From: Astropecten irregularis
Lineage: Eukaryota; Echinodermata; Asteroidea; Paxillosida; Astropectinidae
Direction of reading: 5' to 3'
NCBI GenBank assembly: GCA_963971285.1
Contig: OZ020244.1
Coordinates: forward strand, 21,886,001 to 21,950,000
DNA length: 64,000 bases
Of this stretch, positions 1-64,000 are shown piece by piece. The position numbers and the translations under genes were made by a program. A model generated the notes under the pieces. The model worked only from the letters and a program-made list of their open reading frames with translations. It did not search any database and had not been told where the DNA came from. Positions within the stretch are counted from its first letter, which is position 1, and every line of letters starts with the position of its first letter.

Positions 1-3000
1 CAGGGGACCAATGAATCTCAGTAGAAGACCCACAATGCCTGTGGCTCCGATGACAATCTGCAAGCAAGAGCCCACCATGATGGAACCTTGGATCTTTTCA
101 AATGTAAAAGAAAAAACACAACAAAACAGATATTTCAATGAAGCTGCGATTTGCATAGTCTTACTGCCATGAAAGATAGCAGGAGGAATATAATACTTAA
201 TTTATAGATTGTTTTGAAAAAGCGTTCGGAATCCATTCTCAGTCAATGTTTGGTATACCTCTGCCCATGCTGCTGAACGTTAAAGTAGAAATGGGATTTG
301 TACTTTTCATGCAAATTCAGTTAAAGACCAAAGGCCTTTTCACACGACGCTAAAAAATCTCTCAACCATTGAGAAATTCTCTCATGGGTCTGGACCTCGG
401 TCAAAATCTCTCAAGGATTCACCAGGGACGTGGGTCACTCTCAAGCATTGGTGTCCTTTCACACGATAGCACTTTAGTAAAATTTCGCAACCATGAGAGA
501 ATTTCTCAATGGTTGAGAGTTATTTTAGCGTCGCGTGAAAAGGCCTTACGTATGATGATTATATTTCCCTACCTCTCTCATCCTTGCAAGCCATTCATCT
601 TCTGCATCACGTATCTCATCTTCCGTGGCATTCACTGTGAAATAACGGAGCTTCAATTTAAACGCAAATCAAGAAACATTTTAGGCTTTGAATGGTGACA
701 ATTGGTATGTGGATCGGTTTGCGGAAACACCATTTAATAATTGTTCGTATTTTCGCACTTCTGTTTCGTTCGCACTTCTCGTAAGGTCTCAACGTTTAGA
801 CTAGTTTGCCCTAGTCATCCTGATGTCTCCTGGTGATGACTAGAGCAGGATAGTCGAAACGCTGAGACCTTATACGAGAAGTGCGAACGAAATAGAAGTG
901 CGAAAGTACGAGCAATATTCTTACATTGTGTTTCCGCAAACCGATTCACATATTCCCAATATACTGCCAAGGCGATGCGTCATGAAGGAATTTACCGGCG
1001 GTCATTTTCAGGCAATCTTAGAGAGGAGATTTCAATTCATCAAATTTTAATTTTCTTAAAAGAAACCATTCTTGTGAACGGTAGTGAAATTGAAGTTAAA
1101 ATTGGATCTTTCTTATTGATACAAAAGTGTTGAGGCACGGTTGCATGCAGAACGAACGTATACCTGTAGGGGCTGGTGGGCATGTCCCTCGTTGGTTCAA
1201 TACAGCGATTGTTGGCACCACAAAAGCAAAGGTTGTACCCTGAATAATGGGAAGCCTGGACAGTTTCCAAATGAAAAGAGTAAAAAATTACTGAGAACCA
1301 TGCCAATTTCACTACGACTATATCCTAAACATTTTGAAAATGTTCACTGGTACGTTGCAAATGATAATTTGTGTACGCACTTGATACAGATGCTCTGCTT
1401 GGTTTCAGGGCTGGAAAAAAGATGCAAGATTCCGCCTGCAACGCCAGTAAAAGACACCCCGTGCACATGTTATAAAGGACTTCATCGTAAAAGACGAATG
1501 TTAAGATACCACGCGTCGTGACTTAATTAGCACTTTCGGCACTCTTTCGGCAAGAATCTCGGTAACATATTGTCCAGGTACGTAGTAGCTGAAAATGTTG
1601 TCAGTGTACAAAGAGCAAAACGAGTTGGGTATTAAACATGTCGCAGCAACATCTTGGTAACACGTTGGCCAAATGTTGCTGGTGTACACAGGGCCCAAAG
1701 CCGTGTTGCCCTTGGTGTGTTGCCCCTAACTGGGCAACATGTTACCGAAAATGTTACCGAAAATGTTGACAGTGTACACTCTGCTTTACACATATTAAAG
1801 GCATTGCATACGTTTGGTAATAACTCTGAAAATGTATGGCAATAAAAACTTACTTGGTGAGAAGTACAGCTGCTTTGGATAGTATAATGCATATTGAGAA
1901 ACGTTCAATTCGAAGTACCGCGGTTATGGAAAAATATGTCACTTTTTATCTCCAAAAATTATGAATCTGAGAAGCGTTATGGCCGTAACGCTTCTCAGCT
2001 ATTGACTAACTGTTCTCTGGCGTGAAATAACCGCTCTCGTTTGTCGCCAAAATCTCAAAAACGCTACCACCTTTTGAATTGAAACTTTCATTAGTTTTAT
2101 GGTATATATATACAATTATATTGGTTTGAAACAAACAGTAGGCTCAAATTACCAAACGTATGCAATCCCTTTAATACACACACTCACCTCACACCGAATG
2201 TTGTTTGCAGCAGTGTGATAAGCCCTTGGACCACGAACAAAGTACCAATGATTTCTCCAGTTGTAACGGCGTCATGTGAAATACACAGGCTAGGAGCCAG
2301 GAGAAACATCGTCGACACGTTACTCCCAAAATCCGTCAAGAAATGCTGTGGCGATGGTAAAGAGATTTACACAGTATAAATGTCAGAATTATGATAAATA
2401 TGGACTGTCCGTCTCAGGTCATAGGCTGATACAGGATCATTTCCCGTGTATATAAACAATGAAATGAACACCAACCAATGTGAAAAGGGGTCGATTTCAC
2501 CAAACTCTTCGTAACTTACTGTCGATCGTAGGACTTTTGATGTATTGAAGCCCTACGTGAGATAATCCCGCTACGATAGGTTATCCGTCGTAACTCGAGT
2601 TACGATCGATCACAGGGTTTCGTGAAATCGACCCCTCGACTGCTAAACTTCGATCAGAATGTGATTGACCAATATCCCGCAATCCTGAAAATGTACCTGA
2701 TCCAGGCGCGACTCTAGAGCCAGTATACTATTACTTCTTGAGGGTTTATCTTTTTGCACATGACGTCATCTCCTAACATTTGCTCCTGCATAGCTGCAGG
2801 GGTCCTGCTACTCCACCTTAGGAATCGTAAAAGCAACCTATAGCATGTACAGCGCGCTTTTCAAGTAATTGAACTGAAAACTACTTTGGAACGCCGCTAT
2901 AACGAACACACTGGGATGTAAAGATATTGTTCGCTATAGTGGCCATTCGTTATAGTGAACAATTTTCAGTATGCCTTTACATAGTACACAAGAATTGGGA

Positions 3001-5908
3001 GCCAAGGATGATGTTCAGTATAGGCAAATGTTCGTTATACCGGTGTTCGTTACAGTGGCGTTCCACTGTAACCGAAGAGATCCAGTAGGCCCATTCTACA
3101 TTATGATGAATTGTTGGGAGGTTTACAGTAATTTCCAATAGACTAAAACCGTACCGTTACCAATTCAAATCAGGAACAAGTTGAGATCTTACCGTGAATA
3201 AATGCATGCTTTCTAGTTATACCGTTTGGAAACAACAGCAATAACAAGCCTTGTCATTACCCAATATAGTTTGCAATCTATGCTTTCTTCGATATGTTTG
3301 TTTGTATTTGTGAGAGGAAATAGGCTATTTCCTAGCGACCATAATGTAATTCTACGTAATACTAAGGATTGCCATTGGTGGATCTAACTTTCACGAAACG
3401 GGGGGGGGGGGGGGGAGGGTGTGAAAATCTAAAAGTGCCATTTCGATGAAGTTATGTCCCAAAGTCTGCAAAACGTTGTCCAGGGAAGTCGAGTTACCCT
3501 CCGCGGACGTTTTGCAGTTCAAAACCGCAAACAAAACTTGTCGTCCTATTATTATCTCGTATGTCTGCTACAGTTATTTATTTGGTGAGATAGGTAATCA
3601 CTTCTAGGTTGTCTATCCCAGAGAGTGTGCACGGAGGTCCTGTCAAGTTGCATTCGTAGATGATATGGTCATGGGTTTGTATTTTCCCGCATGGACAGAG
3701 GTCAGAGTCAGAGATGACCCCTCTTTTAAGGTTTGCTTCAAAGCGTCCAACACCGGACCGCAGTCAGTTCAGCTGCACCCAAGGTTTTCTAGGGATATTG
3801 CAGCCTGGAGGGTGAGGAGACCAGGCTTGACGTCCTATGATTTGCACCGTTGTAAAAATGTGTGATATAATGACGTGCAATTGGTGATTGTCTGTAACAA
3901 TCACAATTGAAGAAGATGGAACTGAACAAGTTATCGAAGGTTATAAAGTTATAAAGGCTAGTATGAGTTCGTTTACAAAATACAAACTACATTGACGAGA
4001 TTTGTCTCCCATTGTAGGGCATAAATGACAAAGAATCAAATCACAGGTGCGCAAAAATGGTTTGAAATACTTTAACTTTATGTTAAATCATAAAAATATA
4101 ATCATGATAAAAACGTTTCCCAGAATTGAGGCCAGAGATTGCATACAGGTTAATGATTGACGAGAGAACCCCTGGACTAAGCTAATAATCTTCAGGTTAT
4201 AAATGCTTATCAACTCGAATTATCTGTGTGGTCAGATCAGACGTGATACATTAAAGGTTTACTGTTATCAAAACACATATGAAGTTAAATACATCTGTAT
4301 TGTTATAAAACTCAACCTATCTATCCTTGTTTGTGCTAAAAATATTTTATATAGAAAACGGAGGTATTTTAGGCCCATAATTTAGCACCCCACTTTTTGC
4401 GTCGAAAAACCTTGCTTACGTCACATGCAGAACGCCACGCAGTAGATTGTGTGGCGAGCCTAATACTAGTTCTGTATGTGACGTCACTTTCTTTTGTTGC
4501 GTGGATCGGTTCCAAGGGGCACTTTGGGGGAGGGGGGGGGGCGGGGCATACGTGTACTGATTTTGTAATGTTTTGGTCAAAAGTAAGCACTTACATAAAC
4601 ATATAAATTTATATAGTCATTAATTATGTATTAAGCAATAATTTTTAAAGCACTTTCACCCCTATCCCAATTTTGATTACAATAAACCTTTAATCTCATC
4701 GGAGAACACATATCTCAATGTAAACTGTGAAACTCAGTGCATGGCATAATGGATACTGATCCTATACGATCAGAAGGGGAGTGGGAAACGCGAAAAGTAT
4801 AACAGGTAGATCGGGTTCCTTTCCTTTACAAAAGCAAAATGTTGAAAAAATGAGATTAAACCAATATTTGTAGAGACCCGTTGTAATGTCAATACACGTC
4901 GGACGACTGTTATGTTTGCCTTGTATTGTTGCTGCTCTGGTAATTCATGTTAAGCCTTGCTACTATATTGACGCTAATGTCTATGTAGGAACTACTGGCT
5001 AGACTTTCCTGCACGTGAAATAGTGCTGAGTTCAACGGATCATTTCACTTAAGTGTGTACAAGGAGATGGGTGCTGTATGAAATAAGTTGTTGAACTGAT
5101 TCTGCAAAGAACCACTATGCGAACAAAAATTATCATTTCCAATCCAAATATGACAGTATTCGCTTGCCTCTTATTTTTGTTCTTATTTCCAATATTTACC
5201 TCATAAGTTGTAGTTCACAAGTATAGTTTACCGATCAGGTTCTGTCCTGGTCCAACCTTCAGTGTGTTTGTGCACATGTTTTTGTTTTTCTCTTCTTCTT
5301 TTTTTGTTCTGTGTTTGTCCGTCCTCGGGGCATCTCGCCTCAAGCCCATAGGCTTCTAGAAGATGCATCCATACCAGCATATTCGATTTACCTATAATGT
5401 ACTTACTTCTCTCTATTAAGCATGGTATGGAAATAAATGTGGATTGAATTGAATTGAATTGATGATCGACAATGTTAACAGGCTCAACGTTGCTAATAAA
5501 TTTGTTTGCTGGGCGCTCAGTATGTCAGTATCAATATGTCAACTAGGTACTGTCTTATTTTTGTGCTGATTTGTGCATCTCTTTATACATCGATATTGAT
5601 ATTACGTCGATATATTATTTCCCTCTCACCCAGCATTATAATGTGTTGGACGTTTGCCACACAACTCGTCTGTAAAACATGTAGTAGCTCACCTGAAGTC
5701 CCATGATAACGATAGACGTCCACGGAGGGACATCGTCAATACTATAGATTAATTCACTAGACAGGCTTGTGGCATTTGTGTCTGTCTCATCAGGGACAGT
5801 CTTGACGATACGTCTGGACTCCGGCTGACGATGAACCTGTGGAGATCGTCTGCCAACTTCAGCTGCTTCAAGTTCAACCGTGTCCTCGTTTACTTCCCCG
5901 ACACCCAT
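1..5908 (-). CDS. SLC23-family nucleobase/ascorbate transporter, left copy (3' end beyond window)
   Basis: Multi-pass membrane transporter of the nucleobase-ascorbate transporter (NAT/SLC23) family, which moves ascorbate with sodium or nucleobases across the plasma membrane. Five minus-strand exons are visible: 5693-5908 (72 codons from an ATG in an AAAATGG context), 2188-2345, 1164-1255, 573-634 and 1-93 (cut by the window edge). All junctions are GT-AG and in frame. The first exon has an acidic cytosolic N-terminus, then IDDVPPWTSIVIMGLQ, and the next exon opens with HFLTDFG, so the family's TM1 Gln-His pair spans the intron. Exon 3 encodes LPIIQGTTFAFVVPT, like the SLC23A1/2 TM3 region; the last exon encodes IQGSIMVGSC. 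The frame is open throughout. Introns contain several fold-back transposons. It is oriented head to head with a plus-strand paralogue at 9376-15162. Family assignment is firm; the substrate is not decided by this fragment. Confidence 0.88.
331..547. mobile_element. Fold-back MITE, arms starting AAGGCCTTTTCACACGACGC
   Basis: Two near-identical inverted arms of roughly 55-60 bp (331 onward, and ending at 547) flank a short centre. It lies in an intron of the left SLC23 gene. No transposase and no clear target duplication were seen. Confidence 0.75.
706..952. mobile_element. Fold-back MITE, arms TATGTGGATCGGTTTGCGGAAACACC
   Basis: Long imperfect palindrome including GTTCGCACTTCTCGTAAGGTCTCAACG and its inverse. 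A second copy is at 38947-39167. It lies between exons of the left SLC23 gene. Confidence 0.75.
1537..1790. repeat. Low-order repeat of AACAT-GTTACC-GAAAATGTTG units
   Basis: Several degenerate repeats of a motif ending GTGTACAC or GTGTACAA inside the intron of the left SLC23 gene. It yields short chance open frames on both strands. No coding similarity was recognised. Confidence 0.5.
2487..2635. mobile_element. Fold-back element, arms GGGGTCGATTTCAC / GTGAAATCGACCCC
   Basis: Palindromic 149-bp element built around TCGTAACT and AGTTACGA. Related copies lie at 43535-43633, 45207-45359 and, as a fragment, 61773-61847. Confidence 0.75.
2888..3070. mobile_element. Fold-back element, GGAACGCC..TATAACGAACA family
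   Basis: Starts GGAACGCCGCTATAACGAAC and ends with the inverse GTTCGTTACAGTGGCGTTCC. A second, longer copy is at 21217-21480, downstream of the EEA1 penultimate exon. Confidence 0.7.
3590..3800 (-). mobile_element. Non-LTR retrotransposon remnant (C-terminal reverse-transcriptase region)
   Basis: The minus strand reads WVQLN, a TGA stop, then LRSGVGRFEANLKRG and SDLCPCGKIQTHDHIIYEC. The Cys-x-Cys-Gly ... His-x-x-x-x-Cys zinc-knuckle-like pattern after an L-R-x-G-V-x-R-F element is typical of the C-terminus of Jockey/CR1/I-like LINE polymerases. It is a short, stop-interrupted fossil in the first intron of the left SLC23 gene. Confidence 0.6.
5693..5908 (-). CDS. First coding exon of the left SLC23 gene
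   Basis: Encodes the 72-residue N-terminus, ending at the donor CTTCAG|GTGAGC. The Met codon at 5906-5908 was chosen because it is the start with a strong context (AAAATGG) directly before an acidic cytoplasmic tail typical of SLC23; the reading frame stays open for about 30 codons upstream, so a longer form is formally possible. The residues IDDVPPW immediately before TM1 are the family's hallmark pre-TM1 motif. Confidence 0.85.
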
Positions 5909-6077
5909 TTTGATAGTCAAACAAACAGATTTTTTGAAGTGCAATCCTGTCAGAATTCGGAAGCTGATTTGGAAGTATGATACTCAAGATAATGCGACCT
6001 TTGACCTCTTCAATGTGTCGGACAATGGACCCTTTATACGTACTGATAAATAGCAGACTATCAGTCGCCTGCACCAT
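5909..6077 (-). promoter_or_regulatory. Probable 5' UTR / promoter-proximal region of the left SLC23 gene
   Basis: Sequence immediately upstream of the Met codon with no coding signal in the family's frame. No TATA box or initiator could be assigned confidently. The role is inferred only from position. Confidence 0.3.
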
Positions 6078-6239
6078 GCTGCTGTACTACATACGGTACC
6101 GCGTAGTGCATTGCTAATAAACACCGCCCCCTAGATCCTGCTTGTGTTGCTATTCCTTTAAATGTCCTCAGGTTTCCACGTGAGACCAAATGCTATCATT
6201 TCGACTGATGGAGATGCTTCAATAGTAATGATGTGATAG

Positions 6240-6480
6240 AACGGAAAGCAGCTTGGTATGGCCATGTGGTTTAGGCGGTCTAGCTCCTGCTGTTGTGGAT
6301 GGGATGCCAGAGGGATATCATCGCTCTGTAGGCCGACCAAAGGTGCGCTGGGTTGACAACATCAGAGTATGGTCAGGGTGTGATATCACCGAACTGAAAG
6401 CAGCAGCATTGGAAAGGCGGGCTGTGGTCGGAGAGGCACCAGTGATTCCTTCGGTGTATAATTTGAGGAGGAGACCACGG
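6240..6480 (+). mobile_element. Non-LTR retrotransposon remnant (extreme C-terminus)
   Basis: Plus-strand frames give KAAWYGHVV and, after a frameshift, GRPKVRWVDNIRVWSG. The pattern W-x-GHV ... GRP(K/R)xRWxDxIxxW closes many LINE ORF2 proteins. It is broken by stops and a frameshift and lies just upstream of the left SLC23 first exon. Confidence 0.6.
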
Positions 6481-8737
6481 GCAAATGCCTTTGTCTATTG
6501 ATTGATTGTTTAATTTGATCTTTTTGACAGACGAATGCAATAAACCTTCCAAAAAAAATAATTTCCTCTCGGCGACGGTCTACTAGATACTCATCAGTCG
6601 AAACTACACCCAGACAGCATCTTTCAATATATAAATATATTACTCTGAGATATTCTACTACAGTTGTGATGATATGAATAGTTAGGGTATTCAGGAAACA
6701 GGATATACGCCTGAATGTGAAACATTTGGGAGACATCGGGAATTAGCGAGACATTTTCATGTCTCCTTAAGGCATCAGTTACCTTTTAAATACAAATATT
6801 TATATCGTCCAAATATCAATAGAAAACAGAGAATGCTCTTAATGTGAACAAAATGCCAATTTCAGGTTCGATGGTTTTAAGGATGTTCAGAAATAGGTAC
6901 CGGGTATTAAAAGTAAACTTTTGTGCACGACCCTATTGGATTGTCTCCCTAAGTACGGTACCCATTCAGTGTAATTTAATCATACAGGTTACGAACATTT
7001 TGAATGGACGTTATTCATTTAGAAAATATCGCCCTCTATTGACCGAATTAAAGGCGCTTTCGATGCTTCAAAAATTAAACATGTTTTACTTAGAACATTC
7101 TAAACTCCCGCGGCAGCTTGAACAATTTTCTGTTTTTGTTTTTTTTTAACTATCGGCACTAATGGAAGTACAAATTTGATTCAAAAATATATTTATTTTT
7201 TATAAACAAACATATGCAATAGCCTAAGCTTCTGGTGCATTTTAACGAAACGTTGTAAAGTGACATCCAATCGGAGTGTTGAGAGTTTTGCTGATAATTG
7301 AGTATCCTCCGACAGAGGGCGGCAGACACACTGGACATAGACTAGTCTCCAGTCGCTCTACATTGTTTTTGTTTTCCAAGAACGTTTTAATACGTTTATT
7401 TATATGCGGATCTGAAATATAAGTAACCCAATAAAGCCTTATTCACATGGTCTGTTACAGTGACTGTGTGATTTAGCCTATACTGATGTCCCGTAGGACA
7501 TTATGGTGGCATGTTGGTTCATTCATTTGAAATTTTGGTCTCGGTGGGCCGGGGTTTGTATTTGAAGATTGTAAGTGGAAAGCGTTGGCAGATCTGATTT
7601 CCAACCTGAGCATCCATAACACTTCACAATTCAAAAGCCACTGTAACATCGGATAAAATGACTAACAATTAGAGCTATTCATTCAACATGCAGCTAGATT
7701 TGAGTTATCAACCTTACTAATGATTTCCTAAACAGTATGTTTCAATAAAGGCAAGACGGATCGATTCAGCACAAAAACGTTGTGAACACAATATGAAATG
7801 AGTTACATGTTTCAAGCAAGTTGACCCTGAAAACAGAAAGTGAATCTATATATGTACTATGTCTCGTGGAAAACTTGTTTCTCCAGTCACCACGACGTAC
7901 GGTCGAACGAAGAGATGTACAACAGCCTATCGTACGTGACCTTCTCAGTGGCAATATCACGCCTTATTTTGTGCAGCATGATGATGTACAATGCATGTAA
8001 TATTTTAAAGGTACAGTATACAGGATTGGTAACATACCCAAACAACACAATTTCCGCCCAAAAATGCTGTATTTTTCCAGAAATTAGTAAATTAATGACC
8101 GAAAACAGTTTTGATCTCGGGGTAAGATCAAAACCATTCTTGTTATGTTTTATAAAAAACAAAAATCGGATTTTCGCTATTTCCTCGTGACTCAGATGTC
8201 CAAATGAGCTAAAATATTCACAGGTTTATCATTTTATGTACATGCTGATGGATTAGACAAAGTGTGAGTGCTGCGCTCGTAACCTATACCAATTATGCAT
8301 TATACCTGACGTTTTTACTTCAGTTGGACTCAAATTTAATTGGTTCACAGATTATGTCGAAAACTACGGGGATTTCATGCGTGCTATTGAACTCTGATCT
8401 TTGAAATATCAAAGTCTGGACTTCTGCCCTCGTGTGAATGGCTTGTCCAAACAGAAAACATCCTATGGTGTCCATGATTGGACACCCGAAACTGACTTAT
8501 CAATAGGCAGCAATAATTACGTACGACGGGTATCGCGTATACATGATGAGAATATGTATGAATTTATATGTCCCTTCAGAACCATCGTGATAAAAAGTTC
8601 AGATTAGAATGATAAAAGCGACTAGCATATTCCGTCGGGTGCCACCCTGGCGCATGACAGTTGTTGATTGAGAAGTTCAATGATATAATGAAGGCTAACA
8701 GTCGAGTACATTAGCCAATAGCCCCCCCCCCCCACCT

Positions 8738-8907
8738 CCACGATAAGGGGCCGTCCATAAAGTACGTACGCACGAAGGGGGGGGGGGGGGGGAGGGGGGG
8801 GGAGGGGGGGGGGTTGTTACCGATGCGTACGCCATGCGTACAAGGGGGAGGGGGGTTAAGGCCAATGCGCGTACCGTACGCAAGCGAAAATTTTGCATAG
8901 CATTATC
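8738..8907. mobile_element. MITE starting GGGGCCGTCCATAAAGTACG, cut by the gap
   Basis: The terminus GGGGCCGTCCATAAAGTACGTACGCAC followed by long G runs resembles a widespread small DNA-transposon end. Its partner end would lie in or beyond the Ns, so it is incomplete here. Confidence 0.5.
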
Positions 8908-9107
8908 NNNNNNNNNNNNNNNNNNNNNNNNNNNNNNNNNNNNNNNNNNNNNNNNNNNNNNNNNNNNNNNNNNNNNNNNNNNNNNNNNNNNNNNNNNNNN
9001 NNNNNNNNNNNNNNNNNNNNNNNNNNNNNNNNNNNNNNNNNNNNNNNNNNNNNNNNNNNNNNNNNNNNNNNNNNNNNNNNNNNNNNNNNNNNNNNNNNNN
9101 NNNNNNN
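8908..9107. other. Assembly gap of 200 N
   Basis: Exactly 200 N, which looks like a placeholder length. It follows long G homopolymers and precedes the first visible exon of the right SLC23 copy. Confidence 0.95.
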
Positions 9108-9375
9108 GATTTGATTTTGTTTGTATGATCCTGGTGTAGAAGTGGGGTCAAACAGGTTACAGCTCCGGACCTGGATATTTCAAACAAAACTTGCTCTGGA
9201 GAAATGCTGCCTTTCCACATTTCATGCCCAGGATAATTTTCTTCAATTGAGCAACCAAGGTCGGTACTCTGTCTTGAGCAAGAAAGCAGAATTAATGCAA
9301 CTGAAAATCACATCGTCGTGTAGTGTCCATCTCATTGCATTTGTAAATGTGTAAATCTCTCTACCATCGCCACAG

Positions 9376-9532
9376 CATTTCTTGACGAATTTGGGAGCAA
9401 TGTGTCCACGCCGTTTCTCCTGGCTCCTCTCCTGTGTATTTCACACGACGCCGTGACTACGGGAGAACTCATCGGAACTTTGTTCTTAGTTCATGGGCTT
9501 ATCACACTGCTGCAAACAACATTCGGCGTGAG
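9376..9532 (+). pseudogene. SLC23 right copy, exon for TM1-TM2 with a 1-nt deletion
   Basis: Homologous to the left-copy exon 2188-2345, with the same acceptor context (CATCGCCACAG) and donor. It is one base shorter near 9390, where the left copy has GACGGATTTTGGG and this copy GACGAATTTGGG. In the expected frame this brings a TGA before the exon end. The splice sites are intact. Confidence 0.7.
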
Positions 9533-12500
9533 GTAAGTGTGTGTATTATGTGTATGTCACGACCAGTGGCGTCGCCAAGGGGGGCCGGGGGGGGGGGGGC
9601 ACGTGCCCCCCCTGGAAAACCTCGTGCCCCCCCCCCCCCCCGCGTGCCCCCCCCCCCCCCCCCCCCCCCCCCCATTTGAGATTTGGGTTGGTGAAAAAAA
9701 ATATAATGTATATTATTGTAGTGCCCCCCCCCCAACAATTGCTAGTGCCCCCCTTGTGCCCCCCAGACTCAAAAGTCTGGTGACGCCACTGGTCACGACG
9801 TGTGGTATCTCGATGAAGTCCAAATGTAACATGTACACGGGTGGCTTTTGCTGGCGTTGCTGGCGGAATCTTGCTGCTTTTTGCTTATAACATGTGAACG
9901 GGGTGGGTTACTGGGTTTTACTGGCGTTGCTGGAAAATCTGCTGCTTTCTGCAACCAAACACCAAGAAGAGCAGTTCACTGTGCACTGTGTGCACTTTGT
10001 ACAAGTGTACATTGCGATGTACATTAGTGAAACATTGGAAATAATGTCCGTACACCTCAAAATAAATATCCATTGAGCAAACGTCACAAGTTGTGGAAAG
10101 ATATTTCTGATGGTTTTTGTTTTTGCTCGAATCATTCATTGAGAAGAAGATGATTATAATTGCGCAATATGCAATGTTTCTCTCGCAAAATGCGCCAATA
10201 TGGAAGATTTTAATGATATCGTCGTAGTATATTGGCATGGCTTTTGGCACTAAGTTGTTATGTGGTACTTTTTTGCGGTTTTCATATGAAAACTGTCAAT
10301 GCAGGCTTCCTGTTATTCAAGGTGCAACCTTCGCTTTATGGTGCCAACATTCGCCGTATTGAACCAACGAGGGACATGTCCCGCCTGCTCCTACAGGTTA
10401 GCAACATCTATACGTTTGAAATGAATTATCGAGTGAGTTTTTACCGTGTAGATAAGACCATTCGGTTGATCGACTAAGACAGACTCTGAGAAAGAAGGAC
10501 CCATGAAGATGAGGACAAGAGGAGGGGAAGATGCTTTTATCTCTCACGGGACAGTTATTTACGTAGATGACTAATAGTGGCACCCAACTGCGCTACATGC
10601 AACGTACCGTGCATCAACACTTTCGTTCCATAAAGAAAGATTCATGACAATTTCAATACCGTCTTCAGGAATTTCTTTTCTGGGAAGAAAGAGGAAACTT
10701 ATTGATGCTGTTCCTCTTAAAGATTGCCGCGATATGCATCTCTTCTGCAGTGTATATTGGGCATATGAAGATGTTGTATAGACCTGTCAGTTAAAACAAT
10801 AGAGATGATTCCTCTTCTGCCGAAAACGCTGTACAAGGCGTCTGTAATTTACTAGTTTGACTGAGGTTTTTATAAAACAGCAAGGGTTTGCATTTATCAA
10901 GTATGCCAAACATTCCAGAACGTACTTTGATTAGTATATTATTATTATTTCACAGTGAATTCCACGGAAGACGAGATAAGTGATGCAGAAGATGAATGGC
11001 TGGCAAGGATAAGAGAGGTAGGGAGAATACAAAATCATCAATCTAATAAAACAAAACGTCTGCAAGATCTAATGTTCGTTGCGTGTAAGCCTCGTTCGTT
11101 GAAATAAACGACTGTTTTGTTGTGGTTTTTCTTTTACATTTGAAAAGATCCAAGGTGCCATCATGGTGGGCTCTTGCTTGCAGATTGTCATCGGAGCCAC
11201 AGGCATTGTGGGTATTCTACTGAGATTCATTGGTCCCCTGACCATCGCACCAACGATCACGCTGATTGGACTTGGCCTACACAAGTCGGCTGCTGCTCAG
11301 GCCGGCCAGCACTGGGGAATATCTGTCATGTTGGTATCAATTCATATCATTCTGTATCAGATTTAAATTTATTCGAGTTTGAAAATAAAAGAATTGGAAC
11401 TTCAAATGACATATCAATGACCAAATCAAATTAAGAAACCAAGTTAAACATTCGTGATACATTAATGCCAGCACTAAAATTAACAATGATCTTTCACATC
11501 GGTTCGTTTTTTGCAACCATGCAGGACCATAGCGCTTGTTATTCTGTTTTCGCAATATCTACCTGAAGTTGGAGTACCTGTCTTCAGCTACAATTCAGAA
11601 AAGAAGTGCCACGTGACCAAGTTGAAGCTCTTCAAACTGTTTCCGGTAAGAACATTCCTAGATAAATTAGATTTCTAGAGATAAATACGACTCGTAAACT
11701 TGTTACGCAGGCTATTTAAACACAAAAGTGATTGAAGAGGAAGGAAAATCCGTCATATTTATCAGTCAAATTTGGAAATTTACCAACGATGCTAAGTGTA
11801 CCGTGTTTCCCCTATCTACTCCCCGGGGAAGATTTACAGGCCACTTGCAAGAAAATCATGACGTCATCCGTCTACGGACCAATAGGCGCCCGCATGTCGC
11901 AATTGGTTCCCGCACTGTAGTTCATAAGAATATGCATGGTACCAGTTTGAATAATTTCATCTTCAGAGATAATGTACAGACCAATTCTATTAAAATTTCA
12001 CACGATTGATCTTAATTAAGATAATGATATGTCATGAACACTCATGATACTATCATTGATAAGCTACTATATGGTCTTCGCTTAGAAAATGAGAAACATT
12101 TTGCAATGCTTTATAAAAAAGGGTGACTTTGATACTTTGGGGAGGATGCTTATTTTCAAGAGTTAGTATTAGATGACAGTAATCACAGTTGATTTGCAAA
12201 AGTGTAAGATCAATCACTGTGGCTAGAAAATTATCGTGTTTTTGTTTACGGTTTGTTATTTTTGGTTGTAGATAATCTTAGCTGTTGCCTTTGCCTGGCT
12301 ATTTTGCTTCATTTTCACGGCTACCGATGTGTTTCCTACGGACTCTAGTGTGTATGGTTACGGGGCTCGTACTGATCTCAAGAGCTCTGTGTTACGTGAT
12401 TCAGCCTGGTTCCGCTTCCCATACCCTGGTAAAATCATCTAATTTAAGATAATGGCAGAAAGAGTTATCACAGTACCCTGGTAAAATCATCACTCTTTTT

Positions 12501-15162
12501 TTCGATTGACTAGTACGGTAGGTCTAGTACGAAGCCTTTTCCATTCCCTATTATGAAAAAGGATTTCCGTACCAATTTACTATGGTCATCATATGGCGTT
12601 TGTTTCGTCTCTTTCTCCTTGTTATAAACTCGTTTCGAATTTATTGTTTCAACTTCCTAATGTTTGCTTTTCTTGCATGAGTATGTTTGTTGAAGACAGG
12701 GAAGCAGACATAAGAGGCCCCTAGTATGCTTTTTTAACATGTTAAAGAAATAATGGCAAAGGGGATTTCACACTGTTTCTTGACTTAATATTAATTCTTA
12801 GTCAATATACTGATATTGTTCAGTAGATTAGAAAGATAGGCCTAGTCCATTGTGATGGTCCATTGAAATGTAGCACAAAGCGAGATGGGAATATAAATGC
12901 TCATGGAAATTGTATACTGTATGTAGAAACGAGTTTAATTTGTCGTATATTTTGTCGTTGGTGCCCATTGTATTATGTTTTTGTTTTTCTTGGGCACATG
13001 TACAATGTGTAGTATTTGATAACTTGAATGTTAGATACAATGCTAACAATATATTTCAGGCCAATGGGGTACGCCCACAGTCACATTGTCAGCTGTACTG
13101 GGCATCATGGCTGGCGTGCTTGCCTCCATCGTGGAATCTGTCGGGGACTACTACGCATGTGCGAGAATGTCTGGTGCCCTACCTCCTCCCCAACATGCTA
13201 TCAACAGAGGTGTACTGATGGAGGGCATTGGGTGTTTGTTAGCTGGAGCCTGGGGGACTGGAAATGGAACTACGTCACATAGTGACCATATTGGAGTTAT
13301 TGGGCTCACCAGGGTAAATGTTTAAATGTTTATTATTGTATAGTAATTAATATAGGCTTATTATTGGGCACAATACGAAGTATTGACCTGCTTCGGAGAC
13401 ATTATGTCTGTAACGAGATTACCGTGTATGTGCAACTGTATCATAATACGGAACGACGGTTTATAATAACCGTGCATGAAATAGCTACGGAGGCACAGAT
13501 GCGACATCGGTCTTCACAAACATTTGCACATTTTGATGTACGACAGTCGCTCATCGGTATATTATACCCTAGACATATAAACAATGACTGATTATCTTAC
13601 ATCGCTAATAATTATATGTAAATATTTGTGATTTTGCGATGTCCCTGCCGCGCCATCATAACTTTTCTGGCAGCCGGGTATGGACGACCGAAAGTCGATT
13701 TTTCTATTAATTCATAGCCTGACCAACGTAATCCCAATTATTTTGTCCATGCCAGACAATGCATGCTGCACACAATACAACAATAGACGATTGTTAGTGA
13801 TATGGGCATTATCTTCTCCATTTTAACAGGTTGGCAGTCGGACTGTTGTGCAGGCTGCTGGTGTCATGATGATAATAACTGGACTCATCGGAAAAATTAG
13901 TGCCTTGTTAATAACAATACCAGAGCCCATCGTTGGTGGCGTCCTCTGCATCACGTTCGGCGAGTTTTTCTCCTGTATTATTATGTTGAGGTCTTGGTAT
14001 CTCCCTTCTCTTATTTTACTCGACTTCGCAGAATGAATTTTATTTGATCTCAAATCAGTAGCGGTTTCTTGTCTCCTTGGACTGTTAATTCACCCAAGTT
14101 CTTGGTAATTGAGATTCAATATTGACTATCAACTTCGGTAATTCCATTGTCTTAGCACGCCTCTTCACTCCTAGTATAACACTGACTAGCCCTGTCTGTT
14201 TGATCCCATCACTAGGCATGGTGACAGCAGTAGGACTCTCTAATCTTCAATTTGTCAACCTCAACTCGTCCCGTAATCTCTTCGTCATGGGATTCTCAAC
14301 CCTGATGGGGATCGTGATACCGTACTACATGGAGGAAAACCCAGACCTTCTGCATACCGGTAAGGAACCAGGAAAAGGGAGGAAAAGGGAGGTAAATCCT
14401 GTACTTTGGGGGCTGGCACCGTCGCATCAATATGTTTGTATCCTTCTTTCTTTTGACATATTTTGTTTGCAGGGTCAGCCATACTGGACCAGATCTTGAC
14501 GGTTATGCTGACCACTGGTATGTTCATTGGTGGACTGCTAGCATTTGTCCTGGATAATACCATCGCAGGTCAGTAGAAAATCGAATTATGTCAACAGTCA
14601 ACTCTATTTGCTTCTAGTCAACGTTTAGAATTACTTTTCGTGAATCAAAGATTGCTTTCTCATCAATTTGTAAGCATGTTCGAAACATTATTTTCTCACT
14701 TGTTTCAAAATTATTCTTGAATACTTTTAACAAAACATTTGGTCATTTGAAGTGTTTTTTTCTGGGTGCTAAATTACTTCAAACTCGATGTCCAAACTGA
14801 CAGGAACTGACGAGGAGCGTGGACTCCTCGTATGGCGCCAGCATGACACTCTTGATGAAGAGGATAAAGACCGAGAAATAGACGACGAGGCAGAAGAAGG
14901 AATGAACGGCCCACACGATCAGGAAAATCAAGAGAACATGAAGTACAAGTTTGAAGTACTTGATTCCAATAGCCATGACCAGCGGGACGGTAAGGAGAGG
15001 GTTGACGGGACCAAGGTACCTTCTCTCCAGTCTTATGACCTGCCTTGGGTAACACCATTCATACGTCGTAGGGCTCGTTGGTGTAGGTACATACCCTTCA
15101 GTCCAACATTTGATGGATTCAAATTCACATGGATGAAGAAGACTTGCAAGAAGAATTCATAA
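9376..15162 (+). CDS. SLC23-family nucleobase/ascorbate transporter, right copy (first exon missing; 5' frame damaged)
   Basis: Eleven plus-strand exons: 9376-9532, 10305-10396, 10956-11017, 11148-11329, 11525-11645, 12272-12428, 13060-13313, 13830-13959, 14216-14359, 14473-14568, 14804-15162. From 10956 on, every exon joins in frame and matches SLC23A1/2 landmarks: [75 protein letters not shown] and LDNTIAG, then a charged cytosolic tail ending [10 protein letters not shown]. The three 3' exon boundaries are standard except the donor at 13960 (GC). The first visible exon is 157 nt against 158 in the left copy. The second has a 1-nt loss and a later 1-nt gain that place TGA in frame. The first coding exon is not seen and may lie in the 200-N gap at 8908-9107. 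Without these breaks the protein would be about 650 residues, as in SLC23A2. It is either a recently damaged gene or an assembly error. Confidence 0.8.
9564..9791. mobile_element. hAT-like MITE with TIR CAGTGGCGTC and an 8-bp TSD
   Basis: The 228-bp element begins CAGTGGCGTCGCCA and ends TGGTGACGCCACTG. It is flanked by perfect 8-bp duplications GTCACGAC (9556-9563 and 9792-9799). The interior is mostly poly-C and poly-G. It sits 31 bp after the first visible exon of the right SLC23 copy. An 8-bp TSD with CA..TG ends fits hAT-type transposition. Confidence 0.85.
10305..10396 (+). pseudogene. SLC23 right copy, TM3 exon with compensating indels and an internal stop
   Basis: It has the same length (92 nt) as left-copy exon 1164-1255. 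Aligned, it lacks one base (GCTTTATGG versus GCTTTTGTGG) and gains one later (CATGTCCC versus CATGCCC). The intervening stretch of roughly 45 nt is out of frame and contains TGA; the frame is restored for the last few codons (PPAPT). Confidence 0.7.
13284..13313 (+). other. NAT signature motif region with substituted key positions
   Basis: The encoded string is [10 protein letters not shown], ending exactly at an exon boundary. The family signature is [QEP]-N-x-G-x4-T-[RKG]; human SLC23A1 has PNIGVLGITK. Here the first two positions are Asp-His, while Gly, Thr and the terminal basic residue are kept. Confidence 0.75.
13960..14215 (+). other. GC-AG intron in the right SLC23 gene
   Basis: The reading frame [11 protein letters not shown] is restored only if the donor is TTCG|GCGAGT and the acceptor ACTAG|GCATGG. 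No GT donor near 13960 preserves both the frame and the family sequence. Confidence 0.7.
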
Positions 15163-15169
15163 AGCCTAA

Positions 15170-15175
15170 AATAAA
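15170..15175 (+). terminator. Polyadenylation signal AATAAA of the right SLC23 gene
   Basis: Canonical hexamer 8 nt after the TAA stop codon at 15160-15162. It is close to the stop, so the 3' UTR would be very short unless later signals are used. Confidence 0.45.
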
Positions 15176-16683
15176 TGTTTCATTAATTCGCCTTTTGAGC
15201 TTGCTGCTCTGTTAATTCCATTCTATTTGCCCTCTTGGCTTTGCAAATATCGTGCACATATAGAGGGCCCATAATAAATGTATAAAGATTAAACGCCAAG
15301 TTTAATTTAATTATGAAACTCAGCCACGAGGTATTTGGGCCGTCCCTTACACTACAATCTAAACAAAACAAAAGACGGTCCCTAATGTATGCACAGAGCT
15401 TCACAGTTGTCTTGTACTCCCATTGGCTGATGAGAGCGTGGCACGTACGTTCTCGAGCTCCAATTGGCTGAAAGTTTGTCCACCATAATAACGTACACGT
15501 GTGTTTCTGCTTCTGTGTACGCCTTGTCATAATCATTAATAATACTTCACACATTGTCTGCAGGGGTGGTAATGCACCAGCAGTGACCGCTCATGTATCG
15601 ATTTTTGTCCGCTCAACAAAAGTGCGATGGAAATTACATTGTACAGATACAACTCGGAAGTTCTTTACAAGTCGATTTTATTGCCAATCCAACACATTCC
15701 GTCCAATTTGCTGGTATGATAATGATTGCCTTTTCACCTGAAATAAATTCAAGGAATTAAACGATACTGAAACGTATTAGTTATTTCTAAATGCCAAATG
15801 AAGTTTACCAAGGCAAAATAAAATATATTGACCTAGCCCACAGTTGACGGTGATCATTCAATGTGGAATAAAGAAATATTATGAATAACATAAAAACAAC
15901 AAATCGGAAATCATGATAAGGTTTCCTGCATTTATAAACTTATTTAATAATATACAAGACAAAAATAAGCAATTTGGTTAGACCTATTATAGATCAACAC
16001 AAATTAAAACATTAAAACATCTTCTAATCTAAAGCGATGATCTTATACGTATAGCATCAAAAATATATATGTAATGATCGAGAGAATTAAAGGTTAAAAA
16101 ATAAAATCAATAAATATCGAGAAACATTCAAATTTTGCCAATGAATGCAATAATATTCAACGCCATGTCTACATAATTATAGGCGTATGCCTATCCCCAC
16201 TATAGTGTCAATACGTATAGCATTGGTGTCCATCAATTTGCATGGCCCTATACGTAATGCAATCGAGCATGCGTACTCCCCAGATCTATATACCATCGGC
16301 ATGTTTGAATTCCAACCATGCGGTAGGCCTATGCAAACATGTACGCATTTTGTACGCTTTTTATGTAATACTTATAACCTATTACATTATAAATGTCCGT
16401 GAAAGACGTTGAGAAGGTTTTAAAATGTTCACCAATACTTTCCATACTCTTAATCTTCACATCTTAGGACGACCTATTTGGAGGGCTAATATAAGGTACT
16501 TACACAGGAAGGTGTTGAACAATGATGGCAAGAAAATATAAAAGTTGAGGAACCGAAAAACCGACTTCCAAAGAAGCACCGTTATCAACCTTTTAAAACA
16601 TTGTTAAACCGTATTCTTTCATAAAAATCATTTATGTATTTAAGAGCAATTTAAACATACTTTACTTCAAGATCTCGTTTGTA

Positions 16684-16782
16684 TTAAACTGATGGAATTA
16701 AGGCAACATTGTATATCATTACCCCGAGCAGCAGTACAGCAACCTCAGCCAGGTATTTCATATTTCCATCACCAAAATAGCC
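16684..16782 (-). CDS. Candidate terminal exon of an unidentified membrane protein
   Basis: After an acceptor TGTTGACAG, the minus strand reads GYFGDGNMKYLAEVAVLLLG, then VMIYNVALIPSV and TAA, 33 codons in all. The hydrophobic run could be one membrane-spanning helix close to the C-terminus. I found no upstream exon to join and do not recognise the protein. It may be chance. Confidence 0.25.
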   Translation of the reverse strand, partial: GYFGDGNMKYLAEVAVLLLGVMIYNVALIPSV

Positions 16783-17489
16783 CTGTCAACATAATGTAAT
16801 TATTGTTAAAGCACAATTATAAATGAAAATCATGCGATTATTCTTCCTATGTTCAAATAGCATAAGGGAGAAAAGTAATTATCAAAATAAGATCCAGGTT
16901 ATTCGTTGTGTGCATGCAAGGTATCCCGAAGACCCAATAAATGAACTAGCAAGTTATTATAATGGTATTTTAAAAATATATACAAGTTTGAAAACACGAT
17001 TTAAAGATTCACCCTTCATAAATGATACAGCCAGCTGCAGAGGTATGATATGATATGATATGCGCTTGAAGTTTCCAGACTATTAAAGTTGAGCCGTGTC
17101 CAAAAATCTATGGCTGTGACCGCAATATCACATACGCCATGTGTTTTATTTAAGGCCGCAGCCAAAGATTTGGGACACGACCGTACTGGCTATTTGATTC
17201 CTGAGGCCAATTTCATAGATCTATTTTTACCAAGGATTCCTCAAAAGCGCCCTGGGCACTGTAGTTTGAAAGCCTGATGAAACCTTTTATGGAAAGATGA
17301 TGAGAAGAAGATACAGTTTTAGAGGTGGGGGAAATCCCCAGAGTGATATTCTGGGTAAAACCCATAGAATCACTAGGTAGGGACTGAAAACCCAATCCAC
17401 TTGTGGACCGAGCCGGACTTGAAGCCGGTCTGCAGAGGTGAAAGGCGAGGAAAGAATTGCTATGCCAACCAACCTAAATCTGAGTAAGC

Positions 17490-17712
17490 ACGAACTTTGC
17501 TTAAGAATGAAAAGTCTTCCTTGATTAAACAGGATTGCCAACCAAAATGTTCATGTGATGTTCACTGCTTTTGACTTGTATTATTCGGCCATTGTTTGCT
17601 GAGCATAACTTGAAAAGGTGTTTTGGCTGGCATACTGATTTTATTATCAACGTTTTTGGTGCTTAAGTAAAAATGTGTGCTTAAGGCTTAAGCAGCTCTA
17701 TGAAATTCTCCC
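17490..17712. mobile_element. Fold-back MITE fragment, CTCTATGAAATT family
   Basis: Shares the core GTTCACTGCTTTTGACTTGT ... GGCCATTGTTTGCTGAGC and a GCTTAAGCAGCTCTATGAAATT end with copies at 27793-28022 and 31124-31366. A separate GAGGCCAATTTCATAGATC end lies at about 17203. Confidence 0.65.
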
Positions 17713-18589
17713 CAGACCTATGAGCGCTATGCTTAAATGAATTAGACCTGAATCAAGATTTTAACTGACTGCGAAAAGAGAAAAACACGGTCCACAATTT
17801 TGTTTCCAATAAATGAAAGCATTCAATAAACGGCCGATCAATAATTGTTAACATACAAGTTAAAACTTAAATCTTTGACACAGGAATTCGTTCTGGGCTG
17901 TAGTCTAAAATATTATACATGCATGAACCACCCTTTTAATAACTTAATCTGACTCTCCTGTGTTTCCATTACCCCTCTAAAGACTCCAGAATATTATCTA
18001 TCAATACGTGAATTGAATCATATGATGTTTTGATCTGATAAGGCATATCGAGGCAGGTTTCAAGGTTGCAAAGGAGGACTGGCACAAATCAACATCAACA
18101 AAATGAGCCTGAGCACTCAATTATTATTTCGCACAAAGTGTGTGAAATCTAGATCAGTCCTGATCTACTGAGTTCTTTCAGGCATCCAGAATCCTCAACA
18201 TGAAGTTCAGTACAGACCTGGTTAAAATTGATGAATTCAGCTGAGACGATCATAGTCAATTGAAATATTATGATCTTTCACATTTGAATACTATTTGTGA
18301 GGGAGGAAAACCCTGCAATGAGAGTAGATATGAATGAATGCATTGCTTTCAGAGCTAATGGTTTGGAAATGGCTTAGAATACATAATGCATATGCACAGT
18401 AATAATGTGCCACAATATGTTAAACATATATAGCAGCCAGGTGCATTTTATCAATCACTGGGTATAAAGTTCCACCATCTATCAACCGCTGGAGGATTTC
18501 GACTGGTAACCTTCCACACAAAGTACAAAGTGGGTACCAGGCTCAATCAAACACGGGTTGGCAAATAGTTTTCAACTGGACTTTACTAT

Positions 18590-18950
18590 CTTCGCGGGCG
18601 AATGTCAGACAAGTCGACCGCAGAACAACTCGACTCGAGACATGCAAGTCGACCGCAAAGACAACTGGACTCCGAGACAGCCCGACCGCAAAGACAACTC
18701 CATTGTGAGACAAGTCAACTCCATCTCTGCCGATGTGATGAGTGGTGTGGGCGACATACCTAGCTAGTTTTCATGTACACTTGTACATGTATACCTTTTT
18801 AATGAGTGTTTTGCACACCTCGAATCGCATCAGCAGAGATGGAGTCCACTTGTCTCGGAGTCAAGTTGTCTTTGCTGTCGAGCTGTCTCAGAGTCAAGTT
18901 GCCTTTAATTTGCGGTCGACTACTCTCGAATCGAGTTGACCCACAGCCCC
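18590..18950. repeat. Fold-back repeat with GTCGACCGCAAAGACAACT sub-units
   Basis: The left arm repeats AAGTCGACCGCA-AAGACAACT. The right arm carries the inverse (AGTTGTCTTTG ... GCGGTCGAC). The two arms flank a spacer around 18740-18830. No coding content. Confidence 0.6.
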
Positions 18951-19416
18951 ACTTCTCGGGCAATACACAGTGAGTGCACTTCTAAGATAAAATGACGAAT
19001 ATTTACCTAAAAATGTGTAACTCCAATAGAAAATGGCAGCTTTGTGGAAATATCAAAATATTCAATATAATTTAACAATATCAAAATAGCAGCGGATGAA
19101 TTCCTATTAAAAGTAAATACCTTTCAGCTTAATTACTAAGTCACATACAATGCCAAGACGAGTCTACTTGGCAGTTGTGAAAGCATAAACATGGTGAGTG
19201 CAAAACCAAGGAACTATCTGGACCTAGAGCCCACCAATGTGACTGAATGAACAGTAGAACATCCATACAGAGACAAACATGTGAATTATAAGGCTTCTAG
19301 AAGTGGGGAAACGATTGAGTGGAGTTTATGGGGCAGGCACCGTGAAAAATAGCCCTCTTTGGAACAGAGAAAGGTTTTTCGGAGAACCAAAGTTCTGATC
19401 TCAGTATGCTTCAGCT

Positions 19417-19850
19417 GTGAACAAGACAGGCTTTGACTCTAAGCTGAAGACAGGCTTTGACTCTAAGCCGAAGACAGGCTTTGACTCTAAGCTGAAGACA
19501 GGCTTTGACTCTAAGCAGAAGACAGGCTTTGACTCTAAGCTGAAGACAAGCTTTGACTCCAAGCTGAAGACAGGCTTTGACTCCAAGCAGAAGACAGGCT
19601 TTGACTCTAAGCCAAAGACAGGCTTTGACTCTAAGCCGAAGACAGGCTTTGACTCTAAGCCGAAGACAGGCTTTGACTCTAAGCCGAAGACAGGCTTTGA
19701 CTCTAAGCCGAAGACAGGCTTTGACTCTAAGCCGAAGACAGGCTTTGACTCTAAGCCGAAGACAGGCTTTGACTCTAAGCCGAAGACAGGCTTTGACTCT
19801 AAGCCGAAGACAGGCTTTGACTCTAAGCTGAAGACAGGCTACTATTACCG
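19417..19850. repeat. 24-bp minisatellite, about 18 copies
   Basis: Tandem unit AAGACAGGCTTTGACTCTAAGC plus CG or TG. The unit length is divisible by three, so it opens long frames on both strands (KTGFDSKP and its reverse). These are by-products with no splice or start context. It lies about 0.6 kb beyond the EEA1 stop codon. Confidence 0.9.
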
Positions 19851-20408
19851 GCATTGGCAGTATTTTGATTGATAAGAATTTTAAAAAGGCATGAGAAACA
19901 CCATGGCTGTTGCTGTTCTCTTTATAATTAAATAATTTACAACAAAAAAAGAAGATGCTTGGAGTTAGGACGGCCTGACGTTTCGATCCCAGCAGAATCT
20001 TACTCAAAGGCTAAAAAAGAAGACAAATACAATATCTCCAAAACCTAGGATTAAAAAAACAAATACAAATTGCAGCGCTTGACATCTTTGAACCAAAACA
20101 TCTTTGTATGGCTTTTACTGAAACTCTGAGATGCCCAAAGTTCAGCAAGTACAGAACAGGGTAGGAACACCAACTTACAGAAGGATGGCTAGTCAGGCGC
20201 AAATCGGCACAGGTCCCAATTCCTGACAGGGGGGCCAAAGCTCATTTCAGGCCCAAGGTTTCAAATTCTGAATCGCAGTTTTTCTTTTGCAGCATGTTCA
20301 GAGAGCACAAGATAGCTAGAGAGACATTTCTAGGAGGAACAGCTGACGGCAGACACAAGAACTGTCTCGGTAGAGTTAGGAGGCATGATGGGAGGAGAAC
20401 CTGTGTAA

Positions 20409-20531
20409 CTAGGACGTGAGATCGGCGTGGCAAGTGTCACAAACCCGGACGGGTTTCTTAGAAGATGCGATGGTGGCTGACTTGGATGAGCACTCATTAC
20501 AGAAGATGTTACCACATTGGCGACAGTGATG
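20409..20531 (-). CDS. EEA1: EEA1 last exon: second half of FYVE domain
   Basis: Begins [17 protein letters not shown], completing the R(R/K)HHCR PI3P-binding motif across the splice junction, and ends [16 protein letters not shown] with TAG. All remaining zinc-ligand cysteines and the RVC motif are present, so PI3P binding should be retained. It closes almost exactly as human EEA1 does. Confidence 0.95.
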
Positions 20532-23500
20532 CTGTACAAAGACACACAAAAACAAAAAAGTCAATACAAGTAATAAATTGCTGCAAAATGCAAAAAAAAA
20601 AAAAAAAACCACCCCACAGTACAGGGACAGTAAAAGGATGCAATCCTGTGTGCTGTAGAAGAGAAACACAATTTTGTTATTGAGTAGATGTGGTCAACTG
20701 GCTGGCAATGAATTTGCCCGAGTGGGACAAACAATTGAACAGTGACGAGAACCAATTGAACGTATGTTAATTATACACAATTATTTGCCAGTCGTTTGGC
20801 ACCGGAAGAGAAGATAGGCTGCACATAATCCACAGCTCGTGTGTCTGACATAGCAACTAATCAACATGACTTTCCTTTCCCGAATGAAACCTGAGAAAAT
20901 TCAAGAAATTATTTTGATAGCGCTTACAAATCGAAATACTACTGGCTATGGCCCTTTTCCAAACCTCGGCTCCGGCTCAGGCTCCGGCGCTGTCATCCTT
21001 ATGCTGAAAATATAGGTTGTGGCTTTTCATTGAAGCTGAAGCTCTGTTTTCTTTTTCAAACCAGAGAATCTACTTCCAAGCCACAGCCAAAAGATTCTAT
21101 TTCCATACCAATTATTTTAAAATGCTTTCACGAAATGGAGCAGGAGACGGAGCCTGAGCCAGAGCCGAGGTTTGGAAAAGGGCCTAGACCTGCTGGCTTT
21201 CTGCTAGTGCAGCTAGTGGAACGCCACTATAACGAACACCGCTATACCGAACATTTGGCTATACTGAATATCATCCTTGGTTCCCAACTTTTGTGTTCAA
21301 TAGCTATGGTTCTTTAAATCACTATAATGAACGACCACTATAACAAACACTGCTATACCAAACATCATCCTTGACTCCCAATTTATGTATACAATACATA
21401 CTGAATATGGTTCTTGAAATCACTATAAGCGACAATATCTGTGCATCACGCCATGATCGTTAGAGCGCCGTTCCACTGTAATGCTAAATTATGTATTAAT
21501 TTAATTCATTCCCTCAGTTTGTGTTCTTCTTGGGCACGGGGTAGGGGGAGGAAACCTTGTCCAACATACCCTTCTGACTGTGACTGAGAATGCCTTGTCG
21601 CATCCCATGCAGTTCTTGACCTCGGTGTCGTCAGCCCACTTACGGGCCATCTGCTTGGACTGTACTATCTGCAGGTTCTGGTTCTCACGTCCAAGTTCAT
21701 GCATGGCCGCCTGGGCATCGTCCAGCTTACGACGCAGTTCCAGCACTTTGGTCTGCAGCTTCTCAACATCGCCCTCGCTTGACAAACACCTGATATGCCA
21801 AAATTATCATCAACAGGAGAAGCATGTGGATGAGTTATACAACAAATAGCACCATTCACACATGGGACTTCGGTGTCAAAACCAGATTCAAAATATAATC
21901 GTTTCATGACAGTGATCTTTTTAATCTACCCTGTACAAATGGCCACATTCTTCGGTTGACATCAATCATCACAATGTATCCAAAAGCTTGTACTTGGTAG
22001 TTATATATCTCAATTGCTTTGTTTATCAGACTCCCAGCGTGTACGTACCTCTCCAAAAGTGTCCTCCTTTCATCCTGATTATTATGAATAGTTGCTTCAA
22101 GCACTGGTAATGACAGAAAGTAAACATCAAATCAATGGACTGGTAATATTTCTTCAAGTTACCGCACAATGAAAGATATTCTTGAATGTTATATGAAGTT
22201 TTGATGTTGTGTTTAGAGTTTCCATCAGTGAAAGATAACTGTCAATTGTCTTCTTCCTTGATTAACTTCATAGGGAGGATATTCTTTACTTAACAAATCT
22301 TGCTTTATTTGTTAGAACTATATTCATGAAATTACTTGACATGAGACAAAAAAAATATTGATCTCACACTGAACACAGAAAGAGAGTCTTTTTTGATGAT
22401 TTTTTCCTCAGCCCGCAAGCTCCCAAAAATTCAGATTCTCTACATTTTCTCAATGAGGGCAGCAGACAAATCTGTGTGATTTTGTGATGTAAGATATGAG
22501 AGCCTTGCGGGTTGAGCATGTGAAGAGAAAAATCATCCAAAAAAACTCTCTTTCTTTTTCAGTTTGAGATAAATATTTTTTTCTCAAGTAATTTAATAAA
22601 TATACATTTAGTTCTAACAAATAAAGTAAGGTTTGTTATTCCTATTTTATAAACAAACAAAAAACAGGGCAATTCTACTCTTGAGTCATCTTGTCTCTTC
22701 GTCAAACCCAGCCTAGCAATACCATCTACTACTCACCGGCAAGTTCTCCCCTGAGTTCATCCACCACCTTCTCCAGTTCTTGCTTGCGTGTATCAGCCTG
22801 AGCTAGATCACTGCGTAGAGTTGCTAGGTTCTCATTCAGTGCACTGAGTTGCATGTTGGATCGTTGTTCAATCTCTTCAATCTGGTGCTGTAGGTATGCC
22901 TTGGCTTGCTCCTCATTGGCCTAAAATAATAATAATAGTATTGGCATTTATATAGCATTCTTAAACACCAGAAGGGTATCACAACGCTTTACACTATTAT
23001 TATCCCTGGTCGTCGGGCCCATTTACATTCCTGAAACAATCTCAGCTCCCTGGGGAGTATACAGCCCCGGCTACAGTATTCAGTGCACAGAGGTTAATCA
23101 AACCACAAAGCCATCTCTACCATGGTACCCATTTACACCTGGGTGAAGAGGAGCAATATATGTGACAAAGCATCTTGCCCAAGGACGCAAGCACCATTGG
23201 CCCATGGCTGGATTCGAACCCACAATCTGTAGATTGACCACAGGATCTTGAGTTCGACAAGTCAAACCACTAGGCCCCAGCACCCCACCCTGGAATAAAT
23301 AATAAATCACCCCAAAATTACCACAGATGAAGTGAAGCCCACTGGCAATGTATGGCAGTGTGCTTTGGCTCCAAGTAACAACGACAAATCAGTCATTATT
23401 AGGGCAACAGATAATTCGGGCAATTCCGAAGAATGTGCCACCAAGAGTTTGCAATGGGTTGGCCAATTACAATTCACGGAAATTTACAACAAAATGTGGA

Positions 23501-26500
23501 CCTGTAAAGGGTGACACAGGTTTCGCAAGGCCAATGCATTGCAAAGTCTTGGTGGCGCACTCTTTAGAAACACCCAAATTAAGCCAAAGGTTCTGGCTTC
23601 AAATGGCAATTCTGAGATAACACAAGTCAATAAACCTGTAGTGGAGCATCTAAGGGGGAAGGTAATTAGTTTAGAAGCCCAACGAGAAATAATTGGAAGA
23701 AATAAGCACAACATTTCAGACAAATCTGAAATATTTGAAGCAGAACTGTGGAATTTCAAATTTGTCAATGTACACCATTTTGCTTTCTTTCCCAAGAATT
23801 GTTCTTACCGGTATATACATGTATATGGCACTCATATGAGTCCATTCAATTTCTTTTAAATGAACTACATGACTCTAATCAATCTATGTACATGCACTAC
23901 ACAAATTATTTTGTTCTGAGAAATTGAGTACCGGTAATTTCACTCACTAGAACTGTATACCGGTATATACATGTATAATTAGGCCTGGGCGATTAACTCG
24001 ATTAATCGATTAATCGCGATTACATTCCTGTGTCGATTACTCGATTAGTAAATTCTGAACTACTCGATTAATCGTGCCAGCGCGATTAGTGCCTTCGAGT
24101 TGCGATTAATTCCACGAGTTACTACCATTCTCAGTCGATGAATAGCCATGCCGTGTGTGTTGCATGGAGCAGCTTCATAGACTTGATGACAAGTCGTTAG
24201 ATATTCGTGTTTTGTCCATCCGTCCGTCAATATCATGCATCGTTCGTATAGTGAGGCAACGTAATCTTGATTCAATAGGGGGTCGAGGGTGTATATGTAC
24301 CGCGGTCGCGTCCCCGCATGTTGGACATTATGCAGGACGTACACACAGAGATGAACACGCACACCGTACCCCTGGTGTAGCGATAAAATTACCGACTTGA
24401 TATCAAGTCTGGTGCTGCACGTGCACCGGATGCCCGCCCAATTGTGACAGCACCATGACAACATTTTGAGATTACACTGTAATTGGCCAGTAGCCCTTCT
24501 AATAATACTGCCTTATATGGTCAACGTGGATGAGGCATGAATGAGGGCTATACCATTTCGCTGTTTATTGAGGTACATTTAGTTATGTTGCATTTCCAAT
24601 AAATACTATTTATCTCACTTAGTAATAAAACGAAAGGTTGTCGGGACTTGTCGCACACATGAGTTATTGGATACATACAGTTTAAACGTGTCGGGGTGAA
24701 TTTTTATTCAAGCCTGACAGCTGACAACGAAGTTTTTCTCAACTTCTTAGGCCCACGTGTTTACAATGGATACGGCTACCATGGCCGGCCAGCGAGGCTT
24801 GGCGCATGGCGCGATGGCATTCAACTACTCGAGTACAGACGCTACTCGATTATACGATTACTGTACTGGACTACTGTATTGTATCGTATGATAATCGTGA
24901 AGTGAACATGTGGAGTAATCGTGAATTGTAAAATAATCGCGATGTGTTTAGTATTAATCGTGAGCTGTGTAATAATCGTGTTCACTGTTCAGTAATCGTG
25001 AGCTGTGTAATAATCGTGTTCACTGTTCAGCCTACTATCGTTGACTTGTACATGCATGTATGGGTCTGTGTGTACGTACGTGAGGCAATAACTGCATGCC
25101 TTGTCGGCCAACACTTCGCGAAATTACCCTACTTTACTGAAGGAAGTAATTATGGACGATATTAGCTTCACGAATTTTGCATTATACATTATCAGAACAA
25201 AAATGGCATTGCTCAATGCCTCTGAAATCGGAACTGATCGCTGTTGAAACTTGTAAGAATCAATGCATTAATACGCTAGTGCAGTTTACTGCAGTGCCGC
25301 TATGATGAAAGGTACCTGCTGCTTGTATAGTCACTTCCGGGTAATCGCGATTAATCGATTAATCGCGATTATTTCCTCCGCGATTAATCGATTAGTGAAA
25401 AGCACTAATCGCCCAGGCCTATGTATAATGCTCACAATTTTGTGCACACTTTTTAAAATCATTTTAACAATTTACAAATGTAATAAAAGAATTGGATTTT
25501 TTTCTTTGTCATTAAGTGTCTCAAACGAACAAAATTTTTACGAAAGAAAACTGAATGAAAACATTTACCCAAGAAACAGCATTTTCCCTGAAGGGGACCA
25601 GTCAATTAATAAATACGAATGCACAATAAAAGCTGTAAGTTTACCAGTCTATTCTGTAGTGCTGCCGATTCATCTCTCAGCATAGTTTGCACCTTGTGGG
25701 CAACCTCTTTACTCTCAGTATGTTCAGCTTCCATGTTAGCTAACACTGTATCTTTATCCATCAGCTGAGATTGCAACTCTAGCTTCTGTTTGATCAAGAG
25801 CTGCTTGGCTTCCTGCATAGCTGATAGCTCCTAGTGACGGCCAAAAGGAATGGAGATAATAAACACAATAATCAAATAACCATGAGGGAAACTGACTGGA
25901 TTCATTTCAAAAGTCATTTAATAGTGAACACAAATTGACTGAAGACAAATTGACTGGAGCGGGATTCGACCCAGCAATACAGTACCAGTACTCTTCCAAC
26001 TGAGCTATCCAGCCCTATGTTGACAGTGCCCCAAATTGTCAAATAGTTTTGTTTGTTTGGCAATCAGAAGCCATGAAACCACTCACATACCGCTATATCC
26101 CAATAAAAAAAACCGAGCAACATAAGCAATGCTGCAACCTGAGAAACGGTACAATGGGGGATCACTCAAAGAGGATACAGCTCTTTTCTTTATTCAATTT
26201 TCATTAACTTAAAATTAACCAGTCAGTTTTCTTTGTGCATATTCTGACTGCAGAAACAATAATGATAATTGACTATAAAAAAGGGCTGGATAGGTCAATT
26301 GGTTAGAGTGCTGGTATGGTATTCTGAAGGTCGCTGGTTCGAATCCAGCTACAGTCAATTTTTCTTTGTTCACTTATCAATGTCTGATTTCTTGATTATA
26401 GCCAAAACGTTTTAAGTTGCTCTTTTGGGGACGGCATTGTATTACAATCATACTGCTGAGCAGCTCATGACAAGCTCTGGCGCCCTCTCCTGTTAGCACA

Positions 26501-29500
26501 CGTACATATTACAAATCTTTTATACTATGTCTGGTATCCTGACTCCTGTCCGTACCTTGGCTCTATCTTCCCTTTCTTGCTGTGATGCTCTTTGGACTTC
26601 GGCAAGCTGGTCGCTGAGTGATTCCTTGGATTCCTCTGCGTCTTGTATGATTCCCATCAGTTTCTCAATCTCTGCTTGATTGGCTGCCTGAGTGTGAATG
26701 TATAGCCATAAATCCTGATTTAAAAATTGCTATAAGACTATTCTGAAGCATCTTATTACTTGGGCCCAAATTCATGGAATCAGTTACTGCCTATTTTGTG
26801 CTTACGGGTACTGCTACAAGCACAAATCTATTTCATGGAATCTGTAAGCAAGACTTTCTGCGCTTAATAATCGGTAAGCGAATAATTTCTTGGCTAAGGC
26901 TGCATCCAAATCTGTTGTCTAGAGCTTGCTCCATCGGAACCATGTGGAGACATCAAGAAAATAGACCTAGCCATAGCTCTGGAAGCCCGATTCGGACACG
27001 GCCTAACCTTGGTTTATTTTTCTGCTAACAGGCTGTCATGTGCATTCTGCAAGAAGTCCTTGCTTAGCGTAGTGAGAAAGACAACTCTCCTGTGAGATAT
27101 GCGAACCGTAAGCAAAAAAAGTCTGCTATCGTATTAAAGCGAAGAATTGATGCTTACGGTAACAATTTCCATGGAACTGAACCATGTTTGAGAGCTCTGA
27201 TCTTCAACAATGAACATCTACCACTATGCTATTTGAATCTGTTTCTCAAATTTGGAAACAGTAAATTTACATTCTCAAAATGTAGAGAATTTAAAATGAA
27301 CTGAGGCCAAATGTTTTCAGGGTTCTTAATTACCTCCTCCTTCTTGAGTAATTTGAATCGATCGATCTCCACCTTCAGCTCTTCATCAAGTTCAGCAACA
27401 CGTGCATCCAGCACCATCTTGACCTGTTATATGTAGATTGGGATGGAAACAAGGTGGAAAGTGACTTTGATAAATAGTGTCCTGGAGTTTTAAAGCTCTT
27501 TGATCCAGATAATGGCAATAAGTTGTAATAAAATATTAAATTTGAATGCCTCAATAAGACAGTATTCGTTGACACCTAAAATAAACTCAAATGCCTGTCA
27601 AGTATCAGCATCTATTTATTGTGCATAAATGGTAACAGCCATTTTCTACCTTAACAGGTGCCTGTTATATATAAATATACAGGTACTTCCTGACAATTGT
27701 GGCAAAGTGTCTCCCTGAAGGACTTGCTTAAGCACAAATAAAACAATTATGAGAATTAGCTATTGCTTACTAACAGCACAACATTCAGATCAGGGGCCAA
27801 TTTCATAGAGCACCAAAATTTGCTTAAACACCAAAAACCTTCATTTAAAATAAAATCAGTATGTCAGCCCAAACTCTTTGTGAATGTCAGCAAACAATGG
27901 CTGAATACAAGTCAAAAGCAGTAAACTTCACATGAAATGTTGGTTGCCAATCCTGTTGGATCAAGAAGACTTTTAATGCTTAAGCAAATTTTGTGCTTAA
28001 GCAGCTCTATGAAATTGGTCCCTACTTTTGGCTGGTAAGCAGATTTCATTAAGAAAGGCTCACGGTCGTACTTAAGCAACTTTTGGTGCTTAAAATGGCA
28101 TCTGCTGAATATGAATCATGAAATTAAGAAGAATTTATTATAAACCCCTGGATCAGTACATACTTCCTGTAGCCCTTCTACACTGCTCATCAGCGATGCC
28201 TCACTACCTCGTACTTTCTCCAAAGTCTCCTCCGTGGCCGTCAAGCTGTCGTGAAGATTCTCCAGTTCCTGCTGGAGTGCCGCTGATTTCTCCTGACCAT
28301 CCTGTGTATCAGTCAACAAGAAAATGAAAAGATCTTGACTCTTAACTTTCAAACAACTTTATAAAGAATGTACTGACACAGGCAAGTGATAGACATGCGA
28401 GGAAGGTACAATGATAATAATAACTGGTATTTATAAAGTGTCTTTACAAGAAGATCAAAGCGCTGTACAGAATGTATCCATAAACAACAAGACAAAGACA
28501 GGGGTTATGGGAACAAATATGATTTAAGTTGTTTCCTAAAAACAGTTACAGAGGGAGAATTCCTGATGTTGATGGGGACAGAGTTCCACAGTTTGGGACC
28601 GGTTATTGAAAGATTTTAACCGAGAATGAGTGCTTTAGTGAAGAATGCCAAGCATGGAGGGCTGGGATGGACACCGTTGATGAGAGGTATGGTACCAAGC
28701 AAGCTCATCAAAGGACTGAAGATGCTAGACATGTACCTACACCATACTGTTCAGTTGGGGCATGCTACAAAGGAAGTCTAGTGTTTCCCATTATGCCGAC
28801 ATCATGATACATATTGCGTGCGTTCGTTTAGCTTCCACAAGTTGACACACGAGTCAACCTCGTCCAAACACTCTTGCTTGTTATGCCCAATATACACGAC
28901 CATTCCCACATCAGGGCTGCTCTGTGTAAGCTAAACGAAAGCATCCATTGTAGAGTCTACAACACACTTTCTCAATACTATTCCTTTTGAAAGTTGAATC
29001 AGAATCCGCAATATTAATGATCAATTTAACACATAAACGTTAAATAAATGGTCCTGAATTTTGCAGTGAACCCTTACCCTGACTTGTGTCTGCAGCTTCA
29101 CAACTTGCGATTCATAGTTTCGACACTGGTCACATGACTTGGCAATTTCTTGTTCTAGCACCTACAGAAAAACAAAACAAACAAACAAGTACACTTTTAC
29201 AATCAAAAGATTTAACATTACATTGGTCATATTGTTTTCCACAAAAAATAATAAATCTTCAGGCCGAGTGACTTATTTGACAATTTAAAATTGGAACTCA
29301 GTAGAGAAAAGAATGATTTTCACCTCAATTTTCTGCTGCAAATCTTTCTGTTGATCTTCTTTACTTTCCAGCTGTTTCTCCAACTTACTGCACATCTCAA
29401 CCTGAACATAAGCCAGATAAAATCATTACTCTGTAACTGTCATTTATGTCAAATGAACCAGAAAAAACACAAACAGATAATAAACATATACATGTACCAT

Positions 29501-32500
29501 AACAATGTCCATCGTCAAATCTGCACCCTTAGCCCTAACCCTGTGCACTTAGCACACAAGGCAAGTGCAGCTTACCATACATTATCACACTCTCCATTAA
29601 GGAGGAACACTACAGGATCATAAACCATGCATTATAATAATGGTGGCTACTTATTAAGCGCAGGTTCCGTCTTTGGACACTCCCGACGAATGCAGACCTA
29701 CAATCTGTGCATTCCGAACACATGCAGCTGCGCAAATGGATTACAGTCCAACTGGAATTTGAAATAATTGTGAGGCGGTATTCAACCATTGTGTGCCAGC
29801 ATTGTTTACCCGAGCTCCCTGCATATCTACATGTATAGCCCAATCAGATGACCTCTATTTGACAGGTGGCTGATAATCAGGTCGATACAAACAAAGCAAA
29901 AAGAAACTGACTGATGGCTGAAGGGGTGATAACTACCTTCTGAGCTATGGTTGTCTCCTGGTCCTTAGACTGTTTCCTGAGGGATACGACAACGTCCTGC
30001 TCCACGCTGAACTGCTCCTGTAACTCTTTCTTCTCTTGGTCAAGGTGTCCGAGGCGCTCAATCAACTCCAGCTCAGTCTGCTGTTTGGCGGCCAGACTTG
30101 TCTGCGGACAAATGATGACCATTGACAAAAAATGACCACTGACATGGTTAGACTAATGGATATGTTAATGATGGGGCAATGTAGCACTCGACTCTAGGTT
30201 AAGTGGTCTGATATGTTTCAAATCAAGGTAGGAATTTTTATCTGAGACTAGAATTGAAATGTGACAAAAGGAACTAGAAAATTACAACTATAGTTGACCC
30301 AGAGGGTATAGACAAACCCATCCAGAGCCCAGCTGCATGGTCTGGTTAACAACTTTTGAGGTGCTGGCCGGCTTGCCTTGTAATCCTTCAGACATGTCAG
30401 ATTAAAATTCAAGTTCATGCTAGTTTCACACAAAGAAAGTGAAAAGCTCTCAATAGCTTTGAGATTGAACTAAGTACTTAGAGTACACCATTCTGGAGGT
30501 CGCAGGTTCAAATCCCACTCCAGTAAATTTTTTTTGGTTCACCTTTCAATGCATGATACTAATAACCTACCTTGGTTTGACTGAGTTCTGTTTGCATGGT
30601 TTGCAGGTCAGCGGTTAATTTCTCTACTTTCTCTGCAGCTTGCACCATCACGGCAGCCTGTATGAAAGAGGAGGAAGATAAGGTATACTTACTACTCAGT
30701 CTCATGTACCTACATGTAGGATACCTCAAGTGGATTATGTTGGTGTGTACTTATGCAAGAGGAAGAACCAAGCAGGCGATATGCTCTCTACTGCCCAGCC
30801 CATGGCAATATACAGATCCAGTAAGCCCCACCCACTGCACATGTGGGCAATGAACACGCCTCCCTTTCCAATGTCACACTGCATATTGTTCCAGTCCTGC
30901 GTTCTAAGCCCTCTCTCCAAAGCGCTGGCCAATCACAATTCATGGAATTTGACGACCCAATGCGCATCTGGAAAGGATCGACAGATTCTGCACATTGTGA
31001 TTGGCCAACGCATTGCCAACTCTTGGAGTCGCACTGTTTGGAATCGCCGTTTTGCCATGTGCACTCTCACAATTGTTCCTATGATATTGGAGTGGCATTC
31101 AGAAAAATTCTGTCTTCAGACAAGGGGCCAATTTCATAGAGCTGGTTAAGCACAAAATATGCTTAAGCATGAAAAGTTTTCCTTGATCAAACAGGATTAC
31201 CAACAAAATTTTCATGTGATGTTCACTGCTTTTGATTTGTATTCGGCCATTGTTTGATGAGCATAACATTCACAAAGAGTTTTGGCTGGCATACTGATTT
31301 TATTTACCAAGGTTTTTGGTGCTTAAGCAAATTTTGGTGCTTAAGAAGCTCTATGAAATTGGCCCCATATGAGGTACATGTACACACCTTTTGCTGCTGC
31401 AGGTGACTCAGCTCTTGCTCCTTCTGATGCAGACTTGCTTGTGTCTTGGACAGAGCCTCCTCAACAGACCTCTTCTCCTCTCCAATATTGGCCACCTGCC
31501 AATCACAAGGGAAAAAACAGTCCTTGGTCATGGGTGGGTACATATTAAACTGCTTCAATCTCTACGTGCTCTGTAGATAGAGCACATAGATGCAGAACAA
31601 TTTCTCAGAGACCAATTTTTATCATGAAACTTGGTGTGTTAATCAGGGATCCTTAGTTTTGTACATAAAAGCTTGCCGCATGATGCGACAAAGTCATGGA
31701 CATGAGCAGATGATAGACATGATGATCATGTTGTCGCACTGGGATTCCTAGACTAACTTGATGTAATAATTATAATTACCTCTTGCTGTAGCTGTGATTG
31801 TATCTGTGTCAGGCTGCTTCGACTCGACTCCAGCTCGCCTTCCAGCCTGAGAATCGTGGCATCATTCTGCTCTTTTGTCTGAGAGAAACAAGTTAATACA
31901 TAGAAAACTTACACCTCATGTTATCACCCTTCCATTACCTTAACCCCCCCCCCCCCCCCCCCACTGACCTAACCTCAACCTCTCAAACTAGCTGCTGGCA
32001 ATCTATCTCCCTTACTCACTACACGACAAACCTAATGACTTTCATCACATAGCATCATGACAGCAACCCCAGCAGCACCTCAATAGACCCTCATCCATAC
32101 CTCCATATGGCCTCCTGCACCATCCCAATTTACCAAAAGCCTTATAGCATCCTCTCATCATTACAGAGCTCTAGCTCTAGAGGTGCCATCTGACTTGTTT
32201 AGATCCGGGGATAAATTATCTTGGGATGACAACATATCACGGGCAAAATGTAGACACCCTGAGATTAATTATCATGGGATGACAACATCATAAAATCAAG
32301 ATGTCGTCCTCTTGCCTATAATATGTCGTCACCCCAAAATCATCCCAGGATGTTGACAAGTCGGATGGCCCTCTAGAGATACACCTGTACGTACATCATC
32401 AATTCTAACTCAGATAATCAACGGAGCTGCTTCATCACTACCATCAGACTCACCTGGTTGTGCTCCCCTGTTAGCTTCGAGTAGGCAGCTTCTTTGTCGG

Positions 32501-35500
32501 CTAGCTGGGCTTGGAGTGTCTGCAGCTGACCGGTAAGCTGGGTTTCTAGCTCTTTCTTATTTTCCTCAATAAGAGCCAACTGACTGATCTACAAGAGCAA
32601 AATGCAAACACCAAGGATGCAAGGCAAATTTAACTTCAGTTCATTTATCCAAGCGCTGTCAATTCTTAGGATGTAATCTTAATCAACAGGCTAAACGGCG
32701 GGGATTGTCTCCTTTCATTTATTTACACCATTTCGGGCAGAAATATTTTAACGGTACATTTCTACCATCACCATCTTCATACCCTGAAAGTTATACGAAA
32801 ATCTGTGAACATTTCTGTTTGGGTATGTTACCAATCATGTACTGTACCTTCAAACATGTCAAATTACAATCATTCAACTGAGAAGTGTCAAATAAAGTAG
32901 AAAGTAAGGTAATAGAAATGAAACAATAATATAAATAAGATGCAACAATAACTTGACAAACAGATAAACAGACACAAACAAACAGTCAAATAGACAGACA
33001 AACAGGAACCAAAACAAGAAGCACCCCTGCAGGATTGCAAAAAAGAAAACTTAATTTCTATTGAGTTGCTCCTTCGAGTACCACTCAATGCAATTCAATG
33101 GAAGTAACAAAGCAATCATCACATTGAGACAGCGTGACAGGGAATTGCTTCCCGGTGGAAGCTAGGGGTTATTAACATGAACGAGCATTCATTCCAGTAC
33201 CTTAGCCTGTAAGTCATTCTGTAGTAATGAGTGTTGATGGCTGGATGTTGTTAGCTCTTGCTCCAGCGATGCCTGTTTCATATCCAATGAAGACAGCTGC
33301 TCCTTGGTGCTTGTTACCTCCGATCGAGTCTGCAAAAAAAACACCAAAACACACCCCAAATGTCAAGGCATCCCTGGCATCGTACACAATAATAAGACTT
33401 CTCACACAACCAGTCATACCAGTGTTATCTCACGTAACAGCTGTGATTGAAATCTAGCATCTTGAAGAAGTACTCTTTCATTCTTAGAAAATTTACAGGC
33501 TTAATACAAACATTTAATGACAACTTGATGATTTGCAGGGAACCATATGGTGAATGCTTTTTTTTTTAATGTTTTGTCTTGGTTTTTGAACAGCATATAT
33601 TGATTAGTAATTGACTCTGTACCCATAATGATGTTGGAAATATTGCAAAGACTGGTGTATTTTCCGCTAAAGTTTAAATCATCAGTTAGTCATATAAGAA
33701 ATTAAGCTTTTAACAGGTGAAGAAAGAAAAATTGACTGGAGCGGGATTTGAATCTGGAATATTGTAACTTTGTATTTACCAACTGAACTATCCAGCCCTA
33801 TGTTGGTGCTGTCCCAAACTTTCAGTCATCTTTATTCGTTAGAAATTAAACTAGTCATTCACAAAAATAAATCATATCTAAGCAGCTTCCACTATGAGGC
33901 GGCACTGACGTACCTTTTCTAGTTGTTCCTGAGTCCTGTTCAGCTCTTGCTGCTTATCCTCCAGGCCAGCTTGAGTCGTTCGGAGATGACTTTCCAGATC
34001 AGCCCGTTGCGTTGCCATGGATGCCTCCACAGCCAGGAGCAGTTCACCCTAGCAATCGGTGGCAAGAATCAACAATCATCAATGAATGTACAGCAAGTTA
34101 TTGGATATCTAAGAGAAAGCTGGGCAACATACATCATGTAGATCGACTGCCAAAGATTCAGACCTACAATTCCTCATCAGGACATAGCACCTGATGATGA
34201 TGCTTCATCGATGGAGTCATGGAAGACATAACGTGACATATATTGGCCCTGAAGTGTATACGCCTTATGCTTGGTGCATCCATCCTACATTCGAAGCAGT
34301 GCAATCAAACCGAGGCTTAGATTCAAAAGTCTGATACCCGTTTTCTTTTTAGAATAGTATTATCTTTTCCAATGGTTATATAAGGAAGGTGACACGATGG
34401 ATGCACCGTGGATAAGGCCTATTATAAGATCATCAATTGGTGTCAAGCTGGTGTCTGTTACTGTACTTAGCTGAGTTTGCACATTTAATTCAATAATGAT
34501 GACAAGGAGGACTGGGTCTGGGTTCTATTACCCAAATACATTGCCTGATTTAGCACACAAAAAAGGTGAAGCTTCTCTATACACAATTATTTGTTCAAAG
34601 ACATTTTCAAGAACATTTCCAAGACAATTCCACGGAAATCCTGGCAGGAACTTCCTCAAAGCCTAAAAGATAGACGGGTCCTGTTAACTTGATCTGAGAA
34701 AGATTTGAGGCGGTATTTGGCATGTTTGGGGCTGTGAAGGTTTGTACTGACTGAAATGAGTAGTCCCTGTGCGTACCATCATGTTACTAACCTTTGTCTG
34801 CAGATCTGCTTCTGTGCTAGCTAGTCTCTCTTGAGCTGCTGTCAGTTTAGTCTTGGACTCTTTCAAACTGGTCTCCGTCCTCTCGAGTTGCTGGCTCATG
34901 CTCTCCACCTGAGCTTTGCTCTGCCGATTTTCAAAGTAAAGTACACTTGAATATTAATTATTTTCGTCTGGGAGATCAAAAAAATATGCAAATTAGGCTT
35001 GCCCTTCACCGACTTAGATGAGCACTACATACTCAGTGCTTGTTGAGTGCACATGAACAAATTGATGGACTGGCTCAGGTGGGATTTGAACCCACGACCT
35101 CCAGCTAGCTCGGTGGCCTATATGGCACCTGCACTCGTAAGTAGGAAGTCATGGGTTCCAATCCCACCTGAGCCAGCACATGATTTGTCCATGTGCACTC
35201 AACAAGCACTGAGTATGCAGTGCTCATCTACGTTGGTAAAGGGCAAGCCTATTTTGCATAAAGTACACTTAAAAATAATCAACACAAGTAAAAATGTCTG
35301 CAAACCACTTTAATTATCAACTAGACTAGTACGAGTAAGCTCAGAGTTACTCTGATGTTTCGAATCCGATCAGAATCTTCTATCAAAGTCACGGTCTCCA
35401 GTTTTAATAGGCTTTGAGAAAGATCATTCTGGGATGAGAAAAGTCTGGCTCTCCTAGCTAGCTCCTGACCTACACTAACCTGTTGCAGTTGTTTATGAAG

Positions 35501-38500
35501 CTCCTCGATGGCTGCCCGATGTTCCTCTGTCAGTCTGTCTTTGTTTGTCTCAAGGGCAGATACCTGATCCTGTAAACTTTCCTGCAACAAAACACGCGTC
35601 ATGCCCACAAACAGTCTATAAAAAACATACATTACACAAGTCTTTTTTCTGTAAAAAACTCAAATTACGACAAGTTTATAGTTTTGTATCATCTGTAGTG
35701 AGTGGTCTGCAGTCTAACTTTCAAAAGAGTCACTGCGCAGAAAACTTGCAGCTATTGAACGTATTTCTTTTCAAGGCAAAGGTACTGTTAAAATGTTACA
35801 CAATTGGTTTTTACAAGTTTACACTGTTTCTGCCTACATTTTCCTGTCGTAGTTGTTGTATAGCTGTAGATATACCCTCTCCAGCTTCAATCTAGATACA
35901 AGGATAGAAAACAAAAAGAAACCACAATTTGATGATTATATTAAAAATAAAAAGCCGTATCCTCTTTGAGTGATCCCCCATGCACCGTTCCCAGGTTGCA
36001 GCATTGCTGCGTGTATCGGTGAAATGATCCCTGGGATATGGCGGTGTGTGCATGGTTTCATGGCTTCTGACTGCCAAACTAACAAAGATAATGAACTATT
36101 GGGGTCACCACCAACGTAAGGCTGGATGGCTCAGTTGGTAGAGCGCCTGTACGGTATTCGGTAGGTCGCCAGTTCGACTCCCGCTCCAGTCAATTTTTCT
36201 TTGTTCACTTTTCAAAGACTTCATCCAAATTAAAAAGAAATCAGTGCATACATGTTAGTATACACTTCATACTGACTATACATGTAGCAGAACGTCACGA
36301 GTGAGTTGAAGCTATGGGAACATGCCCCAACAACATGGAGGAGTCAGGGAACCCTTGGCATACTGCATATTAACTCAGACTGTACATGTACCTTGGCCAT
36401 CAAGTCAGTCTTCTCTCCTTCCAGTCTCTCTGTGACATCTCTCTGCTTCTGAAGAGATGTTTCTACTTCTGTTAATTTCTCCTGTCTATAAAACATAATG
36501 AAATCACACACAAATACATTGTAATTGTCAAAGTGAACCAGACCGTACAACAAACACAAAGAAAACAGTTGCTTAATATATTAGGCAAAGTCTCTCTTTG
36601 CATCAATTTCAGGTTTTGTGATTGGTCAAGGAGCTTGGTATGGATAATTTCCCTCTAAATTTGATTGTTTTAACTCCTTGAACTATCTTTGAAAATAGCA
36701 GTAAATGGGCTACAGTTTCTGACAGGCACTGAGAGACAAAAATATCTGACAATACAGAGATCCCATATCATAAACAGCTCAGATGGCAGAGTGCTATAGC
36801 AATACTAAACCCCAAGTGCTAGGTTCAATTCTTAATTTCCTCTGCTCCCCGAAACCATCGCTGAAAAACATTTGTATATATACTGTTGTGTTTCATACCA
36901 AGATTGTTAATAACAATTTTCAGATATTTGTTTCCACCGATGGGACACACTGAAATATGGACTTTAAACCCGTTTATGACTATTAATACCGTTTGTATTT
37001 TGGCAAGAAACATGCGCCTTTCTCAAAGCTCGGCTTAGCCTCAGACTCTGATTTTTCATTGAAGCTAAAGCTCTATTTTCTTTTTCAAACCAGAGAATCT
37101 ACCTCCAAACAGCAGCCAAAAGCCTCTGTTTCGATACCCAAAATTTTACAATGGATTCATGGCATGGAGTCAAAGCTGGAGCCTGAGCTAGAGCCAAGCT
37201 TTGAGAAAGGCCCCTACTGTATAATATGCATTCCATTCACCAAAGTTTAATAGTACCAGTATCCTATGACAACTTCCTTGCACTCAAGACGGATGCAAAT
37301 CCACCAACAAGCCCATACAAAACTACGGTCCCTAGGTCAAACAGACCTGTGCCCACCAGGGTCCAAAAAGACTCGATCACTTACTTGTCTGCCAATGATC
37401 GTTGCTGGTCTTCTATTTGTGATTGCCTATCTCGTAGCTGTGTTCGTAGTTCATCATTGTTAATACTCTCCTGCTCATACTGTTGTTGTATCATGTCTAG
37501 CTGTAGTTGAAGGTCCGATGCTTGCGAGTCTTTCCCAGCAATGCTAGCCTCGGTCTGTAGAGATATGGGGTATACTTTAAAACTTTTCTAAAGCTCAATG
37601 GTTTGTTCAAAACAACAAATGGAAATCACAAATACATCAAATAAGAATTGTGCTATGGCCTAGTGGTCTCGCACGTCATACTCAAGGCCCCGTGGTCAAT
37701 TTAGAGATTGTGGGTTCGGATCAATCTGTGTGCTTGCATCCTTGGGCAAGATGCTTTATCACATATTGCTCTTCTTCACCCAGGTGTAAATGGGTACCTG
37801 CGAGGGTCAGAGGGTAGAGATGGCTTTATGAATGATTAGCCTTTGTGTGCCTTTCAGCAGCCGCGGCACAGTGAGTCGAAACTGTTTCAGAGATAGCAGT
37901 AATACTTGCATAGAGACATCACACATTGATTGTTATATGCACTGTAATTGTGCAGTTATTTATTATCATAAAGTACATTGCTTAGGTTAAGCATATGGCT
38001 GCATATTGCACATTCACCAATGGTAGTCAATGGCTGGTGACTGCAAAAGTCTCTTTGGACTTATCTAAATGTGGGGCAAGTTCTCATGAATACTGATAGC
38101 TCGGTTTGATAAAGTGCCTGATCTGGTAAGCTTACCTTAGCCAGCTGCAGCTGTGCTGCTGCAAGTTGCTGTTGCAGCTGCAGGTGTTGTTCCTCGGCAG
38201 ACTGTCGGCTGTCCGCTAACTGCTTTTGTATCTTGGAGATCTCTGATTCCATCTCCTCCTGGGCAAGCTTAGACTGCACAGGTGCAAGAACATGGAAGTA
38301 GACATCAAGTTCCATTAGTGTGTACTGACAATGCATGCAGGTTATAAGCTGCTTGCTTTCTCTAGGGGCACTATACACACATTGCTGCACAACAAGGTAA
38401 GGCCTGGACCTATTATGGGGTGCAATAAAACACGGGTGGAGTTGCACCATAAATACCTGTTGCAGTTGATGCTGCAGCTCAGCATACTGGCTCTCTTTAC

Positions 38501-41500
38501 TGGATACTTGCTGCAGTTGCTGCTGCTTAGCAAACTCTAATTCCTGCTGCAGTTTGCCGCAGGCTGCCTCCTGATCTTGCAGCTGACTACGAATCTGGAA
38601 CGAACAACAAAATCGAATCGACTGATGAGCCTGTGTAAAATGCATCACGCCGTCAAATTATCCAGGGTTGGATCAACACGTGAGCTGGCACGACATAATC
38701 AGTTAAAAGTCACAACTTTAGTGTTTATATAGTGTATGTCTGAGGCAACAACTTATTGACTTGTTGCATTATGCTAGAACCATCTTAGTCTTGAGCAGAA
38801 ACAAGGATGATACACTACAAGTATTGCATACTGTTGATAGCCTCTCTGCTCCCTGTCATAGGGGCCACTGACTACAACATGTCAGGCCCGGCCTTTTTTC
38901 ATGACAATATCCACGTTACGTACATTATGATGTACATCTTATTATCATGTGGATTGGTTTGCGGAAACACCATGTATTAATCGTTCGTACTTTCGCACTT
39001 CTAAATCGTTCGCACTTCTCACAATGTTTTGACTAGTCTGCTTTAGTCCTCATCAGGAGACCAGAAACGTTGAGACCCTAATTGCGAGAAGTGTGAACGA
39101 TATACACTATAGAAGTGTGAAAGTACGAATGCTTATTACATGGTGTTTCCACAAACCGATCCACATACCAATTGTCACCATGCAAAGCCTCAAATCTTTC
39201 GTCTTAATATCCTAAATTACGACTCAAAATTAACATCAAAGCATTTTTCATGTTTAAAAGCGCAGACTAATTTCATATCAATTTGGAAGAACCAGGGATG
39301 TGGCCTGATGAGTGGCCACACCAAAAATTCTGAAAACACTATGGAAAAAGCTGAAATTGAAAAGATCCTATACTTTTATACAGACCAGGTGTACAAAAAA
39401 GCTGAAATTCTGAGTTAAAATCTAAACCAAAAAAGTTTCGCATCCTTGAGAACAATTTAAATGATAGCTGATGTATAAGGCTGATGTAGCATGGATGCTA
39501 TAACAAATCATGCCTCAATGTGGTTCAAATGACCCAGCAGTGCTGTTGAGATAGAGAAATATGACTCTAAATGTAACTAAGTCACTCCCATATACATACC
39601 TCAGTCAGTTGCTGAGATAATGTGAGATTGGCCTCAGTCTTCGTCTGTAGTTCTTCTTTTATTGTCTCACTGCCGCTGGTCTTATCAGCAACTGATTCTT
39701 GCAATCTGTAAATGACGACAACGACGAAATGAAGAGAGTTAGGAAAGGAAAATTTGTGCAGGCAAAAACATCATCACCCTTCCCTTATCATTGCCTACTG
39801 CGGTTGAATGCATCACGCAGGATTACAGTAGTGAATTCTGCTGGTGCAAGGTTCAAACCCAGCCACAGGATTGCGGTGCTTGTGTCCTTCAGCATTAGTT
39901 TTGTTACAAACAGTTGTTCATTGTAAAGCAAGGAACCCATTACCAGCACAGTCATCATTGAATCTCTGTGAACTCACAAAAATTGCAAAATCAATAGTTC
40001 CTGTTCCAGGAAGGTCATCATCACATTCTTGTAACAGGCTGAGTATTTTGTACAAACAACATGAACAAGCCCAGCATACATGTACATGCAAAAAGTATGT
40101 TTAATGTGTTCTACCACACCACTGCTTCTAAAATCCAGCACTTTTACTGGCCATAGGTTTTAAATTCGGACAGGGAGGGAGTTGTAGCCTTGAAAGGGAA
40201 TCATAGCTGTTTCATACTTTCCTGTGCCACTGACTTACGTGTCATATCTGGCCTTCAGCTCAGTGTGCTGTTCTTTCAATTCTTTCATCTCAGCTTCATT
40301 GGCTAGAGACAGCTCATCCATCAGCATCTGAACAGACACTAACTCCTTCTTGAGCACCATGACATCATCTGCACCTGGTCTACCATTCAGAGAATACAAG
40401 TAATAGACCTTCAAGTTATGCACGGTGCATCCATCCAACATTCAAAGCAGTGCAATCAAACTGAGACTTGGATTCAAAGTGTAGAGTGCTACCCGTTTTC
40501 TTTTTAAGAATTGGTGTTATCTTTTCCAACGGGTATGCAAGGAAGGTGACAAGATGAATGCGGCTTGAATAAGGCATATACAGGCATATGACTGTCATCA
40601 GTTCCTGGTTATAGATGCTGGGAAGAGGCTAACCCAGTTCAGACTTCATGAGAATGAGAGACAAAGTGACACATGATGTGAATGATTGGCAGTGAAAAGA
40701 TGACACAAGTTGAAATGCATTCAATTTCTCGAGAACATTCCTTCCAAATATATCCAGTTGTGACGTCAGATTTGCTCAAACTATTTGCGCAAAGCATGAA
40801 CATGAGGGGCTAAATCCATAGACATGATAGAGCTGCTTAAGCAACAAAATTTGCTTAAGCACCAAAAACCCTGGTACATGTAAATAAAATCAGTTATGCC
40901 AGCCAAAACTCCTAGTGAATGTTATGCTCAGCAAACAACAGCCGAATACAAGTCAAAAGTAATATTCCTATTTTGCTTAAGCATATTAAACAGCTTAATG
41001 AAATTGGTCCCAAGGCTATAGTGCTTTGGCATATAGCAAGTATCAGCATTTTCAAATTTGTGTGTGGAAATTCATGATGAAGTAGAATTTGGTTCTTGAT
41101 AGAGAACAGTCATTTTTGTCAGGAAGCCCATTAGATAGAGTGCTGGGGCCAATTCCACGGCACTGCTTTAGCACAACAATTTTCTAACCATGAAATTTCT
41201 GTCTTAATCAAAACAGGATTAACAACCAAATTTCAAATTTGTTGTGTATCACTTGTGATTGTTCTTTGGCTGTCGTTTGTTGACCACGGATATCAAATGG
41301 AATTTCTAAAGGTGGTTTGTTTTATTGAGCAAGATATTTTGTGCTAAGCAGAGAAGGATGACCTTTGTGGTTACTTACCTCTGCAATAGTTGAGATTGTA
41401 CAGCCTTCATTCTGGAATCTCGATCTTGTAATTCAATCTGGGAGGAGGGAAATAAACGAGTCAACTGATATGAATGATGAATCTATGTATACATCTCACC

Positions 41501-44500
41501 TGTCAGGATGAGAAAAACACACAACGGAGATCTCATTGAGACTGATCAGCACAAAATGGACGGAAAGTTATAATCACCACTGAAATGAGCTGTCATCTAT
41601 TTAAAAAATTGAAGCCTGTGGTATATAACATGCTTGGTGTCTCTCTAGTCCTCTTGCTGTAATACATATAAAGACAATTATGATTATTTGATATGGATAT
41701 TGTCAAGATGTTGATTTCCACTCATTTTGTGCTGCCAGATCACAATTCAGCCGTCTAGGCACAGACTACAGTAAACACAAATAACAACAACAACAACAGG
41801 CCACAAACTGACAATCAATTATGTCTTGGGTTTTCATTTGTACTATTTAACTTCTGTGATTTAAGCAGGATTTGAAGCTTTGCATGGTAGAAGAATGTAA
41901 CGAAGTGAGCTTGTGGAGACACCATGTGAAAATCTGTTTTATGTAAGTGTGGTTCTGAAAAGAACCGGTGAGAGAGGTCTTGACGTTCCGGCCAGTGTAC
42001 TCTGGCTGTCCTCATCAGCAGAGTGAGTGAGTCAGGAGTCCTCGCAATCAGGAGTTCTGTGATTTACTTTCCGAATCAAAAATAAGGGCAGTGGGCTATC
42101 TGTCATGTCTGTGAAGACCTCAACACATTGCCAGACATGTGCCTACAACCACATGAAACCACATTTCCTCCAATTTGGGAAAGAAAATATCTATGACTAG
42201 TACAAAGTATGGTCTGAGATATATCAGTGCACAGGCTTTGTGTGTTGTGGGATGGTGTGTTATGGGATGGACAATGAGGGAATTAAACTAGAAACAGACT
42301 GATCACAGGTTAAATGTGATACTTACATGTAGTATACTTGTGCTTACAATATTTCTATTCTGATTAATCTAACCATCAAATAACCACAAGGGAAACTGAC
42401 TTATTTTAAGTCATTGAACATTGAACAAAGAAAAAGTGACTGGAGTGGGATTCGAACCAGTAAACCCCAGAATACCGTACCGGTGCTCTTATCAACTGAG
42501 CTATCCAGCCCTATGTTGGTGGTGTCTCTAATAGTCAACTATCTTTGTTCGTTTGGCAGTCAGAAGCCATTGAACCACGCACATACCGCTATATCTCAAG
42601 GATCATTTAAGATACGCGCAACATTAGCAATACTGCAACCTGAGAAACGGTTAAAGTATAAAGTGACATAAAACTATCTTCACTAACAGAAATCACACGA
42701 ACAAAGACTACAACCAGGCAAACAATAAAACTAGCATCGGACTCTCCTCCAAATTAGTTTTAAAAAATTGATGTATCGGTTAGTAAATGTCAAGACCGTG
42801 ATGCAAATTTGTGATCATACATGTATGTGAAATGTGTTTCATTTAAAACCAGGTTTTATATCAAATTTATCTAATAACTTATCAATTTAACTATGAACAC
42901 AAAGTCACAAACTATAGCCCGAAATTGGATTCAAAGTGGAAATTATGTCCAATAATGTCTTGCTTTTGCAGAAAATCAACTGCTACAATTTACTTACGAA
43001 GTTAGTGAATTCAGTGCTTCAATGAAAACAATAAAACTAAAAGAACCAAAAGCACAAGGATTTGAAATTAAACACGAAACCCAGACTGCACTTTGTTAAT
43101 TCTGGAACAATGAAAGTAATAATCAGACAATAAACCATGAAACATAATCATAAAGCAATAAGACACGAAAACAAGAAATTTCTGACTATTAAAACGACGA
43201 GACATATTTTGCATGCGTCTATATCAATGAACCGCAATCTGCTATCTGCATGACATTACACCACACAATGTTTGTAACTTAGCTTAATTTGTGGTCTGTT
43301 TAATGCACTAGATATCTACTTACATCAGCATCTACCTAAAGAACAGGGAAGGAAGTAAAGTCAACTGAAACTAAAGGGATTTCAAGAATGTTTTCCCCAC
43401 AGAAAAAAACAAACGAACAATATGATCAGACTGAAAGATAAAAGGAAAAGACTTTTCAAAGATTTCATTCACTGGAAGTAAGAAATTTGTGAACGATATT
43501 AGCTGTATATGATTCATATTTGAGTATTATGCCTGGGGTCAATTTCACCAAACTCATTGTAACTTCCTATAGGACTAAATGCACTGCAGCCCTACATAGG
43601 ATACGATGGGTTATCCTTCGTAACTCCAAGGTGCACTGATTTCAGTCACAGATCAGACATGCGTATTGTATTCAAAATGTGAATTCACCCAATTAATATA
43701 CACTGTTGCTGTATCACATGATTTCAGAATTGACCTATTGCAAGTCACAACATGGATCCGGAGTTCCTTCCTTCATGGTCACAAGAAGGCCAATGCATCA
43801 ACATTATTCACAATGGGTGTAAATGGCATAAAGGCCACAAGAATTATCCCACTGAGTGATGAAGGTACAATGTGCAAGAGCTTGCCTCTCAATGTGATGT
43901 GCAGTGCATTCAAGTCGGTATACAAGCAATTATTCATATCAATTGTGAAATAGGTTGAGGCCAGACCCACACTAACACCGTAACAGCTACTGCTAGGATT
44001 GATATGTCAGGGGAAAGATCCTGCCAGGATTGAAACGTCAGGCCCTCCAGTCTCAAAGGCTCTGAGAAAGATCCAGCTAGGATCGAAATGTCAGGAGAAA
44101 GATCCTGCTAGAATTGAAACGTCAGGACTCAGAGAAAGATCCTGCTAGGATTGAAACGTCAGGAGAAAAATCCTGCTAGAATTGAAACGTTAAGCCCTCC
44201 AGTCTCAAAGGCTCTGAGAAAGATCCAGCTAGGATCGAAATGTCAGGAGAAAGATCCTGCTAGAATTGAAACATCAGGACTCAGAGAAAGATCCTGCTAG
44301 GATTGAAACGTCAGGAGAAAAATCCTGCTAGAATTGAAACGTTAAGCCCTCCAGTCTCAAAGGCTCTGAGAAAGATCCAGCTAGGATTGAAATGTCAGGT
44401 GAAAGATCCTGCTAGGATTGAAATGTAAGGAGAAGATCCTGCTAGGATTGAAACATCAGGAGAAAGATCCCGCTAGGATTGAAACGTCAGGAGAAAGATC

Positions 44501-47500
44501 CTGCTAGGATTGAAACGTCAGGAGAAAGATCCTGCTAGCATTGAAACATCAGGCCCTCGAGTTTCTACAAGTGAGTACACTGAAATCCTGATTGCAAGGA
44601 ATCTGACATTATTAAACCCACCTGAGTCTGTTGCATGGCTTCCTTCAAGCTGTTATGAAGGGCCTTCTCCTCGTCCAGACTAGACTTCAACTGCACCATC
44701 TCTGTCGACTGCAAGACAAGAGTCAAACCATGATTACATGTATGACATTGAATGAATATCAAAATTACAATACTAAAACTGCTACTTAAAAAAGGTAACC
44801 TGAGCCAGTTTTATCCCTCAGCACAAAAATAGTTGCTAGGTGTGGAAGACAAAACCCACAAATTGAAGCAAGGCTTATTTTTGCCAATTTGGGCCAATTT
44901 CACCACGCTGCTTAAGCTTCCTAAAAATTAGGTTCACCAACAAGTGTCCTTTATTGCTAATTCTGACTTTATATCAGCTATAGTCTTCTCAAGCACTCAA
45001 CATGGAGTTTTAGCCAGCAAGGTAATTTTATTTAGCAAGGTTTTTTTGTACTCAGTTGAGCAAATAAATTGGTGTGCTTATTAGCAACTCTAAGACCTGG
45101 ACTCCTGGTTCTGAACTCAGGCACGAATATTCAACTTTGCCTCGCAGGTAATGGAATGAGACTGGGGCCTTGATGGTGCCACTCATCCTCAGATGCTATA
45201 ATTCCAGGGGTCGATTTCACGAAGCTCTATGATCAATCGTAACTGGAGTTACGAAGGATTAACCCATCGTAGGGGGCCTATCCTACGTAGAGCTGCAATG
45301 TATCAAAAGTCTTACGCCGATTGATTGTGAGTTACAAAGAGTTTTATGAAACAGACCCCTGACGCTGTATGATTAATTACCAGTGATGCAGCTTTCTTCT
45401 CCATGGCATCTTTCACAGTCTTGTAAGCGTTGCCGTGCTCAATGGATTCTGCCAACTGCTGGCGTAACAAAACCACTTCTGAGGACACTACAAAGAAAAA
45501 GATACAAGATGGTCTGAGTCAGAGTCAGAGCCATCCGAGTCAAAGCCATCTGAGTCAGAGCCTACCAATTTAGAACCACCAAAGGCAGAGCCACCTGAGT
45601 CAGAGTCATCTGAGTCAGAGCCATCTGAGTCAGAGCCATCCAAGTCAGAGCCATCCAAGTCAGAGCCACCCAAGTCAGAGCCACCCAAGTCAAAGCCACC
45701 CAAGTCAGAGCCACCCAAGTCAGAGCCACCCAAGTCAGAGCCACCCAAGTCAGAGCCACCCAAGTCAGAACCATCCGAGTCAGAGCCACCCAAGTCAGAG
45801 CCACCCAAGTCAGAGCCACCAAAGTCAGAGCCACCCGAGTCAGAGCAATCCGAGTCAGAGCAATCCGAGTCAGAGCAACCCGAGTCAGAGCCACCCAAGT
45901 CAGAGCCACCCGAGTCAGAGCCACCCGAGTCAGAGCAACCCGAGTCAGAGCCAGCCAAGTCAGAGCAACCCAAGTCAGAGCCACCAAAGTCAGAGCCACC
46001 CGAGTCAGAGCAATCCGAGTCAGAGCAATCCGAGTCAGAGCAATCCGAGTCAGAGCAACCCGAGTCAGAGCAACCCAAGTCAGAGCCACCCAAGTCAGAG
46101 CCACCCAAGTCAGAGCCACCCAAGTCAGAGCCACCCAAGTCAGAACCATCCGAGTCAGAGCCACCCAAGTCAGAGCCACCCAAGTCAGAGCCACCAAAGT
46201 CAGAGCCACCCGAGTCAGAGCAATCCGAGTCAGAGCAATCCGAGTCAGAGCAACCCGAGTCAGAGCCACCCAAGTCAGAGCCACCCGAGTCAGAGCCACC
46301 CGAGTCAGAGCAACCCGAGTCAGAGCCAGCCAAGTCAGAGCAACCCAAGTCAGAGCCACCAAAGTCAGAGCCACCCGAGTCAGAGCAATCCGAGTCAGAG
46401 CAATCCGAGTCAGAGCAATCCGAGTCAGAGCAACCCGAGTCAGAGCAACCCAAGTCAGAGCCACCCGAGTCAGAGCCACCCGAGTCAGAGCCACCCGAGT
46501 CAGAGCCATCCGAGTCAGAGCCATCCGAGTCAGAGCCACCCGAGTCAGAGCCATCCAAGTCAGAGCCACACGAGTCAGAGCTCCCCTTTGAAAATTTTAC
46601 AAACATCTGTGCACCCTCATTAGACATCTGAACCTAGGCTACGTCATTATAATCCTGCAGATGTGGTATGAGATGCTTACACAGAGATCTGTCTTCTTCA
46701 GCTCGTTTGAGGCTTGCATCCCCTTCACCAGCATCCGGCTGTTGAATCAACAAGACACAGGTATTATAAACACATCCAGGAATGGTATTACCATCAAACC
46801 GCAGTCTGAAGCTTTTGTCAGTTACACTGAAAGCAACGGGACTGGGTTTTTCAGGAGACCAAAACGTGGTAAGAGAATTGTTTACAATGTCAAATCAACA
46901 CGACTGTGAGTCTCCATTTCTACTGTGCTGGTGACAGATGGTTGCCTTCAGTAACCAGCACAACTCCCAAACGGGACTTCCCACCCCAAACGTTTTTTCT
47001 ATTGTACAATTACCTACCCAAACTATCCAATCTTATTTCGAAAATGGGTCTCAGTAATTATCAATCATTTATGTATTAGAGTCTATTTACATTTCATTAA
47101 ATCTGAATCATTGTAAGCAGAGGCGGAAAATTATAACACAAAGTTTCTAACGTTAATCATCAAATAACCGCAAGGGAAACTGACTAGATAAATTTTAAGT
47201 ACTTGAAAGTGAACAAAGAAAAAGTTGCTGAAGCAGGATTTGAACCTGGCAACCCTGAAATAACGTACAAATGAGCCATTCCAATCTTTAATCAGTGCCG
47301 GCTGGAAACTCCAAGTTCAAATCGCAGGTTCAAATCCCCCAAATAATGATCCAATGTTACAGGGAGCATGTGAGTTACTGCACGTACCTTGCCTTGCAGT
47401 TTGTCCACTTCTTTCTTGAGTTCATCTGAGTACCATTTCTCCTCCTGAAAATCATATCAATATTTCAGTCTGTTAAATGATATCAATTGTAGGCAATTTC

Positions 47501-50500
47501 TGACATTTTGATACCCGGATAGTAAATCAGTGCCTACTACAAAAGGACATGATGTCAAACAAACAGCACACTGTCCATGCATTTCACTTTAATATCATAA
47601 TGTGACAAGGATTCTGAAGGTCTGTAATGTATCTTACTATCTTTCAAATCAGAATCATCATAAAACACTTGCCCCATCTGAGAGATGAGATTTTCAAAAG
47701 GCATATTCCTGAATCATTATCACCAAACAACTAAAGGAAGTTAGTTGTTGACAGATTTCTTGTGATATTAAAATGAAAAATGCTGCATCTGTAAGGACTC
47801 CAATAATCAAAGGTAGACCAAAGGACCATTACAGTAACAGGATTAAGTATTTAAACAACTCAACCACAAAATAATGAACATTGATTTTATTCTTCTGATA
47901 TACCTTCAAGGACACCCGTAGGTCTTCAAGTTCTTGTCTCAGCGCCAATACATCGCCATCCCTGAGGATACAAAAAAGTCCAGCACATACTTCAATTATT
48001 TCCAAGACATTTTGACAAGAAAAAAAGTTAACTCTCTCTTTCGTACTTTGGCAATTTGGGGTTAAATCCTGTAGTTAAAATCAACACAAAACCTTAACTG
48101 ATTGAAAACATATCATAAGGTTTTTATGTTGACAACAACAAACAAGTTGATGTATAAAATACTGCAATATTTTGTAATGAAACGGAAGCAAAAGGACACA
48201 TTTCAATATGCATTACAAGAAACAATTTTGGCAAATAACTGACAAAATTCATGATGATCTCACCTGTTCTGCTTTGTGGGATCACAAGTCACATACATGA
48301 TTAAGCAGCACGCACATGAAAAATAAAAAGGAAGAATACTACATGTACTTCATAAACTTTTATTTTGTGTGGTGTAAGTGTACACTGTACAATGTACATG
48401 TATGGGAGGGCATTTTCACACAGAAATGAGCATAGCAGGGAATTTGGCCCATAGCTATAAAAAGATCATAGTTTTAATTTCTTCTCTTGTACCAACTTAA
48501 CAGAAATCTCCGCAGATTTACAGGGGATAGCTTACAGGGTATAACTTGATGGTAATGGTAGAAACATATTGTTAAAATCTTTCTGCCTGAAATGCTGTAC
48601 ATATCCGGAAAAGAGTAAAACCAGTAACCAAAATTATTCATGATCTTTTATCGATCAACATAAAACATAAAAGAGAAAAGACTTAAGAAATACTGTGGCT
48701 GTTTTTCAATGTTTTCTCAAAAAGTGGGAACCGTATGGGACTGAAAATGTCACAGATGACTATTAATGTATCTTCCTTTATATTTTTGCTCATGAATCTG
48801 TATTTCTTGGACAAAAACCAAAGTATGATATTACCTTTAATACTTAAGTAATAATTTTTGTATGAATAGCTAATAGCAGGAACGGCCAAAACAAACATTA
48901 ATAACAAAGCAATGGGGCAACTTTTTCCACCTTTTTTTTTCAGTTCTATTTTCGGAATCTGACTCAACTGACCGTTGTTAATTGATATCCGGGATATTCC
49001 ACTTTGGGAGAAGGGGTGGCCTGATGGGATGGACTCGGAGGGGCATGGCTTGATGAGTCGGTAGTTGTTGTAGTGACATCGTGAACTGACTCCCAATGTT
49101 TCTGAAGTTGTTCCGGTGATGACAGGGTGACCATACACACAGGACATATGAAACCCTACCATTAAATATACAAATAAAAACTTCAAGTTTAACAAATTTC
49201 AAATGAAAATGAAGATGAATGAAATGAATTAAAGAAGCTCTACCATCTATTAAATCAATCAAATAAAACAATTTGATTTGAATTAGGAGGGGCTGAATGT
49301 TTCGATCCTACTGTCCTAGAAGGATCTTTCTCAAGGAAAGAAAGATCCTGCTAGGATTGAAACATCAGGCCCTCCTAACTCCAAGCATTTTATATATTAG
49401 GCCTACAGGTCATTATTATGGTTGATTAGCAGTTCGCAGCAGTTTATTACTTGCATTGAAATTTAATATTTAACTGTTTTTCCAGAAATATCCTTTTCTG
49501 AAGTGAGTTTTATACCTTTGAAAAATATTTTGAAATCAAACACTTGTCAGTGGAACATATAGGCATATAGGCCTAGCCATCACAAATACAAAAGTTTGTA
49601 AGTTAGGGCCTATATGTATTTTATGTCTGGCAAGAACATGTCACTGGTCATTGCCCTAGAGCCAATGCATATATTCCTGGGAGACATTTCAATTTCCAGT
49701 AAATAAATTCCCTTCACTTGTCTTAGGCCAAGTCTGACATAGCAGTTCATCAGTAAGCAGCTTACAATGGTGGTAGTGGATTGTGGGTTGATTATGATAC
49801 AACATAGTCTTGGGCCAAGACTACGAGAGTTCCAATAGGAACGTGGGTTTTATTGTGTGGAGCCAGTGCCATTGGGATTCAGTGATGGCCATGTATGGGA
49901 TCTTGCCAGAGCTGGAAAGATGGAACTACATTATAATACTTGCCTCCTGCTCACTGGCAGCTTGGCCTTGGTTGTCCTGTCGAGGCTGCTGGTTACTGCC
50001 GCTTCTACTGCCCTGCAAAAAACATAGTTTATAGACCTTATAAAACGTCGTTAGTAAAGGTCACTGAGGCCCGAGGACCACTCTCACTTTGTCTGATCCA
50101 TCTAGCATGAACATGAAATAATAAACCTGTGAACATTTGAGCTCAATCGGACATCATAATTTACCTCAGAGCCCTGCCCTCTTTTCACAAAACCAGGTTG
50201 CTGATACTGGAGAGAACACCACAAACGTATATATTTATAAAGTAGGTATCTTTGCAAAAGGTTGTTTTATTTCCTTCTTAGTTATGGGCCCCTTCAATTA
50301 ATGTAGTTCCTATACCCTAAGCAGGAGGTAGTGGAGTTAGTGGTTAGCACGGCCCGAATTGGGATGTTGGACCCAATGCCCAATTATGGTTGGGTCAAAA
50401 TGATGCGCTATATATACATGTACAGTCCATGGTACATTCTCAATTGGTACATAATTGTGTTTACTCCATACACTTTGTTTTTGTCAAAGAAGTACAGATT

Positions 50501-52056
50501 TATGGGCAAAAATATCAAGGAAGATACAGCAAATATCCAGTCCCTTACAGTGCCCACTTTTCTTTTCTTTTGAAAACATAGGAGTTTTGATCTCACCCTG
50601 AGATCCAAAGTGTTTTTAGCTTGTGATTTATAATTTTTTCTTTCCTTTTTAAAAACAAGATTTTCGGCAGAAAAGGTTTTACCATTATATTTGTACCATC
50701 GCCATCTTTATACCCTGTAACTTTGATAAAAAGCACAATACAACGCATTTTGACTATTTTGTTAAGTCCAGAGAGTAACATTCAGGCTTGTTGTATCAGT
50801 GTGTTCCGTATGAAATATTTATTATATATGCTTAAAAATAAAGGGCAGTTATTTTGGTTTCCTTTACCTGCTGACATTGTTGTGTAATGAATTGTGTAAT
50901 GTATTAAACACGACTGCCATGAACAGCATTTTTTGGTACTGCACATTGGTTCTGTGCATGTACTCGGCCCGGGACTCGAACTTTGGTACTCGGACTCGGC
51001 CCTGTACTTGGCCTTGAATGTACTCAGACTCGATACTTAGGACTTGGACTCGACAGCAATGTACTTGGACTCGGCCTAGTACTCGGATCCTGAAGTACTC
51101 GGAGTACTCTGTACTCGGATTTGAGGACTTGACTACAACACTGGTATCCTCCATGTACCGGTTTTCGAGAGTGTTTACAAGCATTTATTCCAAGCAAGAC
51201 AAAGTCGCATACAGAAGTAAACTGTTGACATTTGTCATGTTTGTACAGTTTGTACTTTATTGTAGTTTGGCATGTTTGGCTTCCAGTGCAGTGTAGTAAG
51301 TACTAATAAGTAGGCCTACTACTTGTTGTGTGGTACAGGCCTGCACGTTGCTACCAATGACGTACAGAAGCTGGATACCTCAAAAACAGGTATACTGATT
51401 ACTAATTATGCTAATCCTACTGCCACTGCTGCCCACTGTCACTGCCACAAGTGCCAGCGCAGTGCGGACAGTGTGCCAGTTGGTCTTGTCTCTTGATCAC
51501 CTTGAACAATTGAATTCTGCATTCTTGAAAACGCTCCTTAATTCAAGCCTAGGATAAGTAAAATCGGAATGCATTCTTTGGAAAGAATTCCACTGATGAC
51601 CATAATTTGTACACAACTCTATTGGAACCAACAGAGGGCGTTTTGAGCAAGATGGCTGCCGCTATATTGGAAGTGTACAAATTGTAGGTAGAAAAACCCC
51701 GCAAAACTCATTTTTCAGATATGCTAGGCCTACCCAAGTTTTCCACACCTGAGATTGAAGTTCATCATAATTTGTATCCAATAAGTTAACTCTTGAAGGA
51801 TATAATCCTTTTTCCGTCATGGTCATCAGTGGAATTCTTTCCCATTCTTTTTATGTGTCTGTAAATGTTTCAAAATTCTAGCGAATGAAATAGAAAAAGA
51901 GGAGAAATCGGATGCAAAATCTTTCGGGTCGGAAATACATGACTTTTAGGTATAAACTGCACACATTCTACAACATGGATTATAACGCTATTCAACTAGT
52001 TAACTCACCTCTACTGCATCCTTCGTCTTTTTCTTCAGTCGCTTCAGAGCTTCCAT
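20409..52056 (-). CDS. EEA1: Early endosome antigen 1 (EEA1)
   Basis: Endosomal tethering protein: a long homodimeric coiled coil that bridges Rab5-GTP, bound by the N-terminal C2H2 finger, and PI3P, bound by the C-terminal FYVE domain. Exons: 52009-52056, 49944-50012, 48973-49155, 48264-48271 (tentative), 47904-47961, 47388-47444, 46681-46738, 45381-45487, 44622-44708, 43324-43335 (tentative), 41379-41437, 40239-40379, 39600-39705, 38457-38594, 38136-38273, 37385-37554, 36392-36485, 35838-35891, 35480-35581, 34792-34920, 33914-34048, 33201-33329, 32454-32588, 31780-31878, 31388-31495, 30571-30657, 29937-30101, 29324-29401, 29078-29161, 28164-28301, 27334-27423, 26556-26687, 25645-25830, 22737-22920, 22049-22103, 21570-21789, 20409-20531. 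All phases join, giving about 1,321 residues (human 1,411). Human-like landmarks include [49 protein letters not shown] and [12 protein letters not shown]. The first exon ([10 protein letters not shown]) is not similar to human. Confidence 0.95.
20949..21184. mobile_element. Fold-back MITE, arms GGCCCTTTTCCAAACCTCGG
   Basis: The ends are inverse complements (GGCCCTTTTCCAAACCTCGGCTC ... GAGCCGAGGTTTGGAAAAGGGCC), with a shared TTTTCATTGAAGCT centre. A diverged copy lies at 37010-37213. It lies in the last EEA1 intron. Confidence 0.8.
21217..21480. mobile_element. Fold-back element, second copy of the CTATAACGAACA family
   Basis: Starts GGAACGCCACTATAACGAAC and ends GCGCCGTTCC. Related to 2888-3070, with the shared core ATCCTTGGTTCCCAA. 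In the last EEA1 intron. Confidence 0.7.
21570..21789 (-). CDS. EEA1: EEA1 exon: end of coiled coil, calmodulin/Rab5-binding region and first half of FYVE
   Basis: Encodes [20 protein letters not shown] (human [20 protein letters not shown]), then [19 protein letters not shown] and VTVRR. The WxxD motif and first Cys pair of FYVE are present. The donor is AGAAGG|GTATGT; the Arg-Arg before the junction begins the basic PI3P-binding loop. Confidence 0.93.
22925..23295 (-). mobile_element. tRNA-derived SINE (CCTTGGGCAAGATGC type)
   Basis: On the minus strand it starts with a tRNA-like head GGGGCCTAGTGGTTTGAC ... GGGTTCGAATCC (B box). The body follows: GTCCTTGGGCAAGATGCTTTG and CACCCAGGTGTAAATGGGTA. 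A second copy is on the plus strand at 37655-37870. Confidence 0.75.
23980..25421. mobile_element. 1.44-kb non-autonomous hAT-like transposon with an 8-bp TSD
   Basis: Perfect terminal inverted repeats TAGGCCTGGGCGATTA are flanked by perfect 8-bp target duplications TGTATAAT (23972-23979 and 25422-25429). Subterminal regions are packed with ATTAATCGATTAATCGCG motifs on both sides and near 24830-25030. The interior has no long transposase frame; a 134-codon minus-strand frame is not recognisably a hAT domain. It sits in an EEA1 intron. Confidence 0.85.
25645..35891 (-). CDS. EEA1: EEA1 central coiled-coil exons, all phase 0-0
   Basis: Sixteen consecutive exons (35838-35891 through 25645-25830) all have lengths divisible by three (54 to 186 nt) and begin and end in phase 0. 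They encode continuous coiled coil with no Pro-rich breaks. Best human matches are [18 protein letters not shown] in 33914-34048 and [15 protein letters not shown] in 25645-25830. The layout lets any exon be skipped or duplicated without a frameshift. Confidence 0.85.
25919..26180 (-). mobile_element. tRNA-derived SINE
   Basis: Antisense copy of the family with head GGGCTGGATAGCTCAGTTGG and B box GGGTCGAATCCC, tail ATTGACTGGAGC read in reverse. In an EEA1 intron. Confidence 0.7.
26281..26375 (+). mobile_element. tRNA-derived SINE
   Basis: GGGCTGGATAGGTCAATTGG followed by GGTTCGAATCC and the common tail CAGTCAATTTTTCTTTGTTC. The anticodon region is not that of a folded tRNA, so this is not a tRNA gene. 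Confidence 0.75.
27793..28022. mobile_element. Fold-back MITE, GGGGCCAATTTCATAGAGC family
   Basis: Starts GGGGCCAATTTCATAGAGC and ends GCTCTATGAAATTGGTCCC; TTAAGCAC-type motifs lie inside both ends. In an EEA1 intron. Confidence 0.8.
28415..28760. repeat. Dispersed repeat, ATTTATAAAGTGTCTTTACA type
   Basis: Contains ATAATAACTGGTATTTATAAAGTG, CAAAGCGCTGTACA and GACAGAGTTCCACAG, a common animal interspersed repeat signature. Only one copy is clear in this window. In an EEA1 intron. Confidence 0.45.
30480..30550 (+). mobile_element. tRNA-derived SINE fragment
   Basis: Only the 3' half is present: GGAGGTCGCAGGTTCAAATCCC and the tail CCAGTAAATTTTTTTTGGTTCACC. Confidence 0.6.
31124..31366. mobile_element. 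Fold-back MITE, GGGGCCAATTTCATAGAGC family (best-preserved copy)
   Basis: Both ends are exact inverses (GGGGCCAATTTCATAGAGCT / AGCTCTATGAAATTGGCCCC). It ends only 22 bp from EEA1 exon 31388-31495, so it is part of the 3' side of that intron. Confidence 0.85.
33715..33835 (-). mobile_element. tRNA-derived SINE
   Basis: Antisense copy with AAATTGACTGGAGCGGGATT, a degenerate B box and ACTGAACTATCCAGCCCTATG. In an EEA1 intron. Confidence 0.65.
34255..34425. mobile_element. Fold-back element, ends TTGGTGCATCCATC / GATGGATGCACCG
   Basis: A related copy at 40418-40590 shares GAAGCAGTGCAATCAAAC-like core sequence and ACCCGTTTTCTTTTTA. Both lie in EEA1 introns. Confidence 0.65.
34996..35253. repeat. 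Long fold-back composed of two opposed tRNA-like heads
   Basis: The left arm runs AGGCTTGCCCTT ... GAGCACTACATACTCAGTGC ... CTGGCTCAGGTGGGATTTGA. The right arm is its inverse, ending AAGGGCAAGCCT. Each arm contains a tRNA B-box-like GGTTTGAATCCCACC or variant in opposite orientation, with arms of roughly 100 bp. It lies in the EEA1 intron between exons 34792-34920 and 35480-35581. Confidence 0.75.
35838..47961 (-). CDS. EEA1: EEA1 N-terminal coiled-coil exons
   Basis: The exons from 47904-47961 to 35838-35891 encode heptad-rich helix with abundant Leu, Glu, Gln and Lys. Exons 38457-38594 and 38136-38273 are both exactly 138 nt and Gln-rich (for example [17 protein letters not shown]). Alignment to human EEA1 is recognisable at [21 protein letters not shown] and AKIEAGEG. 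Exon phases are mixed here, unlike the following block. Confidence 0.85.
35965..36215 (+). mobile_element. tRNA-derived SINE, full-length-looking
   Basis: GGCTGGATGGCTCAGTTGGT AGAGCGCC ... GTTCGACTCCC, then CAGTCAATTTTTCTTTGTTC. It is preceded by the shared CATGGCTTCTGACTGCCAAAC segment that also precedes other copies. Confidence 0.7.
37010..37213. mobile_element. Fold-back MITE, second copy of the CCTTTCTCAAAGCTCGGCT family
   Basis: Diverged relative of 20949-21184 sharing TTTTCATTGAAGCT and TTTTTCAAACCAGAGAATCTAC in its centre. Confidence 0.7.
37655..37870 (+). mobile_element. tRNA-derived SINE (CCTTGGGCAAGATGC type)
   Basis: TATGGCCTAGTGGTCTCGCA ... GTGGGTTCGGATC, then CATCCTTGGGCAAGATGCTT and CACCCAGGTGTAAATGGGTA. 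Plus-strand counterpart of 22925-23295. Confidence 0.75.
38947..39167. mobile_element. Fold-back MITE, second copy of the GGTTTGCGGAAACACC family
   Basis: Shares ends and the GTTCGCACTTCTC / GAGAAGTGTGAAC arms with 706-952, and even the outside sequence ATACCAATTGTCACCAT in inverse, so the real unit extends beyond the palindrome. Confidence 0.75.
40418..40590. mobile_element. Fold-back element, CGGTGCATCCATCCAACATT copy
   Basis: Pairs with 34255-34425; same order of shared motifs. In the EEA1 intron next to exon 40239-40379. Confidence 0.65.
40805..41360. mobile_element. Two adjacent CCAATTTCATAG-family fold-back elements
   Basis: One copy spans about 40805-41012. A second, diverged copy spans about 41145-41357 (GGGGCCAATTCCACGGCACT ... 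GTGCTAAGCAGAG). They end 20 bp before EEA1 exon 41379-41437. Confidence 0.6.
42405..42665 (-). mobile_element. tRNA-derived SINE, full-length-looking
   Basis: Antisense: TGACTGGAGTGGGATTCGAA ... ACTGAGCTATCCAGCCCTAT, continuing through GGCAGTCAGAAGCCAT to the CAACCTGAGAAACGGT end shared with 25919-26180. Confidence 0.75.
43324..43335 (-). CDS. EEA1: Tentative EEA1 microexon (12 nt)
   Basis: GTAGATGCTGAT (VDAD) is bounded by TTCTTTAG and GTAAGTAG, both near-consensus, and sits in phase 0 between two phase-0 exons. It can be included or skipped without a frame change. Confidence 0.45.
43535..43633. mobile_element. Fold-back fragment, GGGGTCAATTTCACCAAACTC family
   Basis: Left portion of the family of 2487-2635, with CACTGCAGCCCTACATAGGA and TTATCCTTCGTAACTC. 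Confidence 0.6.
43990..44570. repeat. Tandem array of GATCCTGCTAGGATTGAAACGTCAGG units
   Basis: About 17 units of roughly 30-35 bp with variants. A larger unit (roughly 180 bp) including CCCTCCAGTCTCAAAGGCTC recurs near 44040, 44190 and 44347. The same unit occurs singly at 49285-49385 and as a half at 19970-20010. The array ends 52 bp from EEA1 exon 44622-44708. Confidence 0.8.
44888..45095. mobile_element. Degenerate CCAATTTCATAG-family fold-back
   Basis: GGGCCAATTTCACCACGCTGC with GCTTAAGC-like motifs and a GTTTTAGCCAGCAAGG core. A diverged copy in an EEA1 intron. Confidence 0.5.
45207..45359. mobile_element. Fold-back element, GGGGTCGATTTCACGAAGCTC copy
   Basis: Palindromic relative of 2487-2635, ending TTTTATGAAACAGACCCC. 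It ends 22 bp before EEA1 exon 45381-45487. Confidence 0.7.
45512..46586. repeat. 15-bp minisatellite (about 71 copies) with a 375-bp higher-order repeat
   Basis: Unit GAGTCAGAGCCACCC with small variants (CCATCC, CAACCC, CAATCC). A 25-unit block is duplicated: the rare variant CAGAGCCAGCCAAGT recurs at 45946 and 46321, exactly 375 bp apart, with matching neighbours. The array is confined to the EEA1 intron between exons 46681-46738 and 45381-45487. The minus strand is open in two frames (GGSDS and VALTR repeats), which follows from the unit being a multiple of three. Confidence 0.92.
47165..47290 (-). mobile_element. tRNA-derived SINE, degenerate
   Basis: AAAGTTGCTGAAGCAGGATT and a degraded head. 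In an EEA1 intron. Confidence 0.55.
48264..48271 (-). CDS. EEA1: Tentative EEA1 microexon (8 nt)
   Basis: The zinc-finger exon ends in phase 0, yet the next clear exon (47961-47904) needs two upstream bases. CAGAACAG followed by GTGAGATC supplies them and gives Q-N-R before [10 protein letters not shown] (human LKRDDVTLLRQE). A 5-nt version (AACAG) also fits. The acceptor is weak. Confidence 0.4.
48500..48840. repeat. Dispersed repeat with CAGGGTATAA..ATGGTAGAAACATA core
   Basis: Shared with copies near 8010-8320, 32735-32835, 50455-50730 (inverse), 53290-53625, 54175-54435, 59655-60150 and 62500-62770. Common words include CTGAAATGGTGTATTTATCC and GATCAAAACCATTC. No terminal structure was resolved. 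Confidence 0.6.
48973..49155 (-). CDS. EEA1: EEA1 exon with the Rab5-binding C2H2 zinc finger
   Basis: It opens [20 protein letters not shown] and continues WESVH: Cys-x2-Cys-x12-His-x4-His, matching the vertebrate GFICPQC finger that binds Rab5. A Ser/Pro/Thr-rich linker follows. The exon is 61 codons, phase 0 at both ends, with donor ACG|GTCAGT. Confidence 0.9.
49942..49943 (-). other. EEA1: GC splice donor of EEA1 intron 2
   Basis: Exon 49944-50012 ends CAGGAG|GCAAGT on the minus strand. This is a classic GC-AG donor with otherwise perfect consensus, and phase 0 joins the zinc-finger exon exactly. Confidence 0.75.
50945..51135. repeat. TACTCGGACTCGG-type simple repeat
   Basis: Degenerate repeats of TACTCGGACTCGG and GGACTTGGACTCG in EEA1 intron 1. 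No coding content. Confidence 0.6.
51580..51842. mobile_element. 263-bp MITE with 24-bp TIR and an 8-bp TSD
   Basis: Ends GGAAAGAATTCCACTGATGACC and its inverse, flanked by exact 8-bp duplications CATTCTTT (51572-51579 and 51843-51850). In EEA1 intron 1, about 170 bp from the first coding exon. TSD length fits a hAT-like mechanism, though the termini are atypical. Confidence 0.8.
52009..52056 (-). CDS. EEA1: EEA1 first coding exon
   Basis: Sixteen codons ([16 protein letters not shown]) from an ATG in a CAAAATGG context, ending at a strong donor GAG|GTGAGT in phase 0. It is basic and lysine-rich, unlike the vertebrate N-terminus. The start choice rests on the Kozak context and phase match; an alternative upstream exon cannot be excluded. 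Confidence 0.65.
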
Positions 52057-52338
52057 TTTGAGCCCTTTTCTTGGTAGTATATTAGTTAATGATTTATCCA
52101 CAAGGTCAAGAATTATGACAGTTCATATTCCACGGGTAAATGAACCTATCTATCTGGATGTAAACTAAACAAATCTCGATTATAAAGGGGGCGTGAGAAC
52201 ATCGTGTACAGTGCATAATAGTTACATGTACATGTACACAACAAGCAAGTTCCCATTTCGCGAAAGCTTGGAATAGAGCGCCCTCTACTGACTGATGAAT
52301 TGAAGTTAAACGAGGGCGCTCTGCAATGCGACTGCTGT

Positions 52339-52568
52339 GGGCCTTTACAAAACCAGGCTTGAGGGTTGAGGCTAGGCTTTGGACTTATTTCGGTACTTTT
52401 ATTTTGAGGCCCATAAAATGAAACGAAAGAATTGGGTCACATGACAAAGCCAAAGAAAGGCTCCTCCATTGCTATGTATCTGAGGCCCTTCCTTTAATTT
52501 TAGACACAAAATGGTGGTATCAAAATAAATCCCAACCGTAGCCTCAAGCCTCATTTTGTAAAGGCCCA
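52339..52568. mobile_element. Fold-back MITE, GGGCCTTTACAAAACCAGGCTTG
   Basis: Inverted ends GGGCCTTTACAAAACCAGGCTTGAGG and CCTCAAGCCTCATTTTGTAAAGGCCC. It lies about 280 bp upstream of the EEA1 start codon, so it may affect its promoter region. Confidence 0.75.
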
Positions 52569-54643
52569 ATGAGAGCATAGAGCCTGAACTTTTGGTGACA
52601 ATTTCATCTGGAATACATCAGCTGATAAACCTACCCGCTATTTCTGGTATGAACTGTAAAACAGAGCCATTAGAGATAGTCATTACAAACAAACCCATCA
52701 AAGTTTCATCTCTTTATAAGAGCAATTTTTGATGGACAGCGCTATGTTTTACCCGCAGTTGTTTAAAGCCAACAATTAGTTCCAGCCCCCAAAATGAAAG
52801 GGTAATCAGTCAGGAAGGCTCAATCAATAATAGGGTGTATATACCGAGGGCAGTGAAACTTTAATTTGTAATTTCGATTGATGAAAACACCCACAATTTT
52901 GAATCACCTTGAATTACCTGGTGATAAAAAAAAAATATTAACAAAACTTATACTAATCCATCTTCAAAACTGGGCAGGTGACACAGCCGCATGCATACCA
53001 TCAATATAATACGAGATAAGCGCTATAACTACATAATTATTTTAATAACACACTCCAGTAGTAAAAACAAAATTACTCTTTGTAAAAGTAAAATGTCGCT
53101 TTATTTATTTTATTTATACTCAAATAAAAATCACTTTTCTTGTAAATGAAGGTCTCTAGTGACCTGTCTTCAGCAGGCAGGAGAATAGGCCTAGTGAGGA
53201 CCATTAAAATTGCACATTCACCAGCCGCTATACAAATAGCGTAAACAATTAATATGAAATAATGATTATGATACTAACTTTATAAGCTTTATATTAAAGG
53301 TAGTTTCAAACCGAAACAGAAATCTTCACAAATTTACCATAACTTTCAGGGTATAAAGATGGTGATGGTAGAAACATATACCGTTAAAATGTTTCTACCT
53401 GAAATTCTGTATTTAATCAGAAAAGAGTCAAACCAGTGCCCAAATTATTTTTGATCTTTTAAAAAAATAAACGAGAAAAGACTTCAAAAATTGTGGCCGT
53501 TTTTCACTGTTTTCTCAAAAAGTGGGCACCATATTGAACTGAATATTTCACAGATGACTGTTGCTGTATCTTCCTTGATATTTGTGCCCATGAATCTAAG
53601 TATGATATAACCTTTAATTAAGGTCGAAAAGTTTCGCAGACTTGTGCATCAGTCAAGAGTCTCTTTCCCTACTTTGCAAGACACCCCAACTGCACCAATC
53701 AAGGTTGCACTATGCCATGATATTTCCAATGAATACTGGCGTCCATCAAATATGACTCACCGTACGGATAAAGAGGGAAACATGTAAATGCGACACCAAA
53801 TTGTCGCCTTAATATTGTGCGTCTCGGCGTCTCACTGACATGGTCGTCGTATCCTAGGCCTATACATTAAATAATACAACCAACGGCCACTTGATGTGAC
53901 TATATTTTCTTATTGGGGATTAATAACCACTGCGGTCCCTGCATACAGTCCCATGCATTGACGAAGTACAATTTCAATCATAACCCAAGATAATATCAAA
54001 CAAATTACCACACGGGCGAGCTATATATGATACAGCGAAACTTCGTTTGATTTAATTATTGACTGGAAGTTTATGATAGAAAATATTCAGTGTAATGTGC
54101 ATATATTACTTTTGTCCTCGAGAACGGCTTGGGTTAAAGGTTGTATCATATTTATCATTTGGTAAGAGACCATGTTCACAGATTTACGTATAAGTTACAG
54201 GGTATGAAGATAGAGGTGGTTTTTCCGCCTGAAATGGTGTATTTATCCAGAATTTAGTAAAACAATGACCAAAAATCTTTTTGATCTTTTAAAAGATCAA
54301 AAATAAAAGAGAAAAGACTTAAGAAATGCTGTGGCTGTTTTCACAGATGACTGTAACTGTATCCTTCTTGATATTTTTGCCCATGAATCAGTATTTCTTT
54401 TATAAAAACCAAAGTATGATATTACCTTTAATAATGGAGATTGTATTATTGTTTCTTTATTACTGGGGGATATGACCGTCTGACATCGACCGTAAACCAC
54501 GGCAGTCGGGGGATGTAATTCCCGCCGTGGTGTTAAATTGTTAATATAGTCATTAGTCAATGTTCGATTATGCAAATTATTTGTAAAAGTTGCTTTCGGT
54601 AAAAATTGTTTGCATTCATAATTTCGGTAGACGTAACACTTAC

Positions 54644-54715
54644 GATGGGTGCATCAATGCTACCAGTGAGACGTCTTCTTGGTTGTAAGGGGATATTATT
54701 ACACAGCTCAGTCAT
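54644..54715 (-). CDS. Candidate short coding exon of unknown gene
   Basis: ATG followed by 24 open codons (ends GSIDAPI) and a consensus donor ATC|GTAAGT in phase 0. The phase would be compatible with splicing to the second EEA1 exon, so it could be an alternative first exon of EEA1, but no similarity supports this. Confidence 0.25.
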
Positions 54716-54863
54716 TCCGTGCTGAGATTTACTCCGTCCTTTCGTTAAAGTTATAGAATTCCTGTTCACGCTTCCGCTATACAATTATTCACTAAAGGTG
54801 TCATTATTACAATTTTTAGAGGAGGCAAGTGTTTCTCAATATTCATTTTAAGGTCAGGCCTAA

Positions 54864-55154
54864 TTACATGATGGTGCACATTCTGCTTTTCGTCATGGTG
54901 GTCCCGGCCGTGTGGCCTTTCTTGCTGGCCATAATAGCATTGTCCATCGCCTGTGCTGCGGCCACTACGGCCATTGCTGCGGCCTCTGGATTGCCACTCT
55001 GTGCGGCCTGTGCAGCACGGGCTGAGGCCATGGCAGCGGCCTGTTTGGCCTCAGTCTCCACCGGGGGACGCCCGCCGTCACGGGCATTGGACTGCTCCGT
55101 GATCATCTGAGCCACGGCACCGGCCAAGACGGCTGCTACGAATGACGCTGCTAT
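54864..55154 (-). CDS. Roco gene last exon: Ala-rich helix and CTIM C-terminus
   Basis: 96 codons after the acceptor ATTACAG. It starts IAASFVAAVLAGAVAQMI, which is hydrophobic, then a long Ala/Gln/Met-rich helical region, a basic stretch and the last residues KSRMCTIM before TAA. Cys-Thr-Ile-Met fits the CaaX consensus with Met at X, favouring farnesylation. The splice phase agrees with the preceding exon. Prenylation is inference from motif only. Confidence 0.75.
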   Translation of the reverse strand: MAASFVAAVLAGAVAQMITEQSNARDGGRPPVETEAKQAAAMASARAAQAAQSGNPEAAAMAVVAAAQAMDNAIMASKKGHTAGTTMTKSRMCTIM

Positions 55155-58100
55155 CTGTAATAATCAGTCCAACAGGAATATGCAATATCAAAAATGTTTC
55201 ATATGAGATTTGATATACTTTGTATGGTAAAAAGACTTAAAGACATAGCTTTACATGCATGGTATGTGAATACATCCAGTTAAGAGAAGAGGTTCCGTAT
55301 GAAGAGTTGACATTGAATTGTAGAACATCAAGTGACAAGATCTTTGCCTTGAAAATGCAGTCAGCTGGTAGGATTCATGGTTTATTTCCATGGCCAAGCT
55401 TCAATTACAATACTGTATTTACTTTTCTTCATTCAATAAAAATGCGTCTAAATTGAATTAAGCTATACTTGTATATTCACGGTCGCAATTACTTAATCAA
55501 TACCAGCATCAAAGTTGGGTCTTGAGCACTGGATATGTAAGGATAAGAAAAAGTTACTATCTATCAAGTTCATACTAGACGCAATATCGGTGTTAGAAAT
55601 GTTCGAGAAAAGAGCACCTGAAAACCCCTAAATTGCACCATCTGATTTTGATTGAAATCATCGACCAAATTGTTGTTTTCCTGAGAAAAACAAACGATTT
55701 GGATGGAAATGTCCACAGGAATTAATAGTTTTATGATATAGCATTTTGAAAACTAGTTTTACTTGAATGGATGCTTTCTTCCCTCGAAACCACATGACCA
55801 ATGATGTACCTTGAAGGAATGAGGAGGTGTTGTAAGATGCTGAGCATAACTGTCATATCTTACCTTCTTGATTTCCTTAATTTCGTCCTCCACCGACACC
55901 CTCCTCCACCCGTTGTCCAGTTTCCATTTAATCTCTGCCTTCTTGTTGGTAGTCTTAACCTGCGGTGAGGTGAACACCCTTGGACTGTCTACCCTGGGCG
56001 GTGAGGGTGAAGGTTTGGTCGTCGGTGATGATGATGATGATAGGGAGGACCTCGTCGGTGGTGACGGCGTGGGTCTGAGGCTGCTCGTGCTCTGGTAGTC
56101 CGTGTCCGAGGGCTGGTCCGAGTCGGGCTCGGTGATGCTGGGAGTCGAGTCGCTGAGCTGGATGTCCAGGTTGGCCAGCCAATGGAGCCACTGAGAAACT
56201 GTCAGCGTTGAATCCCCTTGAAATGTAATCAGATAATGCATTTGATGAGTTTAATTGACAGATGATTAGTGAATGTAAAGATTGGTAAAACCAACGGAAT
56301 TCGAACTCCAACTGAAACATCCATCTGAGGAAAGATGCTAATTGTACAGCTGTAATTCTTGTCTTTACATCTTCATTGCATTTTACATTCAAACAGCAAA
56401 AAACACGAGGTTAACGTAACCACTTTCACTTGAATTTAAGCTTTGATCGAACAACGATGTTCAGTTGGGTACTTATGATAACATTCCCCAATAAACTCGT
56501 TCAGCAATGCTCAAAGTATAAAACTCGCAGCGTTTTACTAAGACAACGAGAATCAGGCTGTTTAATGTATCCGCCAAAAATGGTTACATCGCTTAAAAGA
56601 GCTAGAAAATAGTCTTTTCAATTAGCCGCATGGTTTTCTAATCTCTGCTAAATCCTGATTTATCAGTGTTGGATTTTTGAAAGATAAAACAACTATAGGA
56701 CAAAACGTTGCCTTTTGAATACCTGTTTTCACACATGCTCCATGCAGGCTCAGTGTGCTTTAAGTGGCATCACACTTCGGTATTAATAAGAATCTCAAAT
56801 AATATCAAACTTCATCATTTTATGACAACTTGACGGCGACACACTGAAACCAGCCAGAACCTACCACACAGTGGCATCAAGCACTCCGCATCCACCTCAC
56901 AGGTTTGATCTGGCACGTCGATCTTCATCACTGTGTCACTACTAGAAGCCGCTGATGTGAGATCCAAGAGGCTTATCTCCAATTCGTCAACCGGCGACTC
57001 GCTGGTGTAGTAGGCTGAGCTTGGTATTATAGATGTCTGCTCGGCAAAAGGTTCCATTGGATAAAAATGAAGTTTCAATTGGTAAACACCACTAATATTT
57101 CCATCGAATAACACCAATTTTACAAATAAGACATAGAAAATAATGATTGAAAGATGTGCTAGGTGCGCCAAAGCAATAAAGGCAAGGAAGTATGTGGCCG
57201 TATAACATGTGATATACTCTTGGTGATTTCTCAGGCCTTCCATATGCCAAGTTGAAGAGTTGCATTATAAAATATTATTGAACACGCGTTTTCATTTCGC
57301 CAAAACCTGTACAGGGGTGCATATAAACTGCATGAACAGAAAATCACATTGTATTAGATACCAAAGTAGGATTTGGAAGTACCTGGTAATAAACTCCCTG
57401 CCACGATGTCAAGAACTTGTCGGCTACGACCAGAAACCTAGCCAGGACCACCCAGAGTACCTCGGTGGCCCTACGCATACCCTCCTCATCAACCGTCACG
57501 CGCACGTACAGGTCTACTTTGTCTACCTGGCCGCTCTCTGGCTGCTTAATGTTCACGGATACCTAGGGACAAAGAAGGGAGGGACATTGTCGTCAACATG
57601 ATGGAGTCACTCAGGTAACATTTTCGTCATGATCCCACACAGCTGCGTACCTATTAAAAACGGCACCAGAGGCAAGCGCTAAAATCGGGCTCCTAATTCT
57701 AAGTTCTGATGCCAATGAAAAAACAATTCAGACAATTTAACATTTAAATCTTTCATTGTTTGTTCCTTGGATTAATTTTTTTTTTTAAATACGCCACTGA
57801 TCCAACAAAGTTGAGGACGAGGTTTGAAGATGTCCTCGTTAAGTGAACTCACACCAGTATTCCTCTACTATGACTTCGCACTTATCACGTGCGCATCTTC
57901 AAGTTCAATGAGCAACCTTGACTTCATTCTCATTCGAAGAATTAACAGCAGGTGTGCACCATCAAGTATAACGGGATAATGGATGGAGTTCTCTGATGTA
58001 ACCAAGACGCCATCACAAATCGTAAAACATAAGGTGTAATTACCCATTAACCAACCGTTACAGTAAAGACTAGATTTTGTGTGTTTGAAACCTGAAGATA

Positions 58101-61100
58101 GCAAAAGAGATATGTGCAGTGGAAATAATGTGTGAAGTGATCGATGTAGGTGATGAAAAATATTAGAATGTATTTAAATCAAACTGTGGGACAAAAATTA
58201 TGGGACACGGCTTAAGACTATTAATCGAATAACATTGGAGGTTATCATGGTCTCCTTTCTCTTCACAACAATATGGACATTCTTTTAGAAATGTTTTCCT
58301 ACCTGCCCCATTTTAAGTAGCAAACCGTACTTCCAATGATGCCTGTACAGGGCACCATGTGTATTTGTGCGGCACATGACGATTAGTCTCGGCACCAGCC
58401 CCAGGGGCGCACCGAGTGGAAACGTGTACCTCCAGCCAATCTGTGCGTCACCTTTGAAGGGCTTTGGCGTCCAGTTTAGAGTCTACATGGGTAGAACACG
58501 AATAGACCAATCACCACGTGGAATGTAAATTTAAATACAATTTCAATAATCGAGCCTAGAGCGGCCGAGATACAAGGTTGTAAAATGAAGGGATTCCAAA
58601 GTCGGAACCAGTATGACTAACTACGTTCACAATCACACACAAACTAATATTATATCGATGGCTTTATCGTTCGAGTTGAAGCTTACCGATGTGGGTAACC
58701 AACTAACAAAATGATTTGATGTAGCACCATGGTAAGTAGGATTTGAAGCTTTGCATGGTGAATAGATTGGAATTGAGTAAGATCTAGACTATATGCTGTG
58801 CTCCTGCCGTGCCGAACTTAATTGCAGCAATAGCATGGCAGTAGTATGGCAGTTGCGCTAAACGCCGAGCTGAATTGAAATTGTCGCGCCACTGCCGTTC
58901 CGAATACCGATAGCGCGGCAGACCCTGTTGAGCCAAAGAGCTTGCCGTGCTGAGCTCAAATTGCCGAGCCAAATTCACGCTATACGCCGTGCTATTGCCG
59001 TGAAACTTGAAAATGTATAATCATTTGAGTTCGACACGGCAGTAGCACGGTGTATAGCCTAGGCCTAAGAAATGCGGAGACACCATGTATAACACTCTTC
59101 TTGGAAGGTGAGAAGGACAGCGTTGAGATTGGAGTATTCTCGACATTTCGACCATGTGTGCTCTGGCCGTCCTCAGGAGAGAGAGTGCACCATGATGTTG
59201 TACCAAGTGTTTTATGAATTCATGGTGCTCTAAAGAGAACAATTCCGTGCAATAAGTTATGTTCGTCGTCGGAATCCCAATTCAGTATAGAATTCATTCT
59301 AAACATGACCCTCCGAGACGATTTGAAGAAAAACTCATCATCCTGTCTCTATTTAACAAGCATTACAACACACTAGGTATTATTGACAAGCCTCTAAACT
59401 TACTGGTCCCGTGTCAGGCGTTAATCCGAGCAGGGGTACTCGATGCTGAACCTTAGCCAGGAGACCCGGGTAGTTAGGTAACTCTAAACATTTCCTCTCA
59501 GAATCCCCGTGTGCATCAGCTGCTCTGTTCAGAAATCCCAACCTGGCCATCAGATCAATGACTAGTCTGGTTTGCTTCTCGTTCATGTTGAAATCCTATA
59601 GAAAAATCGCACACGAGAGTGGTGATACCATACTGATATGAAACACAGAGGTGATTAAAGGTACAGTACAGGATTGGTAACATACCCAAACAGAAAATAA
59701 TGTTATTGAAAAGTGAACAAAGACAAATTGACTGGAGCAGGATTCGAACCGGCGACCTCCTGAATACCGTACTGGCGCTCTGCCACGTTGGTGGTGACTC
59801 CAATAGTCAATTATCTTTGTTCGTTTGGAACAAAGAAAATAATGTTACAGATTTACGTTTAACATTCAGGGTATGAAGATGGTACTGTATGGTCGAAATA
59901 TACCGTTAAAATATTCCGCCCGAAATGGTGTATCTATTCAGAAATGAGTAAAACAACGGCCGAAAACAGTTTTGATCTCGGGGTAAGATCAAAACCATTC
60001 TTTATGTTTTATAAGAAAAATTGAGTCGGGTCTTCGCTATTTTCTCGTGACGCATCAGATGTCCGATTGAGCTCAAATTTTCACAGGCTTATTATTTCAT
60101 GTACATGCTGGATTAGACAAAGTGTGAGTGCTGTTCTGTGACCTTTACCAATTATGTATTGCTCAGTGTCAGAGTCCAGTCCGGCTTCGTGCTTGATGAA
60201 CAGTTCATGTACATCGTGTGCTGATACCACCACATTGGCGTTCTTTCGCATCACCTTTAAGACTTAAGTGGATTTCGGAATTTATATAGTCGGTTTATAC
60301 CTGCCAAAGAAGCGGGAAAAGACATTCCCTGACCAGTCCCTCCGTGGCTACCTCCTCCAGAGCTTGCACTAGCACACCAGGGTTGGGCTTCCTGCTATTC
60401 CCGCCCTCCACCTTGGGCCAGAACCTCTTGGCCTCGAATCGAAAGGCCTTCTGTGTGTCACTCATGTGAACGAGGCACAGGGCTTTAGCAAACTCTGTGG
60501 GATCCATGCAGACTAGACTCACGTCCCCATCAGAAAGGCCGCTGTAGGATTGTAAAACACCCTGGGAAAAGGAGGAAAACAATAACAGCTGTTAAGCACA
60601 AAAGTAATGCTTAGCACAAAATTTCATGCTCAATAAAACAAACCACCATTAAATAGTCAATTTGATATTAATGGTCAGCAAACAACAGCCAAAGAACAAT
60701 CACAAGTGATACACAACACGTCCACGGTTAATTCTGTTTTGTTATTAAGACAGAAATTGCATGGTTTGCAAATGTTTGTGCAAAGCAGGGCCTTGAAATT
60801 GGCCCAAGACCTTTGTAACACCTTAGTGTAATGATTTATAAAGAAAATGACCCACTCGTTCTAAATATCTGCAGACGTTGATTAACTTATACCAATGAAA
60901 CAATGTCTTTTGAATGAGACTGAGTGAAGTTCACAAGAAGGCTATTAGACCAATAGACCAACGGATTCAAAGATAAATCCCACAAATTACATCAACACTT
61001 TTCCACGAGTGGAGCTGGGGGCTCAGGAGTTTCGTTTGGTAGTGGAAATGGTATAATAGCTGATATGGGAGGCGTTTACAATATGGTTCAATTTATGTAA

Positions 61101-63904
61101 TAATGATGCTTAGATGGGCGTCACCACAAAATCAGCGTGAATAAGTGAGGCTGAGTTCTCTGTATCAGACGGCCGAGAAAAGACGTTTTATTTGGCAAGC
61201 CAACATTTCCGTTTTACATCACTTGTTTGTTTGCGTGGGTTGGTAAACATATTTTTCTCTAAAATTTTCTCGGGCAGAATTTGAACCGTCTGCATTGGCA
61301 TTGAAACGATCAACCAATCAGAACACAAGAATGCAAGATACGTTCCCAAGGAGACTCACCGAAGTCTCCAAGAAGTTGAGTTCTCTCTGTTCGGTGTCGG
61401 AGTCAAGTCCGACTTCGTGCTTGATGAACAGTTCATGTACATCGTGTGCTGATACCACCACATTGGCGTCCTTTCGCATCGTGCCGATCTCATCATAAAC
61501 TTCGGCAGTGGATGGCCGGATGGGCATACTGTGCTGGACTGGGGCTCCTCTGCTGGCCTTTATGACTGCGTTGAGAATTTCCTTCCGTACTTCGTCGAGA
61601 CCCTACATGTAAATCAATCATAGACAATCTTGTGAGTGGCTTCATGGCTTCTGACTGCCAAACGAACAATTGACAATTAGGGACACCACCAACATAGGGC
61701 TGGATAGCTCAGTTGGTATAGCGCCGGTATATACGGTATTCCGGTGGTCGCTGGCTCGAATCCCACTCCAATCAATTTCACCAAACTCATCGTAACTTAC
61801 CATCAATCGTAGGACTTTTGATGCATTGAAGCCCAACGTGGGATAGTGGTTTCATGGCATCTGACTGCCAAACGAACAAAGATAACTTTTAGGGACACCC
61901 TCAACATAGGGATGGATAGGTCAGTTGGTACAGCGCTGGTACACGGTATTCCGGAGGTTGCTGGTTCGAATCCCACTCCAGTCAATTTTTCTTTGTTCAC
62001 TTTTCAATCTGATTGTGATTGGGATTAATAATACACTCATCAATCATTCATACCCTTGCCGTTCTACTGCTACATGTCACAATGGACGCAGGGGGCTTAG
62101 GGAAACCATCCAGTAAATCTTCCAAGCGGTTGATCCGATGTTGACATTTTGGCGTCCTTGGCTCAGGTAGATTTCTATACCAAGAGATCAAGTGAACACA
62201 AATCACTTTTTTATCTTGATTAACATCATTTACAATAATTATGCTTCAACTAGTTTGCAAATTTAGGTCATAAACGGTGGAATTTTTCCTTCCTGGAAAT
62301 TGCATATAGTCTGTCCCAACATGAGAGCTGGATGTACGATGTCCCCGTTTTTCCATGACAATACAACAGCTGTGATAAATACGACAGATGGAAAACAACT
62401 TCCCTCCTCTATGGTGTTCCAAAGACGACACATCGCGTCGCCGTCGCCGTCGCCCCTTCACGAAGCGACGCGATGTGTCGTCTTTGGAACACCATAGAAA
62501 CATACAGTTAAAATATTTCTGCCTGAAATGGTGTATTTATCCAGAAATTAGTCAAACAAAGACCAACAACAGTTTTGATCTCGGGATCAAAACCATTCTT
62601 GATGTTGTATAAGAAAAATTTAGTCGGGTTTTTGCTATTGTAACGACACTATTTTCTCGTGACTCAGATGTCCGATTGAGCAAATATTTTTACAGGTTTA
62701 TTATGTTATTTGCATGTTGGTTAAGGCAAAGTGTGGGATTTGTTATGTGACCTTTACCAATCATATATTATATACCTTTAAGCTATCTCGTTTGTACTGA
62801 TTCTCTTTTTGACTTCATGGATGTACGTATGGATATGAAAATCAATACCTGAGATTATGAAGTTCTTGCTGCACCTTCTGTATGCAGTGAGCGTGTCTGT
62901 TCCGTAAGATACCGAGAATATCTTGGCATTTGTCTGCGTTTCTGTCGACTTGACTGAGCCTGTCCACGTGAGTGCCGACTATCACCACTGCGCTACCAGG
63001 AAGCTACAAATAATTATGCAGGTGTGAACATAGATCGGGGATTAAGTTTAAAATGGGGATCAAGTTTGAAACGAAGGGGATTAAGTTCAAAACGAAGGGG
63101 ATTACAAAGAGGGTTACGTTTGAGACAAAGGGGGTTCAGTTTGAAACAAAGTGGGTTCAGTTTGAAACAAAGACGTTTCAGATTGAAACAAAGGGAGCCG
63201 TACAGTTTGAATAAATGATGGTTCAGTTTGAAACAAAGACGGTTCAGTTTGAAACAAAGACGGTTCAGTTTGAAACAAAGACGGTTCAGTTTGAAACAAA
63301 GACGGTTCAGTTTGAAACAAAGACGGTTCAGTTTGAAACAAAGAACGATACAAGTCGGGAAAGTCGCGGTGGTAATTTGTTTTCTAAAGGTTTGTGTTCT
63401 GAGGTTATAAGGTAGAACTGAACATTAATCATATTGAATCATTCATTCTCGGACTTCGTTTATAACAACAACTTCATTTTAATTTAGGTGTGTCTCACTT
63501 GGCCCAGATGTCTGCATAATATCAGGGGCCAACTTGAATTTCACGGCCCTGCTTAGCATACACAAATTGCTAGCCATGGAATTTCTGTCTTAGTAAAAAC
63601 GGGATAAACAACCAAATTTCGATGTGATGTCTTTTGTTCTTTGGCTTTTGTTCACTGACCATGAATATGAAATGGATTTTGTAATGGTGGTATGTTTTAT
63701 TGGGCAAGAAATATTTGTGGTAAGCAATTTGTTTGTGCTTAGCTGCTCCATGAAATTGTCCCTGGTTATATAGGCCTATACCTTTGCCCATATCAGGTCA
63801 ACAATCGTTGGCACCTCGTCACAGCTTTCTTGGCGGGTCATGTCGAATATGATCACGGGAAGAACACCCGGCGTCAGAAATATGTGATGAAACTTCTGCC
63901 AAAC
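54864..63904 (-). CDS. Roco-family (ROC-COR) GTPase with CaaX-like C-terminus (5' end beyond window)
   Basis: Twelve minus-strand exons, all in phase: 63782-63904, 62849-63003, 62054-62174, 61360-61602, 60301-60561, 59404-59595, 58303-58482, 58056-58091 (donor uncertain by 6 nt), 57383-57562, 56865-57036, 55864-56216, 54864-55154; 768 codons. The ROC domain part has FHHIFLTPGVLPVIIFDMT, then PGSAVVIVGTHVD, whose THxD is the G4 guanine-specificity motif as in LRRK2 and MFHAS1. COR follows: FLETSGVLQSY, then an all-helical part, and PLGLVPRLIV with HHWKYGLLL (COR-B). After COR come a beta-like region (VDLYVRVTVDEEG), a Ser/Thr/Pro-rich linker, a hydrophobic Ala-rich segment and the end SRMCTIM. 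Leucine-rich repeats and the G1-G3 motifs would lie upstream, outside the window. Roco proteins are dimeric GTPases acting in signalling; a precise orthologue is not claimed. Confidence 0.85.
55864..56216 (-). CDS. Roco gene linker exon, Ser/Pro-rich
   Basis: Encodes DSTLTVSQWLHWLANLDIQL, then an acidic and Ser/Thr/Pro-rich disordered stretch (RPTPSPPTRSSLSSSSSPTT), then a charged EDEIKEIKK helix. No known domain was recognised. Confidence 0.75.
58303..61602 (-). CDS. COR-domain exons
   Basis: Exons 61360-61602, 60301-60561, 59404-59595 and 58303-58482 encode the COR-A helices and the COR-B beginning. The final exon has the recognisable FPLGAPLGLVPRLIV ... YRHHWKYGLLL pattern seen in Roco COR-B. 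Exons have 81, 87, 64 and 60 codons, all phase 0-0. Confidence 0.8.
58787..59060. mobile_element. Fold-back MITE, CTATATGCTGTGCTCCTGCC
   Basis: Ends CTATATGCTGTGCTCCTGCCG and the inverse CGGCAGTAGCACGGTGTATAG, with many GCCGTGC/GCACGGC motifs inside. CTAG flanks on both sides may be target duplications. In a Roco intron. Confidence 0.7.
59705..59830 (-). mobile_element. tRNA-derived SINE
   Basis: AATTGACTGGAGCAGGATTC GAACCGGCGACC on the plus strand, that is, the antisense of the family head and B box. It is inserted inside a copy of the CAGGGTATAA-type repeat. In a Roco intron. Confidence 0.65.
60161..60252 (-). pseudogene. Partial duplicate of Roco exon 61360-61602
   Basis: About 92 bp closely matching 61391-61482 with few substitutions, open in the same frame (SAHDVHELFIKHEAGLDSDT). 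It lies in the intron 49 bp past the donor of exon 60301-60561. No good flanking splice sites were seen, so it is probably a non-functional exon fragment. Confidence 0.75.
60578..60808. mobile_element. Fold-back element of the CCAATTTCA family, variant
   Basis: CAGCTGTTAAGCACAAAAGT ... GGGCCTTGAAATTGGCCC, with CATGGTTTGC and TTTGTGCAAAGCAG. Related to 41145-41357 and 63522-63766. In a Roco intron. Confidence 0.55.
61635..61772 (+). mobile_element. tRNA-derived SINE
   Basis: GGGCTGGATAGCTCAGTTGG and GGCTCGAATCCC, followed directly by a CAATTTCACCAAACTC fold-back fragment (61773-61847). Its normal tail is replaced at that junction. Confidence 0.7.
61848..62010 (+). mobile_element. tRNA-derived SINE
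   Basis: GGATGGATAGGTCAGTTGGT and GGTTCGAATCCC, tail CAGTCAATTTTTCTTTGTTC. It is in tandem with the copy at 61635-61772 and ends 44 bp from Roco exon 62054-62174. Confidence 0.75.
62409..62497. repeat. Perfect 33-bp inverted repeat with a 23-nt loop
   Basis: 62409-62441 and 62465-62497 are exact inverse complements (CTATGGTGTTCCAAAGACGA...). The loop is CGTCGCCGTCGCC-rich. Transcript from either strand would form a 33-bp hairpin. In a Roco intron. Confidence 0.9.
62849..63904 (-). CDS. ROC (Ras-of-complex) exons with the G4 motif
   Basis: Exon 63782-63904 gives HHIFLTPGVLPVIIFDMT, equivalent to the strand after switch II. Exon 62849-63003 gives VVIVGTHVDR, with THVD in the NKxD position. 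The two join phase 0 through WAK|LPG. The donor after WAK is GCAAAG|GTATAG. Confidence 0.85.
63037..63345. repeat. 21-bp minisatellite TTTGAAACAAAGACGGTTCAG
   Basis: Degenerate units (GGGGATTAAGTTTGAAACGAAG-like) from about 63037, then near-perfect 21-bp units from about 63215 to 63345. Its short open frames (VQFETKT) are by-products. In the Roco intron following the first visible exon. Confidence 0.85.
63522..63766. mobile_element. Fold-back element of the CCAATTTCA family, variant
   Basis: GGGGCCAACTTGAATTTCACGG ... GCTCCATGAAATTGTCCC, with the TTCTTTGGCTTTTGTTCACTGACC core. It ends 16 bp before Roco exon 63782-63904. Confidence 0.6.
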
Positions 63905-64000
63905 CTATAAATGAAATGGACATGTCAAAAAGGGAAGCCTTTCTTGGGATGTAAATTGGTGTAAATGACGATTTATTAATTGCTCCTAATATTACATAAA

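Follow-up and report, generated by a model that had tools for sequence, protein, structure and literature searches.

The window analysed here, a 64,000-nucleotide stretch of contig OZ020244.1 of Astropecten irregularis, carries on its minus strand a chain of 11 exons running from 63904 to 54864, free of internal stops and bordered throughout by GT/AG. The gene is cut by the window edge and its 5' start lies outside. Two further upstream exons from the same genome, at 64505-64581 and 66835-67087 on the window scale, complete the Roc domain and bring the full model to 866 aa. The model starts at ATG 67087, with an in-frame stop just before it at 67105; an acceptor at 67102 could splice in still earlier exons ahead of this ATG. 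The features are as follows.

63782..63904, minus strand: first exon of the window; the part of Roc that follows G3 (VWQKFHHIFLTPG...), continuing DLAGQK of upstream exon 64505-64581
62849..63003, minus strand: exon 2; G4 motif THVD
62054..62174, minus strand: exon 3; end of Roc, with CSSR, which we take to be a G5-like motif
61360..61602, minus strand: exon 4; Roc/COR junction
60301..60561, minus strand: exon 5; expected place of COR-A, without a Pfam match
59404..59595, minus strand: exon 6; expected place of COR-A, without a Pfam match
58303..58482, minus strand: exon 7; COR-B (E = 4.2e-5, 23.8 bits, cut-off 27)
57383..57562, minus strand: exon 8; COR-B
56865..57036, minus strand: exon 9; last part of COR-B, with a phase-1 donor
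55864..56216, minus strand: exon 10; Ser/Pro-rich linker, then a basic stretch to KEIKK; donor AAG/GTAAGA
55381..55386, minus strand: AATAAA within intron 10
54864..55154, minus strand: exon 11; Ala-rich end of the protein, with the stop codon
55098..55154, minus strand: hydrophobic segment IAASFVAAVLAGAVAQMIT (KD mean 1.96, the highest 19-residue mean in the protein)
54882..54926, minus strand: basic, acid-free approach SKKGHTAGTTMTKSR
54867..54878, minus strand: CTIM, the CaaX-like C-terminus, with the sole Cys within the last 214 residues
54456..54461, minus strand: AATAAA about 400 bases past the stop

The initial annotation described twelve exons joining in frame; the in-frame joining is borne out, but the window holds 11, and the interval 54864-57562, given there as the last three exons, contains four. 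The phase-1 junction matches. With position weights that were not trained here, all ten donors lie at or above the 89.5th percentile among 3792 GT sites, the donor of exon 10 being the best (99.7th percentile), and the 11 acceptors range from the 69.6th to the 100th percentile among 3772 AG sites. The exon chain is more than chance.

A copy of exon 4 is present in intron 5, which may be compared with Ectocarpus, where LRR exons are found in noncoding DNA too (available text of PMC4104024). Among neighbouring frames in the window, four of ten have a Pfam family, as do none of nine in a further set.

Roc domain and COR region

The 866-aa model matches the Pfam Roc profile from position 1 to 119 of 119 (48.3 bits, E = 1.4e-12, cut-off 27), with the motifs GGRGSGKT (P-loop) at residue 43, DLAG at 105 and THVD at 162. 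Its best solved relative in a PDB search is LRRK2 (E = 1.8e-10, residues 36-178), the Roco relative linked to Parkinson's disease; the window part alone gives E = 0.41 to LRRK2. The two upstream exons, the Roc score and the LRRK2 relative all count for a Roco protein, and the Roc GTPase part of the earlier assignment is strongly supported now that these exons have been added. When reversed as a control, neither the 154-aa window half of Roc nor the 243-aa COR-B segment matched Roc or COR in Pfam.

The ROC-COR architecture proposed at the outset is better supported for Roc than for COR. The COR-B segment matches positions 3-139 of the 145 in its profile at the E-value listed above, yet its score is below the Pfam cut-off (21.6 bits and E = 2.1e-4 in the 866-aa model), and Pfam finds nothing for COR-A up to E = 10; a region of fitting length follows Roc. 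Searched alone, the COR part found nothing in the PDB up to E = 10. Profile searches of the genome gave eight matches for COR-A and one for COR-B, the window gene being absent from both sets. The missing COR-A match and the sub-cut-off COR-B count against the explanation that we favour below. The single COR-B match belongs to a DAPK-like Roco gene (L031, C21:11850371-11850736) in which COR-B is weak too, with 28 bits in the genome search, barely above the cut-off of 27, and 20.1 bits in a 277-aa piece that lacks the COR-B start. Unlike the window gene, L031 has a C-terminal death domain (E = 1.9e-11), and blastp of its 405-aa frame against the window gene found no similarity (best E = 1.5).

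LRR, kinase and death domains are absent from the 866-aa model by Pfam (nine families, E up to 1), to which earlier exons might still add. Regular expressions applied to 30 kb, including about 26 kb upstream, found no tandem LRR, 12 scattered single LRR-pattern matches and no ankyrin match. NCBIfam gave two matches (E = 1 and 0.16), both far below their own cut-offs. The window protein has the Roc fold and motif order in common with LRRK2. LRRK2 also has repeat domains, a kinase and WD40, whereas Pfam found no repeat, kinase or WD40 part in the window protein, which has a CaaX-like end of its own.

C-terminal tail and CTIM

CaaX is the four-letter C-terminal signal for the fatty membrane anchor of Ras proteins. 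The tail of the window protein runs from a Ser/Pro linker through the hydrophobic segment, an Ala-rich sequence and a basic stretch to CTIM. The translated chain reads ...TKSRMCTIM-TAA, in agreement with the annotated ending ...SRMCTIM-stop, and the hydrophobic, Ala-rich stretch reported near the end is equally present: 29 of the 96 residues of exon 11 are Ala, and IAASFVAAVLAGAVAQMIT, directly preceded by KEIKK, has an Eisenberg value of 0.70 and a moment of 0.08 over its first 18 residues. The CaaX-like character of CTIM is likewise confirmed in the sequence, and it fits published prenyltransferase preferences: for plant farnesyltransferase, selectivity at a1 is low, charge is excluded at a2 and Met is accepted at X, and both a2 and X of CTIM-stop are permitted (available part of PMC3017772). 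Searches with the tail alone returned DUF1275 (Pfam E = 0.044, under the cut-off) and two designed helical proteins (PDB; E = 0.015 and 0.093), all of which we attribute to Ala-rich composition; there was no match in phages.

Farnesyl-like ends make up 0.09% of random 4-mers at the protein's own composition, and the chance rate of such CaaX ends is about 0.1-0.3% of frames. Of 1253 stop-terminated window frames of at least 30 aa, four end in C-[not DENQ]-[LIVM]-[MSQAC]; CTIM is among them, and is the only one with four K/R and no D/E in the preceding 20 residues. The rarity of the end, the basic, acid-free approach and the sole Cys of the tail count for a lipidated CTIM. The strong donor of exon 10 and the AATAAA beyond the stop count for the favoured model as well. 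We favour, with about even confidence and from sequence, a Roco-type GTPase with a Ras-like lipidated tail, whose CTIM would be prenylated and hold the protein at a membrane.

The gene and exon 11 may instead be real while CTIM is a chance, unprenylated end and the Ala-rich tail serves as a helical hairpin or oligomerization segment, which we regard as a substantial possibility, although a doubtful one. By chance, roughly 0.1 to 1% of frames carry a farnesyl- or PROSITE-like end, CTIM was picked out after inspection of many features, and a Plasmodium protein with a CTIM end is predicted by PrePS to be prenylated, yet is absent from the observed prenylome as given in the available text of PMC5141570, which counts against prenylation here. 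The fit of the CaaX positions to the published preference, the nature of the approach and the lone Cys all speak against a chance end.

It is improbable that exon 11 lies outside the main transcript, with intron 10 retained and the protein ending at 55759, or with exon 11 part of a separate gene or noncoding. The frame of exon 11 alone is weak evidence, since 11.5% of Markov copies made from this GC-rich region contain a stop-free run of 96 codons, and its acceptor ranks just 14th of 94 between 55863 and 54000 (with the weights used above). This mediocre acceptor and the possibly chance frame count against the lipidated tail. The AATAAA at 55386 lies downstream of the in-frame stop at 55759, and a shorter alternative end without the CaaX box is possible from these two signals. 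Against the exclusion of exon 11 stand the exon 10 donor, the strongest in the gene, the exact phase 0 join and a GC3 of 0.66, close to that of exons 5, 8 and 10 (0.63, 0.70 and 0.72). Furthermore, two acceptors that score better, at 55007 and 55106, share the frame of that at 55154, judged by distance, and their use would also give a protein ending in CTIM.

Quite unlikely, although compatible with the other readings, is that the hydrophobic segment is itself the anchor, as a single-pass or hairpin membrane helix, with the Cys incidental: its hydropathy, the highest in the protein, and the preceding KEIKK favour this, but it is short and contains many Ala, Gly, Ser and Gln residues, and the threshold is not specific because a COR-B stretch (1.64) also passes it.

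Relatives and possible membrane attachment

When the genome was searched with the Roc-COR portion, the window gene itself was the only match. Degenerate patterns found no relatives of the 542-aa part in viral contigs; in prokaryote contigs they gave 14 matches, none of which was confirmed by tblastn. These viral, prokaryote and own-genome searches yielded no orthologue or paralogue supporting conservation of the Cys, and none of the five long-ORF Roco genes in the genome ends in a CaaX box; both results count against a lipidated tail. As a separate observation, the genome has five other Roco genes whose Roc domain contains a hydrophobic, membrane-like insert, possibly a more striking feature than the CTIM tail.

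No list of echinoderm Roco genes was found in the literature, and no prenylated Roco is described in the consulted passages of papers on Roco with prenylation, CaaX or farnesyl outside subscription journals. Aplysia Rocos are joined to TIR and other domains, with no CaaX mentioned in the part of PMC9334734 that was available. Ectocarpus Rocos are described as having C-terminal domains with homology to transmembrane proteins; these Rocos differ in having N-terminal LRRs, and the same partial text mentions no CaaX (PMC4104024).

Closer parallels to the tail lie elsewhere. Ras and Rho GTPases such as K-Ras4B and yeast Rho4 resemble the window protein in their near-N-terminal GTPase domain, CaaX end and basic region ahead of it; they are far smaller, without a COR region, linker or Ala-rich segment. 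The innate-immune protein GBP1 also has a CaaX end. In the available texts, the end of Rho4 is CTIM, identical to that of the window protein (PMC11304957), and that of K-Ras4B is CVIM. OAS1, CaaX-tailed only in its p46 isoform, provides an example of membrane placement of a non-Ras protein (PMC10854198, in part); the domains of OAS1 p46 and GBP1 are unrelated to those of the window protein.

If the exons are joined in a single mRNA, the lipidated-tail reading predicts a compact layout of N-terminal Roc, diverged COR, flexible Ser/Pro-rich linker, hydrophobic/Ala-rich segment, basic stretch and CTIM. The Cys of CTIM would most likely be farnesylated (or geranylgeranylated), after which the last three residues would be removed and the new end methylated. 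The lipid and the basic residues would anchor the protein on one face of a membrane, in the manner of K-Ras4B or Rho4, while the hydrophobic/Ala-rich segment may contribute extra membrane or helix-helix contact. The Roc nucleotide state and COR contacts might then be controlled at that membrane. LRRK2 has been proposed to reach membranes via prenylated Rabs (PMC6337361, available part); here a covalent anchor would do that job.

More tentatively, and at somewhat less than even confidence, the gene may represent a class of oversized Ras-like Rocos, with N-terminal Roc, no LRR or kinase, COR dimerization and a lipidated basic CaaX tail, in which COR-controlled GTP hydrolysis would take place on a membrane without Rab recruitment. 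For LRRK2, membrane arrival and its link to GTP hydrolysis and dimerization are presented as unresolved in the available text of PMC6337361. A natural Roco that brings a Ras-like anchor of its own would offer a simple way to examine this, with one Cys switching membrane placement while GTPase cycling and dimerization are measured. If confirmed, the CTIM tail would be an unusual route of a Roco protein to membranes. Taken with the Rocos of this genome that bear the hydrophobic insert, it would imply at least two independent means by which the lineage has tied Rocos to membranes.

Exon chain of the Roco-type gene

Within the window, the Roco-type GTPase gene on the minus strand (63904 to 54864) comprises 11 exons with GT donors and AG acceptors, giving a single open frame (756 codons, then TAA) that ends in ...AIMASKKGHTAGTTMTKSRMCTIM. 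The initial annotation had proposed twelve exons joining in frame; the in-frame join holds, but eleven were found. The gene extends beyond the window edge. In the source genome (475,729,200 bases in 168 contigs; the window is positions 21886001-21950000 of contig C1), two upstream exons in phase carry the P-loop GGRGSGKT (66835-67087 on the window scale) and the motif DLAGQ (64505-64581), and the model that includes both has 866 residues. We are less sure of the 5' end of this model than of the rest of the structure. The ATG at 67087 has an in-frame stop ahead of it at 67105, and an acceptor at 67102 would let earlier exons join in frame with the start exon. Regular expressions applied to 30 kb (including ∼26 kb upstream), a weak test, detected no tandem LRR and no ankyrin match, and 12 single LRR-like matches were scattered over the region.

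Splice sites were scored with generic position weights. Relative to all 3792 GT sites on that strand, the ten donors fall at the 89.5th-99.7th percentile; the best is that of exon 10, which is needed to reach the terminal exon 11 (54864-55154). The acceptor of exon 11 is at the 80.6th percentile (rank 14 of 94 in its neighbourhood), and those of exons 2, 4 and 10 are equal or lower (69.6, 73.8 and 80.5). Two higher-scoring acceptors at 55106 and 55007 (48 and 147 bases from 55154) share the exon 11 frame, and the CTIM end is therefore independent of acceptor choice. By itself, the open frame of exon 11 (96 codons at 62% GC), which is also open in 11.5% of Markov copies, is not impressive evidence. 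An AATAAA lies at 54461, about 400 bases past the stop. A shorter form lacking the tail would be possible through a second AATAAA at 55386 and a stop that ends the frame at 55759, within intron 10. We consider it very probable that exon 11 belongs to the gene; this estimate, like those below for prenylation and for the reading as a whole, is a judgement.

A 93-base piece of exon 4 (61388-61480) is duplicated in intron 5 (60160-60252) with 94% identity and also matches at the protein level, and the intron following the first window exon holds 11 copies of a 21-base tandem repeat (63104-63344). Other features of the window are as follows.

Other features of the window
13050-14496, plus strand: exons of a gene from the xanthine/uracil permease family (E 1.6e-21; 4.7e-6, slightly under the cut-off)
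20415-21803, minus strand: two exons belonging to a FYVE-domain gene (E 8.5e-12; 2.6e-4, under the cut-off), probably EEA1-like
25951, 26284, 35107, 36120, 42437 and 61698: six low-scoring Rfam tRNA matches (30-36 bits), none called by ARAGORN
41927-41971, minus strand: histone 3' stem-loop match (35 bits, gathering 34), overlapped by no listed frame of at least 90 residues
45522-46581: about 70 copies of a 15-base unit, with five frames open, one of them rich in Pro, Glu and Ser

The tRNA-like pieces, one of which was found again inside a Roco intron, are perhaps tRNA-derived SINEs.

Domains and relatives in the genome

Pfam Roc is matched over its whole length, with E 1.4e-12 and 48.3 bits (cut-off 27) for the first 264 residues and E 1.1e-11 in the whole 866-residue model. 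With the upstream exons included, the best 25 rows of a solved-structure search range from E 1.8e-10 to 2.9e-7, with 24 labelled LRRK2 and one an unnamed kinase. The same search without the upstream exons reached only E 0.41, and the window sequence alone is therefore no proof of a Roc domain. Pfam COR-B matches the corresponding segment at E 4.2e-5 and 23.8 bits, below the cut-off of 27 (21.6 bits in the whole model); COR-A has no Pfam match in the gene, and the COR part alone has no solved-structure match up to E 10. When the part of Roc that lies in the window (154 residues) and the COR-B segment were reversed as controls, neither matched Roc or COR, the former giving one unrelated family at E 0.073. 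Low COR-B scores are not unique to this gene, since in the genome search a DAPK-like gene with a death domain at E 1.9e-11 scores 28 bits for COR-B, barely above the cut-off. This DAPK-like Roco, with COR-B and a death domain, lies at C21:11850371-11850736. Pfam found no LRR, kinase, WD40 or death domain in the 866-residue model. On these sequence matches, we class the product as a Roco-type protein whose COR has diverged.

No relatives were found in viral or prokaryote collections. When the genome was searched with the Roc-COR part (562 residues, with neither the tail nor the upstream half of Roc), all 11 matches fell within the gene itself, one of them being the exon 4 copy in intron 5; no close paralogue was found by this search, which also leaves more distant Rocos unlisted. 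A COR-A search of the genome gave eight places outside the gene. Five are long open frames, and at the others (L016-L018) no frame of at least 250 residues carries the motifs. A CaaX box is absent from the ends of all five.

Split-Roc Roco genes with long open frames
L012:4085-7213, minus strand
L013:2797-5904, plus strand
L014:2899-5394, plus strand
L015:4142-7159, minus strand
L019:4469-7228, minus strand

In these five genes the P-loop (GEPRAGKT; GDKGVGKS in L019) lies ∼420-450 residues ahead of DFAG/DNAG, whereas only 62 residues separate the P-loop from DxAG in the window gene. Pfam Roc falls into two stretches in all five, and in every case the intervening piece contains five segments whose KD reaches 1.6 or more. 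By eye, this hydrophobic insert sits past a switch-I-like stretch and ahead of the G3 strand. Pairwise identities are 26-28% (L019 versus the rest), 57-58%, 88% and 99.8%, and the insert has therefore lasted across this range. L014 and L015 are 99.8% identical across 817 residues and diverge beyond, the L014 frame being the shorter (832 versus 1006 residues); they are possibly a recent duplicate, one perhaps broken, or an assembly error. With their apparently multi-pass insert, perhaps placed in the interswitch, the five Rocos are possibly membrane-embedded, and they may outrank the CaaX tail as a finding. We know of no Roco with such an insert, a statement that is not a literature claim, 'transmembrane' having been checked in two reviews only. 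Ectocarpus Rocos are described as having C-terminal domains homologous to transmembrane proteins (PMC4104024).

The C-terminal tail and its CaaX-like end

In an 80-residue span, 655-734 in full-model numbering and 545-624 in the window part, 44 residues are Pro, Ser or Thr. A basic stretch ending in KEIKK follows and leads into IAASFVAAVLAGAVAQMIT. No other 19-residue stretch of the protein is as hydrophobic as this one (KD 1.96), the first 18 residues of which have an Eisenberg value of 0.70 and a moment of 0.08. The KD threshold is not membrane-specific, because a COR-B stretch also passes it (1.64). Downstream lies an Ala-rich stretch with SGNP at its centre. Among solved structures it matches only two proteins, both designed and helical (E 0.015 and 0.093), from which we infer that a helix is plausible. 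The last 22 residues include four Lys/Arg and no Asp/Glu; the CaaX Cys is residue 863, and no other Cys follows residue 652.

Among the 1253 window frames of at least 30 residues, 13 have PROSITE-like CaaX ends, five lax and four strict farnesyl-like ends (CTIM counted in each). Of random 4-mers with the composition of this protein, 0.34% fit the PROSITE-like and 0.09% the strict farnesyl-like pattern. As a signal, CTIM is uncommon but would need conservation to be decisive. Yeast Rho4 also ends in CTIM, and in a Ydj1-based screen this end was de-enriched; the authors discuss the result alongside the impaired activity that Ydj1 shows when canonically modified (PMC11304957). A plant farnesyltransferase study, with CTIM among its 32 constructs, describes low selectivity at a1, exclusion of charged a2 and acceptance of Met at X (PMC3017772). 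Against prenylation, a Plasmodium protein with a CTIM end was predicted by PrePS but reportedly not observed (PMC5141570). Given the tail, prenylation seems somewhat the likelier outcome.

Proposed membrane attachment

On the most likely reading, a lipid of its own and the basic tail would fix the Roc-COR GTPase to a membrane, the hydrophobic and Ala-rich segment would assist this attachment, and nucleotide cycling and COR contact would take place there. We regard the case for this reading as a whole as evenly balanced. For LRRK2, both recruitment by prenylated Rabs and a coupling of hydrolysis to dimerization at the membrane are proposed (PMC6337361). OAS1 p46 shows that a CaaX end confined to one isoform can send a protein to membranes (PMC10854198). 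A prenylated Roco is not described in the available parts of PMC6337361, PMC6563779 (which names phosphatases as its CaaX proteins) and PMC10854198 (where 'Roco' is an author's name), subscription journals lying outside the search. If the tail is confirmed, a CaaX-tailed Roco would vary a known kind of protein.
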